A stretch of 64,000 nucleotides of DNA, taken from assembly GCF_018860545.1 (NCBI RefSeq), contig NZ_JAHKPN010000052.1, forward strand, positions 1 through 64,000, given 5' to 3'. Made by a program: the position numbers and the translations under genes. This document shows, in pieces, positions 1 through 64,000 of this stretch. The notes beneath the pieces are model-generated. The model was given only the letters and a program-made list of their open reading frames with translations. It did no database searches and was not told where the DNA came from. Source of the DNA: Winogradskyella psychrotolerans. GTDB taxonomy: Bacteria > Bacteroidota > Bacteroidia > Flavobacteriales > Flavobacteriaceae. Each line of letters begins with the position of its first letter. Position 1 is the stretch's first letter.

Positions 1-36
1 CATATTTCAGGACGAGACAGTTGATAAAACTTACGA

Positions 37-432
37 ATGACCAATAAACATCCAATAACTGAAGAATTAAGTTCATCAAAAAAGTATGCTGGAATACCTC
101 AATTAGTTGATTTAAGTTTTGACTTATGGACATTAAAAGTTAAGCTTGAGTTTTCTGATTTGCAAAATCCAATTTATCTGACTTTTAAAAATGTGCAAGG
201 GTTTAGAGTTTTGGACGAAGGAAATTTAATGGAGTTTTGGAACAACGAAACACGAAGTAATGGTTGGTTGTGGAAAGTAAAAAAAGGTGGATGGCACGAC
301 CAAGAAAAAGAACGTGACGGATTTTTTACTGGTAAAGCACATTTAATCGATTATGATGAATATATGATTGTCGGAATAGGAATGTGCTTGAATCTAATTG
401 GAGGAATCGAACCGATAATTACTGAACCTTAA
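37..432 (+). CDS. Hypothetical protein, 131 aa
   Basis: I do not recognise this family. The product is a soluble, tryptophan-rich protein with no signal peptide or membrane segment. Residues about 25-60 look like beta strands (alternating hydrophobics around LWTLKVKLEF). The middle is polar and aromatic (FWNNETRSNGWLWKVKKGG), and the C-terminal third is hydrophobic. It lies 8 nt before the next gene on the same strand, so the two are probably co-transcribed. Size and setting beside other small unknown genes resemble immunity or cassette-type cargo, but that is only context. The ATG at 37 is the first possible start; a longer form beyond the window edge cannot be excluded. Confidence 0.6.
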   Translation: MTNKHPITEELSSSKKYAGIPQLVDLSFDLWTLKVKLEFSDLQNPIYLTFKNVQGFRVLDEGNLMEFWNNETRSNGWLWKVKKGGWHDQEKERDGFFTGKAHLIDYDEYMIVGIGMCLNLIGGIEPIITEP

Positions 433-440
433 AAATTGGA

Positions 441-842
441 ATGAATAAAAAACTGAATCAAACAATTCAATGGTCAATGTCGTTTACGACACTTATGACT
501 TATTTGGTTTTCATATTAGCTGGTAGAATATTGGCGGACATTATGAATCTGAATGATATTTCTGGTTGGCAAATGCAAATTAGAAACTCTGGAATTGATG
601 GAATATTTGAAATATCTCTGATTATATTCCTCATAACTTATTTAATACTTGACATTAAAAAACAATACCGAAATATTCTGATTTCAAAATTTCATTTAGT
701 CAGCATTTCAATATGTGCAATAATTAACAGTTTCGGAAATATTGATATTAAAATATATTTGAGCTTTGTTGTATATGCAATATTTTTGTTTTTAATTAAT
801 GTTTATTTGACTGTAAAAAACGTTGCACAACACCGTGTATAA
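441..842 (+). CDS. Small integral membrane protein, 133 aa, unknown function
   Basis: Four hydrophobic segments are visible at about residues 14-35, 52-70, 82-98 and 104-124, so this is a small inner-membrane protein. No known family is recognised. It follows the preceding gene by 8 nt and probably shares its transcript. The last residues (VAQHRV) and the stop codon are encoded inside the structured spacer starting near 819, so the C-terminal tail seems to be set by that spacer rather than by the gene family. Confidence 0.6.
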   Translation: MNKKLNQTIQWSMSFTTLMTYLVFILAGRILADIMNLNDISGWQMQIRNSGIDGIFEISLIIFLITYLILDIKKQYRNILISKFHLVSISICAIINSFGNIDIKIYLSFVVYAIFLFLINVYLTVKNVAQHRV

Positions 843-945
843 TTAATTGCTAGGTTCTTCCCTACTTGCGGATATTCCTGCGGAATTTTCATGGGTTCGT
901 AAAAGTTTACTAACTTAGTTGCTGAACCACGCAACTAACCATACA
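819..945. repeat. Structured intergenic spacer with inverted repeat (cassette-boundary-like)
   Basis: The spacer starts inside the 3' end of the previous gene and contains a perfect 8-bp inverted repeat, TTAGTTGC (915-922) and GCAACTAA (931-938), with an 8-nt loop. TGCGGA occurs twice, near 869 and 880. No ORF fits here. It has the look of the dispersed intergenic repeats that separate small accessory genes in flavobacteria, but only one copy is present in this window, so repetition in the genome is inferred. Confidence 0.45.
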
Positions 946-976
946 AAATCACCTTTACCACAAGCATGAACACCCA

Positions 977-1702
977 ATGAAATTCAACAAAACATTCATA
1001 TTCTTATTGCTTATAATAAGTTGTTCAGACATAAAACCTGATAACCAAACTTCCGAATTTGAAAAAGTGTTAGGAATTGAAAATGTTGCGACGTTGGACT
1101 TTCTTGTTTCTGATTTTGAGAATGATTTCCTAAAAAGACAATATCCGAATTTAAAAACTGAAAATGCTTACCGACAGTTTTTAATCGAATTACGTGATGA
1201 AAAAACCGAAAACTGGAAACACATATCCGAAAAGGCAAGAACCAAATTTAAAACGAGTGACTTACGACTCGAAATGTACGAATACCCAGATTCAGTATGG
1301 ATTATAGAAAATAGTGATTTTGACAAAATAGAGTCTGATTCTTTGGAATACATAAAACATCCTGTTCCTTACATAAAATCGAGATTTAAATACGCTAGTC
1401 CAGACGGAACTATAGAATATTCATATATAAGAAGTCATTCTTCAGAACTTAAGCCAAATTCCAATTTTGAATCTATTATAAACCACGAATTAAATTCACC
1501 GCATTTTAATTACATCGGAAAATATCTGCAAGCACTAGAATCTATAAAAAACAAAAATAAGTTTTACGACAAATTATTCGATGTAAAAAAGGAATTTGGC
1601 TATGTGTCACCAAAACTAACTGCTTTTGAAATGTTGGATTATGGCTTTGATTTAAATGATGAGTTGAATAGACAAATAATAGTACTTGAATTAGCTTATT
1701 GA
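977..1702 (+). CDS. Predicted lipoprotein, 241 aa, unknown function
   Basis: The N-terminus (FIFLLLIISCSDIKPD) is a lipoprotein signal with the lipobox cysteine at about residue 16, so the mature protein should be membrane anchored and face the periplasm or outer surface. The rest is charged and mostly helical, rich in Asp, Glu, Asn and Lys. I do not recognise a domain. The gene stands alone, with structured spacers on both sides (819-945 and about 1716-1740, where TGCTAACAACGT occurs). It belongs with the two preceding genes to a short accessory block. Confidence 0.65.
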   Translation: MKFNKTFIFLLLIISCSDIKPDNQTSEFEKVLGIENVATLDFLVSDFENDFLKRQYPNLKTENAYRQFLIELRDEKTENWKHISEKARTKFKTSDLRLEMYEYPDSVWIIENSDFDKIESDSLEYIKHPVPYIKSRFKYASPDGTIEYSYIRSHSSELKPNSNFESIINHELNSPHFNYIGKYLQALESIKNKNKFYDKLFDVKKEFGYVSPKLTAFEMLDYGFDLNDELNRQIIVLELAY

Positions 1703-1815
1703 AAATAAAAAATATACGTTTGCTAACAACGTACTTTGGCCGTAAAAAGTAAAACTTCATTAATTTTTCACCAAAGCACATTTATAATTCCATTAAAATA
1801 ATAAAATCTAAAACA

Positions 1816-2904
1816 GTGCCGGATAAAGTAACAAAAAGAATCTATCAATTAGACTTATTGAGATTTATAGCGGCTTTAATTGTTGTACTTTATCACTATT
1901 TTTTTAGAGGTTTTTCAGCAGATAATTTGTCTGATTTAAACTTTAATGAGATCAGTAATTACTTTAAATATGGCTTCTTAGGTGTTAATATCTTCTTTAT
2001 TATTAGTGGCTTTGTGATTTCACTTTCTATTAAAGATAGATCGATTATAAAGTTTATAATTTCTAGAATTTCACGGTTATATCCAATGTATTGGATTTGC
2101 GTTTTACTAACCTTCCTAGTCATTGTCTTCTTTGGAGCGCCAAGATTTACGGCCGAATTAAATCAGTTCTTTTATAACCTTACTATGTTTCATAATTACA
2201 TAGGAGTCGAAAGTATTGATGGTGTTTATTGGACGCTTTTTATAGAAATGAAATTCTATATTTTTGTCATTGGATCGTATCTCGTCTTAAACAAATTGAA
2301 GGCTATAAAATTAGATTATCTAATTTATACTTGGCTAACACTGTCAGTATTCTATTTCTTTTTTAACGAGTATTTTATTTTTAAGATTGCTAAATCTCTC
2401 TTTATTTTAGACTGGAGCTCTTATTTTATAGCAGGAATTATTTTTTATCAGATCTATAAAAGCAAACTGAATTTAAAATATACTTTTCTATTGTTAATTA
2501 CCATATTATTATCCATACAACACACTATTATAGAGACTGCAAAAAAAGCTAGGCATTTTAATATTGAATTCTCCCCTTTTATTGCTTGTGGGATAATTGT
2601 TCTATTTTATGTGCTCATATTATTAGTGGCTTGCCATAAATTGAAATACTTAAATTCTTCAAAGTTTATAAAAATAGGACTGCTCACCTATCCCCTATAC
2701 TTAATTCATCAAAAAATTGGGTATATCATTTTTGATAATTTCGGAAATGATGCGAATAAATATGTCGTCGTAATTGCGACAACTTTTTTTATGATCTTTA
2801 TATCGTTTATTTTAAGTGAGTTTTTTGAACCAAAAGCATCTCACTATTTAAAATCCAAATTAAAACAGCTATCGACAAAGTATATAACGAACTCGACTCA
2901 TTAA
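1816..2904 (+). CDS. Acyltransferase family 3 (OafA/YrhL-like) membrane O-acyltransferase
   Basis: The family moves acyl groups, often acetyl, onto surface sugars at the inner membrane. Residues 8-24 carry the typical opening (LDLLRFIAALIVVLYHY) with the catalytic-type histidine at about 22. About ten hydrophobic segments follow, and the length of 362 aa is normal for the single-domain form. FIISGFVISLS near residue 62 and WTLFIEMKFYIF near residue 140 match the family core. The start is GTG at 1816; no upstream ATG in frame precedes it. There is no sugar cluster around it, so the substrate is unknown. A GT2 glycosyltransferase lies 1.7 kb downstream but is not in the same operon. Confidence 0.88.
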   Translation: MPDKVTKRIYQLDLLRFIAALIVVLYHYFFRGFSADNLSDLNFNEISNYFKYGFLGVNIFFIISGFVISLSIKDRSIIKFIISRISRLYPMYWICVLLTFLVIVFFGAPRFTAELNQFFYNLTMFHNYIGVESIDGVYWTLFIEMKFYIFVIGSYLVLNKLKAIKLDYLIYTWLTLSVFYFFFNEYFIFKIAKSLFILDWSSYFIAGIIFYQIYKSKLNLKYTFLLLITILLSIQHTIIETAKKARHFNIEFSPFIACGIIVLFYVLILLVACHKLKYLNSSKFIKIGLLTYPLYLIHQKIGYIIFDNFGNDANKYVVVIATTFFMIFISFILSEFFEPKASHYLKSKLKQLSTKYITNSTH

Positions 2905-3048
2905 GTCTTAGATGAAAGTATTATTAAACAATATCGAAGTCACTAAGTAAACATTAACCGTAAATAGTGGTATGAACTACGGTAGAAACTCTAACGAATA
3001 TACCGAAGCTTATGAAATTCAATTAAGCACGTCTGTCAATTAAAATAT

Positions 3049-4074
3049 TTACCCTAAAATCTTAACCAACAACTCTTTAAGTAAGTCTCCTTGAGGTATT
3101 GCATTAGCACCAACACCTTTGCTTTTTACATCCGTTTCGCGAAGTATACCAATGATATAGCTTACTTTTTTCATCGGATAGTTCCTGGCAGCATCTAAAT
3201 ATTCATTTACAAAATAAGGATTCACTTTTAATGCTGAAGCAACACTACGCGGATTTCTATCCGACATCCCATGAAGATGTAATAATTGAGAAAAGAAGCT
3301 AAATAACAAGGCGACAGAAACCACAATAGGATTATCTTTTGGGTTTTCTGCAAAGTATTTCGCTATTTGATGTGCTTTTAAGACATTACGCTGACCAACG
3401 GCCTTTCGTAATTCAAAATTATTAAAATCCTTACTGATTCCAATGTTTTCTTCAATATGATCTGGTGTAATCTGTGTGCCTTCTGGTAAAACGATTTTAA
3501 GCTTATTAAGCTCGTTATCAATTTTACTAAGATTCGTACCTAGAAACTCCACTAGCATCTGAGCAGCTTTAGGTGAGATATTATAATTCTGACCCGCTAA
3601 AACACGTCTAATCCAATCGGCAACTTGGTTTTCATACATTTTCTTACTTTCGAAAACAATCCCACCATTTTTATTAATCGCCTTAAATAACGCCTTACGC
3701 TTATCTAATTTCTTGTACTTATAATTAAGAACTAAAACGGTTGATGGTTGCGGATTATTGGCATATTCTACTAACTTCTCAATGGTTCTGCTTAAATCTT
3801 GCGCTTCCTTTACAATTACAACTTGGCGTTCTGCCATCATAGGATATCGCTTGGCGTTACTTACAATGTCATCTATAGTGACATCACGACCATAAAGCAC
3901 CATTTGGTTGAATCCCTTTTCGGAGTCGTCTAATACGTTGTCTTCAATATAATCTGAAATCTTATCTATATAATAGGCTTCCTCACCCATTAAAAAATAG
4001 ATAGGTTTAAGGTCTCCCTTTTTTATTGCAGCTACTAGTTGTTTTACGTCGTCCAAAATTGATATAAATTCCAA
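3049..4074 (-). CDS. holA: DNA polymerase III subunit delta
   Basis: This is the clamp-loader delta subunit, which opens the beta sliding clamp. The 341-aa length and full-length match to the HolA pattern support the call: IYFLMGEEAYYIDKI near residue 25 starts the N-terminal AAA-like domain, KRYPMMAERQVVIVKEAQ near residue 76 follows, and the C-terminal collar domain has the conserved stretch around NPYFVNEYLDAARNYP. It is a single gene divergent from the HSDR_N gene (123-nt gap), with no obvious operon partner. ATG at 4074 is the natural start. Confidence 0.93.
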   Translation of the reverse strand: MEFISILDDVKQLVAAIKKGDLKPIYFLMGEEAYYIDKISDYIEDNVLDDSEKGFNQMVLYGRDVTIDDIVSNAKRYPMMAERQVVIVKEAQDLSRTIEKLVEYANNPQPSTVLVLNYKYKKLDKRKALFKAINKNGGIVFESKKMYENQVADWIRRVLAGQNYNISPKAAQMLVEFLGTNLSKIDNELNKLKIVLPEGTQITPDHIEENIGISKDFNNFELRKAVGQRNVLKAHQIAKYFAENPKDNPIVVSVALLFSFFSQLLHLHGMSDRNPRSVASALKVNPYFVNEYLDAARNYPMKKVSYIIGILRETDVKSKGVGANAIPQGDLLKELLVKILG

Positions 4075-4169
4075 AAATTATATTCCAAATTTCCATGGTT
4101 TGTATTCAACATTATATTAAATAAAATGGATTTTGGTAATCGAAAATTGTGATTTGTGGTATACTACTT

Positions 4170-4177
4170 TAACTTTG
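4170..4177 (+). promoter_or_regulatory. Bacteroidota -7 box (TAACTTTG)
   Basis: TAACTTTG matches TAnnTTTG and lies 20 nt before the GTG start of the HSDR_N gene. No clear -33 TTTG is seen at the usual distance. Confidence 0.45.
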
Positions 4178-4197
4178 AAAAAAATTAGCGATTCTAA

Positions 4198-4650
4198 GTG
4201 TTGCAAGAACTCAACTTTCCAAAGTTTGAATACCGTTTCAAAAGTACAGAAAATAAAGTTTCTATTTTTGATGTCATTCGTAAAAAATTCATCATTCTTC
4301 AACCCGAAGAATGGGTGAGACAACATTGTGTGCATTATTTAATGTCGATTAAGAACTACCCAAAGTCATTGATTAATGTTGAAAAAGAACTGATTATAAA
4401 TGGCTTAAAAAAACGATACGATATTGTTATTTTTAATTCGGATGGTAGCATTCATTTAATTGTAGAATGTAAATCGCACAGCATTGAAATAGACCAAACC
4501 ACCTTCGACCAAATTGCACGTTATAACTTGACTTTAAATGCCTCGTATTTAATGGTAACTAACGGTTTAAATCATTATTATTGTGAAATGGATATGGACG
4601 CAGAACGGTTTTCGTTTTTAAAAGACATCCCTAATTATACTCAGAAGTAA
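4198..4650 (+). CDS. HSDR_N-type restriction-endonuclease-like domain protein, stand-alone
   Basis: The 150-aa protein matches the small stand-alone family related to the N-terminal nuclease domain of type I restriction subunit HsdR. The PD-(D/E)xK core is visible: a glutamate-containing helix early on (EEWVRQHCVHYL near residue 42), the Asp of KRYDIVIF near 84, and ECK near 101, followed by a QIARYN helix. There is no helicase, methylase or specificity gene nearby, so it is not a type I system. GTG at 4198 gives the usual family N-terminus (MLQELNFPKF). Its stop codon directly abuts the ATG of the glycosyltransferase, so the two are co-transcribed. Function is unknown; cleavage activity is only inferred from the fold. 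Confidence 0.8.
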   Translation: MLQELNFPKFEYRFKSTENKVSIFDVIRKKFIILQPEEWVRQHCVHYLMSIKNYPKSLINVEKELIINGLKKRYDIVIFNSDGSIHLIVECKSHSIEIDQTTFDQIARYNLTLNASYLMVTNGLNHYYCEMDMDAERFSFLKDIPNYTQK

Positions 4651-5643
4651 ATGCTACAAACCAAGGACTTAGCAATTGTTATTTTAAACTGGAATGGAAA
4701 AGCCTTACTCAAACAGTTTTTGCCTTCTATTATTAATTATTCTGATGATGCTGTAATTTATGTAGCTGATAATGCCTCAACCGATGATTCTGTAGCTTTT
4801 CTTAAGGAACATTTTCCAACAGTAAAAATTATTCAGAATACAGAAAATGGAGGCTATGCCAAAGGGTATAATGATGCCTTAAAACATATTGAAGAACCCC
4901 TACTCTGCTTATTGAATAGCGATATTGAAGTGACCGAAAATTGGCTTCAACCTATCATTTCTGAATTTAATAGTAACGCTACTACAGCGATTATTCAACC
5001 AAAGATTTTAGATTTTAAAAATAAATCTCTTTTTGAATATGCAGGAGCTGCTGGTGGCTTTATAGATAAATATGCTTATCCCTATTGCAGAGGTCGAATT
5101 TTTGACACGATTGAAGAAGACAAAGGGCAATACAACGATACCAAAACTATTTTTTGGGCGTCAGGAGCTTGTTTTTTTACTAGAAATGAGGTGTTTCAAA
5201 ACTTAAAGGGGTTTGATGAATCGTATTTCGCTCACATGGAAGAGATTGATTTGTGTTGGAGGGCCTTCAATTCTAATTATATTGTAAAATATGTTGGCGC
5301 TTCTACCATATATCATGTTGGTGGTGCTACATTGAATAATACCAACTCTAAAAAAACCTATCTCAATTTTAGAAATAGTCTGTTTACACTAGTAAAAAAT
5401 ACGGATTCTCATGTGTTATTTAGAGTATTATTTAAAATGGGGTTAGATGGTATAGCTGGTATACGCTTCTTGTTTCAATTAAAACCGGCATTTTTATTAG
5501 CCATTTTAAAAGCCCATATGTCGTTTTATTACAATTTACCTCGACTTTTAAAGCAGCGAAAACAATTTTCTCAACGTTCTAGCTATTACGAAACAGTGTC
5601 CATTGTGTGGTCTTATTTTATAAAAAAACGAACACAATTTTAA
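4651..5643 (+). CDS. Family 2 glycosyltransferase (rhamnosyltransferase-like)
   Basis: A GT-A fold transferase that should add a sugar from a nucleotide donor to a cell-surface glycan. It has VILNWNG near residue 10, VADNASTDDS near 38, a DxD-like SDI in LLNSDIEV near 92 for metal and donor binding, WASGACFFTR near 168, and the acceptor-base motif EEIDLCWRAF near 195. A C-terminal amphipathic/hydrophobic region (about 245-300) may sit on the membrane. It starts right after the stop of the nuclease-like gene with no gap. The acceptor is not apparent, and no other polysaccharide genes are adjacent. Confidence 0.9.
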   Translation: MLQTKDLAIVILNWNGKALLKQFLPSIINYSDDAVIYVADNASTDDSVAFLKEHFPTVKIIQNTENGGYAKGYNDALKHIEEPLLCLLNSDIEVTENWLQPIISEFNSNATTAIIQPKILDFKNKSLFEYAGAAGGFIDKYAYPYCRGRIFDTIEEDKGQYNDTKTIFWASGACFFTRNEVFQNLKGFDESYFAHMEEIDLCWRAFNSNYIVKYVGASTIYHVGGATLNNTNSKKTYLNFRNSLFTLVKNTDSHVLFRVLFKMGLDGIAGIRFLFQLKPAFLLAILKAHMSFYYNLPRLLKQRKQFSQRSSYYETVSIVWSYFIKKRTQF

Positions 5644-5702
5644 TTGTTTATAAAACTGTTAAAATTTATGTTAATCCATGTCCAACGGACTTTTGTTTTC
5701 CA

Positions 5703-5710
5703 TAATTTTG
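5703..5710 (+). promoter_or_regulatory. Probable -7 box (TAATTTTG) for the OmpA-type lipoprotein
   Basis: TAATTTTG fits TAnnTTTG and lies 38 nt upstream of the ATG at 5748. The expected -33 TTTG is not seen at the usual spacing. Confidence 0.4.
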
Positions 5711-5747
5711 TTACGTTAAACTTAACAATTTAAACTAGAGTTCAATT

Positions 5748-6605
5748 ATGAAAAAATTAATGTTATTAGGTGTTTGCTCAATGGTATTTTTGGCATCTTG
5801 TGTGTCTAAAAAAGATTATTTAGCACTAGAAGCACAACAAAAAGAAACCCAAGATTTATTAAATACCGCAACCGTTAAACTAAATAGTTGTTTATCTGAT
5901 GTCGCGGCAGCTAATGCAAGAGTGGAAACTATGAAAGATCAATTGGCTGATTTACGTAGAAGTAATGAAGCATTGATAAAGAGCTCTCAAGATATGACAG
6001 AGCTTACTAGCCAAGGAGCAAAAAATATAGAGGCTTCTTTAGAGAGTCTTAAGGAAAGTAACTTGAAAATATCACGATTACAAGATGCATTAACGCGTAA
6101 AGACAGTGTTACCCTTGCAATTGTTACAAGTCTTAAAAAATCTGTAGGTATTAATGATCCAGATATTGAAATTAATGTTGAAAAAGGAGTTGTATTTATT
6201 TCTATTGCAGATAAACTGTTATTCCAAAGTGGAAGTTACAACGTATCTTCAAAAGCTAATGAAATCTTAGCGAAAGTTGCTAAAGTCATTAATAGCAAGC
6301 CTGATTTTGAAGCTATGGTAGAATCTCATACAGATAATGTATCTTACAGTAGACCTCCATTATTAGATAACTGGGATTTAAGTGTTAAACGTGCGACTTC
6401 TGTTGTAAGAGTTTTAGAAAGCTTAGATGTAAACCCTCAGCAATTAATTGCAGCTGGTCGTAGTCATTACGTGCCTTTAGTAGAAAATGATACTGCAGAA
6501 AATAAAGCAAAAAACAGACGTACACGTATTGTTGTAATGCCTAAAATTGATCAGTTCTACGAAATGGTTGAATCTGAAATGAAAAACTTATCTGAAGGAA
6601 ACTAA
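5748..6605 (+). CDS. OmpA-family peptidoglycan-binding lipoprotein
   Basis: An outer-membrane lipoprotein that should tether the outer membrane to peptidoglycan. Residues 1-18 are a lipoprotein signal with lipobox LASC (Cys at about 18). Residues about 25-125 form a long coiled-coil-like helix rich in Ala, Glu, Lys and Leu. Residues about 140-270 are the OmpA_C domain with the binding motif (VESHTDN near residue 197, NWDLSVKRA near 210) and the late NRRTRIVVMPK strand. At 285 aa it is typical of flavobacterial OmpA-like lipoproteins. It is monocistronic, ending in a strong terminator shared with the convergent gene. Confidence 0.9.
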   Translation: MKKLMLLGVCSMVFLASCVSKKDYLALEAQQKETQDLLNTATVKLNSCLSDVAAANARVETMKDQLADLRRSNEALIKSSQDMTELTSQGAKNIEASLESLKESNLKISRLQDALTRKDSVTLAIVTSLKKSVGINDPDIEINVEKGVVFISIADKLLFQSGSYNVSSKANEILAKVAKVINSKPDFEAMVESHTDNVSYSRPPLLDNWDLSVKRATSVVRVLESLDVNPQQLIAAGRSHYVPLVENDTAENKAKNRRTRIVVMPKIDQFYEMVESEMKNLSEGN

Positions 6606-6630
6606 TTCTGAAAGATTTTTGATATAAGAA

Positions 6631-6660
6631 AACCCAATGCGTTTGCATTGGGTTTTTGTT
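6631..6660. terminator. Bidirectional intrinsic terminator
   Basis: A perfect 10-bp stem, AACCCAATGC (6631-6640) and GCATTGGGTT (6645-6654), with a 4-nt loop, is followed by a T-rich tract on the plus strand and an A-rich tract on the left side. It can stop both the OmpA-type gene and the convergent VIT gene. Confidence 0.9.
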
Positions 6661-6662
6661 TT

Positions 6663-9600
6663 TTATAAGGTTATTGTTTCAACTTTACGTTTAGTGTCCT
6701 CATCACTAAGTCTAAATACTTTTATTTCTTTCTCTTCATTGGGCTTTCCATAATTCCTAAAAATAGTCACTTTTAAACCTGCTGGACCTGTGATTTTTTG
6801 AACACTATCAGAATAGTAGTCTACAGAAATTTCATAATTTCCTTTTTGAGCTTTTTTAATCCAATAGCTTTCTGGTCCATAGCCATCAACTAAATCTTCA
6901 GATATTCTACCACCAAATTTTGAAGTGTCATGACCATAGTAAATCTCTTCATCATCTGGATTTTTAACATATAAATCTAAATCCGTTTCGCCATGATTCC
7001 AATCGACAACAACTCTAATATCCGTTTCAATAGGTTCATAGGTTCCTCTCAATGCTATAGCTCTTTCACTATGGTTTGTATTCACTAAATGGCATAATTC
7101 AACATAGGCAATTTGCTCTATACCATAGTATAATTCGTCTTCGTCTTTCTCTAATAGCTGGCCATTAACAATTTTTAATAATAAATCAATGGCAGCGTCT
7201 ATGTCTCCATTAGCTTCATAAGCCAATGCTAAATCTCTATAAGATTGTGGATGTTCTGGTCGTAACTCTAATACATTTTTGTAAACATAAATCGCTAAGT
7301 CATATTTTTTATATTGCTCAAGTTTATAGGCTAAGGCTCTAATGAGTTCATGATTATCTAAATCAATCTCTATGAGGTTGGTCGCTACTCTTAAAGCAAT
7401 ATCAATTCTATTTTTACTTTCAAAGAAATCAGCTATATCTAAAAAGAACGACGGAGTATTTCTATAATTTTCTCTAATTTTCAAATAGGCTTTATATGCT
7501 TCTTCAACTGAATTCTGAGCCTTTAAATACTGGATATAAGACGCATTCTTATCCCAATTTTGTAATGTTGATTGCTCTACTATTTTTTCATTAAGTACTT
7601 CTATTTCTTTTTTATGATTTACCGCTCCATTCTTTGTTGTAATTACAACAATTCCGTTAGATCCTCTTGAACCATAGATTGCAGTTGCAGCTGTATCCTT
7701 TAGAACTGTTGTTGAAATTATTTCATCTGTACTAATTTTAGATAAATCACCTACATAAGGTATTCCATCAACAATATATAATGGTTCCCTATTTCCATTC
7801 ATAGTACCAAAGCCTCTAATTTTAATGGTTGTATTTGATCCAGTAGTTCCGTTTACAGTATTAACATTGACACCTGCTACTTGACCAGATAACAATTGCG
7901 TTGCTATACTTTCAGACCTTACTGTAGTTACTGCTCCTGTAAAAGCTTCCTTGGTTGTTGTGCCATAGCCGATAACGATAACTTCATCTAGAGTTGACGC
8001 GTCTTCATTCAACTCCATATTTAAAGTAGTATCAGAACTTAACCTCTGTTCTACAGTAGTCATACCTACAAATGAAAACACTAAGGTTTCATTCGGAGAT
8101 GCGTTAATTACAAACTTTCCATCAAAATCAGTTTGCACTCCTCTACTTGTACCTTTAACAATAACTGAAGCCCCTGGTAACGGTAAGCCATCACTTGATG
8201 TCGTAACAACACCATGAACAAATGCTTTAGTAGAATCTATATTATGTGTAACAACTAGTCTCGTGTTTGTGCTTTGATTGTTACTAGTATTGGTTGAAGT
8301 TGTTTCAGAGGTATTGTTAGTATTTGGGTTAGTATGAGCAACCTTTTTCTCTGGTTTATTCGCTTTTGGATTAAAGTCTTTATCATACCATGATCGAATT
8401 GATTCATAATCCGATTTCAGCTCTTCTCTTCTATCAAATAATGCATCACGTGAATGCTGTTGTTGTAATTTTGATTGTGCTAACCTACGATTGTATTCTT
8501 CTTTTAATTCTGAAGGAGGTTCTATTTTGTAGCGCACATAATCTTCTATTCTATCTAATACAATCATAGAGGTATAAGGAGAAATTAAATGATACGCTTT
8601 AGCTAATTCTATAATGTCATTTTTATTTTCTTCTTTCTTTTTCGTCAAATGCTGAAGTTTAGCTTTTGCCCAAAGACGCTTAGATACTTCAGAGTTTGAA
8701 GAGGATGTCAAATCTACAAATATACGTTCTGTGATTTCATTGCCATAACCAAATAGCAATTCAATAGACTTCTCTTCCATAAACTTACCACTTAAATTAA
8801 AGTTTTCGTTAACGCTACTTTTCGGTTTGGGATACACTTCAAATAGTGAGTTATCATGATTTACACCAAGAAATTGAATGGCTTCATGTTTTAATAAATC
8901 TACCGCTGAATTATTAGTGAGACTATTCAAATTGATATAATTTCCACTGTTTTCTGTCGCTAAATCATTTAGTAATTGATGATTTGCAGAATTGACTGAA
9001 TTAATACAATATAGCCTAGAACTATTACTTAGTTCTAATTCTCCTAGATTATGCAATCCGTCCGAAAACAATAATATGTCATCAGATTTTGGAATTGATA
9101 AACCTTTATAAGATGTTCCTCCATCGTATGTAATCTTTTTTAAGGTATTTATTAGCTCTTGGCTATCTCCATTTTTTATTCTAAAAGTAGAATTGCTAAT
9201 TAGAGTATTACTGAACACCACTAACGATACCTTTACATCTTCTAAGGATTTTAAATAACTAGTAATTAAGTTTAACTCTGCTTCTAATTTTTTATAGTGC
9301 ATGGAATAAGATGCATCCCATAAAATTGTAATTGATTTCGCCTTTGATTTTAATCTTCTTTTCGGAACAAAGGTTTTATTAATATGAAAATACGCTTCGA
9401 AAGTCTGCAATGCAAATACATCTTTTATAGGTATAGATAGTTTTAAGTTTCTATTTAGGTCAACAGAATTTGCTACATATGTTCCGACAACATTTTTTCC
9501 TTTCTTAATGAATTTAAGATCCTTTTTAAAGCTTTCAGTTACCGATGGTAATTGCTCTAGATTATGACAAACAATGTCAATGCTAAAATCATTCAAAGGC

Positions 9601-10097
9601 TTACTAAATCCAAGAGGCATATTAAATTGATAGTGATTGTCATTAACCAATAAATTTTGCTCGTAAGTAATAACGATTCTCTTATGGCCTTTTGCAGGAA
9701 TAGGATAAACTCTAGCTTTGTAATTGTTTCCCTGAGTTTGCTCCAACAATGCAGGGTCTATACGTTGCCTAATTGTATTTTCATAAGCAACTCTTCCAAG
9801 CTCTTTTTCTACGATAACTGCTGATCGTAATTTTCCATTTAAGTCCATGGCAAAATGCGATACACTTTGTCCTTCTGCCAATGGAAATGCTAGTTCACCT
9901 TCTAAAACTCTGTCATGACCATTATAAAATGTCATGTCGTAAGTTACTGTCGCATAATTTCCTGATATTTCTGCATTTATTCGCAGTTTATCAAGCATTA
10001 ACTCAGACTTGTCTTCTAATGTTACGGTTGGAAAATTTTGTGATTGAATTGATATGGATAGCATCAATACAATCAAAAAGGGTATTATTTTTTTCAT
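6663..10097 (-). CDS. VIT/vWA protein fused to a SusC-type carboxypeptidase-like + TonB plug module, TPRs and DUF2135
   Basis: This 1144-aa exported protein has an unusual order of parts. Residues 1-19 are a signal peptide. About 25-150 is a VIT domain. About 255-400 is a von Willebrand A domain with an intact metal-site motif DASYS near 263. About 540-610 is a low-complexity, Asn/Thr/Ser-rich linker. About 626-700 is a CarboxypepD_reg-like domain (LPLPGASVIVKGTSRG). About 705-825 is a TonB plug of the SusC type (IKIRGFG, EPLYIVDGIPY, IYGSRGSNGIVVITTKNG). About 855-990 are TPR repeats, and about 1010-1130 is a DUF2135-like beta domain (DWNHGETDLDLYV). No beta-barrel follows the plug, so it is not a transporter. 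The role is unknown; surface adhesion or a scaffold is a guess. It is a single gene with a shared terminator downstream. Confidence 0.85.
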   Translation of the reverse strand: MKKIIPFLIVLMLSISIQSQNFPTVTLEDKSELMLDKLRINAEISGNYATVTYDMTFYNGHDRVLEGELAFPLAEGQSVSHFAMDLNGKLRSAVIVEKELGRVAYENTIRQRIDPALLEQTQGNNYKARVYPIPAKGHKRIVITYEQNLLVNDNHYQFNMPLGFSKPLNDFSIDIVCHNLEQLPSVTESFKKDLKFIKKGKNVVGTYVANSVDLNRNLKLSIPIKDVFALQTFEAYFHINKTFVPKRRLKSKAKSITILWDASYSMHYKKLEAELNLITSYLKSLEDVKVSLVVFSNTLISNSTFRIKNGDSQELINTLKKITYDGGTSYKGLSIPKSDDILLFSDGLHNLGELELSNSSRLYCINSVNSANHQLLNDLATENSGNYINLNSLTNNSAVDLLKHEAIQFLGVNHDNSLFEVYPKPKSSVNENFNLSGKFMEEKSIELLFGYGNEITERIFVDLTSSSNSEVSKRLWAKAKLQHLTKKKEENKNDIIELAKAYHLISPYTSMIVLDRIEDYVRYKIEPPSELKEEYNRRLAQSKLQQQHSRDALFDRREELKSDYESIRSWYDKDFNPKANKPEKKVAHTNPNTNNTSETTSTNTSNNQSTNTRLVVTHNIDSTKAFVHGVVTTSSDGLPLPGASVIVKGTSRGVQTDFDGKFVINASPNETLVFSFVGMTTVEQRLSSDTTLNMELNEDASTLDEVIVIGYGTTTKEAFTGAVTTVRSESIATQLLSGQVAGVNVNTVNGTTGSNTTIKIRGFGTMNGNREPLYIVDGIPYVGDLSKISTDEIISTTVLKDTAATAIYGSRGSNGIVVITTKNGAVNHKKEIEVLNEKIVEQSTLQNWDKNASYIQYLKAQNSVEEAYKAYLKIRENYRNTPSFFLDIADFFESKNRIDIALRVATNLIEIDLDNHELIRALAYKLEQYKKYDLAIYVYKNVLELRPEHPQSYRDLALAYEANGDIDAAIDLLLKIVNGQLLEKDEDELYYGIEQIAYVELCHLVNTNHSERAIALRGTYEPIETDIRVVVDWNHGETDLDLYVKNPDDEEIYYGHDTSKFGGRISEDLVDGYGPESYWIKKAQKGNYEISVDYYSDSVQKITGPAGLKVTIFRNYGKPNEEKEIKVFRLSDEDTKRKVETITL

Positions 10098-10183
10098 TGG
10101 TTTGGCATTTAAAGTTTAATCAAAACTAAATGTCATACCAATAAAATAAAACCCAAAATGAGTAAACTCCTTCTTTGAATGAG

Positions 10184-11269
10184 TTAACGTCCTAAAACAG
10201 CTTTTAAGGTTTTTTTACGTTGAATTTTCCCGTTTACAGTTTCTGAGAACTGGTCTACAGTATAAATTTCCTTTGGAATTTCGAACTTATCTAAAGTCTT
10301 CAATTCTTTAATTGCCTTTGCAATATCTTCTTTAGAATCTGATGGGTTTTCAACAATAAGAATCAACTTTTCTCCAAGTGTTACATCATCTTCACCTGCC
10401 ACTATATAACGTTGTTTGATAGCTGGCTGTAATTTGTCTTCAATTTGTTCTGGGAATAATTTTACGCCACCAGAATTTATTACATTATCAAAACGCCCAA
10501 ATAACTGAAAACTGGTTTCAGATTTTAACGTTACAATATCATTAGTGATTAAATCTTCTTCAACGAGTTTTGGTGCATGTATAATTAAACAATTTCTATC
10601 ATCTTGGGCAAAGGTAACATGTTCTAAAGCTTTAAAATACACTTCTTTTTCAGCAGACTTAGACTGTAACTGTCTTACAGCAACGTGTGTTACGGTTTCT
10701 GTCATTCCATACGTTTCATAAAACTTAGGCTCACAGTTTTTTATTTGTTCTAAAAGTGGCTTAGTGACTTTAGATCCACCAACAATAATCGATTTTATAT
10801 TATGGATGTAATTAATGGTATGTTTTAATTGCAATGGTACCATAGCACAGAAATCATAAGTCTTTTCATAGTCAAAAATTGGCTGAGCAGATGGCTCTAC
10901 AAAATCAATTTCTAGACCCAAAACTAAAGCACGTATAAACATCATTTTACCTGCAATAAAATGACTTGGTAAACAATGTAATGCTTTATCTCCTGGTTCT
11001 AACCCGAAAAAATTACCTGTTGCTATAGAAGAATTAACCATTGCTTGTTTCATCAGCTTAATTTCCTTTGGCTTCCCAGTAGAACCCGATGTGGTTACAT
11101 ATAAATAGTCCTTATTATTTAACCAATCAATTAAAAAATCACCAGTCACTTTTTCATAGGGTTCTCCTTCTTTTATGAGACTATATGCCACTTCTTTTAG
11201 CTCTTCATGACTAAAATGAAGTCCATTAAACTTAAAACGGTTGTGTACTTTGTTGTATTCTGGTGTCAT
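10184..11269 (-). CDS. menE: o-Succinylbenzoate-CoA ligase (MenE)
   Basis: Activates o-succinylbenzoate with ATP and CoA in menaquinone synthesis. It is an AMP-forming enzyme: the P-loop-like motif TTSGSTGKPKEIKL lies near residue 60, YETYGMTET near 185, and the hinge region with FGRFDNVINSGGVKLFPEQIE near 250. The C-terminal lysine motif NGKIQRKKTL is at about 345. At 361 aa it is shorter than the E. coli enzyme but normal for Bacteroidota. It ends the menC-CPBP-menE group on the minus strand, 3 nt after the CPBP gene, so it is co-transcribed with it. A general acyl-CoA ligase is the alternative, but the neighbouring menC settles it. Confidence 0.9.
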   Translation of the reverse strand: MTPEYNKVHNRFKFNGLHFSHEELKEVAYSLIKEGEPYEKVTGDFLIDWLNNKDYLYVTTSGSTGKPKEIKLMKQAMVNSSIATGNFFGLEPGDKALHCLPSHFIAGKMMFIRALVLGLEIDFVEPSAQPIFDYEKTYDFCAMVPLQLKHTINYIHNIKSIIVGGSKVTKPLLEQIKNCEPKFYETYGMTETVTHVAVRQLQSKSAEKEVYFKALEHVTFAQDDRNCLIIHAPKLVEEDLITNDIVTLKSETSFQLFGRFDNVINSGGVKLFPEQIEDKLQPAIKQRYIVAGEDDVTLGEKLILIVENPSDSKEDIAKAIKELKTLDKFEIPKEIYTVDQFSETVNGKIQRKKTLKAVLGR

Positions 11270-11272
11270 ATT

Positions 11273-12214
11273 CTAATCGATTATTTTATAATTATCTTTT
11301 GGTGGTTCTTCAACTGTTCCGAATAATTTATCTTTCCAATTGGTCCATCCGTATTTTTTTGAAAGTATCAATAGCATTATAGGGTATACAATTAAGACAG
11401 GCAACATAATTTCTGAAATTGATCCTAATCCTGGTTCAGACATATCTTTAAATAACGCATCAGTTTGCAATGCTGTCCAATCTGCGGTTACTAATAAAGA
11501 GGCAATTAAGTTATTACCTAAATGAAAACCTAAAGCTAACTCTAAACCTTCATCCATTAACGTCATGATCCCTAAGAGTAATCCTGTTCCTATATAAAAT
11601 ATCATCATTTGCCAAAATCCAACAGCGCCTACCTCTGGGTTTGCACTATGAGCAATACCAAACAAGATCGAGGTAAAAATTAACGGAAACCATTTATTCT
11701 TAACTAAAACACCAATGTGTTGCATTAAATACCCTCTAAAGAGATACTCTTCTAGTCCAATTTGAAATGGAAATAAAATAATACTTACTATAAATAAAAT
11801 AGAAAATTTAACAGGATTAAACTGAAATACAATATCAGATGAATCTATAGTATACATTGTAAAAAAGGAAACAATGGTATAGATTGTAATCATTAAGAAC
11901 GAAAATAAGATACGTTTATAGTCGACCTTAGGTCTCGAAGTTGTTAATGACAAAAGGCTTCGCTGGTGAATAAATTTAACTAAAACAAATAAGAGGCCAA
12001 GCAAAAACACAAAGGGCAATAAGTTAATGACTAACAATACACTTGAAGGTAAATTCCAGCTCTTCATGGCATCCATCGCAGCATCTAAGTCACTTGGGTC
12101 TGTCATTAGATAAAACACAAAATTACTAATAAAGATGCCTGCAACTAAAATTGTAGTTAGGATAAACATCCAAAGTTCGCGTTGTCCTTTGTAGGCTTGT
12201 TGTATATAATTCAT
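11273..12214 (-). CDS. CPBP-family intramembrane metalloprotease (Abi-like)
   Basis: Multi-pass inner-membrane protein with the CPBP motifs EEYLFRGYLMQ (glutamate pair plus Arg), FGIAHSANP (His) and a late GFHLGNN (His), the catalytic set of the Rce1/Abi family. Seven to eight hydrophobic segments are seen. I place the start at the ATG at 12214 (MNYIQQAYKG), one nucleotide after the menC stop; an ATG at 12265 is possible but would add 17 residues overlapping menC. It lies between menC and menE with near-zero spacing, an arrangement suggesting co-expression with the menaquinone genes, although no role in that pathway is known. Substrate unknown. Confidence 0.87.
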   Translation of the reverse strand: MNYIQQAYKGQRELWMFILTTILVAGIFISNFVFYLMTDPSDLDAAMDAMKSWNLPSSVLLVINLLPFVFLLGLLFVLVKFIHQRSLLSLTTSRPKVDYKRILFSFLMITIYTIVSFFTMYTIDSSDIVFQFNPVKFSILFIVSIILFPFQIGLEEYLFRGYLMQHIGVLVKNKWFPLIFTSILFGIAHSANPEVGAVGFWQMMIFYIGTGLLLGIMTLMDEGLELALGFHLGNNLIASLLVTADWTALQTDALFKDMSEPGLGSISEIMLPVLIVYPIMLLILSKKYGWTNWKDKLFGTVEEPPKDNYKIID

Positions 12215-12215
12215 T

Positions 12216-13262
12216 CTATAAATTAAATTTCCAATGTTGTTCTGAATTGTAATGCAAAGTACCATTTTTTACGCTTAATGGAGAAAGAAAATTGTTAGTA
12301 AATAAACTTCCTGTTCCTAAACCTTGAGGCATGCTATTTTTTAAGGTATAAGTCCACTGTGCAATAGCATTTAAACCAATATTGCTTTCTAATGCGCTGG
12401 TAATCCACCAATTAATATTCAAATTTTCTGCACTTCTAATCCACTGCTCACTTCCAGTAAAACCACCCACCAAACTCGGTTTTAAAATTATATATTGCGG
12501 TTTTATAGTTTGAAGTAACTCTTGTTTATAATCTTCTGAAAATACTCCAATCAATTCTTCATCTAAAGCAATTGGTAAAGGCGTTTCTTTACAAAGTTGA
12601 GCCATCGCTTCAAATTGCTTCGGCTTTATAGGTTGTTCTATGGAATGTAATTGATATTCTGAAAGGCGATTTAACTTTTCTAAAGCATCATTAGGTGAAA
12701 ATGCACCATTGGCATCCACTCTTAGTTCAATATCAGACACTGAAAACTCTTGTCGTATCGATTTTAAAATGTCTAATTCGGTTTGAAAATCAATAGCTCC
12801 TATTTTTAATTTGATACAATTAAATCCGGTTTCAATTTTTTCTTTGATTTGGGTTCGCATAAAATGGTCATCACCCATCCAAACTAAACCATTAATTGGA
12901 ATACTGTCTTCACCTCTTGAAAATTGAGATGGAAATAGTTGAAACTGATTTGCACTATTTAATGATTTAAAAGCAGTCTCTAGTCCAAACTGAATACTTG
13001 GAAATTCAACTAATTCTAATAAAAGCTTATCTAAGCCAAGCTGAATATTGTTGCAAGTCCATTTTAATTTAGCTTCATAATCTGATCTATCATCAATTGA
13101 CAAACCTCTTAAAATACCACACTCACCTACTCCTTTACTATGGTCATTTTCTAATAAAATAAACCACGTTTCTTTAGTGGTCATTACACCTCGCGATGTA
13201 CCACTTGGACGTTTAAAGTCTAAAATATACTTATGGTAAGTTGCATTTATCATAGATATCAA
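12216..13262 (-). CDS. menC: o-Succinylbenzoate synthase (MenC)
   Basis: Dehydrates SHCHC to o-succinylbenzoate. It belongs to the enolase superfamily, and the barrel residues are visible: KLKIGA (KxK, about 158-163), DANGAFSP (first metal Asp near 185), EQPI near 210, ALDEEL (metal acid near 236) and ILKPSLVGG (catalytic Lys near 262). The 348-aa length is normal. An alternative start at Met 4 (13253) gives a more usual N-terminus (MINATYHKY). It is divergent from the desaturase gene (47-nt gap) and leads the menC-CPBP-menE operon. Confidence 0.92.
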   Translation of the reverse strand: MISMINATYHKYILDFKRPSGTSRGVMTTKETWFILLENDHSKGVGECGILRGLSIDDRSDYEAKLKWTCNNIQLGLDKLLLELVEFPSIQFGLETAFKSLNSANQFQLFPSQFSRGEDSIPINGLVWMGDDHFMRTQIKEKIETGFNCIKLKIGAIDFQTELDILKSIRQEFSVSDIELRVDANGAFSPNDALEKLNRLSEYQLHSIEQPIKPKQFEAMAQLCKETPLPIALDEELIGVFSEDYKQELLQTIKPQYIILKPSLVGGFTGSEQWIRSAENLNINWWITSALESNIGLNAIAQWTYTLKNSMPQGLGTGSLFTNNFLSPLSVKNGTLHYNSEQHWKFNL

Positions 13263-13309
13263 AAATAGTTAAATAATTTCGTAAATTACAGATCCAATAT
13301 CGACTGTTA

Positions 13310-14203
13310 ATGCCTGATTTCCCAAATATTATTCTATATGCTATACCATTTTTTGTATTGGCCATGTTGTTGGAATTATATGTAACTACAAAACAACACA
13401 TTAACACGTATGAAACTAAAGACGCCTTCTCATCTATTGCTATGGGCTTGGGCAATGTCATTTTAGGGTTTGCAAGTAAAGCGCTAGTTATATTAGTCTT
13501 CTTTTGGGTTTATGACAACGTTAGACTGTTTACAATTCCTGTAGCATGGTGGTCGTTTTTATTCATATTCTTTGCAGATGACTTGGCGTATTATTGGTTT
13601 CACCGTGTATCGCATGAATGTCGCCTATTTTGGGCATCACATGTCGTTCATCATTCTTCAAAGTATTATAATTTAAGCACTGCACTGAGACAAACTTGGT
13701 CTGGCGGCTTTTATACGTTTATATTTTGGTTGTGGTTACCCTTGTTAGGCTTTCATCCAGCAATGATATTATTACAAATGTCTATTAGTTTGTTGTATCA
13801 ATTTTGGATTCATACAGAAGCCATTAAAAAAATGCCAAAGTGGTTTGAAGCTGTTTTTAATACTCCATCACACCACAGAGTGCATCATGGTAGTAATCCT
13901 ATTTATTTAGATCGTAATCATGCTGGAATTTTAATTATTTGGGATCGCTTATTTGGTACTTTTCAACCTGAACTAGACGATGAAAAAGTAATCTATGGTT
14001 TAGTAACAAATATTAAAAGTTATAATCCAGTTAAAATAGCTTTTGTTGAATGGTGGCAATTATTGAAAGGTGCATTTACTGGACGAATGTCTATAAAGCA
14101 CAGATTCCTATACCTCTTTAAATCGCCTGGATGGAAACATGATGGAAGTGGAAAAGTTAGTGATGACTTACGTAATCAGTGGTTAGGTAAAAAAAATCAA
14201 TAA
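13310..14203 (+). CDS. Sterol desaturase / fatty acid hydroxylase family protein
   Basis: Di-iron membrane enzyme of the fatty-acid-hydroxylase superfamily. The histidine clusters are present: HRVSHE near residue 98, HVVHH near 112, and HRVHHG near 185. Four hydrophobic segments (about 5-22, 45-65, 78-95, 140-165) anchor it in the membrane. Members hydroxylate or desaturate lipids or carotenoids with oxygen; the substrate here is unknown. It is the only plus-strand gene in this part and interrupts the minus-strand menaquinone stretch. Confidence 0.88.
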   Translation: MPDFPNIILYAIPFFVLAMLLELYVTTKQHINTYETKDAFSSIAMGLGNVILGFASKALVILVFFWVYDNVRLFTIPVAWWSFLFIFFADDLAYYWFHRVSHECRLFWASHVVHHSSKYYNLSTALRQTWSGGFYTFIFWLWLPLLGFHPAMILLQMSISLLYQFWIHTEAIKKMPKWFEAVFNTPSHHRVHHGSNPIYLDRNHAGILIIWDRLFGTFQPELDDEKVIYGLVTNIKSYNPVKIAFVEWWQLLKGAFTGRMSIKHRFLYLFKSPGWKHDGSGKVSDDLRNQWLGKKNQ

Positions 14204-14217
14204 TGATAGCACTTTCA

Positions 14218-15339
14218 TTATTTTAAAGCTGTTAGCTTATAAACTTCAAGCAATTTATCAATCATTAAATGTTCTGAAAAATTATTAACCGAATGGTCAT
14301 ATGCTTTTTCACCCATGCCATGTAAAACGTCGGGATTTAAAGTGATGTCTTCAATTATATCCGCTAATTGAAGAAAATTTTCAGACTCAAAAAGGAAGCC
14401 TGTTTCTCCTTCTATAATTTGATCTAAAGCTCCTTGTATATTCGAACGAATTACTGGTTTTTTCATCATCATTGCTTCCAATGGTACTAAAGGAAAACCT
14501 TCAACTCTCGATGGAAGAACTAATACATCTATAATATTATAGATATCGGAAGGATCACTAAAAGGAATTAACGTAATTAGATGTCTTACTTCACACGCAT
14601 TGATTAAACTGTTTAACCATTCAATATTACCATCTCCAAGAATAATAAGATGCATTTTTAAGTGTTTACAGCGTTCAATCGCATGAATTAAAATATCTAT
14701 GCCTTTACGCTTACCGATTGTTCCGACGAAACCAAATATAACATGATTTGCAGGTGTTTTGTAACGCTCTTTTAACTTTTGAATTGCAATGCTATCAAGC
14801 GGTTGTTTATGATTTTTAACACCATTAAATATAAGTTTCACAGCAGTTTTATCATAGTTATAATCCGAAACTAAACTTGATTCTAATTCTCTACTAATCG
14901 CTATAGCATAATCCCCTTTTTTATTTAAAAAATGCTTAGGAATATTCATGTTATGATGCGTTACAATAAACTTTTTACCACACATTAATCTGTATATCGC
15001 ACCTAAATATGTTGTCACAGGATAATGCGCATGTACAATATCAGGTTTTATTTTATATAATTGAAATAAGCCAAATGGTGTCGCAGTGATATATGATAGT
15101 AATTGTTGGAATCTCGTGAAATAATTAATTTTATTGTAAAGAGGAAAAGGGACTTTGACAAATTGAACTCCGTTTACTTTAGCTTTCTCAAATAACTTTA
15201 TAGCATTGTAATCCTGACCAGGACCTCTAGATAATATATAAACTTCATTTCCTCGTTTTATAAGGTTTTCAGCTAAGGTATACATATGGGTGGTAGAACC
15301 TTCAGCCGGTAAATATCTTGCAAAGAAAATAATTTTCAT
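14218..15339 (-). CDS. Family 4 glycosyltransferase
   Basis: A GT-B fold transferase (GT4/WecB-like). The N-terminal acceptor domain has a Gly-rich loop after FFARYLPAEGSTTHMYTLAE, HAHYPVTTYLG near residue 105, and HHNMNIP near 132. The donor domain opens with FGFVGTIGKRKGIDILIHA near 200 and has the nucleotide-sugar motif LPSRVEGFPLVPLEAM near 290 with its conserved E(x7)E. Length of 373 aa is typical. It stands convergent to the desaturase (14 nt between stops) and is followed upstream by a 364-nt spacer, so it is probably monocistronic. The sugar transferred is unknown. Confidence 0.88.
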   Translation of the reverse strand: MKIIFFARYLPAEGSTTHMYTLAENLIKRGNEVYILSRGPGQDYNAIKLFEKAKVNGVQFVKVPFPLYNKINYFTRFQQLLSYITATPFGLFQLYKIKPDIVHAHYPVTTYLGAIYRLMCGKKFIVTHHNMNIPKHFLNKKGDYAIAISRELESSLVSDYNYDKTAVKLIFNGVKNHKQPLDSIAIQKLKERYKTPANHVIFGFVGTIGKRKGIDILIHAIERCKHLKMHLIILGDGNIEWLNSLINACEVRHLITLIPFSDPSDIYNIIDVLVLPSRVEGFPLVPLEAMMMKKPVIRSNIQGALDQIIEGETGFLFESENFLQLADIIEDITLNPDVLHGMGEKAYDHSVNNFSEHLMIDKLLEVYKLTALK

Positions 15340-15703
15340 AAGGCTCTAAATATTAATCGAATCCACTTTACTGATCTTTTTATAGAATATCTTAAACGCC
15401 TATGCTACATTGACGATTAAAATTCTAAACCTACATATTATTTATATATATTCATAGATTATTCGATAATATTCACATATTTTAATATTAATAAACAACA
15501 ATGGATAGGAAACGACATACAACATGATAACTATTAAAATAATATAACAAAGATTTGTCTAAGTTTTGTTTATACTATACTGGCCATTAAAGCTTTAATA
15601 GTGTTGGCTCATCTCAAAGACCACTATATGGAATGATTAAGAAGTTCCGTATTTTCGAAACGTTTGCTCCATAAAGTTATTAGGAAAGTCAAGTAAGGTG
15701 AGC
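15340..15703. other. AT-rich intergenic spacer, no gene found
   Basis: This 364-nt stretch has no ORF with coding character on either strand and no clear terminator or tRNA. It separates the GT4 gene from the RluA-type gene, both on the minus strand, and should hold the GT4 promoter. A decayed gene remnant cannot be excluded. Confidence 0.5.
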
Positions 15704-16372
15704 TTAAATGGATTTGAATTTCCAAAATTTATTATTAGGTAAAGGGGCTTCAAAGGTATGCATAGCCTCAGAATTAGAATCTTTATATGTTATTTTCCAC
15801 GCATGAAGACAAACAGCTAATGGTAAATAATTTTGATCTGATCCATATTTTTCATCTCCAAGAATTGGAAGTCCAATATGTGCCAATTGCGCTCTTATTT
15901 GATGAAATCGACCCGTTTTTGGTTGTATTTCTAAAAGGTAGCCAAAGTCGTTTTGATCAATCACTTTGTAAGAAAGTCTACAATCTAAAGTGTTTTTTGA
16001 TTTTGATTGAACGATATCCGCTCTTTTTTCTAAGTTATTCTTCACAAGAAAATTGATCAAGTGACCTTTAGTCTTGGTCGGTTTATTTTTAACAATTGCT
16101 AAATACGTTTTTTGAACTTTCCGACTGCTGAACAACGAATTAAATGTTACTAGACTACTTTTTTTCTTAGCAAATATAAGCACACCACTTGTGACACGAT
16201 CTAATCGATGAATAACACCAACATAAGGTTTTCGTTTACTTTTAATAAGATGGTTAAATACTTGATTTTCAACTGTGATATTTTCATAAAGACTTTTTTC
16301 TGTAATAAGTCCTGCTGATTTATTAACGACAATATAATCGTTAGTTTCCTCTATTATTTCAAGTTTTGACAT
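15704..16372 (-). CDS. RluA-family RNA pseudouridine synthase (paralogue 1)
   Basis: Isomerises uridine to pseudouridine in rRNA or tRNA. The catalytic motif IHRLDRVTSG (Asp at about residue 57) and the later GRFHQIRAQLAHIGLPILGD define the RluA catalytic domain. At 222 aa it has no S4 domain. It lies 14 nt downstream of the ygiQ-like gene on the same strand. A second RluA-type enzyme is at 48751; the two are clearly different sequences. Target position unknown. Confidence 0.88.
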   Translation of the reverse strand: MSKLEIIEETNDYIVVNKSAGLITEKSLYENITVENQVFNHLIKSKRKPYVGVIHRLDRVTSGVLIFAKKKSSLVTFNSLFSSRKVQKTYLAIVKNKPTKTKGHLINFLVKNNLEKRADIVQSKSKNTLDCRLSYKVIDQNDFGYLLEIQPKTGRFHQIRAQLAHIGLPILGDEKYGSDQNYLPLAVCLHAWKITYKDSNSEAMHTFEAPLPNNKFWKFKSI

Positions 16373-16386
16373 GAGACTACACTTTA

Positions 16387-18357
16387 TTAGCGTCTTTTCT
16401 TTCTCGATTTATGCTTCTTTTTTCGTCTATGCCCTTTTGAAAAACTTGAATCTGTTGAAGGAATGGCATCATCAAATGTATTTTTAACCGCTTTAAGATT
16501 TACACTCTTCCACCCTTTTTCTTTAGTTTCAGGTAGAAGTACGTTCAATAAGTCTTGTCTACCTACCTTGTTTAAGGTCTTTCTAATCCAGTCTTTGTTT
16601 TCTTTTTTATACCAAAAGAAGAAGCGATGTTGTTCCTCTTTTTCCTTTCTAGATTTTGGTGTTTTTGTGGGTTTTAGAGTATATGGATGGTAACCACTAT
16701 AATAAATAACTGTAGCAACGGTCATTGGTGTTGGTGTAAAGCCTTGAACTTGCTCTAACTGAAAGCCCATATCTTTAGTTTCGGCAGCTAAATTTGCCAT
16801 ATCCTCCACCTCACATGCTGGATGGTTTGAGATAAAATAAGGAATCAACTGAAGTTTAAGATCTTTCTTAATATTAATCTTGTCAAAGCGCTCTTTAAAC
16901 TTATGAAAATATTTAAACGAGGGTTTACGCATCAATTTCAAAACAGGATCAGACGTGTGCTCTGGTGCCACTTTTAAACGACCAGAAATATGTTTTGTCA
17001 TCACCTCTTCCGTATAATCATCTAATTCTTTAGGGTCGGCATTTTTATTAAATTCTGGCACCAACATATCATGACGAATACCACTTCCAATAAATGACTT
17101 TTTAATTTTAGGATGCTTATCAACGGCTTGATATAATTGCGTTAACGGCTTATGAGACGTGTCTAAATTACTACAAATTACTGGCGAAATACACGAAGGT
17201 GCCACACATTTATCGCATATAGACTGCACCTTGCCTTTCATTTTATACATATTAGCAGAAGGTCCACCAATATCTGACAAATAGCCTTTAAAATCTGGCA
17301 TATTTGCGACTTTATCAACTTCTTTTAAAACCGATTCTTGACTACGACTTGCAATAAATTTCCCTTGGTGAGCAGAAATGGTACAAAAACTACAACCTCC
17401 AAAACAACCACGATGAATGTTGATGGAAAATTTAATCATTTCAAACGCAGGAATTGGTCCACGTTTATTATATTTTGGATGCGGTAATCTTGTGTAAGGT
17501 AAATCAAAAGAGGCATCAATCTCTTCTTCCAACATTGTTGGAAATGGTGGGTTAATAACTAAAGTTTTATCATTTATCTGCTGAAATATGCGGTTGGCTT
17601 TCAACTTATTTGATTCTTGTTCAATAACCTTGAAGTTAGAAGCAAATTTTTTCTTATCGCTTAAACAAACTGTATGGGAATGAATTTCCACATCATCCCA
17701 ATTTTTATTCTTAGGAATCGCTTCATTTTTATCGACTAAAACAGCGGTTTGTTTAATAGTCGTTAAGCTCGAGAAAGGCACTCCTTTTTGTAATAACTCT
17801 ACAATTTCTCGCAAAGGTTGTTCCCCCATACCATACACCAACATGTCCGCTTTAGACGTTTCTAAGATGGATGGCATGAGTTTATCACTCCAATAGTCAT
17901 AATGGGTTACACGACGTAATGACGCTTCAATACCACCTATTAAAACAGGGACATCTGGAAATTTTTCTTTTAATATATTTGAATATACAGAGGTTGCATA
18001 ATCGGGTCTAAATCCTATATCACCATTTGGTGTATAAGCATCTTTATCACGACGCCTTTTACTAGCAGTATAGTTACTCACCATAGGATCCATACAACCA
18101 CCTGTAACTCCAAAAAATAATTTTGGAGTTCCTAGCTTCGTAAAATCTTGTAAATTATCGTTTACACTTGGCTGTGGAACAATAGCCACTTTAAGTCCAT
18201 AACTCTCTAAAATACGACCAATTACGGCAGGTCCAAATGATGGATGGTCCACATAAGCATCTCCACTAAAAAGTATCACATCGAGCTCTTGCCAACCCCT
18301 GATTTTTACTTCTTTCTTTGTTGTGGGTAACCAATCTGTAAGTTTATTCATTTCCAT
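16387..18357 (-). CDS. YgiQ family radical SAM protein
   Basis: A 656-aa radical-SAM enzyme of unknown reaction. The cluster motif is HRGCFGGCSFC near residue 317 (Cys-x3-Cys-x2-Cys), followed by a second Cys-rich stretch (CDKCVAPSCISPVIC near 385) that is characteristic of YgiQ. The N-terminal half has the B12-binding-like region with GRILESYGLKVAIVPQP near 46. The C-terminus is a very basic, likely RNA-contacting tail (RRKKKHKSRKKRR). A TATCTTTG box lies only 8 nt upstream of the start, so the leader must be very short. It is followed by the RluA gene. Confidence 0.9.
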   Translation of the reverse strand: MEMNKLTDWLPTTKKEVKIRGWQELDVILFSGDAYVDHPSFGPAVIGRILESYGLKVAIVPQPSVNDNLQDFTKLGTPKLFFGVTGGCMDPMVSNYTASKRRRDKDAYTPNGDIGFRPDYATSVYSNILKEKFPDVPVLIGGIEASLRRVTHYDYWSDKLMPSILETSKADMLVYGMGEQPLREIVELLQKGVPFSSLTTIKQTAVLVDKNEAIPKNKNWDDVEIHSHTVCLSDKKKFASNFKVIEQESNKLKANRIFQQINDKTLVINPPFPTMLEEEIDASFDLPYTRLPHPKYNKRGPIPAFEMIKFSINIHRGCFGGCSFCTISAHQGKFIASRSQESVLKEVDKVANMPDFKGYLSDIGGPSANMYKMKGKVQSICDKCVAPSCISPVICSNLDTSHKPLTQLYQAVDKHPKIKKSFIGSGIRHDMLVPEFNKNADPKELDDYTEEVMTKHISGRLKVAPEHTSDPVLKLMRKPSFKYFHKFKERFDKINIKKDLKLQLIPYFISNHPACEVEDMANLAAETKDMGFQLEQVQGFTPTPMTVATVIYYSGYHPYTLKPTKTPKSRKEKEEQHRFFFWYKKENKDWIRKTLNKVGRQDLLNVLLPETKEKGWKSVNLKAVKNTFDDAIPSTDSSFSKGHRRKKKHKSRKKRR

Positions 18358-18364
18358 AGTGCTG

Positions 18365-18372
18365 CAAAGATA
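18365..18372 (-). promoter_or_regulatory. -7 box (TATCTTTG) of the ygiQ-like gene
   Basis: On the minus strand TATCTTTG ends 8 nt before the ATG at 18357. With transcription starting about 5 nt after the box, the leader is at most a few nucleotides. Confidence 0.55.
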
Positions 18373-18422
18373 CAGTTAAATTTGTTTCACAACTCAACAC
18401 TGAATATATTACATATATAGAA

Positions 18423-19244
18423 TTAATCTCTATAACCGTTTAAAATCCAAATTAAGGCTTTCTCTTTAGTAGCCCTAAAAATGGTATTGTGTTTTTCTTT
18501 TGGCTCATCTGAATATGTCCAAGTTAAGGATTCAGGCGCATAAGTTTCTAATGTAGTAGCTAAATTATTGGTATGAATGGAAATGTCTTCAGTATCAGAA
18601 CCTGCAAACCAAAGGCGCGTACTTTGGTTTGGAAAACGTTCTAAGTAATGCTTTGCCTGTCGTTCTAAATAATGATCATTCCACCATAACGACGGATCCA
18701 TAGCGATATAAAAATCGAAAATGTTTGGTTTAAGGAGAAACGTTTCCATCACAAACAAGCCTGCTAAGGATTCTCCTATGATACCTTTTTCCTCTGTTGT
18801 TCTATACTTACCGTTTATTTCAGGCATTAATTCGTCGGTAATAAAAGCTCTAAAATATTTTGCTCCATCTGTTAATGGACAATACGCTTCATCTGCTTTT
18901 ACCTCAGAAGCTCCAGATAAATCTTTCCGTCTATCAATATTTTCTATTCCAACAAGTATAATTGGTGGAATACTCTTGTTTTCAACTAATTTTGAAATTG
19001 TATTTGCTATATGTGGAAAATCTTCCATAACAATTCCACCATCAGGCATATAAATTACAGGTAAAGAGTCATTACTCGTTTTATAATTTGGTGGAGTCCA
19101 TACATTTATAACGCGTGTTTCTCCTAATACTGATGACTCTAATTTAAAATTATCGTGAGGTGGAATGGGATCCTCATATTGAGGTGCATTAGCGCAACTT
19201 AACATAAGTACGAGCAATATTAATGCGAAAGATAATTTATGCAT
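18423..19244 (-). CDS. Alpha/beta hydrolase esterase lipoprotein (Fes/IroE-like fold)
   Basis: Residues 1-17 are a lipoprotein signal (LVLMLSCAN). The body is a putative serine esterase of the enterochelin-esterase (esterase D) type: VIYMPDGG near residue 63, the nucleophile elbow GESLAG near 157, MDPSLWWND near 180, and a late histidine in KEKHNTIF near 250. Location should be the periplasm or outer-membrane leaflet. Substrate is not evident; no siderophore genes are nearby. It lies between the UPF0173 gene (126-nt gap) and ygiQ. Confidence 0.82.
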   Translation of the reverse strand: MHKLSFALILLVLMLSCANAPQYEDPIPPHDNFKLESSVLGETRVINVWTPPNYKTSNDSLPVIYMPDGGIVMEDFPHIANTISKLVENKSIPPIILVGIENIDRRKDLSGASEVKADEAYCPLTDGAKYFRAFITDELMPEINGKYRTTEEKGIIGESLAGLFVMETFLLKPNIFDFYIAMDPSLWWNDHYLERQAKHYLERFPNQSTRLWFAGSDTEDISIHTNNLATTLETYAPESLTWTYSDEPKEKHNTIFRATKEKALIWILNGYRD

Positions 19245-19370
19245 AATTTATATATTAAATTGGTCTAATATTTGGAAAATAAGCACTACCAAGATAGGCA
19301 ACTATTATAAGCTATTTTCTATCTGCCATACCCAGTTATCTATTGAATTTTTTATAAAACAATAGAATAT

Positions 19371-20048
19371 TTATAGCTCTATCTGCTCACCAATCTCTAA
19401 TAACATTAGATCTTTTCCTTTATCGAAGAATTTTCGTTTGGCGTCTTCATGATTAATCTCTATATACCCAAACGTGTCGTAATGGTAGCCTAGAATTTTA
19501 TCACATTCAATAAAATCACTCGCAAGAATAGCATCTTCAATTCCCATCGTAAAATTATCACCGATTGGTAAAATTGCTAAATCAAGTTTAGTTTGCATCG
19601 GAATTAATTTCATATCCATAGTTAATGCTGTATCACCAGCAATGTAAATGGTTTTATGCTCTCCTTCAATAATGAATCCACCTGGTTGTCCACCATAAGA
19701 TCCATCAGGAAAAGAGGACGTATGAATAGCATTAACATATTTTAAATTTCCAAATTCAAAATCCCAAGATCCTCCGTGATTCATAGGATGACCTTCTAAT
19801 CCTTTATTTTGAAAATGGGTTACGATTTCAAAATTAGAAATTATAACAGCCCCTGTGCGTTTCGCAATAGCTTCAACATCTAAAATATGATCTTGATGTG
19901 CATGTGTAACGAGTATATAATCGGCCTTTAATGTGTTAATATCTATATTAGAAGCTTTGTCGTTTCCTGTAATAAAAGGATCGACTAAAATATAAAGATC
20001 CTTCATTTGAATACCTAAAGCGGCGTGACCGTAAAATTTGATTTTCAT
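19371..20048 (-). CDS. Metal-dependent hydrolase, UPF0173 (metallo-beta-lactamase fold)
   Basis: The zinc-binding motif THAHQDH is near residue 49, followed by further ligands in the His of NAIHTSSFPDG and in AGDTAL near 138 and GYHYDTF near 192. The 225-aa length matches the UPF0173 family, whose substrate is not established. It is 36 nt downstream of menA on the same strand and is probably read with it. There is no signal peptide, so it is cytoplasmic. Confidence 0.87.
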   Translation of the reverse strand: MKIKFYGHAALGIQMKDLYILVDPFITGNDKASNIDINTLKADYILVTHAHQDHILDVEAIAKRTGAVIISNFEIVTHFQNKGLEGHPMNHGGSWDFEFGNLKYVNAIHTSSFPDGSYGGQPGGFIIEGEHKTIYIAGDTALTMDMKLIPMQTKLDLAILPIGDNFTMGIEDAILASDFIECDKILGYHYDTFGYIEINHEDAKRKFFDKGKDLMLLEIGEQIEL

Positions 20049-20084
20049 AAGTTTTTAATTTAAAATCTAAATACCTCTTTAAAT

Positions 20085-20990
20085 TTAATACAAAATATAG
20101 CCAACTCCTAAAAGAATAGCCATTAGGAATGTGGATAAGGCTAAAACTTTTAATTGACCGTCAAAATCTTGAGCGTCTTTTGCTGCGTTTATCTTTTTGA
20201 TATGAATTAATAAAGGTATAAAAGCAATTAGATACAAGAAATTATAGGGCTCAACATAATACAATAATGAAAATAATAAAGTAACCAACATAGCTCCTAG
20301 GATAAGGGCAAAATGATAACGTTTAGCATCTTTTTTACCTAATTTTATAGCTAGTGTGATTTTCCCTGCATTAGTATCCGATTCAATGTCTCTCATATTA
20401 TTTAAGTTCAACACTCCCATACTCAACAAACCAACTGAAATCGCAGGTAAAATAACAACATGGTCAATAGCATGCGCAAAAAGGAAATAACTCCCCAATG
20501 TGCTTACCAATCCAAAAAAGATAAATACAAAAACATCTCCTAAAGCACGGTAACCATAAGGAGAATTACCCATAGTGTAATTTAAAGCCGCATAAACTGA
20601 AAGTCCTCCAAGCAGTAAAAACAATAGAATATTTAATATACTCCCAGAATCGAATGCGTTCCAAATAAGAACCATTGTAGACATAATAACGAAAATGATA
20701 TTAAACTTTATACCATCCATCATTTCCTTTGGAGAAATTGCACCACTTTGAATAGCCCGTTGCGGTCCTAAACGTTCATCATTATCAGTACCTCGTACAC
20801 CATCACCATAATCATTAGCTAGGTTTGATAATATTTGTAAACTTATAGTGGTTAATATGGCAAAGCCAAAAACCCAATAATTAAACTGACCATTATAGTA
20901 GGCAAAACATCCACCAAGTATAATTCCGGAAACAGAGAGTGGTAACGTTCTTAAACGCATAGCACTAAGCCATGGTGAAATTTTATTCAT
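20085..20990 (-). CDS. menA: 1,4-Dihydroxy-2-naphthoate polyprenyltransferase (MenA)
   Basis: Attaches the polyprenyl chain to dihydroxynaphthoate and makes demethylmenaquinone at the membrane. It is a UbiA-superfamily protein with eight or nine hydrophobic segments. The first Asp-rich motif is in NLANDYGDGVRGTDND near residue 56-71, with the following GPQRAIQSG. The second Asp motif is NNMRDIESDTNAGK near 196. Length 301 aa is normal. It sits 15 nt after menB. Confidence 0.92.
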   Translation of the reverse strand: MNKISPWLSAMRLRTLPLSVSGIILGGCFAYYNGQFNYWVFGFAILTTISLQILSNLANDYGDGVRGTDNDERLGPQRAIQSGAISPKEMMDGIKFNIIFVIMSTMVLIWNAFDSGSILNILLFLLLGGLSVYAALNYTMGNSPYGYRALGDVFVFIFFGLVSTLGSYFLFAHAIDHVVILPAISVGLLSMGVLNLNNMRDIESDTNAGKITLAIKLGKKDAKRYHFALILGAMLVTLLFSLLYYVEPYNFLYLIAFIPLLIHIKKINAAKDAQDFDGQLKVLALSTFLMAILLGVGYILY

Positions 20991-21005
20991 GTAATTGAAT
21001 TTAAA

Positions 21006-21845
21006 TTAAGGAATCCATTTTTTTGGAAAGTTAGGCTTCCTTTTTTCTAAAAAGGCATCTCTCCCTTCTTTAGCTTCATCTGTCATATAAGCTAATCTTG
21101 TTGCTTCACCAGCAAAAACTTGCTGACCAACCATACCATCATCAGTAAGGTTCATAGCAAACTTCAACATTTTTATAGAGGTTGGTGATTTTTCTAATAT
21201 TTCTTGAGCCCATTCATAGGCTGTAGCTTCTAATTCATCGTGTGGAATAACGGCATTGACCATACCCATTTCAAAGGCTTCTTGTGCAGAATAATTGCGT
21301 CCTAAGAAAAAGATTTCTCTAGCTTTTTTCTGTCCAACCATTTTTGCTAAATACGCAGAACCATAACCTCCATCAAAACTTGTAACATCAGCATCTGTTT
21401 GTTTAAAAATGGCGTGCTCTTTACTCGCTAATGTTAAATCGCAAACTACGTGTAAACTATGTCCACCTCCTACAGCCCATCCAGGCACAACGGCGATCAC
21501 AGCCTTAGGCATAAAACGTATTAATCGTTGAACTTCTAAAATATTTAAACGATGATAACCATCGTCCCCTACATACCCTTGATGTCCTCTGGCTTTTTGG
21601 TCTCCACCAGAACAAAAACTCCAAATGCCATCTTTACTAGATGGGCCTTCTGCACTTAAAAGTACGACTCCAATGTTAACATCTTCACCTGCATCATAAA
21701 AGGCATCATAAAGTTCTGAAGTGGTTTTTGGACGAAAGGCATTTCGTATATCTGGTCTGTTAAATGCAATTCTGGCAACGCCATTACATTTATGATAGGT
21801 TATATCTTCATAAGACTTGGCAACTTTCCAATCTATATGGCTCAT
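21006..21845 (-). CDS. menB: 1,4-Dihydroxy-2-naphthoyl-CoA synthase (MenB)
   Basis: Crotonase-fold enzyme that closes the second ring of the naphthoquinone. The family marks are visible: FCSGGDQKARGHQGY near residue 77, the oxyanion-hole GWAVGGGHSLHVVCD near 122, and the C-terminal KRKPNFPKKWIP. Length 279 aa agrees with MenB. The gene is divergent from the 21963 ORF (117-nt gap), which contains a palindrome described separately. Confidence 0.95.
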   Translation of the reverse strand: MSHIDWKVAKSYEDITYHKCNGVARIAFNRPDIRNAFRPKTTSELYDAFYDAGEDVNIGVVLLSAEGPSSKDGIWSFCSGGDQKARGHQGYVGDDGYHRLNILEVQRLIRFMPKAVIAVVPGWAVGGGHSLHVVCDLTLASKEHAIFKQTDADVTSFDGGYGSAYLAKMVGQKKAREIFFLGRNYSAQEAFEMGMVNAVIPHDELEATAYEWAQEILEKSPTSIKMLKFAMNLTDDGMVGQQVFAGEATRLAYMTDEAKEGRDAFLEKRKPNFPKKWIP

Positions 21846-21917
21846 ATTTATTACGGTTTTGACCGTAAAAGTAAGAAATTAATAATAATAAAATAAACTC
21901 TCTTTTTTACTAGATTT

Positions 21918-21935
21918 TATTATGCGCGCATAGTA
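21918..21935. promoter_or_regulatory. Operator-like palindrome, copy 1 (between menB and the 21963 gene)
   Basis: TATTATGC-GC-GCATAGTA is an 8+8-bp inverted repeat with one mismatch. It overlaps the -7 box TACATTTG at 21934-21941, which would start transcription about 17 nt before the ATG at 21963. A second copy lies at 36812-36829; the two share 25 of 29 positions over the longer blocks 21908-21936 and 36802-36830. It looks like a repressor site, but the regulator is unknown. Confidence 0.6.
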
Positions 21936-21962
21936 CATTTGCGCACAAATTATTAATATAGA

Positions 21963-22388
21963 ATGAATTATAACCCTGAAATAATTAATAAAGCATACAC
22001 TGTCTACAATATAAAATTAGGAACTGTATATTTTTACGAAAATTTTTTGGTAGCAGAGTTTAAAGAAGGAGTAGATATCACTTTCAAAAACTTTGATGAA
22101 CTCTCTTTTCTAATAAAAACGCACTTTAAGGATAAACCTATTGGTTTTATAACTAATAGAGTAAATTCGTATTCAGTCAACGTTAATGATGCCAAAGATT
22201 TCAACAAAACATTTGTTAATCTAAAAGCATACGCTACAGTATGTTATAACAGTCTAACTGAAGGTGTTATTGAAATAGAAAGTCAATTTTTTAAATTCAA
22301 CAGAAAAGTGTTCAAAAACATGGACACTGCTATAAGTTGGGTTGAAAAAACATTGGCTGAACAAGATCTCGAACTTTATAATAAATAA
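21963..22388 (+). CDS. Hypothetical protein, 141 aa, STAS-like
   Basis: No sure family. The protein is cytoplasmic and of mixed alpha/beta type; a pattern of a strand (GTVYFYENFLVAEF), a central helix and another strand (KPIGFITNR) followed by a helix recalls the small STAS/SpoIIAA-like proteins common in Bacteroidota, but this is only a shape match. It has its own promoter that carries the palindromic operator-like site. Its end overlaps the convergent CvfB-like gene by 13 nt. Confidence 0.7.
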   Translation: MNYNPEIINKAYTVYNIKLGTVYFYENFLVAEFKEGVDITFKNFDELSFLIKTHFKDKPIGFITNRVNSYSVNVNDAKDFNKTFVNLKAYATVCYNSLTEGVIEIESQFFKFNRKVFKNMDTAISWVEKTLAEQDLELYNK

Positions 22389-23206
22389 ATTCCGTCTTCT
22401 TTTATTTCTATCTGACGTTCTTTATATAAGGAACCAATCGCTTTTTTAAAGCTTTTTTTACTCATTTGAAGTAATTCCTTAATTTGTTCTGGATTCGATT
22501 TATCGTGCACAGGTAAAAAGCCACCATTATCATGCAATTCATTTAAGATAAATTCAGCATTAGGTTCAATATTTCTATACCCTATTTGATTTAATGAAAT
22601 ATCTAATTTATTATCATCGCGGACTTTTTTAATAATTCCTTTCAGTCTATCCCCAACACTTATATCTTTATAAATATCATCATGAAAAACTAAACCTAAG
22701 TGGGTTTTATTGACAATGACATTCATTCCTAATTCTGAAGGATGAGACACAATAAGATCAACCTCGTCAAATTGCGCAACAGTTAATTCTTTATTATCTA
22801 AAAATCGATTTGTTTTACTAGATGCCACAAGTCGTTCTGTTTCTTCATCAAGATAGCAGTGTACTAAATACCATCCGCCTGATTTCATTTTGAATGCTTG
22901 TTCTCTAAAAGGACAAAACAATTCCTTTACCAAACCCCAATCTAGGAATGCACCATAATCAGTAACCTGATTACAACGTAGCAATACAAAATCACCTTTT
23001 TTAATATAAGGTTGATCTGTAGTGGCAACTGGTCGTTCTTCGTTATCTAAATAAACAAAGACCTCTATTTTATCCCCAATTTCAAATACTTTTGGCACAT
23101 ACCTATTTGGTAAAAGTACTTCACCCTCTTCACCATCACCTAAAAATAATCCAGGTTCGGTATCTCTTAAAATTTCTAATGTATTGTATTCGCCTAAATG
23201 TATCAT
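22376..23206 (-). CDS. S1-domain RNA-binding protein, CvfB-like
   Basis: The 276-aa protein fits the CvfB family: tandem S1-type OB-fold domains (residues about 3-60, 65-130 and 145-205; FVLLRCNQVTDYGAFLDWG and GDRLKGIIKKVRDDNKLDISL are typical) and a C-terminal winged-helix-like region (KSFKKAIGSLYKERQIEI). It should bind RNA or ribosomes. The ATG is 5 nt from a TACCTTTG box, so the message is probably leaderless. It is followed by a 13-nt overlap with the convergent 21963 gene. Confidence 0.88.
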   Translation of the reverse strand: MIHLGEYNTLEILRDTEPGLFLGDGEEGEVLLPNRYVPKVFEIGDKIEVFVYLDNEERPVATTDQPYIKKGDFVLLRCNQVTDYGAFLDWGLVKELFCPFREQAFKMKSGGWYLVHCYLDEETERLVASSKTNRFLDNKELTVAQFDEVDLIVSHPSELGMNVIVNKTHLGLVFHDDIYKDISVGDRLKGIIKKVRDDNKLDISLNQIGYRNIEPNAEFILNELHDNGGFLPVHDKSNPEQIKELLQMSKKSFKKAIGSLYKERQIEIKEDGIYLL

Positions 23207-23210
23207 TCTG

Positions 23211-23218
23211 CAAAGGTA
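23211..23218 (-). promoter_or_regulatory. -7 box (TACCTTTG) of the CvfB-like gene
   Basis: TACCTTTG on the minus strand ends 5 nt before the ATG at 23206. Transcription would begin at or next to the start codon. Confidence 0.6.
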
Positions 23219-23276
23219 AATATATTTTTATGAGATATAATAGGAATTTGAATGGATAGTGAAATATATTAAGCAT

Positions 23277-23310
23277 AAAAAAAGCGTTATAACTATAAAA
23301 TTATAACGCT
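23277..23310 (-). terminator. Intrinsic terminator after the DUF2853 gene
   Basis: A perfect 10-bp stem, AGCGTTATAA (23283-23292) and TTATAACGCT (23301-23310), has an 8-nt loop. The plus-strand A tract at 23277-23283 becomes a T tract on the minus strand. Confidence 0.85.
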
Positions 23311-23332
23311 CATTTATGATATACAATATTAC

Positions 23333-23674
23333 TTACGAGTAAATAGCTTCTTTTTTAAAGTGTTTCGTCAATAAATAATATACGACTACTCTATATTTTG
23401 ATCTATTAGAACGACCATATGTTTCCATTACACCGTCAATAGCTTTATCTAATTCAGCACTATCTGCTAAACCTAATTTCTTAATTAAAAAATTATTTTT
23501 TACTGTTGCTAGTTCTTTTTCATCAGAACCAGATACTGTAGATGAATCTGCATTATAAATCGAAGGACCTAAACCTACAGTGACTTTAGTTAATAAATCC
23601 ATATCTGGATTAACACCACATTTGTCTTTTAAATCTGCCGCATACTTTACGATTAAATCATCTCTTTTACTCAT
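23333..23674 (-). CDS. DUF2853 family protein
   Basis: Small cytoplasmic all-helical protein, 113 aa, matching DUF2853 throughout (KYAADLKDKCG at the start, TKVTVGLGPSIYNADSSTVSG in the middle). The family has no known function. It lies 99 nt downstream of menD and ends in its own terminator, so it may be a separate unit or the tail of the menI-menF-menD transcript. Confidence 0.87.
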   Translation of the reverse strand: MSKRDDLIVKYAADLKDKCGVNPDMDLLTKVTVGLGPSIYNADSSTVSGSDEKELATVKNNFLIKKLGLADSAELDKAIDGVMETYGRSNRSKYRVVVYYLLTKHFKKEAIYS

Positions 23675-23773
23675 CTTTATATTTGTTTTATGTTAAAAAA
23701 TTATCTCTTTAAAGATACTAATATTTAGACACAATAAAAATCTAAAAGTCACATCTTAATAATTTCTTTCTAA

Positions 23774-25534
23774 TTATTTAATATATTTAAAGAAGTCTAA
23801 TAAAATTTTATCGTTTATCCGCGATGGTGTAAATATTTCTAATAACTTTGGATGTTTAGTACCTTTATAAAATGTTTCTAATTGTTCTTCCAATTGCTTT
23901 TCATCTTTAGCTGCACTATATTCTAAGCTATACATTTCACATAATTGCTTTGCTGATAAATGATGTTTGGTTTCAAAGAAGCGGTCAAAGTTTTCTGTGT
24001 TTTTATTACCTGGTAAAATTCTAAATATTCCACCTCCTTCATTATTAATGACTATAATTCTAAACGTTTTGGGAATATGATTATTCCAAAGTGCATTACT
24101 ATCGTAAAAAAAACTTAGATCACCTGTAATAAAAGTAGTTCGCTTTTCTGATACTGTTGACGCCCCTATTGCTGTACTTGTACTTCCATCAATACCGCTT
24201 GTACCTCTATTACAAAACACATCAATAGTTTTACCTAATTGAAACAATTGTGCGTAACGTATTGCAGAACTATTACCAACTTGCAGCTGACTTTGTTTTG
24301 GAATGCTTTTTAAAACCGAACTAAATGCCTTAAAATCAGAAAAAGGAAGCGTCTCTAGATAGGCTTCTTGCAATTTTCGACGCTTTTGGCGAACAGCCAG
24401 CCAAGAACTTTTATACGTACTTTTAGTATGATGGGTGACTTGAGGTAAAAATGCACTTAAAAATGTGTTTGGACGTAATTTAATATGTTTGTCTAAACAG
24501 AAAAACGTATCATTTGCTCGCGTTAAACCAATATGGCAATGAAATTCGGGCTTATAAGTTCTCAAAAAAGCTTTTATCTTCTTAGAAACAATTAAGCCGC
24601 CAAATGTGATTAATACATCTGGTTGAAGTTCTTTAAAATCGTTATCATATAGAGGTGCTATTAATTTATCAATTCCTGGAAAAAAGTCAGGATGGTGTAA
24701 ATTAGAAGTTGTTTCAGTCAACACGATGACGCTATCATCATCTGCAATTTCTTGAATCCATTGTGCTTCAATAGAATTTGGTTGTAAAACACCAACTAAA
24801 ATCATTTTTCGTTTCGCACTATGCCAAATATCTAGCAAGCTTTTAATTTCAAAACGATCGATTTTTTCTTCGTTACTTTGAATTTTAAAAGGTTTAGGGT
24901 TAATGACTAGCTCTTCTGTAGTTTCATATAAGGGTTCATCAAAGGGACAATTAATATGAACTGGTCCTAAATTTAACTTTGAAACCGTAAGGGCATCATG
25001 AATTTCAGATTCATTATGCGTTTGAATATCTTTTTGAAGGCCTAAAAAACGTTCAAGCTTATTCTCTAAACTTTTTAGAATTGGTCTTTCACTTTCCAAA
25101 TTAGTTTGAACTCCTTCTTTAATATCTAATTTTAAATTGGCATTATACAACACATGTTCACCATATACATTTTTCTGTTTTATGGTTTGTCCATCACCAA
25201 TATCTATCAAATGTTTTGGTCTATCTGCAGAAATTACGACTAAAGGAATTTGACTATAAAAGGCTTCTGAGACTGCTGGATAATAATTTAACAACGCACT
25301 ACCCGATGTACAAACTACAGCAACAGGTTCTTGCAGTTGCTGTGCAATTCCTAAAGCGAAAAATGCGGCACAACGCTCATCAACAATACTGTAACATTTA
25401 AAGAAATCATCGTGTGTAAAACCAATGGTTAAAGGTGCATTTCTACTACCTGGCGAAATGACAATATGCGAAACATTATGTGTTTTGCATAAAGTCACTA
25501 CGGTTTGTGATAAAGGTATATTTGAATATATCAT
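23774..25534 (-). CDS. menD: SEPHCHC synthase (MenD)
   Basis: ThDP enzyme that joins isochorismate and 2-oxoglutarate in menaquinone synthesis. N-terminal ISPGSRNAPLTIGF near residue 26 and VCTSGSALLNYYPAVSEAFY near 75 are the MenD signature and contain the conserved active-site region. The C-terminal ThDP/Mg motif is in the stretch NRGTSGIDGSTSTAIGAS near 430 with TGDLSFFYDSNAL near 460. Length 586 aa is normal. It is 57 nt downstream of menF and reads on the same strand. Confidence 0.94.
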   Translation of the reverse strand: MIYSNIPLSQTVVTLCKTHNVSHIVISPGSRNAPLTIGFTHDDFFKCYSIVDERCAAFFALGIAQQLQEPVAVVCTSGSALLNYYPAVSEAFYSQIPLVVISADRPKHLIDIGDGQTIKQKNVYGEHVLYNANLKLDIKEGVQTNLESERPILKSLENKLERFLGLQKDIQTHNESEIHDALTVSKLNLGPVHINCPFDEPLYETTEELVINPKPFKIQSNEEKIDRFEIKSLLDIWHSAKRKMILVGVLQPNSIEAQWIQEIADDDSVIVLTETTSNLHHPDFFPGIDKLIAPLYDNDFKELQPDVLITFGGLIVSKKIKAFLRTYKPEFHCHIGLTRANDTFFCLDKHIKLRPNTFLSAFLPQVTHHTKSTYKSSWLAVRQKRRKLQEAYLETLPFSDFKAFSSVLKSIPKQSQLQVGNSSAIRYAQLFQLGKTIDVFCNRGTSGIDGSTSTAIGASTVSEKRTTFITGDLSFFYDSNALWNNHIPKTFRIIVINNEGGGIFRILPGNKNTENFDRFFETKHHLSAKQLCEMYSLEYSAAKDEKQLEEQLETFYKGTKHPKLLEIFTPSRINDKILLDFFKYIK

Positions 25535-25591
25535 AGACTCAACTTCCTCATGATAAACGGAAGTGTTTCATTTTTTGAAAATTAATAAATT

Positions 25592-26710
25592 TTATTCTAA
25601 AACCGATCCTATTGTTTTTGTTTTATTTACAGTTTCTTCCCACTCATTTTCAGGAATAGAATCTTTAGTAATACCACCACCTACATAAATGTTTGCTGTG
25701 GAATCTTTAAGTTGCATACAGCGCAAATTGACATAAAAGTTAGACTGGGTTTTTATAACAGAATAGGCATTATTTTCAACGTTGCGTCTATTGGTATTTC
25801 GAGTTGTAGCTTGTTTTAGATTTAATTCACCTAAAAAACCTGTATAATAGTCGCGATTATAATTTTCATGCTGAAGGATAAAATATTTTGCTTCAGCTTT
25901 TGGAAATCCACAAACGGCAGGTGTTGGGTGCAAGGCTTCAATTATGGCTTTGAGATCAGTATCATCTTTTAAAACACTAGTTATTTTTGTTTTCAGGTGT
26001 AATAAGTTACCTGCCTTTACAGTATCTACATCAGACGTATTAATCATTTTACTATAAGGGCCAATCTGTTCTGTTATGTAATCGGTTACAATTTGTTGTT
26101 CTTCATATTCTTTGGTAGTCCAGTTGACGTCTTCTTTTTCATTAAATGCCTGTGTCCCTGCTAACGCTATAGTGGTAAGTCGTTTGCCTTCTACCTTAAA
26201 TAATAATTCTGGTGTGGCACCAATCCATAAACCAACCTTAGGATGAAACCAACAATATACCATTGCGTTTTTATACTTATTAAAAAGCCGCTTAAAAATG
26301 ACCAATGGATTTGTGTCTTGAAGTGATTTTGTTTCACAACGCGATACTACCACTTTCTGTAAAGTGTCGTTTTTAATGCTGTTAATTCCTTTAGTAACCA
26401 ATGCTATATGTTGAAGTCTTTCAGTTTCATTAGGAATAATTTCAGTTGGTGTAAAAGATTCAGTCTCTATATGGCTGCATTCTATTTCTAAATAGTCACA
26501 CCCCTCTTTTGGGAAAAGAATATTATTTTCTTCAAGATTAAAAGGAGCGAATATAAATCCACTTTCTGTAAAATTATTGGAGGTATGAAGCGCACCATCG
26601 TTTTGCAACCAGCACTTAATTACAGAATTTATAGGTCGGCTATAAACTACAAATGGTAATTGTTGCGCATACTGAATTTCTATCGTTTCAAAAAACAAGT
26701 TTTGATCCAT
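25592..26710 (-). CDS. menF: Isochorismate synthase (MenF type)
   Basis: Chorismate-binding enzyme that makes isochorismate, the first committed step. Recognised by KVVVSRCE near residue 116, the GATPELLF motif near 170, LAGTQAF near 190 and EALHPTPAVCGFPK near 260, plus YTGFLGELN near 295 and the C-terminal YVGGGI near 349. At 372 aa it is a short form usual in Bacteroidota. It begins 3 nt after the menI-like gene and leads to menD. An anthranilate or salicylate synthase is ruled out by context. Confidence 0.92.
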   Translation of the reverse strand: MDQNLFFETIEIQYAQQLPFVVYSRPINSVIKCWLQNDGALHTSNNFTESGFIFAPFNLEENNILFPKEGCDYLEIECSHIETESFTPTEIIPNETERLQHIALVTKGINSIKNDTLQKVVVSRCETKSLQDTNPLVIFKRLFNKYKNAMVYCWFHPKVGLWIGATPELLFKVEGKRLTTIALAGTQAFNEKEDVNWTTKEYEEQQIVTDYITEQIGPYSKMINTSDVDTVKAGNLLHLKTKITSVLKDDTDLKAIIEALHPTPAVCGFPKAEAKYFILQHENYNRDYYTGFLGELNLKQATTRNTNRRNVENNAYSVIKTQSNFYVNLRCMQLKDSTANIYVGGGITKDSIPENEWEETVNKTKTIGSVLE

Positions 26711-26713
26711 TAG

Positions 26714-27139
26714 TTACTTCTTTTTTGGAAGAGAAATTGTAGATAATCTACAGATAGAAATTAAATTATCCGCCTCGTCGGTCACCCTAATATCTAATAA
26801 TTGTGTGGTACGACCTTTATGTATAAATGTAGCTTTAGCATAAATAAATCCTTCAGAAATACTTTTAAGGTGATTGGCTGTAATTTCTAAACCGCGAACA
26901 AACATATTTTCGGTATCTATAAAAATGTGTGATGCAAAACTACCTACACTTTCTGCTAAAGCTGCAGTTGCACCTCCATGTAATACACCATCTGGCTGAT
27001 ATACTTTAGATGTCACTGGCATTCTCGCCACTAAAAAATCATCACCAAAATCCACCATCTCAATATCTAAGGTTTCCATAAGCGTATTTTTGCTTGCCTT
27101 ATTTGCTTTATCTAGGAAGTCCTTCTTATTCATTTGCAT
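26714..27139 (-). CDS. menI: Hotdog-fold thioesterase, probable DHNA-CoA thioesterase (MenI-like)
   Basis: PaaI/YdiI-type hotdog protein of 141 aa. The active-site motif is LHGGATAALAESVGSFAS near residue 55-72, with the family glutamate in LAES. By context it hydrolyses DHNA-CoA to DHNA between MenB and MenA. It is the first gene of menI-menF-menD (3-nt gap to menF). Met 1 or Met 3 could be the start. The TATCTTTG box at 27167-27174 lies about 28 nt upstream. Confidence 0.85.
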   Translation of the reverse strand: MQMNKKDFLDKANKASKNTLMETLDIEMVDFGDDFLVARMPVTSKVYQPDGVLHGGATAALAESVGSFASHIFIDTENMFVRGLEITANHLKSISEGFIYAKATFIHKGRTTQLLDIRVTDEADNLISICRLSTISLPKKK

Positions 27140-27149
27140 ATAAAAATAG

Positions 27150-27157
27150 TATTTTTG
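27150..27157 (+). promoter_or_regulatory. -7 box (TATTTTTG) for the hydrolase gene
   Basis: TATTTTTG on the plus strand, 36 nt before the ATG at 27193. It sits back to back with the menI promoter box 10 nt away. Confidence 0.45.
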
Positions 27158-27166
27158 AATCGATTA

Positions 27167-27174
27167 CAAAGATA
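27167..27174 (-). promoter_or_regulatory. -7 box (TATCTTTG) for menI-menF-menD
   Basis: TATCTTTG on the minus strand, 28 nt before the ATG at 27139. The divergent boxes overlap in their DNA, so the two promoters likely interfere. Confidence 0.5.
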
Positions 27175-27192
27175 CAGAAACCACTAAGAAAA

Positions 27193-27834
27193 ATGATTCT
27201 ACAAGAGAAAGAAATCACATATACAGCTACTAACTCCTACTCTACTTTAAATACATTTACAGAACGTACAAAAACGATTTGGTTGGTTTGCCATGGCATG
27301 GGGTATTTGAGCCGTTATTTTCTAAGATATTTTGATAAATTAAATGCTGAAGGGAATTATATCATTGCACCACAAGCTCCAAGCAAATTTTATATTCAAC
27401 CTAAAATGCATGTGGGAGCAAATTGGCTCACTAAAGTTGACACTGAAGCTGGCACAGAAAGTATTATAAATTATTTTGATGCGGTTTTAAAGGTTGAAAA
27501 AATTCCGGATAATATTAATTTTATAGTTTTAGGATATTCACAAGGTGTAAGTGTTGCTTTGCGATATTTAGCAAAACGACAATTACCATGTAATCAATTA
27601 GTGATACATTCTGGCGGTATACCAAAAGAATTAACGTCTAAAGATTTTGAATATCTACCTAATGAAACAGCGGTAAAATTAATATATGGTACGGAAGACG
27701 AGTATTTAGACGAGGCGCGAATACAACATGAAACAGCACGAGCAAAAGCCCTTTTTCATTCACGCGTCTCAATCATACCTTTTAAAGGGAAACATGTGGT
27801 AAATGTTGATCTAATCAATGCATTAGTTGAATAG
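27193..27834 (+). CDS. Alpha/beta hydrolase (phospholipase/carboxylesterase type)
   Basis: Serine hydrolase of the small carboxylesterase class, 213 aa with my start at 27193 (MILQEKEIT); the ATG at 27094 would overlap menI coding sequence and give an unnatural N-terminus. Visible are VCHGMGYLSRYF near residue 33, the nucleophile elbow GYSQGVS near 116, the late Asp in YGTEDEYLDE near 165, and His in KGKHVVN near 200. No signal peptide. It is divergent from the menI-menF-menD operon. MenH would also be an alpha/beta hydrolase, but I see no MenH-specific signature. Confidence 0.83.
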   Translation: MILQEKEITYTATNSYSTLNTFTERTKTIWLVCHGMGYLSRYFLRYFDKLNAEGNYIIAPQAPSKFYIQPKMHVGANWLTKVDTEAGTESIINYFDAVLKVEKIPDNINFIVLGYSQGVSVALRYLAKRQLPCNQLVIHSGGIPKELTSKDFEYLPNETAVKLIYGTEDEYLDEARIQHETARAKALFHSRVSIIPFKGKHVVNVDLINALVE

Positions 27835-27848
27835 CAACTGTAGTGCTA

Positions 27849-28256
27849 TTATTCTTTTTCAAGATTTGCCATTATAGACCTTAACTCGTTTGGCTTTATA
27901 GGTTTAATGATATAATCTGAAATATCACTTATTTGGTTGGCTTTTTCTATATCTACAGGATCTACAGAGGACGACACCATGTATATTGTTATTTTTTTAT
28001 TCCATTTTGGTTTAAGTTTTACATATTCTTCCATAAACTGAAAACCATCCATAATAGGCATATTAATATCTAAAAAAATAACGTCTGGTAATTCATCGTC
28101 ATTATACAGATTGGCAATCATAAAATCTAAGGCTTCTTCCCCATCAGAAAATGCAATGATTTTTTTGTTGAGTTTAAGAGATTGTAAAATTTTAGTAATT
28201 GTGAATTGGTAGATGTCATCATCATCAATAATACATATATTGAATTTATCGCTCAT
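27849..28256 (-). CDS. Receiver-only response regulator
   Basis: A 135-aa CheY-like receiver with the phospho-acceptor Asp in FLDINMPIMDGFQF near residue 61, an acidic pocket in CIIDDDDIYQ near 8, and the conserved Lys in YIIKPIKPNE near 118. There is no output domain. It is 2 nt downstream of the seven-PAS kinase, so it is its partner. The output must go by protein contact or phosphorelay. Confidence 0.9.
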   Translation of the reverse strand: MSDKFNICIIDDDDIYQFTITKILQSLKLNKKIIAFSDGEEALDFMIANLYNDDELPDVIFLDINMPIMDGFQFMEEYVKLKPKWNKKITIYMVSSSVDPVDIEKANQISDISDYIIKPIKPNELRSIMANLEKE

Positions 28257-28258
28257 GT

Positions 28259-31200
28259 TTAAAACTGTATTGTAAATGTGGTTCCTTCATTAATTTTACT
28301 CGAAACTGTAATTGTGCCACCCATAGCTTCAATTTGGGTTTTGGTCATATACAACCCTATACCTTTGGCTTCTGGATGTCTGTGAAAAACTTTGTTTAAA
28401 CCAAATATTTTTTCACCATGTCTATCTAAATTAATACCCAAACCATTATCATGGATTTTCAGCTCAATTTGACCGTTGTTAATAGCTGTTTCAATATAAA
28501 CTTCTGGATTTCTATCCTTTGCTTTATATCTTAAGGTATTGCTGAGCAAGTTAAGAAAAATACTTTCTAAATAAATTTTATCATAATTAATTATTGGAAC
28601 TTTTGAAAAATCAGTCTTAATTATGGCGTTAGTTTCAATGATCTCACCTGCTAAAATTTCGGTGGTGTTTTTTAAGACATCTTCAAATTTAATATCTTCC
28701 TTTTTTCTTGTCTTATCACTTCTTATTTTTATAGCTTCTACTAAGGTATTTAACGTATTTGTAAGATGCTGCGTTACCTTTTCAAATTTCTTAAACAACA
28801 TCGCTTTCTCATCGTCATTTGAGTCATTATAAAACCCTAAGAGTGCATTAAGATTACTTACTGGAGCACGCAAATTATGAGATGTAATCTGAGCAAAATC
28901 AGCTAATTGTGTATTTTGAATGATTAATTTTTGAGCTAATCGTTCTAAATCGTTTTTAGCATTAATTATTTTTAATTGCGCCGACTTTTGAATGGTAATA
29001 TCTCTAATAGCTGCTGAAATTAAAAGCCCTTCTTCGGTTTCAAGTGGACTTAAACTCACCTGGATTGGTATATCTTTGCCGTCCTTATTTTTTCCTATAA
29101 ACTCTTTAACCTTTTCAGCGCCTAAGGCATTTAAATCACTTTCGCTAAGTTCTGTATGTGGTTGCAACTTAAAATTACTAGTAAACTGATTAGGAATAAG
29201 AATCTCTACCGATTCCTCAAATAAATCATCAGCAGAATAGCCAAATAACTTTTCAGCTTGCTTGTTTATGAGCTGTATATCGCCTTTTTCATTTACGATA
29301 ACCATAGCATCTGGTGCCGACTCTAACAGACCTCTAAACTTATTTTCTGCCATTCTTTGCGCTGTAACATCTTGGCATGTACCAAATATTTCAATAATTT
29401 CACCAGAACCATCAGTAATTACTTGAGCTCGTAACTGTGCAATTTTTACTGTACCATCATCTAATTTTATTTTGTGTACGATATCGTCAAATATTTTTTC
29501 CTCATTAAGCTTATCACGGTGTTTAATTACCATGTCTTTATCTTCTGGATGAACAAAATTCAAATACGTATCATAGGTTATCTCTGCATTATCAGCTAAA
29601 CCTAAAATACGATAAAGATTATTCGAGTATTTTACCTTATCATTTACAAAATCAATTTGCCAATTTCCCATTAAGTTTAACTCTTCAGCAAAACTTAATA
29701 ATTGGTTTTTTCTAAGAAGCTCCAATTGAGATTGTTTTCTTTCAGAAATATCTGTAGACACTCCTAAAAAGCCTATTTTTTCTCCTTTTTCATTTTTAAT
29801 GGCTGTTAATGTTAATTCTACAGGGAATGTAGAACCATCCTTTTTACGAAAAGTCCACTCTCTGGTATCAAAGGCATTATTCTTAGCTATTTCATTATAG
29901 GGATCAAAACCTTGTACCGTTTTATTGTACTTTTTTGCTATGTCTATTTTAAAACGTTCTAATTCTTCTTCAATGTGAAAAAATTCTGGTTCTTTTTTAC
30001 CTACAATTTCTTCAGCTTCATAGCCCAATAAAAATTCAGCACCAGCATTAAAATGATTTATGATACCATTATTATCCGAAGACATTATTGCTACAGGTCC
30101 TGAGTTGAATATAGCCTTTAGTTGCGTATGTGCTTCGTATAATTTTTTTTCAGCAGCTTTGGAAGCAGAAATATCTTGACAAGTACCTATCATTTCAATG
30201 ATATGACCATTTTCGTCGGTAATAACCTCTCCTAAAAGCTCTATATATTTTTCCTTACCATCACCTGCAATAATGCGATGCGTAAATACATTGAGTCGTT
30301 TATCATGCTCTATATTATTAAAATACGCGGTAACACTATCTTTATCATCAGGATGTACAAAATCAAAATAAGTCTCAAAACTCAAATCTCGTATACTCGT
30401 ATCGAGTTGAAAAATGTTATACAAACTATCGGACCATTGTATACTATTAGCTATAGTATCCCATTGCCAATTCCCCATTAAGGTAATTTCTTCTGCAAAA
30501 TTTAATAGTTGATTTTTTCGTAATAATTCGTTCTCCGCAATTTTTTTCTCAGTAATATCTGTTGAGACACCCAAATATCCAATATGGTTGCCTTCTTCAT
30601 CCTTAATGGACGTTAATGTCGATTGTACAGGTAAAAGGCTTCCGTCTTTTCTCAGATAGCTCCATTCGCGCATATCAAAATGATTGTGCTTAGACATTTC
30701 TAATTGAGCATCAAAGCCTTCTACTCTTTTACCATAGCGCTTTGCAATATCTACCTTAAAAGCATTTAATTCAGGAGTTAAATGAAAAAACCTTGGAGTT
30801 TCCTTTCCAATGACTTCTGAAGCCGAGTATCCTGTAAGAATTTCTGCACCTGGATTAAATTTATTTATATTACGATCTAAGTCTGTCGTAATTATGCCTA
30901 TTGCTTTAGTGTTAAATATAGCGTTCAATTCTGCATTTGCCTTTTTTAATGCTAGCTGTGAGAGTTTTCTATTATTAATATCTTGCAGTAATCCGTATAG
31001 TCTAATACTTTTTCCATTAATTCTTTCTACTTGACATATTGAGCGTACCCAAATTACCTCGCCTTTAGTATTAACCATTTCTAACTCTAAATCATAGGGT
31101 GTACCGTCATTTACAGCAGCATTCAGTGCTTTAAGTAGTGTTTCTCTACTTTTCCCTTCTTTATAGAATTGAATCCCCTTTTCTGTAGTTATTGTGTAAT

Positions 31201-32416
31201 CTTTTGATATACCATGTATGTCTCGCACTACATCACTTAGAAAGGATTTATTATTCTGTAAATCGACTTCCCATGCTCCAATTCTTGCAACTTCATTAAT
31301 TTTAAATAATATATTCTCTAAGCGTTTATTTTTAGTTTCCTTATTTTTTGATTTTGTGATATCTCCCGTACTTATAACAATCCCTCCTATAGAACCAGCT
31401 TCATTATACCAAGGACATGTATCCCAATAAACCCATTGCACTGTTCCATCTTTTCTAACAAATGGGGCTTCATCACAACGGTTTGTTTCTCCATTAAGGC
31501 AACGTTTATTGATTTCTCGCCACGCTTCACTTATTTCAGGAAACACATCGTAATGTAATTTACCTATAACCTCTTCATCCTCTAACTTAAAAACATTAAT
31601 CCATTCTCTAGAAACCGAAATATAGCGCAAATCATTGTCTAGCATAGCTACCGCTGCGGGAATTTGTTCAATAAAGGTCTTATTAAACACTTCTCTTGAT
31701 TCTAAATCCGATTGTAATTTGTTAAGTTCGTCAAGGTTTTGTGATAATTTTTCTTCTGATACTTCTAAAGCTGTATTGGCTTTTAATAGCGCTTTACTTT
31801 TGTCTAATAATTTTCGGGTGCTTGGCATCACCATAAATAGAAATTCGCATAAGACTATGAGTAAAGCAATACCTACAAATATGTAAATTTTTGCTTTAAG
31901 ACCTTTTAAATGACGCTCAGTAGCTTTTTGATATTCTAAAACTAGTATATCTGTATTGAGTAAGTAAGGTTCTTCTAGGCTAGAAATTATATCAACATCG
32001 TTCTGAATATTAAGTTCACCATAATTATCTACAATACGCATACCTGCGCTATAGATTTCTTTTTGATATTTTTCATTAACCACCAATAAAGAATCTATGG
32101 CGTCGTTTTTCCACTTGTCGTTATTTATAGAATGAAGATATCGATGTCTGGTTTCCCATTCTGTTAAAATAGAGTCTAAGGTTTTTATGTAATTGTTTTC
32201 AACATTATTAGCCTCATTGTAGTTTATTTTAAAAGCTAATTTTGTTAAGTTCTGACTTAACATGCGTTGACGTCCCGAAATATTAATTAAATGCGCATCC
32301 GAAACTTGAGAGTTAATACTATGTTGAATAAAAATTAACATAGCAATAATTATAAAAATAAATGTAAATACAAATAGTAGGTATTTATATTTAAGTGATT
32401 TTTCTAATATTTTCAT
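28259..32416 (-). CDS. Hybrid-sensing histidine kinase with type IV pili/PilJ-like N-domain and seven PAS domains
   Basis: A 1385-aa sensor. TM1 is at about 12-32, then a periplasmic PilJ-type helical domain (about 33-165, with INISGRQRMLSQNL as signature), and TM2 at about 172-195. Seven PAS/PAC units follow at about 245-355, 370-490, 495-625, 632-755, 762-895, 900-1022 and 1028-1145. The H-box is SHNLRAPVSNL near 1176, and the HATPase has NLLSNTLRYK and DNGLGINLDRHG near 1295-1330. PAS3-4 and PAS5-6 look like a tandem duplication. Co-transcribed with the receiver downstream. The ligand is unknown; its redundant PAS sensors suggest redox or small-molecule sensing. Confidence 0.88.
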   Translation of the reverse strand: MKILEKSLKYKYLLFVFTFIFIIIAMLIFIQHSINSQVSDAHLINISGRQRMLSQNLTKLAFKINYNEANNVENNYIKTLDSILTEWETRHRYLHSINNDKWKNDAIDSLLVVNEKYQKEIYSAGMRIVDNYGELNIQNDVDIISSLEEPYLLNTDILVLEYQKATERHLKGLKAKIYIFVGIALLIVLCEFLFMVMPSTRKLLDKSKALLKANTALEVSEEKLSQNLDELNKLQSDLESREVFNKTFIEQIPAAVAMLDNDLRYISVSREWINVFKLEDEEVIGKLHYDVFPEISEAWREINKRCLNGETNRCDEAPFVRKDGTVQWVYWDTCPWYNEAGSIGGIVISTGDITKSKNKETKNKRLENILFKINEVARIGAWEVDLQNNKSFLSDVVRDIHGISKDYTITTEKGIQFYKEGKSRETLLKALNAAVNDGTPYDLELEMVNTKGEVIWVRSICQVERINGKSIRLYGLLQDINNRKLSQLALKKANAELNAIFNTKAIGIITTDLDRNINKFNPGAEILTGYSASEVIGKETPRFFHLTPELNAFKVDIAKRYGKRVEGFDAQLEMSKHNHFDMREWSYLRKDGSLLPVQSTLTSIKDEEGNHIGYLGVSTDITEKKIAENELLRKNQLLNFAEEITLMGNWQWDTIANSIQWSDSLYNIFQLDTSIRDLSFETYFDFVHPDDKDSVTAYFNNIEHDKRLNVFTHRIIAGDGKEKYIELLGEVITDENGHIIEMIGTCQDISASKAAEKKLYEAHTQLKAIFNSGPVAIMSSDNNGIINHFNAGAEFLLGYEAEEIVGKKEPEFFHIEEELERFKIDIAKKYNKTVQGFDPYNEIAKNNAFDTREWTFRKKDGSTFPVELTLTAIKNEKGEKIGFLGVSTDISERKQSQLELLRKNQLLSFAEELNLMGNWQIDFVNDKVKYSNNLYRILGLADNAEITYDTYLNFVHPEDKDMVIKHRDKLNEEKIFDDIVHKIKLDDGTVKIAQLRAQVITDGSGEIIEIFGTCQDVTAQRMAENKFRGLLESAPDAMVIVNEKGDIQLINKQAEKLFGYSADDLFEESVEILIPNQFTSNFKLQPHTELSESDLNALGAEKVKEFIGKNKDGKDIPIQVSLSPLETEEGLLISAAIRDITIQKSAQLKIINAKNDLERLAQKLIIQNTQLADFAQITSHNLRAPVSNLNALLGFYNDSNDDEKAMLFKKFEKVTQHLTNTLNTLVEAIKIRSDKTRKKEDIKFEDVLKNTTEILAGEIIETNAIIKTDFSKVPIINYDKIYLESIFLNLLSNTLRYKAKDRNPEVYIETAINNGQIELKIHDNGLGINLDRHGEKIFGLNKVFHRHPEAKGIGLYMTKTQIEAMGGTITVSSKINEGTTFTIQF

Positions 32417-32914
32417 TTATTGTCCTTAAATCAAACCCAGTTACTACTAGCACAATACAACACCATTATTGGTGTTCTCTTTTAAATAGAAAATTTAAAA
32501 AAATCTACAATCTATTTACTCAAAAAGATAATGCAAGTGATACGAATTGGGGTCTTAAATTATCATAATAAATGTTAAAATACAAAAAATTATTAAATAG
32601 AAAACAATTAAATCACAACATTATAATGTCAAGTATTAGTTTTAATTGGATTTATATTTATATGAAATAAAGAACGTTAAACCAAAAATAAAAATTTTAA
32701 TCAGCCTTATCCTGCTTCTGCTTTATTATGCGCTTAATAGTCATTTATTTTTAAATCGAAAACATTGGTTTTATGAAGTGTTTTAGTTTCACATAATACA
32801 TACAACTTTTTTATAAATTTAGATAGATTCTAATTTAAATATAGCTGGCGAATGTATAGTTGCAACATAAAAAAATGCAAATTCCTAAAGAATTTGCATG
32901 ATTGTAATTTTAAT
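32417..32914. other. Intergenic spacer, AT-rich, no gene found
   Basis: 498 nt with no coding ORF on either strand. It should hold the promoter of the kinase gene. At its right end lies the terminator of the YtxH gene. I see no repeat or RNA gene here. Confidence 0.5.
32868..32899 (-). terminator. Intrinsic terminator after the YtxH gene
   Basis: A 10-bp stem, ATGCAAATTC (32875-32884) and GAATTTGCAT (32890-32899), has a short loop; the A tract at its left gives a minus-strand T tract. Confidence 0.85.
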
Positions 32915-33235
32915 TTAAACTTGCTTTTGTAGTGTCTTATTTTTTTCTTTGAGGATTGCTAATTGCTTTTCTAAAAAGGTGATAGCCTGCTCAGTTTTGT
33001 AACTCGATTTTGAAGCAAAATCTTCTAAATCTTGTTTGAATTTTTCTTTACCAGAAGATGCCGCTTTAGATAAGTCTTCTTTGACTTCTGTAAAATCATT
33101 GGTGATTTGATCTTTGATATCTCTACCCTCTCTTTTTAATTTTTCTCTTGTAACACTGCCTTTATCTGGTGCTAACAAAACGCCTGCAGCTGCTCCAATT
33201 AATGCTCCTAATACTAATGTTCCTTTATTTATCAT
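32915..33235 (-). CDS. YtxH domain-containing protein
   Basis: A 106-aa protein of the YtxH type: a Gly/Ala-rich membrane-insertion segment (LVLGALIGAAAGVLLAPDKG, about residues 6-25), then a long charged helix with Lys/Glu heptads (about 30-100). Family members are stress- or envelope-associated but have no known activity. The gene is monocistronic with its own terminator. Confidence 0.87.
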   Translation of the reverse strand: MINKGTLVLGALIGAAAGVLLAPDKGSVTREKLKREGRDIKDQITNDFTEVKEDLSKAASSGKEKFKQDLEDFASKSSYKTEQAITFLEKQLAILKEKNKTLQKQV

Positions 33236-33361
33236 AACTTTTTTCTTTTTTATTAAACTTGTGTTCTACATTATACGTCGTAAAACGAACTGTTTTGTTA
33301 CAAACAAATTTAATGCCAAGAGTTTATGGAAATATTAAGCTATTAAAAACGGTTATTTAAC

Positions 33362-33727
33362 TTATGTATTGAATTCTCCAAAATGCCAAAGTATACCTGA
33401 AGGGTCATGAAGAAAAAACTCATTCCCCCAATCGTTATAAATAATTTCTGAACATTTTGTATTTTTATACTTCTCAACTATACCGCTCTTCTTTAGATGT
33501 TTTAAATGATGATGAACATTATCTACTTCAAGAAAAACCATAGTATTATCAATCCAATCTTTGGCGTAATAATCTTGTAAATAAAAAGCGAAGTCTCCAG
33601 TCCTAAAAACAGACATGTTATGCGAAATAACAAATTCTTCAAAGCCTAAATCGCGATAGAATTCTCTTGAAAGCTTATAATCTTTAGCACCTATAAATGG
33701 TCTTATGGATTTTGGTTTTAGTTTCAT
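33362..33727 (-). CDS. VOC-family protein (glyoxalase/bleomycin-resistance fold)
   Basis: A 121-aa beta-alpha-beta-beta-beta protein (RPFIGAKDYKLSREFYRDLG at the start and EFFLHDPSGILWHFGE at the end, giving the typical EF-LxDPxG-W-F pattern). Metal ligands are partial: His and Glu residues near 60-75 and the final E. Substrate is unknown and no pathway genes are adjacent. Confidence 0.82.
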   Translation of the reverse strand: MKLKPKSIRPFIGAKDYKLSREFYRDLGFEEFVISHNMSVFRTGDFAFYLQDYYAKDWIDNTMVFLEVDNVHHHLKHLKKSGIVEKYKNTKCSEIIYNDWGNEFFLHDPSGILWHFGEFNT

Positions 33728-33886
33728 TTGTCTTTATTTTGATTTTCTTAATTAATTCAATTTCGAATATTTAGCGAATCATTTGTTTTATTTATGATGG
33801 ACATAAAGAATTGAATAAAATTAAGATTTTCATAACGCTTCGTCATAACCATGTCTAACGTAGTTAAATTGTTAGATTTGTAAATC

Positions 33887-35128
33887 TTATCCGTTTAACC
33901 AGGACGCTTTTTTCTTCAATAAATATACTTTCTCTAAACTATTAGTCACTGTTTCTAAAGCTAAATTAATTTGCAGTAAAGCTTCATCAAAATTATCGGT
34001 TTCGGCATAATAATCTGCTTTTGCTGCGTAAAATAAATAGGCACGTTGCTCTAATTCTTCAGGTTTTAGTTGCTTTAAATACGTATTTGCTGTTTTGTAA
34101 TCCTTAGTTTGCATGGAAATTACTGCTATAGTTAATAAATGTGACGCCATGGGTTGTAACCGATATAATGCTTGGTACCATTGTAAAATTTTGTTCCAAT
34201 TGGTAGCTTCAAAAGTTTTAGCTTTTAAATGTTCGGCAGCAATGGCAGCTTCATAATGATAACATGAAAAATAGTCTGTTTCAACAGCTTTAAACATCAT
34301 AGAATTGCCAAGTTCAATTAATGGCATATGCCATAAGGCTCTGTCTTGTTGTTTTAAATCAAGCACTTCATTTTTAATGTTTGTTTTGGCTTCTAATCTC
34401 GCCGAATGAAAACACATCAATGCAAAAAGCGCATAACATTCTGGTAATTGCGTTTGTTGATGGTTGAGCAATAATTGACACAAACGTAAGGCTTCACCAC
34501 ATAGATCTTCTCTAATTAATTGGTCTTTAGTATTAGAATGAAACCCTTCATTAAAAATAAGGTATAACACTTCTAATACGCTATCTAAGCGTTCTTTTAA
34601 ATCTTTACCTTGTGGAATATTGAATTGTAAATGGGCTGATTTAATCGCTTTGCGAGCACGTAATAATCGTTTTTTTACCGTTTCTTCTTTAGTGAGTAAT
34701 GCCGAAGCAATTTCTTTAATACTGAATCCGGAAACCGTTTTTAAAGCAAATGAAATGCGATCTCTAGGATCTAGTTGAGGATGGCACGCTGTAAAAATCA
34801 TTCTGAGTTGTGCATCTTCTATTTCTGAGTCTAAAAATAATTCATTTATGGCGATGGCATCTGTTCCTTGAGTAATATGAAGACTATTATTCTTTTGAGC
34901 TTTTAAAGCTCTAAAAATATCTAAAACTCTGTTTTTAGCTGCTTTTGTGAGCCAGGCTTCAGGATATTCTGGTTGTTCTTTTCTCCAAGATAAGCTCGCT
35001 TTTACAAAGGTGTCTTGTACGGCATCTTCAATAATATCGAGATGTTGTAGTCCAAATATTCGTGTTAAAACAGAAACCATCTTTCCACTGTGATGGCGAA
35101 AAAGATGGTCTATTAATTTTGGTTCCAT
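33887..35128 (-). CDS. ECF sigma factor with C-terminal extension (ECF42 / DUF6596 type)
   Basis: A 413-aa sigma-70-family factor. Sigma2 region about 10-90 with EDAVQDTFVKASLSW and YPEAWLTKAAKNRVLDIFRA; sigma4 about 115-180 with KEIASALLTKEETVKKRLLRARKAI. Beyond about 190 is a long helical, TPR-like extension typical of group ECF42, instead of an anti-sigma partner. The gene overlaps no neighbour and follows the YCII-type gene by 6 nt, the characteristic pair of this group. Target genes unknown. Confidence 0.9.
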   Translation of the reverse strand: MEPKLIDHLFRHHSGKMVSVLTRIFGLQHLDIIEDAVQDTFVKASLSWRKEQPEYPEAWLTKAAKNRVLDIFRALKAQKNNSLHITQGTDAIAINELFLDSEIEDAQLRMIFTACHPQLDPRDRISFALKTVSGFSIKEIASALLTKEETVKKRLLRARKAIKSAHLQFNIPQGKDLKERLDSVLEVLYLIFNEGFHSNTKDQLIREDLCGEALRLCQLLLNHQQTQLPECYALFALMCFHSARLEAKTNIKNEVLDLKQQDRALWHMPLIELGNSMMFKAVETDYFSCYHYEAAIAAEHLKAKTFEATNWNKILQWYQALYRLQPMASHLLTIAVISMQTKDYKTANTYLKQLKPEELEQRAYLFYAAKADYYAETDNFDEALLQINLALETVTNSLEKVYLLKKKASWLNG

Positions 35129-35134
35129 TAACGG

Positions 35135-35482
35135 TTATTGATCGAATACCATAATTTCACGAATTTCCACTGTATTTCCTAAATCATAATCCGGAAAATC
35201 TTTAGCAATTTCCTGTACGGCATCAAAATCCTTAGCTCTTATCAAATAAAAACCACCGACTATTTCTTTAACTTCTGCAGAGGTTAAATCCGTAACAGTT
35301 CTGTCTTTACCTGTAACACGTCTAATTTGTGGGGTTAAAGCTTCGCCTCCTTTCAAAATGCCTGCTTGTTCCATTTTGGCGCCCCATGCAAACCATTTTT
35401 CCATTCTGTTTTGTAACTCGTCTGGTGACATGCCTAAATCAACATACTCCTTACCAACGAAAATCATCATAAAATCTTTCAT
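35135..35482 (-). CDS. YCII/DGPF-domain protein (ECF42 partner)
   Basis: A 115-aa dimeric ferredoxin-like domain with MIFVGKEYVDLGMSPDE and the later KDRTVTDLTSAEVKEIVGGFYLI pattern. In ECF42 loci this protein is encoded next to the sigma factor and is a probable regulator or sensor; its biochemistry is not settled. It is upstream of and co-transcribed with the sigma gene. Confidence 0.85.
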   Translation of the reverse strand: MKDFMMIFVGKEYVDLGMSPDELQNRMEKWFAWGAKMEQAGILKGGEALTPQIRRVTGKDRTVTDLTSAEVKEIVGGFYLIRAKDFDAVQEIAKDFPDYDLGNTVEIREIMVFDQ

Positions 35483-35598
35483 AATTTTTAAAATTTAATA
35501 GTTATATCCTTATGACGTTTACCAAAAGATAAAAGAGGACAATTCTTGAAAAAAATTTTGAAATAAATATATAGACTTTTTTCTAAAGTAGAATGTTA

Positions 35599-35826
35599 TT
35601 ATTTAAAAGGTAAGGTATTAGGTGTGTAATAATATTGAAATTCTATAATTTCACCTGTATCTAAAGTGTCACGAGCCAAAAGATAATAGCTTTTTCCAAC
35701 GTGATTGTTAAAATACGATTTTGCGGCATGAAACGTAATAACATCACCTGGTTGGTAGCGTTTTACAGATTTCGCATCCTCATTATTATGGTAAGAATCA
35801 TTAATGGTCTTTGATGTTATAGCCAT
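35599..35826 (-). CDS. Hypothetical protein, 75 aa, coupled to nitronate monooxygenase
   Basis: Unrecognised cytoplasmic protein, mostly beta (GDVITFHAAKSYFNNHVGKSYYLLARDT, shown only in part: GDVITFHAAK near residue 27). No signal or membrane segment. Its ATG overlaps the stop of the nitronate monooxygenase gene by one base (TAATG), so translation is probably coupled and it may be a partner or accessory of that enzyme. A similar arrangement in other genomes would need a search. Confidence 0.7.
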   Translation of the reverse strand: MAITSKTINDSYHNNEDAKSVKRYQPGDVITFHAAKSYFNNHVGKSYYLLARDTLDTGEIIEFQYYYTPNTLPFK

Positions 35827-36773
35827 TAATTAACCAATTTATCTACAATACTTTTTATAGGTAGAATTTCTTTGGTGTGTTCAATACTTGGACCAGCAAC
35901 CCAAACCGTTTTATAAGTGGCTTTTTTAGCCGCGTTTTCGGTAGCTTTCATTCCTATTGAAAAACGAATCATTTTCACCCATTTTTTCAGACTTTTATTC
36001 TTGTTTAACAAGTTTTCAATCCAAGTCGCTTTCGTTCCTATTTTCTGAACATAAGGAGTGTTAATCACTGTACAAGGTGTACCAGAAATACGCTCTGTCA
36101 TTATGATATCTTTTGCTCCATAATCCACACAGGCTTGTTTATAGTCGTCTGTTACACCTGCTTCAACTGAAGCAATAAAAGGACTTCCGACAGAAACACC
36201 TTCCGCACCATAGCTCAACATTTTATCGATATCAGCTTTGCAGCCTACTCCACCTGCTGAAATCACGGGAATGCTTAATTCTTTACTTAATAAATTTGTT
36301 AATGCTTCTGGAGATATATTTCCTCGATGTCCACCAGCTTCATTATTTACAGCGATTGCAGCATCAGCTCCTAATTGTTCCACTTTTTTAGCGAATCTCA
36401 AATCCGTAACATCACAAAATACTTTTATTCCTGCAGCATGTGCCTGTTTAATCGTTTCTTCTGGACTACCTAATGAGGTGATTATAAAATCACAACCTTC
36501 TTCACAAAGTATCTCTAATTGACCTTTGTATTTCACATTAGATTTGTTTACAATGAGATTGAAGCCAAACGAACCTCCCTCAACTTTATTCGCTTTCAAA
36601 TCTTTGATAGCTGCCCTCAACGCTTCTAAAGTTCTATAATTTAATGCCGGAATACAACCGGCAATTCCAGCTTTCATGGCTTCTGTCACCATAGCAACGT
36701 TAGAAACTAGAAACATTGGAGCTTGTATTATTGGATATTTTATATTGAGAAGTTGTGTTAGTTTAGTTTCCAT
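35826..36773 (-). CDS. Nitronate monooxygenase (NMO/2-nitropropane dioxygenase family)
   Basis: FMN enzyme oxidising alkyl nitronates. TIM-barrel landmarks: YPIIQAPMFLVSN near residue 14, VNNEAGGHRG near 146, ISAGGVGCKADIDKMLSYGAEGVSVGSPF (shown in part as ISAGGVG near 173), typical of NMO. I start at the ATG at 36773 (METKLTQ), since the 29 residues from 36860 lack family support. Length 315 aa with that start. The -7 box TATATTTG at 36796-36803 gives an 18-nt leader and lies next to the palindrome. Confidence 0.85.
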   Translation of the reverse strand: METKLTQLLNIKYPIIQAPMFLVSNVAMVTEAMKAGIAGCIPALNYRTLEALRAAIKDLKANKVEGGSFGFNLIVNKSNVKYKGQLEILCEEGCDFIITSLGSPEETIKQAHAAGIKVFCDVTDLRFAKKVEQLGADAAIAVNNEAGGHRGNISPEALTNLLSKELSIPVISAGGVGCKADIDKMLSYGAEGVSVGSPFIASVEAGVTDDYKQACVDYGAKDIIMTERISGTPCTVINTPYVQKIGTKATWIENLLNKNKSLKKWVKMIRFSIGMKATENAAKKATYKTVWVAGPSIEHTKEILPIKSIVDKLVN

Positions 36774-36795
36774 GATGTATTGAATATTTAGATGA

Positions 36796-36803
36796 CAAAT
36801 ATA
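36796..36803 (-). promoter_or_regulatory. -7 box (TATATTTG) for the nitronate monooxygenase gene
   Basis: TATATTTG on the minus strand, 23 nt before the ATG; the palindrome at 36812-36829 begins 8 nt upstream of it. Confidence 0.55.
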
Positions 36804-36811
36804 CTGAATTT

Positions 36812-36829
36812 TACTATGCACGCATAGTA
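36812..36829. promoter_or_regulatory. Operator-like palindrome, copy 2 (upstream of nitronate monooxygenase)
   Basis: TACTATGC-AC-GCATAGTA is a perfect 8+8-bp inverted repeat. It lies just upstream of the nitronate monooxygenase -7 box and matches copy 1 at 21918-21935. A dimeric winged-helix (MarR- or HxlR-like) regulator would fit, but none is encoded in the window. Confidence 0.65.
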
Positions 36830-36875
36830 CTTTGCAATTAATAAATAATCGTATAACCAATCAACTCATAGAATT

Positions 36876-38105
36876 TTACTCCAAAAAGCGATAATAACCA
36901 CATTTTAAATAGGCACCTTCTGCAAATCCAATAGGATGATCACTATCATGTTTTGTTTTTAATTCGGTCTCAAAAAGTCGTGATTGTGAATTAAGCACAC
37001 GTTCATTCAAGTCAAAAAATGATTGAGCTAATACTCTAGAGGAACAGGAAGCCAAGACTAAAAGTCCCTTTTTAGATGTTAGCTGAGCACCTAATTCAGC
37101 CAGTTGTGCATATTTTTTTTTAGCTAAATCAATTTCAGATTGTTGTTTTGCAAAACTTGGTGGGTCAATAACGACCACATCATAGGTTTTCCCTTTTTCA
37201 ATCAAGGCTTTCATTTCTGCAAAAGCATCACCAGAAATAGTTTTGTGCTGACCAGAATAGTTATTCAATTTTCCATTCGCACGTGCCATATCTAGGGCTT
37301 GCTTACTGATATCTAAACTTGTTACTTCCTTTGCTTGGTTTGCCAAAGCATGAACAGAGAACCCACCAGCGTAGGAAAACACATCTAATACTGTTTTGCC
37401 TTTACTCATTTCCCCAACGCGTCTCCGATTGTCTCTATGATCTAAGAAATAACCTGTTTTATGTCCCTTAATCACGTTAGCAGAAAAATTGACATCATGT
37501 TCTACAAATTCTACAACTTCATTATTTAAAGTTCCATAAATGACCTGCCCATCTTTTAATGAATGATTTTTGCTATTCTGAAGACTTCTACTTAAACGCA
37601 TTACAATAGTTTCCGCTTTAGAAATTTGTTGTAAACTTTCTAAAATAGATTCTAAATATGGCAACCAAATTTCAGAATATAATTTTACCACAAGTACCTT
37701 ATTATAGACATCGGCTATCAAACCCGGAAAGCCATCATTTTCACCAAACAGTAAACGATAACTATTGGTGTTAGTTTGAAGTAATTCTACTCGTTTTTTA
37801 AAAGCCAATTCTATTTTATGATGAAAAAAATCAGCGTTAACTTCAACTTTAGTTTCAGCATTATGAATTATTTTAATTCGAATGGGTGAATTAGCGTCGT
37901 ATAATCCCAAACCAACCACTTTATTCTTATTCTTACTAAAAATAATGGCTAAATCACCTGTTTTGGCATCGTCGTTGATTTTTACGATACTATTAGAAAA
38001 TACCCAAGGATGTCCTTTCACAACGAATTGCTCTCCTTTAGCGTTAAGTTTTATGGCTAATCGTTTAGGTGTGTAATTGGTTTTATTTTGAATTGAAAAA
38101 GACAT
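36876..38105 (-). CDS. Class I rRNA methyltransferase, RlmI-like (PUA + SAM)
   Basis: A 409-aa enzyme expected to methylate a cytosine (C5) in 23S rRNA. The PUA domain is N-terminal (FVVKGHPWVFSNSI near residue 27). The SAM domain has TVLDVFSYAGGFSVHALA near 235 (motif I), DISKQALDMARANG near 262, and DVVVIDPPSFAKQQ near 307 with the catalytic-type PP-F. Monocistronic, convergent with nothing. E. coli RlmI is the nearest reference; which site is modified here is not known. Confidence 0.87.
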   Translation of the reverse strand: MSFSIQNKTNYTPKRLAIKLNAKGEQFVVKGHPWVFSNSIVKINDDAKTGDLAIIFSKNKNKVVGLGLYDANSPIRIKIIHNAETKVEVNADFFHHKIELAFKKRVELLQTNTNSYRLLFGENDGFPGLIADVYNKVLVVKLYSEIWLPYLESILESLQQISKAETIVMRLSRSLQNSKNHSLKDGQVIYGTLNNEVVEFVEHDVNFSANVIKGHKTGYFLDHRDNRRRVGEMSKGKTVLDVFSYAGGFSVHALANQAKEVTSLDISKQALDMARANGKLNNYSGQHKTISGDAFAEMKALIEKGKTYDVVVIDPPSFAKQQSEIDLAKKKYAQLAELGAQLTSKKGLLVLASCSSRVLAQSFFDLNERVLNSQSRLFETELKTKHDSDHPIGFAEGAYLKCGYYRFLE

Positions 38106-38234
38106 TCTTATATATTAGGCTTCGAAAGTACAAAACTTAAATATATTGTCAATCTTATGTCGATAGTAATATGTTTTATATAATGAAGACCTTCCTATAA
38201 AGGCATTAAAAATCTTAACTAGACGCTTCTGTAT

Positions 38235-38272
38235 AAAAAAAAACGCAACCAAATTAATGGTTGCGTTTTTTT
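38235..38272 (-). terminator. Intrinsic terminator after dnaK
   Basis: Stem AACGCAACC (38242-38250) and GGTTGCGTT (38259-38267), extended by A and T runs on both sides, so it can act on either strand. Confidence 0.85.
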
Positions 38273-38320
38273 ATATAATTGACGTTAGATCCGAATGATA
38301 TTCGGGATAAGCGACTCACT

Positions 38321-38346
38321 CAACTTTCACGAAAAAGCGAAAGTTG
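38321..38346. repeat. Inverted repeat downstream of dnaK
   Basis: CAACTTTC (38321-38328) and GAAAGTTG (38339-38346) form an 8-bp stem 10 nt beyond the dnaK stop. A smaller stem, CCGAAT/ATTCGG (38291-38305), is next to it. Confidence 0.5.
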
Positions 38347-38355
38347 GTTCTCTAC

Positions 38356-40269
38356 TTACTTTACTTCTTCGAAATCTACATCTTCAACATCACTGCTGTC
38401 ATCAGCAGCTTGTCCTTTTGCACCTGCACCTGCGTCAGTAGGTCCACCTTCTGGTGCTCCACCTTCTGCTTGTGCTTTGTACATTTCTTCACTTGCTACT
38501 TTCCATGCTTCATTGATTTTCTCTAAAGCTGGTGTAATAACTGCGATATCTTTTGTTTCGTATGCTTTTTTCAATTCTTCAAGTGCTGCTTCAATTGGTG
38601 CTTTTTTATCATCAGATAATTTATCACCAAATTCTTTCAGTTGACTTTCAGTTTGAAAAATCATAGCATCAGCTTCATTCAACTTATCAGCTGTCTCTTT
38701 TGCTTTTGCATCAGATTCTGCATTAGCTTCTGCTTCAGCTTTCATCTTTTGGATTTCTTCTTCTGTTAATCCAGATGAAGCTTCAATACGAATATCTTGT
38801 GTTTTGTTTGTAGCTTTATCTGTAGCAGATACTTTAATGATACCATTGGCATCAATATCAAACGTTACTTCAATCTGAGGTGTTCCTCGTCTTGCTGGTG
38901 GAATTCCATCTAAATGGAAACGACCAATCGTTTTATTATCTGCTGCCATTGGGCGCTCACCTTGTAATACGTGAATCTCTACCGATGGCTGATTGTCTGC
39001 TGCTGTTGAGAATACTTGCGATTTCTTAGTAGGAATCGTAGTATTAGACTCAATTAACTTCGTCATTACATTACCCATAGTTTCAATACCAAGAGATAAT
39101 GGTGTTACGTCTAATAAAAGAACGTCTTTTACATCACCTGTTAATACACCACCTTGGATTCCTGCACCTAAAGATACAACTTCATCAGGGTTTACACCTT
39201 TACTTGGTGCTTTTCCGAAGAATTTCTCTACTGCTGTTACTACTGCTGGAATACGTGTAGAACCACCTACTAAGATAATTTCATCAATATCTGACTTCGA
39301 TAAACCTGCTGCTTTTAATGCCGATTCACATGGCTCAATAGTACGCTTGATTAAATCGTCAATTAACTGCTCAAATTTAGAACGTGTTAATGTACGTACC
39401 AAGTGCTTTGGTCCACTAGCTGTTGCTGTAACGTATGGTAAGTTAATTTCTGTTTGTGCAGAAGATGATAACTCAATTTTTGCTTTTTCAGCAGCTTCTT
39501 TTAAACGTTGTAAAGCCATTGGGTCTTTACGTAAATCCATATCTTCATCCTTGATAAACTCTTCAGCTAACCAATCGATGATTCTTTCATCAACATCATC
39601 ACCACCTAAGTGCGTATCTCCATCTGTAGATAATACTTCAAAAACACCATCACCTAACTCTAGAATAGAAACATCATGTGTACCACCACCAAAATCAAAT
39701 ACTACGATTTTTTGATCTGTACCTTTTTTGTCCATACCATAAGCTAATGCCGCAGCTGTTGGTTCGTTAATAATTCTACGAACTTTAAGTCCTGCAATCT
39801 CACCAGCTTCTTTTGTAGCCTGACGTTGTGCATCGTTAAAATATGCTGGCACTGTAATTACAGCTTCAGACACATCTTGTCCTAAATAATCTTCAGCAGT
39901 TTTCTTCATTTTTTGAAGAATCATAGCCGATAATTCTTGAGGTGTATATAAACGACCATCGATATCTACTCTTGGAGTATCGTTGTCACCTTTTACCACT
40001 TTATATGGTACACGCTCTGCTTCTTTTTTAGACTCAGAATACTTATTACCCATAAAACGTTTAATAGAATAAACTGTTTTTGTTGGGTTAGTCACCGCTT
40101 GTCTTTTTGCTGGATCTCCAACTTTAATTTCACCACCTTCTACGAAAGCGATAACTGAAGGTGTTGTTCTCTTACCTTCAGCGTTTGGGATTACAACAGG
40201 CTCATTTCCTTCCATTACAGAAACACAAGAGTTGGTTGTACCTAAATCAATTCCAATAATCTTACTCAT
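38356..40269 (-). CDS. dnaK: Chaperone DnaK (Hsp70)
   Basis: ATP-dependent folding chaperone. [16 protein letters not shown] at residue 5, [19 protein letters not shown] near 190, and the substrate-binding domain with [15 protein letters not shown] near 390 are all intact. The C-terminus ends in the acidic tail [10 protein letters not shown]. 637 aa is the usual length. dnaJ and grpE are not adjacent. The start is the ATG at 40269. The 270-nt upstream spacer holds repeat half-sites (ATGACA) and an inverted repeat. Confidence 0.97.
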
Positions 40270-40288
40270 AATTATATTTGTTATTTGT

Positions 40289-40306
40289 TTTCCGCTTTCA
40301 CGGAAA
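40289..40306. repeat. Inverted repeat in the dnaK leader
   Basis: TTTCCG-CTTTCA-CGGAAA, a 6-bp stem located 20 nt upstream of the dnaK start codon. Its core CTTTCACGGAAAG resembles the inverted repeat behind dnaK (38321-38346). Confidence 0.5.
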
Positions 40307-40358
40307 GTATCGTGTTATTAATTTTTAAACTCGGTATGTATTAGTCAATGATTATGCC

Positions 40359-40384
40359 ATGACAAAAAATATGACATGATGTCA
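40359..40384. promoter_or_regulatory. Repeated ATGACA/ATGTCA half-sites upstream of dnaK
   Basis: ATGACA occurs at 40359-40364 and 40371-40376 (12-bp spacing), and 40372-40384 is a perfect odd-spaced palindrome, TGACAT-G-ATGTCA. They lie 90-115 nt upstream of the dnaK start. No CIRCE element is present, so this could be the heat-shock or stress control site; the binding factor is unknown. Confidence 0.45.
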
Positions 40385-40539
40385 CTTTATTAAATTGTTA
40401 CGAATAGAAATCACTCATAACACTAAACAAACCTAACCGTAACATTTACACCTAATTCTTTACTCTTATATAATACTGAGTACATCATAAAGAAACTTAT
40501 GCTTAATAATTTTACAAGAACTAAAAACAACCAAAAATT

Positions 40540-43500
40540 ATGAAACATTTTTTACGATTATTTTTTATCTTTTTTAGCTGTATTGCCAGTGCTCAGTTAA
40601 CTACTGGTGACATGGCATTTACTGCTTTTCATGCCAATGATGATGACGACTTTGCTATGGTAAGCTTTGTTGATATTCCTGCAAATACCATTATATACTT
40701 CTCTGACAAGGAATGGACGGGTTCAGAATTTAATTCTGGTGAAGCTAATTACGAATGGCAAACAGGTGCTGATGTAATATCTGCAGGAACAGTTATTACA
40801 TTTTACACTATTAGTGACATACCTAGTGTCTCTCACGGTACTATTGTTGGGGAACCTGGTGGGATCTCAGCGTCATCTGAAGCTATATTTGTTTATCACG
40901 GAACGGATATAGATACACCAACAACATTCATAACTGCTGTTGCCAATTCTTCTTCAGCATACGACGATGGTGCTGGAACAGGTTTAGCAGGCACAGGTCT
41001 TACCGAAGGCTCTACTGCAATTACCTATGCCAACGGAACATCTTTGGCAGTTTATAATGGACCAAGAACAGGTTTTACAGCTAACGGTTATATTGTAGCC
41101 TTAAATGACATGAGCAATTATAACTTTGAAGAAGACGCCACTTTACCTTTTGATAACACTGTATTTGTAATTTCTACGACAGATACCAATCCTCCAAGTG
41201 TTGCCAACGTTTATTCAATAAATCAAACGACTGTAGAAGTTGTATTTACCGAAGAAGTCACACAAGCTTCAGCAGAAGCAATAGCTAATTATATGTTTGC
41301 CCCTGCTTTAACTGTAACTTCTGTAGTCCATGACAATGCGACTTTAACCGCAACTGTGACGCATACGGGTTTAACGGAAGGTACTGCTTATAATGTTACT
41401 ATAAATAATCTTGAAGATATATATTCTAACATACAAACAACTGCTTATGTAAGTGAAGATTTATATTTCAACGCTATAGTTTCTGGATTAATAATCACTG
41501 AAATCATGTATAATGCACCTTCTGATGATTCCGATGCGTTAGAATTTTTAGAAATCTATAATAATAGTAACTACTCTATAAATTTAGGAGGAATCACGGT
41601 CAACGATGAAGGTAACTTTATTTTTACATTTCCTGAAATGGCACTTGCTGCAGGTGAAATTGTTTTATTAGCAACTGACAAAGCAACGGCTGACGCTTTT
41701 TATGGTGTAACGTTCTTAGATATGCCACAGGCTATTTCTAATGCCTTAGGAAATGGTGGTGAATTATTAGAAATTAAAAACACCAATGGAAATACCATAT
41801 TTCAAGTTGAATACAGTGATGATGCACCATGGCCAACTACTGCAGATGGTGATGGGCCTTCTTTAGAATTATTAAATCCTGAAGCTGATTTTGATGAAGG
41901 CACTAACTGGACACCTGCAACCAACTTAGTGGGACAATCTTTAGGTGACGATGTATTTGCATCTCCAGGAAGTTTTACACCAGTAACTAACGTTACTCCA
42001 CAAATAAGTTTTACAGAAAGTACTTATGTCGTAAGTGAAGATGAAACAGCAATAGACGTTACAATTGAATTATCCGTTGCACCTAGTGCTTCAGTTTCAA
42101 TAGATATTAGCTTGGTAACTGAATTACTAACAGCCACTGAAACTGATGATTTCACATTCACAAATCAAACCTTAAATTTCCCAGCAAATTCTACTGATGC
42201 CATTACAATTACTATTCCTGTTGTAAATGATGCCATCGCAGAAATGGATGAACTTTTCATCTTAAAACTTTCTAATCCTGTTAATGCGACACTTGGTGCT
42301 CATGAAACTGCTGGAGTTTATATTTTAGATGAAGATAATGTTATTCCTGTACCAACAGATGTATTAGATATTGAATATCTATCCAGTTATTTAGTTGATG
42401 GAGCGGGTTCTGCAGAGATTGTTGCTCACGATCCGGTTTCAGAACGTTTATTTGTGTTAAACTCCATTGGTCAGAAATTAGAGATTATTGATTTCTCGGA
42501 TATCAATGCGATTACTACAATCAGTTCTATTGATTTATCAACTTATGGTGACCCAACAAGTGTAGCTTATATGAATAATATGGTTGCACTAGGGATTTCA
42601 AAAGGGCCTTTAGAAGATGGTGTTGTTGTATTTTGTGATATTGACGGTACTATTTTATCAACCGTAACCGCTGGAAATCTTCCTGATATGGTTGGATTTA
42701 CTCCAGATGGCACAAAACTTTTGGTCGCTAACGAAGGCCAACCAAATGACGATTACTCTGTAGATCCTGAAGGCAGTATTTCTGTTATTGATGTTACTGG
42801 AGGTTTAGGAAACATTACGCAAGCTGATGTTCAATCCATCAACTTTAATAGCTTCGATAGTCAATTAGCGTCATTACAAGCTGCAGGTGTTAGAGTCTTC
42901 GGACCTAACGCATCAGTATCTCAAGATATGGAACCAGAATATATTACGTTTTCAAGTGATTCTCAAACAGCATACGTAACGCTTCAAGAAAACAATGCTA
43001 TTGGAGTTATTGATTTAACAACAAATACTATTACAGACATTTTACCTTTGGGTTTAAAGGATCATGCTTTAGCAGGAAACACATTAGACGCTTCTGATGA
43101 CACGGACTTTATTTTCTTAGCCAATTGGCCAGTAAAAGGAATGTATATGCCAGATGCTATGGCGTCTTACGAAGTTGGAGGTGTGACTTATTTAGTAACG
43201 GCTAACGAAGGTGATGCTAGAGAATATGATACATTTGAAGAAGAAGAACGTGTAAGTGACCTAAATTTAGACCCAACCGTTTTCCCTAATGCTGAATTCT
43301 TACAATTAGATAGCAACTTAGGAAGACTAACTGTAACAAATGCAAATGGTGATTTAGATAATGATGGTGACTTTGATGAAATTCATGTGTTAGGATCGCG
43401 TTCATTTAGTATTTGGAATACAGCCACAGGGGCATTGGTTTTTGATAGTGGTGATGATTTTGAACGTATTACGGCAAATGACCCGACTTACGGAGATTTA

Positions 43501-44079
43501 TTTAATGCTAGTAATAGTAATAACAACTTTAAGAACAGAAGTGACAATAAAGGTCCTGAGCCAGAAGGTGTCACTGTAACAGAAATCAATGGTCAAGTTT
43601 ATGCGTTTATCACTTTAGAACGTGTAGGTGGTTTTATGACATACAACATTACTGATCCTAATAATGCTGTTTTTGAAAAGTACATTAACAATAGAGATTT
43701 AGGTGACGATGAAGGTGGTGATTTAGGCCCAGAAGGCATAATCTATGTGACTCCAGAACATAGTCCTAATGATACTGGCTTAGTAATTATGGCAAACGAA
43801 GTAAGTTCTACATTAAGCTTCTATGCACTTAATAATAACACTTTAAGTGCTGATGAATTTACTTTACAGTCTGAAGCTTTAAAAATGTTTCCTAATCCTT
43901 CAAAATCTAACCAAACGGTATACTTTAATAAAATGGTATCTGTTTCACTATTTGATATTCAAGGTCGTGAAATAGTGTCTAAAGAAAATACAATGGATTT
44001 TCAATTGCCAACCTTAACTGCTGGTACCTATATTTTGAAAACAATAAATGGTGAAAGCTTTAAGCTTTTAATTAAATAA
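40540..44079 (+). CDS. Choice-of-anchor I family secreted protein with lamin-tail and Calx-beta domains, T9SS sorted
   Basis: A 1179-aa exported protein. Residues 1-19 are the signal peptide (FFSCIASA). Then come an N-terminal beta domain (20-205), an SbsA/Ig-like domain (about 215-310), a lamin-tail domain (about 315-465, LIITEIMYNAPSDDSDALEF), a Calx-beta domain (about 487-600), a choice-of-anchor I beta-propeller region (about 608-1100) and a type IX sorting tail (about 1105-1179, FPNPSKSNQTVYF and ...AGTYILK). It should be outside the cell or on the surface. Calcium binding by acidic loops is likely. Substrate unknown; it may be an extracellular phosphatase- or phytase-like protein, as some relatives are, but that is inference. 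Confidence 0.88.
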   Translation: MKHFLRLFFIFFSCIASAQLTTGDMAFTAFHANDDDDFAMVSFVDIPANTIIYFSDKEWTGSEFNSGEANYEWQTGADVISAGTVITFYTISDIPSVSHGTIVGEPGGISASSEAIFVYHGTDIDTPTTFITAVANSSSAYDDGAGTGLAGTGLTEGSTAITYANGTSLAVYNGPRTGFTANGYIVALNDMSNYNFEEDATLPFDNTVFVISTTDTNPPSVANVYSINQTTVEVVFTEEVTQASAEAIANYMFAPALTVTSVVHDNATLTATVTHTGLTEGTAYNVTINNLEDIYSNIQTTAYVSEDLYFNAIVSGLIITEIMYNAPSDDSDALEFLEIYNNSNYSINLGGITVNDEGNFIFTFPEMALAAGEIVLLATDKATADAFYGVTFLDMPQAISNALGNGGELLEIKNTNGNTIFQVEYSDDAPWPTTADGDGPSLELLNPEADFDEGTNWTPATNLVGQSLGDDVFASPGSFTPVTNVTPQISFTESTYVVSEDETAIDVTIELSVAPSASVSIDISLVTELLTATETDDFTFTNQTLNFPANSTDAITITIPVVNDAIAEMDELFILKLSNPVNATLGAHETAGVYILDEDNVIPVPTDVLDIEYLSSYLVDGAGSAEIVAHDPVSERLFVLNSIGQKLEIIDFSDINAITTISSIDLSTYGDPTSVAYMNNMVALGISKGPLEDGVVVFCDIDGTILSTVTAGNLPDMVGFTPDGTKLLVANEGQPNDDYSVDPEGSISVIDVTGGLGNITQADVQSINFNSFDSQLASLQAAGVRVFGPNASVSQDMEPEYITFSSDSQTAYVTLQENNAIGVIDLTTNTITDILPLGLKDHALAGNTLDASDDTDFIFLANWPVKGMYMPDAMASYEVGGVTYLVTANEGDAREYDTFEEEERVSDLNLDPTVFPNAEFLQLDSNLGRLTVTNANGDLDNDGDFDEIHVLGSRSFSIWNTATGALVFDSGDDFERITANDPTYGDLFNASNSNNNFKNRSDNKGPEPEGVTVTEINGQVYAFITLERVGGFMTYNITDPNNAVFEKYINNRDLGDDEGGDLGPEGIIYVTPEHSPNDTGLVIMANEVSSTLSFYALNNNTLSADEFTLQSEALKMFPNPSKSNQTVYFNKMVSVSLFDIQGREIVSKENTMDFQLPTLTAGTYILKTINGESFKLLIK

Positions 44080-44100
44080 ATCTGCTAATTTATTTCCATG

Positions 44101-44132
44101 AAAAGCACCTTCATTTGAGGGTGCTTTTTTTT
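44101..44132 (+). terminator. Intrinsic terminator after the choice-of-anchor I gene
   Basis: Stem AAAAGCACC (44101-44109) and GGTGCTTTT (44120-44128), loop 10 nt, then a T run. Confidence 0.88.
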
Positions 44133-44249
44133 ATGGTTATAATTTAGCTCATTTTCATTGAAGAGTTAAATCCTAATAATATCTAAAAAGGGCATACTGT
44201 TTGATAATAAATAGCAATACATTAGTAATTAATTAAATTTTATATCATC

Positions 44250-44759
44250 ATGAGAAAATTAGCCTCTTTATTATTTGCACTTACCTTTATATTAACTTCT
44301 TGTACGGGAGATCAAGGTCCTCCTGGCTTTGATGGACAAGATGGATTGGATGGAGTTAACTTTGTGGGACAATCGTTTGAAAGAACAATTGATTTCTTGC
44401 CTGAAAATAACTATGAAGAGTATATTGTTATTCCAAGCTCAATCGATCTTTACGATACTGATATGACTTTAGCATATGTACTTTGGGAACAAGATCCTGT
44501 TACAGGTAATGATGTATGGAGATTAATCCCTCAAACTATTTTTACTGATTCTGGAGAATTATTTCAATATAATTATGATTACAGCTTTGACGAAGTCCGG
44601 TTATTTATTGACGCTCCTACCAGCTTCGATTTTAATAGTTTATCATCAGCTGCAACATTAAACCAAACTTTTAGAATTGTTGTTCTACCAGTTGATTTTG
44701 TAAATAGCAGTGATTTAGATATCACAAATTATGATGATGTCATGGAATTCGTTGAATAA
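44250..44759 (+). CDS. Lipoprotein with collagen-like Gly-X-Y segment
   Basis: A 169-aa lipoprotein. Signal peptide with lipobox LTSC, Cys at about residue 18; then six Gly-X-Y triplets (GDQGPPGFDGQDGLDGVN, residues about 20-37), then a beta-rich domain with acidic and aromatic residues. Exposed on the outer membrane. This type of collagen-like start is seen in many small flavobacterial lipoproteins whose role is unknown. Monocistronic, ending in a terminator. Confidence 0.83.
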   Translation: MRKLASLLFALTFILTSCTGDQGPPGFDGQDGLDGVNFVGQSFERTIDFLPENNYEEYIVIPSSIDLYDTDMTLAYVLWEQDPVTGNDVWRLIPQTIFTDSGELFQYNYDYSFDEVRLFIDAPTSFDFNSLSSAATLNQTFRIVVLPVDFVNSSDLDITNYDDVMEFVE

Positions 44760-44786
44760 ATACTCGAAATTTTAACGTTATATTTT

Positions 44787-44818
44787 AAAGCTTGGAATCA
44801 ATTTCAAGCTTTTTTTTA
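44787..44818 (+). terminator. Intrinsic terminator after the collagen-like gene
   Basis: Stem AAAGCTTG (44787-44794) and CAAGCTTT (44805-44812) followed by a T run. Confidence 0.85.
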
Positions 44819-44853
44819 TTTCTAAAATTGTCATCTTTGAATTAACAAGATGC

Positions 44854-44861
44854 TATATTTG
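44854..44861 (+). promoter_or_regulatory. -7 box (TATATTTG) of the L-serine ammonia-lyase gene
   Basis: TATATTTG lies 24 nt before the ATG at 44886; a TTG at about 44828 may be the -33 element. Confidence 0.5.
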
Positions 44862-44885
44862 TAGCAAACAAAAACGATTTCTTAC

Positions 44886-46310
44886 ATGGAGTGTATTTCA
44901 GTTTTCGACATGCTTAAAATTGGTGTAGGTCCTTCAAGTTCTCACACCTTAGGACCTTGGAGAGCAGCAGAACGTTGGATTAAAGAGTTGAAAGCTAAAA
45001 AGCGTTTTGATAAAGTTGAAAAAATAACGGTAGATCTTTATGGATCTTTATCATTAACCGGAAAAGGACATGCCACAGATTTTGCTGTCATTTTAGGTTT
45101 AACAGGTGCTGACCCTGAACGCATGCCTATTGAAGACATCAACTCAATTATTGATGATGTTAAAACGACTAACGTTTTAATGTTTAATAATGAAAGAGCG
45201 ATTCCTTTCGATTTTAAATCCAATATTGTTTTTAACCGAAAAGCGCTACCCTTTCATTCTAACGGCATGATTTTTACTGCGCTAATTAACGGCCGGAATT
45301 ACAAATACACCTACTACTCTATTGGTGGTGGATTTGTAGTGCAAGAGGAACGAAAAGTCTCTAAAGCCAATAAAATAATATTCTACTGTACATTTCCTTA
45401 TCCCATCGCTTATGGAGAAGAACTTCTTAAGTTTTGTGATCAATTACAACTACCTATCTCTGGTGTTGTCTTAGAGAATGAAAAATCAATACGAGATGAA
45501 GATTCTATAAATTTTGAATTAAAACGCATTTGGAATACCATGCTAGAATGCATGTACACAGGCTGTCATACTGAAGGTAATTTACCAGGCGGCTTAAATG
45601 TAAGACGACGTGCTTTTGACATGCACAAAAATATCATTGGCGATCATACTTATCATAATCCACAAGAATGGTTAGAAACCATTCGGAAAACGGAAGTCAA
45701 GTTTCGTCAAATATTAAAATGGGTCAGTTGTTTTGCTTTGGCCGTCAATGAAGTTAACGCCTCTTTGGGTCGTGTGGTAACCGCTCCTACGAACGGAAGT
45801 GCTGGTGTTATTCCATCGGTATTAATGTATTATTTAGTGATTGAAAATCATGAAGCGGATTTTGAACATATTAAAAAGTTCCTTTTAGTGGCTAGTGAAA
45901 TTGGCAGTATCTTTAAAAAGAATGCCACTATTAGTGCTGCTATGGGAGGCTGCCAGGCCGAAATTGGAGTCTCTTCAGCTATGGCTGCAGGTGCTTTAAC
46001 CGAATTATTAGGAGGAACACCAGAACAAGTTTTAGTCGCTGCAGAAATCGCCATGGAACATCATTTAGGACTCACCTGCGATCCAATTGGTGGTTTAGTA
46101 CAAATCCCATGCATAGAACGAAATTCTATGGGAGCTATAAAAGCCATTAATGCCGCAGAATTGGCCTTAGATACGGATCCTAAAAACGTAAAAGTACCTC
46201 TAGATAAAGTGGTACAGACTATGTGGGAAACTGCAAAGGATATGAGTTCTAAGTATAAGGAAACTTCTGAAGGTGGCTTAGCGGTTGGAGTTCATTTGAC
46301 GGATTGTTAA
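44886..46310 (+). CDS. sdaA: L-serine ammonia-lyase (single-chain, iron-sulfur)
   Basis: Converts L-serine to pyruvate and ammonia. A 474-aa single-chain type with the N-terminal beta domain ([20 protein letters not shown] near residue 5) and the alpha domain. Iron-sulfur ligand Cys residues are in GGCQAEIG near 357, LTCDPIGG near 396 and IPCIERN near 407. The SSSHT and [10 protein letters not shown] motifs are standard. Monocistronic. Confidence 0.93.
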
Positions 46311-46397
46311 TTTCGACTTCGCTCAGTTATCCAAAAGAGCCCATATTATCCTTTATAATAAAAGTAAAATTTAACGTGGACAGCAGTTAATTAAATT

Positions 46398-47258
46398 TTA
46401 ATCTTTAAATTCATTTGACCTTTCATAATCTTTATAGTCTATTTGGTGGTATTGATTCAGTAATTGTATTTGTTCATCATTATATTCTAAATTCACATAT
46501 GAAGGATGATTCATATCACTTCGAATTGAACCCTGAATTATGGCATCTTTCTGTCTATCAATAAAAAGTAAATACAACCTAAAACATTCCTGTAAATATA
46601 TTTCTAATGTATAAGGGTTTTCGGAATATGGTTTTTCAAAATCAACATATTCTTGAGTAGATGTACTGATGTCTTCAAAAGTTATGTTTACTAAATCTTT
46701 ATCATCATGAACTTCTAAAATTAAACCAGGTAATCCATGAAATTTCCATGGACCAGTTGATACTGGTATTTCATAAGTAAACCAAACTTCATAATTTCGT
46801 CCTCTGAAATTTTCTGTTGTTGCTTTATAACAAAGATACTCTCCAATATTTTTTGTTTCTTCTGTGATTTGCCAATTAAAATCTATATTCTTTTCACTAA
46901 CAATATTAATATAATAGCCATATAGTTGTCTAGATGTGAGCTCTTTGTTATCTATATCTAAATAAAATCGATTTCCAATTTTATCATAATTTCCAAAATG
47001 AGATATGCCGTTAATTCTTCCTGTTCTGTCTTTAACAAATCTACGGAAACCTTCCGCTTCTTCTAAGTGAACATTGTCGTACACAAATAGACTTGTACTG
47101 TCATTATAATATAATTTTGATTTATATGGAAGTCCTTCAGAATAACTATTTAAATTAAGATTAAAGGTATAAGAAACCTGTGTTAACTTTTCATCATTTT
47201 GGCAGTAACTAAAAGCACTTAAAATCGTAATAAATAAAACAAAGCTTTTTTTTAACAT
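46398..47258 (-). CDS. GLPGLI family protein
   Basis: Secreted protein of a Bacteroidota-only family named for the GLPGLI motif; here it is FHGLPGLILEVHD near residue 173. A signal peptide lies at 1-19. 286 aa, beta-rich. Function unknown; T9SS sorting tail is not evident. Convergent with sdaA. Confidence 0.87.
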   Translation of the reverse strand: MLKKSFVLFITILSAFSYCQNDEKLTQVSYTFNLNLNSYSEGLPYKSKLYYNDSTSLFVYDNVHLEEAEGFRRFVKDRTGRINGISHFGNYDKIGNRFYLDIDNKELTSRQLYGYYINIVSEKNIDFNWQITEETKNIGEYLCYKATTENFRGRNYEVWFTYEIPVSTGPWKFHGLPGLILEVHDDKDLVNITFEDISTSTQEYVDFEKPYSENPYTLEIYLQECFRLYLLFIDRQKDAIIQGSIRSDMNHPSYVNLEYNDEQIQLLNQYHQIDYKDYERSNEFKD

Positions 47259-47367
47259 TTGAAATATAATTAGCAGAAATGTTAAGGTAATATATTTTTC
47301 ATTTCAAACATAATTCGGTGTAAACTATTCAATTTTACTATTTTTACATTCAACTAATAAAAACACA

Positions 47368-48186
47368 ATGTCTACAGCAAAAAAAGAATATAAAAGAATC
47401 ACGGTTAAAAGCCTCATAGATATGAAATCTAGAGGTGAAAAAATATCAATGCTTACGGCTTATGATTATACCATGGCTAAAATCGTTGACGGCGCTGGTA
47501 TTGACGTCATTTTGGTCGGTGATTCTGCAAGTAATGTTATGGCAGGGCACGAAACTACATTACCCATTACATTAGATCAGATGATTTATCACGCCTCTTC
47601 TGTTGTAAGAGCTATCGATCGTTCTTTGGTAGTAGTTGATTTACCTTTTGGAAGTTACCAAAGTGACCCGAAAGAAGCCTTGCGTTCTGCCATTAGAATC
47701 ATGAAAGAATCTGGCGGACACGCTGTTAAAATGGAAGGTGGAAAAGAAGTCAAAGAATCTATAAAGCGCATTTTACATGCCGGAATTCCTGTTATGGGTC
47801 ATTTAGGATTGACACCTCAATCTATATACAAATTTGGAACTTATACGGTCAGAGCCAAAGAAGAGCAAGAAGCAGAACAACTAAAGCACGATGCTTTAAT
47901 GCTTGAAAAAGCAGGATGTTTTGGCATTGTTTTAGAAAAAATCCCTGCAGCATTAGCTAAAGAAGTTGCTGAAAGCGTTTCTATTCCTGTCATCGGAATT
48001 GGTGCAGGAGCAGATGTGGATGGCCAAGTTTTAGTATTACACGATATGCTTGGTATGACTCATGAGTTTAATCCTCGTTTTTTACGTCGCTATATGAATC
48101 TTTATGAGGAAATGACAACTGCTATTGGTCAATATGTAGATGATGTGAAGTCTGAAGATTTTCCTAATGATGAGGAACAATATTAA
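47368..48186 (+). CDS. panB: 3-Methyl-2-oxobutanoate hydroxymethyltransferase (PanB)
   Basis: Makes ketopantoate for pantothenate and CoA synthesis. [19 protein letters not shown] near residue 30, [16 protein letters not shown] near 49 (metal Asp), the later metal-binding [11 protein letters not shown] near 90, and [11 protein letters not shown] near 145 mark the TIM barrel. 272 aa is normal. It has no other pan gene near it. The inverted-repeat array begins 10 nt after its stop. Confidence 0.95.
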
Positions 48187-48195
48187 TATAGATTG

Positions 48196-48275
48196 TTGGA
48201 TCTTTGGATTATTGGATTATTGGATTGTTGGATTATTGGATTGTTGGATTATTGGATTGTTGGATTGTTGGATAA
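48196..48275 (+). repeat. Tandem array of ten 8-bp units, left flank of the four-helix-bundle gene
   Basis: Ten 8-bp units of consensus TTGGATTR (first TTGGATCT, last TTGGATAA, the rest TTGGATTA or TTGGATTG) run without gap. The same type of unit occurs inverted at 48694-48749, on the other side of the four-helix-bundle gene, so the arrays could pair in RNA. Confidence 0.92.
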
Positions 48276-48344
48276 GTTGATTAAAATGAGATTACCAAAA
48301 ACTTAAATATTAGTAATTACTTGTCAATTAATAGTTGAAAAACA

Positions 48345-48695
48345 ATGCATCGATTTAAAGATTTAGAAATTTGGAAAAAAAGCAGACTATTTTGTACTTC
48401 AATTTACGAAATCACATCTAAATTCCCTGATTCTGAAAGATTTGGACTCACCAACCAATTAAGAAGAGCTTCTGTCTCTATACCTTCTAATATTGCAGAA
48501 GGCTCATCAAGAAGTTCTAATAAGGATTTCTCGAGATTTCTTCAAATTACCCTTGGCTCTGCATATGAAATTGAAACACAATTATTAATTGCATTTGATT
48601 TAAAATTTATAAGCAATCAAGAACTAAACGATTTACTAAAAGAACTTGAATCCATTATTAAAATGACCTCAAAATTTAAATCTACACTCAATTGA
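48345..48695 (+). CDS. Four-helix bundle protein (23S rRNA intervening-sequence / S23 family)
   Basis: A 116-aa all-helical protein of the IVS/S23 type (FKDLEIWKKSRLF at the N-terminus, LTNQLRRASVSIPSNIAEGSS near residue 35, shown in part, and LLKELESIIKMTSK near 95). In some bacteria this gene sits inside 23S rRNA within an inserted, RNase-III-removed sequence; here it is free in the chromosome, but bracketed by inverted repeat arrays. RNA binding is inferred. Related in fold to the avd protein of diversity-generating retroelements, but no reverse transcriptase or variable repeat is here. Confidence 0.9.
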   Translation: MHRFKDLEIWKKSRLFCTSIYEITSKFPDSERFGLTNQLRRASVSIPSNIAEGSSRSSNKDFSRFLQITLGSAYEIETQLLIAFDLKFISNQELNDLLKELESIIKMTSKFKSTLN

Positions 48696-48749
48696 ATTCA
48701 AAGATCCAAAGATCTAAAAGTCTAAAGATCTAATAATCCAATAATCCAA
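48694..48749 (-). repeat. Inverted array of seven 8-bp units, right flank
   Basis: Seven 8-bp units on the minus strand, in order TTGGATTA, TTGGATTA, TTAGATCT, TTAGACTT, TTAGATCT, TTGGATCT, TTGAATTC. They are inverted relative to the left array (48196-48275) and start at the end of the four-helix-bundle gene. The next gene begins 2 nt further on. Confidence 0.9.
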
Positions 48750-48750
48750 C

Positions 48751-49452
48751 ATGTCTAAGAAAATCTTATCAAATAAAAACAACCTACAAGTTATTCACGA
48801 GGATAATCACATCATTGTGATTAACAAACGTGCTGGTGATATAGTGCAAGGTGACAAAACAGGAGATAAACCGCTGAGTGAAGTGGTTAAGTCGTATTTA
48901 AAGGACAAATATAATAAAGAAGGGAATGTTTATCTAGGTGTAGTACATCGTTTAGATCGACCAACCACAGGTAATGTTATGTTTTCAAAAACAAGCAAAG
49001 CTTTACCTCGACTTAATAAATTATTTGCAGAAAAAACTGCCAAGAAAACCTATTGGGCATTAGTAAAGCAACAGCCACCAAAAACTGAAGATACGCTTGT
49101 GCATTGGCTAAAAAAGAATCCTAAAAACAATAAATCTACCGCATATATTAAAGAAGTTGAAGGCAGCAAAAAAGGAATTCTGCATTATAAAGTCATCCAA
49201 AAACTTGATAACTTTTATTTACTTGAAATTGATTTAGAAACCGGAAGGCATCACCAAATTCGGGTGCAATTAGCCTCCATCGGCTGTCCCATAAAAGGGG
49301 ATTTAAAATATGGGTTTGATCGCAGTAATAAAGATGCTAGCATTAGTTTACATGCTAGAACCTTACGTTTTGTACATCCTGTAAAAAAAGAAGAGGTATT
49401 TATTACCGCACCATTACCAAACGATCCACTTTGGAATGCCTGCAATGTTTAG
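48751..49452 (+). CDS. RluA-family RNA pseudouridine synthase (paralogue 2)
   Basis: Catalytic motif LGVVHRLDRPTTGNVMF near residue 67-85 (Asp of HRLD), with GRHHQIRVQLASIGCPIKGD near 165. 233 aa, no S4 domain. The ATG is 1 nt after the repeat array, so its leader and ribosome site fall within or before the array. Overlaps the convergent kinase gene by 4 nt. Substrate RNA is unknown. Confidence 0.88.
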   Translation: MSKKILSNKNNLQVIHEDNHIIVINKRAGDIVQGDKTGDKPLSEVVKSYLKDKYNKEGNVYLGVVHRLDRPTTGNVMFSKTSKALPRLNKLFAEKTAKKTYWALVKQQPPKTEDTLVHWLKKNPKNNKSTAYIKEVEGSKKGILHYKVIQKLDNFYLLEIDLETGRHHQIRVQLASIGCPIKGDLKYGFDRSNKDASISLHARTLRFVHPVKKEEVFITAPLPNDPLWNACNV

Positions 49453-50315
49453 GTAGTTTTGTAGGGATATTTCAAGGACAAACTAGTACCCTTTTCAATT
49501 TGTGACTCCAAAAGAAGTATTGCATTTAATAATTCTGCTCTTTTCCCCATATTAATAAGTCCAGAACCCTTTTCAGCTTTACTAACATCAAAACCTTTAC
49601 CATCATCCTCAGCTTTGATGTTTAAGACGTCCTCTTTATACTCTAAAGATACTCGCAAGTGCTCAGCTTCAGCATATTTTAGGGTGTTTGAAAAAAATTC
49701 TTGAAGAATTCTAAATAAGATAATTTCATCTTTTTTATTCTCAAAATTTACCTTCTCTCCTGTTATTGATAATGTAGAATCAATAAGCCCCGATTTATTT
49801 AAGCGGACCACTTCATTTTTTAAGGTTGCCTCAAAACCTAAATTAAAGATGACATCGCTATTTAGTGATCTAGATAACGCTCTTACTTCATCTAATGTGT
49901 TTTTTAGAGTTTCTGCCGCATTATTAACTTTAGTCTTAGCTTCGTTATTCACAGCGGTTAAAGCCGCATTCATTTGCATTGTAGACATCACGAGCATTTG
50001 CCCAATATTGTCATGCAATTCTCTACCAACATGTTTTAAGGTTTCTTCCTGAATTTCTTGTTGCGTCTTTAACAACTCTTCATCAAATCGTTGCTGCTGT
50101 TCAGCATTTCTTAATAAAAGCTGATTTTTCCGTTTTTGGTAAAAGACAAAAAAGAGAATGACTAATGAGCATATAATGATTAATACAATAATCATATATA
50201 TAATTAAATTCCGTTCTGCCTGAGTACTAATTATTGGGCCTTTGGCTTGCAAAATAGCAACGCAGCTGATAACGTCATATAAAGAAAAATGTTTAATGAT
50301 AAGTGAATTTTCCAT
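49449..50315 (-). CDS. Single-TM sensor histidine kinase (HisKA_3 / NarX type)
   Basis: N-terminal TM at about 37-58 (start from 50315), then a coiled linker, dimerisation/phospho-acceptor helix HVGRELHDNIGQMLVM near residue 93 (His in RELHDN), and HATPase_c with FFSNTLKYAEAEHL near 215 and DDGKGFD and GSGLINMGKRAELL near 240-265. The 50315 ATG makes an 85-nt overlap with the preceding gene; TTG at 50252 or ATG at 50195 (Met 41, which begins right at the TM) are better candidates. No partner response regulator is in the locus. Confidence 0.8.
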   Translation of the reverse strand: MENSLIIKHFSLYDVISCVAILQAKGPIISTQAERNLIIYMIIVLIIICSLVILFFVFYQKRKNQLLLRNAEQQQRFDEELLKTQQEIQEETLKHVGRELHDNIGQMLVMSTMQMNAALTAVNNEAKTKVNNAAETLKNTLDEVRALSRSLNSDVIFNLGFEATLKNEVVRLNKSGLIDSTLSITGEKVNFENKKDEIILFRILQEFFSNTLKYAEAEHLRVSLEYKEDVLNIKAEDDGKGFDVSKAEKGSGLINMGKRAELLNAILLLESQIEKGTSLSLKYPYKTT

Positions 50316-50932
50316 TTAAAAAGTACATAAGCCCAGTCGTCTTCCAAAAAATATGATTCAAAAAACTCTAATGGGATAACTATTAGAATCCAAATAAAAA
50401 AAATAGCATTAAAATAAAAATACATGGATTTATAGAACAAAACTATTTTCTCCGATGCTAAGGTCTCAAAAAAGTAAATGATTATGGATAAAATCACGAT
50501 CCATAAGCTAGCAATACTTATAAATTCATCGGAAACAAATAAGTTTTCAAATTTAAATATGATATATAATATAACTTGCAACAGATAGATATAAAAACCA
50601 TATTTAATAATTTGCTTAAACCGAACCGTTTTAACGATTTTATAATTCACAAAAACCATGATGAACGCTAAACCAATCCACCAAAATAAAGTGTACCACC
50701 AATAATTACTTTCAATCAAAGTACCTTCAATGAGATGAAAATAACCTATATCCCTTAAGTAACTTGGATAACCGCCAATTAAATCTACAAAAAATGCATA
50801 TACTAAAAAGTAAATGATATACTTAACTGGTGTGTATTTAAATTTTTTAAAAGAAATTACACCAATAATTGCGGCAAATAATTCTACCAAAGACGTAATT
50901 AAACTATAATTTTCTTTAAGAAAATCATCCAT
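50231..50932 (-). CDS. Multi-pass membrane protein, unknown function
   Basis: A 233-aa protein with about seven hydrophobic segments and few charges. No family is recognised. It is encoded between a small TM-anchored protein (upstream, 8-nt gap) and the histidine kinase, with overlap into the kinase frame, so it may act as the sensory or membrane component for it. Confidence 0.7.
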   Translation of the reverse strand: MDDFLKENYSLITSLVELFAAIIGVISFKKFKYTPVKYIIYFLVYAFFVDLIGGYPSYLRDIGYFHLIEGTLIESNYWWYTLFWWIGLAFIMVFVNYKIVKTVRFKQIIKYGFYIYLLQVILYIIFKFENLFVSDEFISIASLWIVILSIIIYFFETLASEKIVLFYKSMYFYFNAIFFIWILIVIPLEFFESYFLEDDWAYVLFKWKIHLSLNIFLYMTLSAALLFCKPKAQ

Positions 50933-50940
50933 AAAAAATA

Positions 50941-51453
50941 CTATTGAGGATAATTTGCGCCTGGTGGCATGCCTTCCTTACCAAAATTTAAACCATCGGA
51001 ATCCTCTAGGTCATTGCCTCCATCTTGCGTAGCTATAAAACCACCTTCAGAGGTGTTCTTGTAGCCTGTAGGCACAAACAGTAATGTGGTTAAACCTACA
51101 GATTCTTCAGTATCTGGATGCGCACCTAAATACAAACGTAATCCATCTAGTGTATTTCCATTGTCTAAGGCCTGCTGCTTTGCATAAGCTATATAATTCT
51201 CTATATCTTCTATTTTATACCAAGATGATCTGTTATCTCCTGTTTTAGAATTTTTAAATAACGAATCATTTATAATCTCATAACGCTCATTATAAGCTTG
51301 GTCTAATGTTTTAATTTCTTCAGGTGTAATTATACCTGATGGTGGCTTAATTGTTGGCGGTTTTGTTGACATATCTTGGTTATTGTTTAAATAGTAATAC
51401 ATAGCTAGTGCTCCCAATAAAATTCCTAGAATAAGTGATCCGAATTTTTTCAT
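50941..51453 (-). CDS. Membrane-anchored hypothetical protein, 170 aa
   Basis: N-terminal TM at residues 5-22 (GSLILGILLGALAMYYYL), then a linker and a soluble domain with an Asp/Gly-rich C-terminus (GGNDLEDSDGLNFGKEGMPPG). First gene of the presumed kinase locus. No recognised domain; it is probably periplasmic. Confidence 0.7.
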   Translation of the reverse strand: MKKFGSLILGILLGALAMYYYLNNNQDMSTKPPTIKPPSGIITPEEIKTLDQAYNERYEIINDSLFKNSKTGDNRSSWYKIEDIENYIAYAKQQALDNGNTLDGLRLYLGAHPDTEESVGLTTLLFVPTGYKNTSEGGFIATQDGGNDLEDSDGLNFGKEGMPPGANYPQ

Positions 51454-51537
51454 GATAATTAGTTGATTTTGTAAATAGTGGGTGTAAATTATTACTTTTA
51501 TCTAACATAAAAAATTTATATCAAACGTTTTCGTACT

Positions 51538-52389
51538 TTAAAATTCACGTCGTCTTAGTGTTAGGTTATTACCAGTAGTTTTCTGACTCAGCATATTGAC
51601 CGATTTTTCAGTTAATTGCAACACTCTAGGATAACCTCCAGTGGTTTGACAATCTCGCATTAAAACGATAAGTTGTCCTGATGGAGTTAGCTGCACCGTT
51701 CCTGGTAATACAGGAGATGTCAATACAGATTCTAAATCATTATGAACTAAAGGCTCTAGCTGATATGCCATACGATTGTTATATTTTGAAACTTGAAACG
51801 TACTACTAAAAAGCATATTTTTCTGGTATTTAGCGAGTTGATCAAATTCTGGCCCTTTCATAACATCCAAAGTGTCCTCATTCAAATACAAGTTATCAAA
51901 CTTTAGCTTTGCGTTTTTAGGAATTATAACATTTGAAGCATTACTCATTTCTAAATAGTCCCCTTTTTGAATTCTGAAGTTATCTGTTATCCCTTTTAGC
52001 ATACTTCTACTACCTAGCACCATTTCGGTTAAAACACCACCTTTTACAGCCAAATACGTTCTAAAACCATTAGTTAATTTTCCAAAAGTCAGCATATCGT
52101 TCACATTCACAATAATAGATTTAAACATGACGATGGGTTTACCATTCAATTTAGGACGCATATTAGCACCAGTAACAGCTATCGTTGTAGCTTCTAAAAA
52201 TAGTAAATCAGCACCTGTCATTGTCATTTCTATAACTGCTGCATCTTTAGGATTACCAAGAAGCGCATTTGCGAATTGACTAGAATACGCATCCATAGCA
52301 CCAGAACATGGAACCCCATAATTTAGATACCCTAAACGCCCTTGATCTTGAATCGTGGAATAGAATCCTGTTTTTAAAACCTTAATCAT
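51538..52389 (-). CDS. pxpC: 5-Oxoprolinase subunit PxpC (biotin-dependent carboxyltransferase family)
   Basis: Third subunit of the ATP-dependent bacterial 5-oxoprolinase. 283 aa with STIQDQGRLGYLNYGVPCSGAMD near residue 10 (shown partly as QDQGRLGYLNYG), GSRSMLKG near 122 and a C-terminal PVLPGTVQLTPSGQLIVL region. Overlaps pxpB by 8 nt. Last gene of the operon. Confidence 0.9.
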   Translation of the reverse strand: MIKVLKTGFYSTIQDQGRLGYLNYGVPCSGAMDAYSSQFANALLGNPKDAAVIEMTMTGADLLFLEATTIAVTGANMRPKLNGKPIVMFKSIIVNVNDMLTFGKLTNGFRTYLAVKGGVLTEMVLGSRSMLKGITDNFRIQKGDYLEMSNASNVIIPKNAKLKFDNLYLNEDTLDVMKGPEFDQLAKYQKNMLFSSTFQVSKYNNRMAYQLEPLVHNDLESVLTSPVLPGTVQLTPSGQLIVLMRDCQTTGGYPRVLQLTEKSVNMLSQKTTGNNLTLRRREF

Positions 52390-53113
52390 GTAATTCTAAG
52401 GTTTTGAAATCAAAGTTTTGATTGTTGACTTCGGATTTTATATTTTGATATTCTGATTTTGAAATCGGATGAAATTTTACTTGATCTCCTGCTTTTATAA
52501 AACACGGTGGATGTTGTTTTGGATTAAATAATTCAATGGGAGAATTTCCTATAATATGCCAACCTCCTGGACTGTCTTGTGGATAGATTCCGGTCTGTTG
52601 TCCACCGATGCCAACGGCCCCTTTTTTCACCTTCAGGTTAGGTATCGTTTTTCGGTCTAAATGCAAGCTTGAATTAAGTCCACCTAAGTATAAAAATCCC
52701 GGTAAAAAACCAATAAAATATACCGTATAAATCGTTTCAGAATGTAACCTTACAACAGCATCTTTTGAAAGGTTTTTTACTTTAGAAAAATCATCCAAAT
52801 CCATTGCAAATTCTTCATCATAGCAAACAGGTATTCTAAATGTTTTAGAATTTGTTTTTTTGACATCTCTTTGAATTGAATATAGTTTCTTCAAGTCCAA
52901 AATTCTATCATTGACATTATCAATAGTTATTACGTAAACAATTAATATTGAGCTATATGAAGAAATTACTTCAACTGATTGTTTAGGGTATTTATTTTCA
53001 ATCACTTCTTTAAAAACTAAAACATCTTGGAGTATGTTTTCATTAATATCCGCTGGCCATTCTATTAAAATAGAACGCTCATTGTATTGCGAATATCGAA
53101 GTTGAAAGCTCAT
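52382..53113 (-). CDS. pxpB: 5-Oxoprolinase subunit PxpB (KipI-like)
   Basis: 243 aa, cyclophilin-like fold with GFLPGFLYLGGL near residue 137 and GGWHIIGNSPIELF near 180, plus the IPVCYDEEFAMDL near 100. Works with PxpA and PxpC. B. subtilis KipI relatives regulate sporulation kinase, but the operon here is catabolic. Confidence 0.9.
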   Translation of the reverse strand: MSFQLRYSQYNERSILIEWPADINENILQDVLVFKEVIENKYPKQSVEVISSYSSILIVYVITIDNVNDRILDLKKLYSIQRDVKKTNSKTFRIPVCYDEEFAMDLDDFSKVKNLSKDAVVRLHSETIYTVYFIGFLPGFLYLGGLNSSLHLDRKTIPNLKVKKGAVGIGGQQTGIYPQDSPGGWHIIGNSPIELFNPKQHPPCFIKAGDQVKFHPISKSEYQNIKSEVNNQNFDFKTLELHD

Positions 53114-53128
53114 GATTTTTTATTGAAT

Positions 53129-53863
53129 TTAAAAATTGTTTTTCTTTAAATTATCAGATAAAAACCTTAAAATTTCAATGGCATTATCTGTATCTCCATG
53201 CACACAAAATGTTGATGCTTTAAGTGGCACTTCTACTCCACTTACGGACGTCACTTTTTGATGTTTTATCATGTTCAAAACATGATTCAAAACAGCCTCC
53301 TTTTCATGTAAAACAGCATCATTACTTTTTCGAGAAACCAATGATAAATCTTCGTTATAATTTCGGTCTGCGAATGCTTCAAACACAACTTCAACATGGT
53401 CTTTTTTTGCTCGTTTAGCGATCACAGAATTATAAGGTGCATATAACTTAACTGAAGAAGAAAGACTCTTAATGACTTCAATAATCACTCCTGCTGTTTT
53501 TTCATCTTTAGCAGCTAAATTATAAAGTGCTCCGTGAGGTTTTATATGATGTAAAACTGCATTTTCATGATGCAAAACAGTTTGCAAAGCACTTATTTGA
53601 TCTTTTAGGCTCGCATATAAATCTGAATCCGAAAGCTCCATAAGCACTCTTCCAAAATTCAATTTATCTGGAAACGAAGGATGTGCACCAATTTTCACCT
53701 TATAACGCATAGCAAGCTTTACAATAGAGGTCATGCTCTCCAAATCACCTGCATGACCACCACAAGCTATATTACAAGACGACAAAAACGGCATAAGCTC
53801 CGCCTCGTTACCTATACCCTCTCCTACATCTGCATTAAGATCTATTTGTAACTTATTCTTCAT
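53129..53863 (-). CDS. pxpA: 5-Oxoprolinase subunit PxpA (LamB/YcsF)
   Basis: 244 aa, with DLNADVGEG near residue 7 and SCNIACGGHAGD near 29 and LHHIKPHGALYN near 106, the LamB/YcsF signature with metal-binding Asp/His. Hydrolyses 5-oxoproline (pyroglutamate) to glutamate with ATP. Follows the Nramp-like gene by 3 nt. Confidence 0.92.
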   Translation of the reverse strand: MKNKLQIDLNADVGEGIGNEAELMPFLSSCNIACGGHAGDLESMTSIVKLAMRYKVKIGAHPSFPDKLNFGRVLMELSDSDLYASLKDQISALQTVLHHENAVLHHIKPHGALYNLAAKDEKTAGVIIEVIKSLSSSVKLYAPYNSVIAKRAKKDHVEVVFEAFADRNYNEDLSLVSRKSNDAVLHEKEAVLNHVLNMIKHQKVTSVSGVEVPLKASTFCVHGDTDNAIEILRFLSDNLKKNNF

Positions 53864-53866
53864 TTT

Positions 53867-55090
53867 TTAGATCACATTAAATACACTTAAAACACCTTTC
53901 AGACCTAAAAATATAGTAATTACGACTATAATAAGTCCTAACACATTTTGAAGTTTCGAATTGACATTAACTCCTAAAACGGATGATTTATTCATTACCC
54001 ACAATAAAAATCCTGCAATAACAGGTAATAGTAAACCATTAGTGACTTGAGCAAACTTTATGATTTCAATAGATTTAAATCCACTACTAGAAAACACAAC
54101 TCCCAATACCACGATAATCATCCAAACAGATTTAAACTTTTTAGATTTTAAATCTGGCTCCCATCCTAAACATCCGCTAGCTACAAATGCAGCCGCCAAA
54201 GGCGCCGTAATCGCACTCGTAATTCCCGCAGCAAACAAACCGATGGCTAAAAAGTATTTTGCAAAACTCCCAAATAAAGGCTCTAATCCTAAAGCCAAAT
54301 CCGACGTATTAGTAATAGGTTGTTTTTGAATGGCTGATGCCGCAATGATAATACACATAGAAACCGTTCCGCCTAGAATCACAGCAACCATAGTGTCTTT
54401 CCTTGCTAATGGCAAGTCATCTTTATATTTCCATTTGGTCTTCGCTAAAGATGCATGTAAAAAGAGATTGTACGGCACAACAGTGGTCCCGATTAATGCA
54501 ATAATCGTTAAAATACTACCTTCTGGAGCCACGGGAATCATGATGCCTTTTAGGATTTCTAAAAGATTAGGCTTTGTAAGAATTGCCGTCGTTATAAACG
54601 CGAAACTCATAAGAATCACTAAAAACACAAAGGTTTTTTCTAAAACTTTATAATTTCCGATATAAAGTAACACAAAAGCAATGGCACCTATAATTAAACT
54701 CATGATATTGAAATCCAACTGACCAACTTCCCAAATCACATTTCCAACAATGGCCTCCATTCCTAAAGCACCTCCACTAATGTTTCCGGCTTCGTAGGCC
54801 GCATTCCCAATAACAATAGCACTGATTATTAGAAGTACAGCTACACTTTTTACAATTGGATGTTTAATTTCTTCTCTAATAATTTCAGACAAGCCTTTTT
54901 GAGACACGATTCCCAATCGCGCTGCCATTTCTTGTAATATTACCGTCGCAAAAATAGATAAGGCCATGGCCCACAACAATGCGAAACCAAAATTAACTCC
55001 CGCTAACGTGCAAACCGTCACGGTTCCTGGACCAATAAAAGCGGCTGCGACTAAAGGTCCTGGACCAATATTCTTGAAGAATTTCTTCAT
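53867..55090 (-). CDS. Nramp-family transporter homologue, atypical metal site
   Basis: 407 aa with about 11 TM segments. The family TM1 is FIGPGTVTVCTLAGVNFG, where canonical Nramp has GPG...DPGN; the TM6 is TTVVPYNLFLHASL where canonical has MPHNLFLH. Both metal-ligand motifs are thus altered (no DPGN; M and H of MPH replaced). It lies in the pxp operon next to PxpA, the same association as B. subtilis ycsG with ycsF. It may carry 5-oxoproline or another organic anion instead of a metal; this is inference. It overlaps DUF2891 by 4 nt (ATGA). Confidence 0.85.
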   Translation of the reverse strand: MKKFFKNIGPGPLVAAAFIGPGTVTVCTLAGVNFGFALLWAMALSIFATVILQEMAARLGIVSQKGLSEIIREEIKHPIVKSVAVLLIISAIVIGNAAYEAGNISGGALGMEAIVGNVIWEVGQLDFNIMSLIIGAIAFVLLYIGNYKVLEKTFVFLVILMSFAFITTAILTKPNLLEILKGIMIPVAPEGSILTIIALIGTTVVPYNLFLHASLAKTKWKYKDDLPLARKDTMVAVILGGTVSMCIIIAASAIQKQPITNTSDLALGLEPLFGSFAKYFLAIGLFAAGITSAITAPLAAAFVASGCLGWEPDLKSKKFKSVWMIIVVLGVVFSSSGFKSIEIIKFAQVTNGLLLPVIAGFLLWVMNKSSVLGVNVNSKLQNVLGLIIVVITIFLGLKGVLSVFNVI

Positions 55091-56199
55091 TCGTTATCTA
55101 TCGAATTTAACGCGTAAATAGCGAAACTCCCTAACCAATGTCCACCTTCGTAGCTATCTCCTACAATACTAGGTAGTGAATAATTAATATGTTTATTCGC
55201 TAAATTTTGAAGATGTTTATATTCTGGTAAATCTTTAGCAATATAATTAAGACTCCATGCTCTTGAAAAGTTGACACCATCGAGATGAACTAATTTACCG
55301 TCAGTTCTATCAGAGACTTCACCTACTGCAATATCAAACGTTTCACTACTAAGCTGTGGCATAAAATCATTGATCCACGCTTTAAATTCTGTTACAGACA
55401 ACACACGCTTCATTAAAGCTGCCTCTTCTAAACATGGCGACAAAAAATCGAAACCACTTGGCTCCCATTCTATTGGACAATCCTGATCATTTTCATAGAA
55501 ATCCTTAGCCCTTTTTTCTATTAAAGTCATTAAGTCTTTATGATTAACGGCAACTGCGTAATCATAGGCAAAACTCAACCCAAAAGCCGTATTAGGATGT
55601 TCTCCTACTCTGATTGGATAATTTAATTTGGGTAGAAATTCTAAATATTTACCAACAATCATATCCGTCATCGGTTGCAAATTAGCTTCCAACTTACGAG
55701 CCAACGGATTATCCCAAGTGTGTAATTCTTCTGCAAGCTTCAATAACCAGGCCCAACCATAAGTGCGCTCAAAAGACGAATTGTATTCACCTTCAAAATA
55801 GACTAATTCTTGCGCTATGTTTTCCTTTGAAATATTCTGAAGTAATTTTTGGCCAATTTCCGCTCTATTATCCAAATCAGGAAACTCCTTTAGCAAAGAC
55901 ACCAAACTCCAATGCCCATGAACGGCTGAATGCCAATCGAAACAACCATAAAATGCTGGATGTAATTCTTTAGGTGTTTTTAAATCGGAAGCACTCCCAA
56001 TAGTTTGATTGAGCTTATTAGGATATTCTGTGTTGATACAGTTAATAGGTAATTGTGCTAAGCGATTCGCTTGATCTATATTTATAACAGCCAGCTCTTC
56101 AACCTCAACACTAGATTTACTAGGTGATTCAACTTTTTTATCTTCTGAAGAATTACAACTTAATACGATTAAAAATAAGATAAATAGATATTTATTCAT
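55087..56199 (-). CDS. DUF2891 family lipoprotein
   Basis: 370 aa. Lipoprotein signal with Cys at about residue 15 (FLIVLSCNSS). The body fits DUF2891: FYGCFDWHSAVHGHWSLV near residue 83, which contains a HSAVHGHW motif, and an (alpha/alpha)-barrel-like Leu-rich helical body. Catalytic role unknown; a periplasmic hydrolase is likely because the operon handles pyroglutamate. It heads the operon with 4-nt overlap to the transporter. Confidence 0.87.
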   Translation of the reverse strand: MNKYLFILFLIVLSCNSSEDKKVESPSKSSVEVEELAVINIDQANRLAQLPINCINTEYPNKLNQTIGSASDLKTPKELHPAFYGCFDWHSAVHGHWSLVSLLKEFPDLDNRAEIGQKLLQNISKENIAQELVYFEGEYNSSFERTYGWAWLLKLAEELHTWDNPLARKLEANLQPMTDMIVGKYLEFLPKLNYPIRVGEHPNTAFGLSFAYDYAVAVNHKDLMTLIEKRAKDFYENDQDCPIEWEPSGFDFLSPCLEEAALMKRVLSVTEFKAWINDFMPQLSSETFDIAVGEVSDRTDGKLVHLDGVNFSRAWSLNYIAKDLPEYKHLQNLANKHINYSLPSIVGDSYEGGHWLGSFAIYALNSIDNE

Positions 56200-56331
56200 T
56201 TTAGCTAGGTTTTAGATGGTAAGTAAAAATACAATTTATAGCATCATGAGTAAACTAAAAATAATTTATATATTTAGACCGTTAAAAATCAGCTTGTTAT
56301 ATTTTTAAAAATTCACACAATACCCTCACCA

Positions 56332-57987
56332 ATGTCTAGAGCACAAAATCAACTTAAACACCCATCTTTTAATTTAATTTATATCACCTCTATTCTAACT
56401 TTATTGCTATGCTGTTCATTCCATCTGAATGCACAATCAGACTATCATAATACAGATAAAAAAGTTAAGAGGTTATTAAACAAAGCTAATGAAGGCAATC
56501 CGAAATACCAATACCTTCTAGCTAAACATTATACCGACACTTATTCAAAAGATTACAATATTTACAAAGCGTTTAAATGGTTTAAATCTGCAGCGGATAA
56601 TAATTATGAAAAGGCGATAACATATGTTGCAGATTCATATTTTTATGGAAAAGGAACAACACAAGATTATAAAAAAGCCTTTGAATATTACGAAAAAGCT
56701 TCAAAAACTAATGACCAATATGCAACCATGATGAAAGCAAGAATGCTTTTAGGTGACATGGACCACCCAAAAGATTTAGCGTTATCAAGACGATTAATAG
56801 ACAGCTTATTAAATGATGGCTATAAAAGATCTGGATGGGTGTTAGCTGAATTTTATATGCAAGGCCTAAATGTTAGACGAGATTATGCAAAAGCTATTCA
56901 TTTACTTATCGATGCACGAAAAATAGACCGAAAAACGCGTATGGATCCTATTGTGGATTGTAAAATAGCCGAGATTGGCCATTTTTACCCTTATAATAAT
57001 TACAAAGAGCGTGTAAGACAGATGAAGGACGATGATTTTACAGAAGAACAAATAGAGCGTTACAGTAAAGCAATAAAAAATAGAACAAAATGCTATTTAC
57101 AAGACATAGGTGAATGGGAGAAATACGTTTGTGATATCGCTTTATTTTGGCCTAAAAACAATAAGGGAAATGATTTTAAAAAAGCGTGTAAAGATTGCTT
57201 TGAAAACAGCAAAAGTTCTGGTAAAACAAAACAAGTAGAATATCTTTATGCAGACTACATTCTTAGAAGTAACTACAGCACTGAAGAAGAAAAGCAATTT
57301 GCCTTAAACATCAAAGAACAACAAAGTGCAACCGACCCAAGTTTACAGTACAAGCTAGCTCAACTTTACAGAGACGGCTCAGAAGACACAGATAAAGATC
57401 CTGAAAAAGCATTGTTTTATTTTAAGGAAGCAGCTAAAAATGGCTATCAAGATGCTTTTAGTCCTTTAGCTAAACTATTAATTGAAAGTAACAATACAGA
57501 GGATATTAAGCTTGGGTTGTATTGGCTAGAACGAGCTAAAGATTACCCTACTTTAGCAACCCATTACACCAGAGGTAAATATATCAGTAAAGATTATAAC
57601 AAAGCCTACAATTACGTGATATTAGACATCAATTGGGAACTAAATCCATACAATGCCCTATCATCCTATAATAAACATTACGATACAGATAATTTATACA
57701 TAGCCATGCAGTTATGCGGTGTTATGGACGACTGTAAATCCTCTGAAACTTATAATAAATTACAAGACACCTACAACTCTCAAACGTTTTGTCACAGTTG
57801 CCAAGGAAAAGGAAAACATGTGTGTAAAAAATGTAATGGTTCTGGTTACTACTATCCAAATGGTGGCTCCCAAAGTTACACCTGCACAACATGTGATGGT
57901 GATAAAATACTAAAATGTGATGTCGTTATAAATCAGCCTAGCAGTCGAATAAAATCTAATTTTAGAAATATTCAACCCATGAAATAA
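56332..57987 (+). CDS. SEL1-like repeat protein with DnaJ-type zinc-finger tail
   Basis: 551 aa with an N-terminal signal/anchor (about 16-35, LIYITSILTLLLCCSFHLNA). SEL1 (TPR-like) repeats are visible from about 40-140 (AFKWFKSAADNNYEKAITYVADSYFYGKGT, cut here to AFKWFKSAAD) and again at 340-430 (ALFYFKEAAKNGYQDAF). The C-terminal 60 residues hold a Cys-rich segment (CHSCQGKGKHVCKKCNGSG...CTTCDGD...C) like the DnaJ CxxCxGxG zinc finger. Role unknown: protein-interaction scaffold or chaperone partner, by domain type only. Monocistronic. Confidence 0.85.
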   Translation: MSRAQNQLKHPSFNLIYITSILTLLLCCSFHLNAQSDYHNTDKKVKRLLNKANEGNPKYQYLLAKHYTDTYSKDYNIYKAFKWFKSAADNNYEKAITYVADSYFYGKGTTQDYKKAFEYYEKASKTNDQYATMMKARMLLGDMDHPKDLALSRRLIDSLLNDGYKRSGWVLAEFYMQGLNVRRDYAKAIHLLIDARKIDRKTRMDPIVDCKIAEIGHFYPYNNYKERVRQMKDDDFTEEQIERYSKAIKNRTKCYLQDIGEWEKYVCDIALFWPKNNKGNDFKKACKDCFENSKSSGKTKQVEYLYADYILRSNYSTEEEKQFALNIKEQQSATDPSLQYKLAQLYRDGSEDTDKDPEKALFYFKEAAKNGYQDAFSPLAKLLIESNNTEDIKLGLYWLERAKDYPTLATHYTRGKYISKDYNKAYNYVILDINWELNPYNALSSYNKHYDTDNLYIAMQLCGVMDDCKSSETYNKLQDTYNSQTFCHSCQGKGKHVCKKCNGSGYYYPNGGSQSYTCTTCDGDKILKCDVVINQPSSRIKSNFRNIQPMK

Positions 57988-58024
57988 GCATTTCATATTA
58001 TACCCAAACAAAATGATAAAACGT

Positions 58025-59563
58025 TTACCCCAACCAACCATCACGATCTAAACTACGGTATTGAATCGCTTCACTGATATGCGCACCCAATATATCTTCA
58101 GACCCTTCTAAGTCAGCTATTGTTCTCGCAACTTTAAGAATTCTATCGTAAGCTCTAGCGGACAAATTTAAACGCTCCATTGCTGATTTTAAAAGTGACA
58201 TCGAAGCGTCATCTAACTTACAATATTTCCGGATTTGCTTAGTATTCATTTGCGCATTGTAATGGATATGCTCCAAATCTTTAAATCGTTGCGTCTGTTT
58301 TTCCCGAGCTTTAGTCACGCGTTTACGAATCTCTACAGAAGATTCTCCTTGGCGCTCATCAGATAGTTTTTCAAACGGCACTGGAGTCACTTCAATATGA
58401 ATATCAATACGATCTAGTAACGGTCCCGATATTTTACCCATATAGCGTTGCATTTCTGCAGGTGAGGATGTTATAGGAGCATCCGGATCATTAAAATAAC
58501 CGCTAGGACTAGGATTCATACTTGCCACTAGCATAAAAGACGACGGATACGTTACCGTAAATTTTGCTCTAGAAATTGTCACTTCTCTATCTTCCAAAGG
58601 CTGACGCATAACTTCTAACACTTCGCGTTTAAACTCTGGCAACTCATCTAAAAACAACACTCCATTGTGCGATAAGGATATTTCACCGGGTTGTGGGTAA
58701 CTTCCACCACCTACTAAAGCGACGTTGCTTATTGTGTGATGAGGGCTTCTAAACGGTCGTTGCGCCATTAAACCTGTATGCGCTTTTACTCTGCCAACGA
58801 CCGAATGAATTTTTGTGGTTTCCAACGCTTCATGCAAAGTCATTGGTGGCAAAATACTTGGCAATCGCTTTGCCAACATGGTTTTACCAGATCCTGGAGG
58901 ACCAATAAGAATTATATTATGGCCACCTGCTGCTGCTATTTCCATACAACGTTTAATAGACTCCTGACCTTTGACATCGGCAAAATCAAACTCTGGAAAG
59001 TCTAAACTTTTATAAAACTCTTCACGTGTATTAATTATGGTTTGCTCTAAAGGTTCACCATTTTCAAAGTGATTAATGACTTGCATGATGTTCTCAACTC
59101 CAAAAACTTTGATATTATCTACAATAGCCGCTTCTTTACTATTTTGAATGGGTAGGATGATATTTTTAAACCCTTCTTCTCGCGCTTTTACAGCGATTGG
59201 CAAGGCTCCTTTAAACGGCTGTAAACTGCCGTCTAAGGACAATTCCCCCATAATGAGGTAATCCTCTAAGTTTTCCGCTTTAATTTGATTAGACGCTGCT
59301 AAAATTCCGATCGCTAAGGTTAAATCATAAGCCGAGCCTTCTTTTCGCAAATCGGCAGGTGCCATATTAATCGTAATCTTTTTTCCTGGAATTCGGTAAC
59401 CGTTATTTTGAAGGGCAGCTGCTATTCTGTAGTTACTTTCTTTAATAGCATTATCAGGAAGTCCCACTAAATGATAACCCACTCCTTTATCAACATTTAC
59501 TTCAACAGTTATGGTCGAAGCCTCTACACCGAAGACAGCACTTGCGAAAACTTTTTTAAGCAT
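58025..59563 (-). CDS. comM: YifB/ComM-family Mg-chelatase-like AAA+ ATPase
   Basis: 512 aa. N-terminal Lon-substrate-binding-like ChlI domain (about 1-170), Walker A GPPGSGKTMLAKR near residue 221, Walker B LFLDELPEF near 308, and RSPHHTISNVALVGGG near 272. C-terminal Mg_chelatase_C with LSARAYDRILKVARTIADLEG near 475. Helicase for branch migration in natural transformation in other bacteria. Placed after the terminator of the adhesin gene. Here the start is 59563. Confidence 0.92.
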   Translation of the reverse strand: MLKKVFASAVFGVEASTITVEVNVDKGVGYHLVGLPDNAIKESNYRIAAALQNNGYRIPGKKITINMAPADLRKEGSAYDLTLAIGILAASNQIKAENLEDYLIMGELSLDGSLQPFKGALPIAVKAREEGFKNIILPIQNSKEAAIVDNIKVFGVENIMQVINHFENGEPLEQTIINTREEFYKSLDFPEFDFADVKGQESIKRCMEIAAAGGHNIILIGPPGSGKTMLAKRLPSILPPMTLHEALETTKIHSVVGRVKAHTGLMAQRPFRSPHHTISNVALVGGGSYPQPGEISLSHNGVLFLDELPEFKREVLEVMRQPLEDREVTISRAKFTVTYPSSFMLVASMNPSPSGYFNDPDAPITSSPAEMQRYMGKISGPLLDRIDIHIEVTPVPFEKLSDERQGESSVEIRKRVTKAREKQTQRFKDLEHIHYNAQMNTKQIRKYCKLDDASMSLLKSAMERLNLSARAYDRILKVARTIADLEGSEDILGAHISEAIQYRSLDRDGWLG

Positions 59564-59602
59564 GAATGATTAGTTTTCTTAAAAGTAAGAAAATCAGCGC
59601 AA

Positions 59603-59635
59603 TAAAAAAACCTTTCAAAATTTAAACTTGAAAGG
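59603..59635 (-). terminator. Intrinsic terminator after the fibronectin/anchor-J gene
   Basis: Stem CCTTTCAA (59611-59618) and TTGAAAGG (59628-59635) with an A tract at 59603-59610, i.e. a T tract on the minus strand. Confidence 0.85.
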
Positions 59636-59659
59636 CTTCTTTATTAAATGCACTATAAT

Positions 59660-62600
59660 TTAATCTTTTAAGACCTTTATAATTTTAGTAGCTTCACCTA
59701 TTTTAACCTCAACAAAATACATTGCTGATGGTAACAACGACATATCTAATATAGCATTATCACTATTGATAATTTGAGTCTGTAATAATCGCCCTGTGAG
59801 ATCTACAATAGAAATTTGATCTATGATAGTTGAATTATTAATAAATAACTTGTTGTTTACGGGATTTGGACGAAATGAAAATTCTGAAAACAAATAGTCG
59901 TTTGTACTTAACGACGGCTCTTCACCAAATGAAAGATTATCTAAATAAGCTCTATCATCACTGTTTTTACCTAATTGTTGCAGCGATACTCGCAATGTAC
60001 TTCCGGCGAAAGAAGATAAATCTACTTCTACATTTTCATAGTCTACTGCATTATTAGCATTAAAAGATACAAGCTCATTTCCGTTAACGATTATTCTAAA
60101 TACAGATTCTGAACTAGAATTTAGAAATGTTTGTCTTAAATCGAAATTCATAAATAAATCTGATACACTCGTCGCATCAACTTCAAAATTCACTTTTGAA
60201 ATAAAATTTTGATTCGCTATCCAGTTTGAATTTATGTTGCCTGTATTATACCAAGCGGTATCATCACTACCTCCAGTCATCATAATAACATCTTCTCCAT
60301 TATCAGTAGTTAGTCTACATAATGTATTTTCGGTTTCTTCTAAAATTAAACCTTCAAGGTCATCACTATTAAAATCGAATGTTAAATCTGCTCCACTCAC
60401 CATATCAATTACCTCTTCATATTCTCCTTCTAAACTAAAAGAATCCACAGAAATAGTATGCACAATAGACGAATAACCAAAATCTAATAAAAAGGAATAA
60501 TCACCATTTACGACTGGCGTAAATGTTGTTTCTATGGTATGATAATTATAGAAGCCAAAACTAAATTCTGAAAAATAATTAATGTAATTATCTAAAGCGT
60601 CTGTTGTATTACCTTGACCTGTCCATATTTTAACGCTTTGAAAACTATAGTCACCCTGTTCTTTTCTAATTTTAAAGGTTAAAGTATAAGTTGTACCTGC
60701 CTGCATATTAAACATTGGTGTTATCATGTAGGCTTCAATTCCATATTCATCAAAAATGGCGTATAAATAATCGGTATCACCATCACCAACTTGATAAGCA
60801 CTTAAATTAGAATTACTAGAAACCCAAACATCATCATTTTGAAAACAATCTGGTAATATACCTTGACCATAAGCCTCCATATTATCAAAGTTTTCAACCC
60901 ATGGCACACTCTCTACATTACAAGCTGTAGTTGCATTTAATGGTCCAACCCATGCACTTGTTTCGGAAGACCCACAGTTAGTTCTCACATAAAACTCATA
61001 ATTAGTTTCAATACCTAATCCTGTTATAGATGCACTATTAGTTGTTGTATTTACAGTATTTCCTGTGCCTTGCGTAAAACCTTGGATACCAAATTCAACT
61101 TCAAAAGCTGAGCCTGATCCTAAATTATCCCAAGACAACATAACACTTGTGTCTGAAACTGATAAAAAATCTACATTTAACGGTTCTAAACACGTTGGCC
61201 GCTCTTTATACTCTAGATCATCAAACATTACCATAGAGTAATCATTTTCTTCATTATGTTTTATAGCAATGTGGTGACCGTTTCCTGTATAGGTTGCAAA
61301 ATCTATTAAAAACTCTTTTCCAAATATTGGAACTTCGTCTGCCCAAATAGTTGTAAATGGCACAAAAGTTTCAATATCTAATGGGTTTGTCATTGTACCA
61401 ATTATAATCCCTGACTTGTTACCAGTTGAACCTGTAGATTCGTTTCTAACCCAAATTTTTAGAATTTTATTGGTATCTAAATCCGATAAAAATGGTGAAA
61501 TTAAAACACCAGGCAAAGGTGATGTATCTGAATTATAATAATTTACAAAACCAATATTTGGTGATGAGCTAGGACTAACCACTAACCCTTCTGAATCAAA
61601 AATTCCAGAAACAGAACGATTATTTCTTGTCCAACAGAAATTTGGGATGCCACTATTCGAATTTTGATAATATGCATTATAACTATCAAAATTCTCATAA
61701 AAAGGAGCTGATTCTACACAGGTTATAGAAAACGCATAAGGTATACTCCACTCACTGTAACCAAAATCTACACTACAATATGCTCTAACACGATACTCGT
61801 AATTAGAAAACGTACTTAAACCATCTACCACAAAAGGATTTGAATTAGTCTGAATCACGGTACCATTGCCACTCACAAAACCAATAGGTCCATATTCAAC
61901 CTCCCAGCTTTGTGGTGCTAGTTCTATGTTATTATCTTGCCATGCTAATGTAACTTCTCCTGTAGCTGTTTGTGTCGCTTCTAAACCCGTTGGTATCACA
62001 CATGAATTTTCTGAATATTCAAAATCATCAAAAAGAATGACTTGACGCTCATTAAAAGCGGCTTGCCTTATTCCGATATATTCATCCTCTAAATAAAAGT
62101 TTGACAAATCGATTTCATATTGCGTCCACGTATCTTCATTCTCAGCAGCATTTGTAATGGTATAATACGGTGTAAATGTGGTATAATCATCTGGATCTGT
62201 CATGGTACCAATAACAATCTCGGTTGGTGTTGCATATGCACTAGAAATTGGATACATCCAAAACGAAACTCTTTTGTAATTATCTAAATCAATGAGCCTT
62301 GGAGACACCAAGATGCTTTGTTCTGAAACCTCATCGTGTAATGGATGGTTTGTTTCATTCATAAACCAAATTGCTTGCTCACCAGTATGCGCATCTGGCG
62401 TATTATAAGCACTATTATTATACACTCTTATCTGCCCTATTTCATCCCAATAAGACGATCCTACCTGTGGTAATAATCCTGTCCAACAATGCTCTAAAAA
62501 GCCAGTTGGATGATTTTCGAAACCTTCTTGATAGCCGACCTCGAATCCTGCACATTTTGTTGTAAACACTTGCTTAACCGACCAGTCACTATAACCTGAT

Positions 62601-64000
62601 CCACAATTTGCTCGTATATAATAGTCATAGTCTGTATCTTCCACTAGATTAGAAATCGTAGTAAAAGAACTATCATTTGCCGTTATAACGGTTCCGGTTC
62701 CAATTTCAAAACCAGAAAACCCATATTCAATCTCCCATGATGTAGGGTTTGAATTTTCGTAAGACTCCCAACTTACGTCTACAGCATCATAACGCTTATC
62801 TAACACTATTGGATAAAGCGGTTCTGTACATTCTGGAATACTTTCATAGGTAAAATCATCTACGAAAAATTCACTTCCAACAAATTCGTCACCATGCTTA
62901 ATGGCAATATAATGGTCAGTACCCGTATAATTATTGAAATAAATAGTATGCTCTTTCCATGCTACCACATCTTCTTCATAGCTTTTATACTCATTCATTT
63001 CTTCTGGTGTAATGGTTTGCACTAAAGTAAAAGTGCTACTATCATTGGGATTGGACATTGTACCGATATGTAAGCTAGACCTATTATAATCTGAACCTGA
63101 AGACCCTTGACGAGAAATTAACTGAAATCGGATTCTTTTTTCATTATCAATATCTAAAATTTCTCTTGAAACCAACATTAGATTATCGGCTCCGCCTCCT
63201 GCATTATCAAAACTATTAAAAAATTGAATAAACTGACTACCGCTATGTGGATATAAGGTTCTGTTTACACCATTATAATTAACATTAAAATCTTCTACTG
63301 CATAAATATTAATAATGGTATTATCCGTCTCTACGATTTTTGTCCAACATGGACTAATTGCATTTTCAAATTCAAAAGACTCAAAGTAATAGGCTTCAAC
63401 TGGCATACACGTCGTAAAAAACGTAATGACTTCTGACCAATCTGAATACAATCCGCCTTCATCACATTTAGCTCTAACTCTTATGCCGTATTCGATACCT
63501 TCAAGCAGATTCTCTAAAGTAAAATTATTTGAGGTAACTATAACCGTTTCTTCAGAATTGTAGACATCAATCTGCTCAAACTCAAGCTCCCATTCTATAT
63601 CAGATTCGCCAACACCCCAACTTACGTCTACAGTATTATCATATACTTGCTCTAAAGTTAAATCTGAAGGCACTTCACACAACACTGATTGAAGATAGGA
63701 AAAATCATCAATAACCACTTGGCTGCCATTATTAGAGCTCGCTCTTTGATATTTAAAGGCTATATATTTATCCGTTCCATTATAATTATTTAAGAATACG
63801 GTGTACTTTTCCCAAGCATTGCCTTCTACACTTCCATCAATAGTTTCTAAAGTTTCAAAGGTTGAATAATCTTCTGGATCCGTGATTGTTCCTACTTTTA
63901 ATCCTCCATCGTAATTACTGATGTAAAATTCAATTTTTTTATCGTTAGACAAATCGGTAAGTAATGGTGACACCATCATAACGCCATAACTGGAATACGC
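59660..64000 (-). CDS. Large fibronectin III / choice-of-anchor J protein, T9SS sorted, N-terminus outside the window
   Basis: At least 1446 aa; the frame stays open to the window edge, so the true start is beyond 64000. The protein is made of repeated pairs: a choice-of-anchor J module (about 150 aa, with ILVSPRLIDL, FVNYYNSD.., and H..IAIKH patterns) followed by an Fn3 domain (W.VEYG..GF..G.GTV pattern, then ..L....Y..YVRA.C). At least four Fn3 copies are visible. The C-terminus ends in a type IX sorting tail (FRPNPVNNKLFINNS... SAMYFVEVKIGEATKIIKV), so it goes to the surface. An adhesin or exo-enzyme is likely; the catalytic part, if any, would be N-terminal and outside the window. Confidence 0.88.
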   Translation of the reverse strand, partial: AYSSYGVMMVSPLLTDLSNDKKIEFYISNYDGGLKVGTITDPEDYSTFETLETIDGSVEGNAWEKYTVFLNNYNGTDKYIAFKYQRASSNNGSQVVIDDFSYLQSVLCEVPSDLTLEQVYDNTVDVSWGVGESDIEWELEFEQIDVYNSEETVIVTSNNFTLENLLEGIEYGIRVRAKCDEGGLYSDWSEVITFFTTCMPVEAYYFESFEFENAISPCWTKIVETDNTIINIYAVEDFNVNYNGVNRTLYPHSGSQFIQFFNSFDNAGGGADNLMLVSREILDIDNEKRIRFQLISRQGSSGSDYNRSSLHIGTMSNPNDSSTFTLVQTITPEEMNEYKSYEEDVVAWKEHTIYFNNYTGTDHYIAIKHGDEFVGSEFFVDDFTYESIPECTEPLYPIVLDKRYDAVDVSWESYENSNPTSWEIEYGFSGFEIGTGTVITANDSSFTTISNLVEDTDYDYYIRANCGSGYSDWSVKQVFTTKCAGFEVGYQEGFENHPTGFLEHCWTGLLPQVGSSYWDEIGQIRVYNNSAYNTPDAHTGEQAIWFMNETNHPLHDEVSEQSILVSPRLIDLDNYKRVSFWMYPISSAYATPTEIVIGTMTDPDDYTTFTPYYTITNAAENEDTWTQYEIDLSNFYLEDEYIGIRQAAFNERQVILFDDFEYSENSCVIPTGLEATQTATGEVTLAWQDNNIELAPQSWEVEYGPIGFVSGNGTVIQTNSNPFVVDGLSTFSNYEYRVRAYCSVDFGYSEWSIPYAFSITCVESAPFYENFDSYNAYYQNSNSGIPNFCWTRNNRSVSGIFDSEGLVVSPSSSPNIGFVNYYNSDTSPLPGVLISPFLSDLDTNKILKIWVRNESTGSTGNKSGIIIGTMTNPLDIETFVPFTTIWADEVPIFGKEFLIDFATYTGNGHHIAIKHNEENDYSMVMFDDLEYKERPTCLEPLNVDFLSVSDTSVMLSWDNLGSGSAFEVEFGIQGFTQGTGNTVNTTTNSASITGLGIETNYEFYVRTNCGSSETSAWVGPLNATTACNVESVPWVENFDNMEAYGQGILPDCFQNDDVWVSSNSNLSAYQVGDGDTDYLYAIFDEYGIEAYMITPMFNMQAGTTYTLTFKIRKEQGDYSFQSVKIWTGQGNTTDALDNYINYFSEFSFGFYNYHTIETTFTPVVNGDYSFLLDFGYSSIVHTISVDSFSLEGEYEEVIDMVSGADLTFDFNSDDLEGLILEETENTLCRLTTDNGEDVIMMTGGSDDTAWYNTGNINSNWIANQNFISKVNFEVDATSVSDLFMNFDLRQTFLNSSSESVFRIIVNGNELVSFNANNAVDYENVEVDLSSFAGSTLRVSLQQLGKNSDDRAYLDNLSFGEEPSLSTNDYLFSEFSFRPNPVNNKLFINNSTIIDQISIVDLTGRLLQTQIINSDNAILDMSLLPSAMYFVEVKIGEATKIIKVLKD

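Follow-up and report, generated by a model that had tools for sequence, protein, structure and literature searches.

In this study, a 64,000-nucleotide stretch of Winogradskyella psychrotolerans DNA (the whole stretch is referred to as the window) was compared with other genomes around one locus, where an S23 gene is enclosed by two inverted tandem arrays between panB and an RluA-family gene. The chances seem to us about even that this locus represents a widespread type of element that intervenes in protein operons, whose arms would pair in the transcript and probably be cut by an RNase, and whose protein is kept by selection. We lean slightly towards a broader reading as well: free-standing S23 genes with locus-specific inverted heptad or octad arrays would form an unrecognised, cross-phylum class of protein-operon intervening sequences, with rRNA intervening sequences (IVSs), the S23 genes of CRISPR operons and single bracketed copies among its members, and with arms that change in concert while their letters are free, so that pairing and not the letters would be what is recognised. 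The features of the locus are as follows.

47368..48186, + strand: panB (3-methyl-2-oxobutanoate hydroxymethyltransferase), upstream neighbour; TIGR00222, 330.5 bits (cut-off 207.55)
48191..48273, + strand: 5' arm, 8-bp units of TTGGATTR type, head-to-tail (TRF and unit listing)
48345..48695, + strand: S23 / 23S_rRNA_IVP four-helix-bundle gene, 116 aa (PF05635, TIGR02436)
48695..48749, - strand: 3' arm, seven inverted units (TRF and unit listing; score 50 when aligned to the 5' arm)
48751..49452, + strand: RluA-family pseudouridine synthase, downstream neighbour; PF00849, 120.4 bits

The S23 gene scored 138.5 bits with PF05635 (cut-off 33.8) and 131 bits with TIGR02436 (cut-off 24), and the relatives of its protein among PDB sequences were 2gsc (XCC0516; E 8e-24) and 2rld (E 1e-4). 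The RluA-family gene reached 172.9 bits with TIGR00005 in a profile search, under the cut-off of 192.7. A preliminary description of this DNA had reported ten TTGGATTR units to the left of the gene and seven inverted units of the same type to its right, and TRF and the unit listing agreed with it on the positions of both arrays and the gene: the left array (48191-48273) held 10.4 copies of 8 bp at 88% match, the right array (48695-48749) 6.9 copies at 78% match. The unit counts stood, and the unit itself proved looser than described. Eight of the ten left units were exactly TTGGATTR, the other two being TTGGATCT and TTGGATAA; the right arm, reverse-complemented, consisted of TTGGATTA twice, TTAGATCT twice, TTAGACTT, TTGGATCT and a 7-letter end, with exact TTGGATTR in only two of seven units and related units, for example TTAGATCT, in the remainder. 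The motif occurred 19 times in the window; 100 shuffles averaged 9.0 occurrences and never exceeded 16. The 5' arm began 4 nt past the panB stop codon, and the 3' arm stopped 1 nt short of the ATG of the RluA-family gene. When the region was folded as RNA (48187-48750), as the preliminary description had proposed, it gave -127 kcal/mol against a 100-shuffle mean of -99.3 (sd 4.8; z -5.8), and the inverted flanks are thus predicted to be able to form a stem around the S23 ORF. No transposase was seen within the element. A simple sigma-70 scan, of limited power in an organism of this kind, returned no promoter-like site on the + strand of 47300-49500; Rfam gave no match at the gathering score, its single match at E 0.12 looking like chance, and phage records gave no match.

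PF05635 identified six S23 copies in the window genome (G000). Most of these loci are bracketed by inverted 7- or 8-bp arrays, and the unit differs per locus: the inverted-flank scores were 50, 20, 32, 42, 32 and 27, five of the six being at least 27. Since the TTGGATTR array was confined to one of the six loci and the others carry other units, a fixed end sequence for the element was rejected. The shared end sequences, or near-identical copies at different sites, expected of an IS or a MITE were not seen, similar proteins at different junctions being few. The preliminary description had held that arrays unlinked to the gene would make the bracket incidental. This objection holds in part: nine single 7/8-bp arrays lie apart from S23 genes in 857 kb of the window genome, but no inverted partner found for them within 2.5 kb scored above 23, whereas two S23 arrays reached 50 and 32. 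Arrays away from S23 genes included G000:C7:110547-112502 and 117706-117816 (L230), C7:114-138 (L225), C7:69643-69671 (L228), C1:17269-18260 (L205) and C2:7394-7427 (L244), and some of the nine start right after a stop codon or finish right before a start codon.

Inverted flanks across the S23 family

PF05635 was present in 59 of 68 genomes of a genus sample, 232 of 296 of a class sample and 233 of 296 of a phylum sample (the genomes of the latter two partly overlapping), and the best 80 of 587 loci were taken from a named-genome sample. The survey compared the flank before each S23 gene with the reverse complement of the flank after it; 14 of 230 loci were dropped (one short protein, L131, as well as short flanks and near-duplicate flanks), leaving 216, and as these are mostly the best-scoring copy per genome, typical S23 genes and relatives of the window are over-represented among them. 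At a score of at least 28, inverted flanks were found in 110 of the 216 S23 loci (mostly Bacteroidota), compared with 3.1% of swapped pairs and 1.7% of 664 other ORFs, and direct orientation reached this score at 27 of 216 loci. At a score of at least 24, the respective values were 144 of 216, 6.9%, 3.9% and 36 of 216, so clear arms are missing at a third to half of S23 loci at the two thresholds used. A smaller run of 124 loci, with 250 nt before the gene and 200 nt after it, gave at score 28 57 loci with inverted flanks, 3.1% of swapped pairs, 0.7% of 140 other genes and 12 in direct orientation. In a first test of 35 loci with 400-nt flanks, only 3 scored above the 99th percentile of the swapped pairs, and the inverted mean (30.6) was nearly equalled by direct repeats at the same loci (27.8); this test was weak because the same unit recurs at many of the loci, inflating the swapped control, and because long flanks enter genes.

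An unplanned blind test came from S23 genes among the control ORFs. By HMM, 11 of the 664 were S23-like, and arms were present in 7 of these 11 as against 4 of the other 653 (Fisher p 1e-11). Of the 11 control ORFs scoring at least 28, 7 proved to be additional S23 genes. With the 110 of 216 surveyed loci, this extends the IVS-like architecture that had been proposed for the window gene to the S23 family in general. Extra S23 genes with their own inverted arms, no more than about 2 kb from the first one and at other junctions, were noted at L259, L264, L273, L274, L287, L289 and L310. In the open-access literature, no account of S23 genes that lie between protein genes and are flanked by inverted tandem arrays was recognised, a result that does not prove their absence from print.

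With arms called at a transition-tolerant score of at least 30, 127 of the 216 loci possessed them, with a median length of 33 nt. Among the 115 5' arms of at least 24 nt, 57 had period 7 and 20 had period 8, while shuffled arms gave none at 7 or 8. G exceeded C in the 5' arm at 112 loci and C exceeded G at 10, a bias that was rejected as strand (RNA) evidence because an inverted repeat is identical from either strand. The elements are placed at gene junctions. According to a simple ORF finder, both neighbours were co-directional with S23 at 192 of 216 loci (112 of 127 with arms), compared with 114 of 175 other genes. From the upstream stop to the beginning of the 5' arm the median distance was 0.5 nt (10-90%: -16 to 17); between the end of the 3' arm and the downstream ATG it was 2 nt (10-90%: -51 to 35). 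The loci group into 90 junction clusters, and the junctions hosting S23 include thiolase/FadE, FadB-like/thiolase, HemC-like/hemE, cysN/cysQ, two parts of MetH, GDP-mannose dehydratase/epimerase and two methylmalonyl-CoA mutase genes. In Flavobacterium columnare, a four helix bundle gene located between guanylate kinase and nicotinate-nucleotide adenylyltransferase has been tabled among phage elements (PMC5524665) and may be another gene-junction S23 insert.

Outside Bacteroidota, inverted flanks were found at eight of nine loci chosen by label (Armatimonadetes 25, Chlorobiota 45, Gastranaerophilales 64, Verrucomicrobiia 55, KSB1 28, Pontiellaceae 35, Lambdaproteobacteria 46, Gracilibacteria 36 and SAR324 30), labels that may be wrong because the genomes are mostly metagenome-assembled; a tenth locus (L314) was left out for its short flank. 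Cyanobacterial plasmids gave a similar picture, with inverted flanks at seven of eight loci (scores 18, 59, 63, 30, 52, 29, 55 and 46) chosen among the 15 matches listed of 30 records. Three of these eight S23 genes ran opposite to the genes on either side, and two of the three, L353 and L354, had arms. Both are exceptions to co-direction, the neighbours of L353 being two ribonucleotide reductase genes.

Descent, selection and concerted arm change

The comparison of empty sites between panB and the RluA-family gene, which the preliminary description had suggested, was carried out on 67 same-genus panB loci. S23 preceded the RluA-family gene at 23 of them (one partial, L167) and was absent at 42, and the RluA-family gene was not found at the other 2. 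The panB-rluA gaps with S23 measured 417-595 nt; S23-free gaps were as tight as -4, 6, 8 and 8 nt, and some contained other open frames. The closest relative by PanB (99%) had no S23. A gene without arrays that keeps its neighbours in all relatives, which would also have spoken for an incidental bracket, was not what we saw, as many copies at conserved junctions stay bracketed. Four S23-free panB-rluA junctions (L136, L138, L142 and L149, from G016, G067, G027 and G057) carried a one-sided (AGTAAGC)n array at the panB stop. Six further relatives (L150, L155, L156, L172, L175 and L181) had about 510 nt at this junction with, by eye, another small open frame and no S23, suggesting that the junction may accept different inserts.

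On the S23 tree (FastTree, few columns), the 14 junction groups needed 23 changes, against 102 with shuffled labels. A single change sufficed for seven groups, including that of the window (27 loci, several genera, support 94); four needed 2 or 3, and three needed 4 to 9 (J0 8, J2 9, J7 4). Among S23 protein pairs at least 70% identical, near-copies kept, 568 shared a junction and 31 did not. The median dN/dS was 0.10 (range 0.03-0.28; 48 independent pairs), and the S23 protein is under purifying selection. Taken together, these results indicate that most copies are old and have been passed on by inheritance, and that the protein matters. The idea of a mobile element, raised in the preliminary description, lost ground in its recent form: the S23 tree and the gene junction largely agree, and the pair counts leave recent transposition unsupported as an explanation. 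Reverse-transcriptase mobility was rejected as a present requirement, as a PF00078 match is missing in 53 of the 68 genus genomes; none was found in G000 (6 S23 copies), nor in the two genomes of the genus richest in S23, G024 (16) and G046 (15).

The two arms of a locus match each other in a locus-specific manner. When two loci shared a junction, own arms outscored crossed arms in 237 of 239 pairs with 30-50% S23 identity, in 130 of 145 with 50-60%, in 93 of 136 with 60-70% and in 179 of 282 with 70-80%, but in only 83 of 195 with 80-90% and in 30 of 78 with more than 90%; equal windows were used, and the counts are not independent because pairs share ancestry. When one most diverged pair per junction was taken, own arms prevailed over crossed arms by 20 to 8 of 32. 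By these counts, both arms drift together over long times.

The mismatches between the arms bear on the strand in which they might pair. Across the 127 loci with arms, 307 mismatches were of A.C type and 193 of G.U type, A.C prevailing at 74 loci and G.U at 25; for one locus per junction the figures were 30 and 11, and the antisense duplex was more stable at 34 of 53 and the sense duplex at 17 of 53 (p 0.014). The 13 phylum-set loci were balanced (4 to 4). If the sense RNA were under selection, G.U should outnumber A.C, so the A.C excess argues against strict selection on a sense-RNA stem, although the window copy runs opposite, with 8 G.U-type mismatches and no A.C-type ones. The excess was mostly A in the 5' arm and C in the 3' arm, and a preference for A in leaders could explain it. 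We read these data as arm pairing that is retained, with a helix unpolished in the sense RNA.

Possible explanations of the bracket

The element as we conceive it comprises an S23 gene inside two mutually reverse-complementary tandem arrays, reaching from a stop codon to the next start codon, and would most likely be read within the operon transcript. In the RNA, the arms would pair to form a long stem that loops out the S23 cistron, and as both arms are tandem, slippage in one of them would still leave a pairing register. If 23S rRNA intervening sequences are a guide, RNase III or another double-strand RNase would probably cut this stem; the cut would separate the S23 message from the flanking cistrons, and the insert would thus do little harm. 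The S23 protein may act for the element or the host, perhaps by RNA binding. That the element acts in the operon transcript is favoured by its co-direction with the neighbours, by its position from stop to start codon and by the rRNA precedent. Against this reading stand the A.C excess, the lack of clear arms at a third to half of S23 loci, the pairs above 80% identity, in which own arms do no better than crossed ones, and the three plasmid genes that are antisense to their neighbours.

The arms might instead act in the DNA, as the ends of a mobile element that are perhaps recognised by shape and moved at a low rate by a partner enzyme in trans. One gene with inverted ends, a junction filled or empty within a genus, the spread across phyla and onto plasmids and the two armed elements antisense to their neighbours would suit such ends, as would the 7 of 14 junction groups for which a single change on the S23 tree is not enough, three of these requiring 4 to 9. 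We nevertheless consider this unlikely, since similar copies elsewhere are few (31 pairs of at least 70% identity at different junctions vs 568 at the same one), neither a transposase inside the element nor PF00078 in the window genome, G024 or G046 was found, and DNA ends would not require the co-direction seen at 192 of 216 loci. Nor do we give much credence to a cis-regulatory bracket, in which the stem would cover the downstream translation start, the S23 protein or ribosome movement would open or close it, and S23 would serve as a local regulator. The 90 junction clusters tie no single pathway to the element; moreover, 42 of 67 relatives manage without S23 at panB-rluA and the stem is unpolished for sense pairing, which weigh against the points that the 3' arm finishes at the downstream start codon (median 2 nt), that the protein is conserved and stays long at one junction, and that several junctions link related functions (thiolase/FadE, FadB-like/thiolase, cysN/cysQ, methylmalonyl-CoA mutase, MetH). 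It is very improbable, in our estimation, that the arms are ordinary slippage-prone intergenic repeats tolerated by S23, with a functionless inverted match produced by template switching. Brackets are rare at other genes (4 of 653), and template switching alone would not pick one family; the nine single arrays in 857 kb, which along with the arrays at four S23-free panB-rluA junctions speak for such repeats, have a best inverted partner of 23 against 50 and 32 for S23 arrays.

Relation to known systems

An intervening element of operon transcripts, the reading we prefer, would have a counterpart in the 23S rRNA IVS with an S23 ORF, which carries GACAGAT heptamers at its 5' end and is excised by RNase III (PMC4990558). 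Like the window element, that IVS has an S23-family ORF in the loop and inverted flanks as the stem, and it resembles the operon elements in its heptameric 5' repeats and its size (428 nt vs the 417-595 nt of the panB-rluA gaps). The window insert holds an S23-family ORF over the cut-offs of PF05635 and TIGR02436, as an rRNA-type IVS does, but it lies between two protein-coding genes, panB and the RluA-family gene, and not in an rRNA gene; furthermore, both of its arms are tandem, its unit is locus-specific and its processing is putative. Production of the S23 protein in vivo from the 23S rRNA IVS was doubted by the authors (PMC4990558), whereas the purifying selection found here suggests that the protein of the operon copies is made. 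The functionality and origin of IVSs were said to 'remain unclear' (PMC4990558); with many naturally bracketed genes now at hand, and relatives in which the site is empty, the origin, spread and tolerance of IVSs and the role of the S23 protein become testable. Complementarity that is conserved while the letters are free is an unusual rule in itself.

Other systems share single traits with these elements. 23S_rRNA_IVP ORFs occur in insertions of the 16S and 23S rRNA genes of CPR bacteria (PMC11270868), where the same protein family sits inside inserts of transcribed genes, with the difference that these are rRNA genes; no statement on inverted arrays was found in the available portion of that report. 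Avd of diversity-generating retroelements (DGRs) is a distant relative of the window protein, with 26.2 bits for NF033474 and 23.3 for PF22296, under the cut-offs of 80 and 40. PF05635 was the commonest Pfam in the data of a DGR survey and was taken there as Avd-like (PMC10053308); the window protein falls outside DGR Avd, as the equivalog cut-off is unreached and G000 has no PF00078 match. The TAACTGA heptamer repeats of Beggiatoaceae, cyanobacteria and a few Bacteroidetes are, like the arms, intergenic 7-bp tandem arrays near start codons, but they have one fixed unit in direct orientation (PMC4679880), and the portion of that paper available returned 0 hits for four-helix or intervening-sequence genes.

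Finally, 23S_rRNA_IVP genes inside CRISPR-Cas loci have been reported earlier (PMC3936711; PMC10910872), and they belong to the same family as three armed plasmid copies that we found inside CRISPR operons, namely L356 (cas10/cmr3) and L352 and L357 (cas6/cas4). Those reports associated the function of the genes with CRISPR-Cas, whereas S23 here looks like another gene-junction insert, which offers an alternative reading of the CRISPR-Cas S23 genes as gene-junction inserts and not parts of the immune system. At L352, the left side holds arrays in both orientations.
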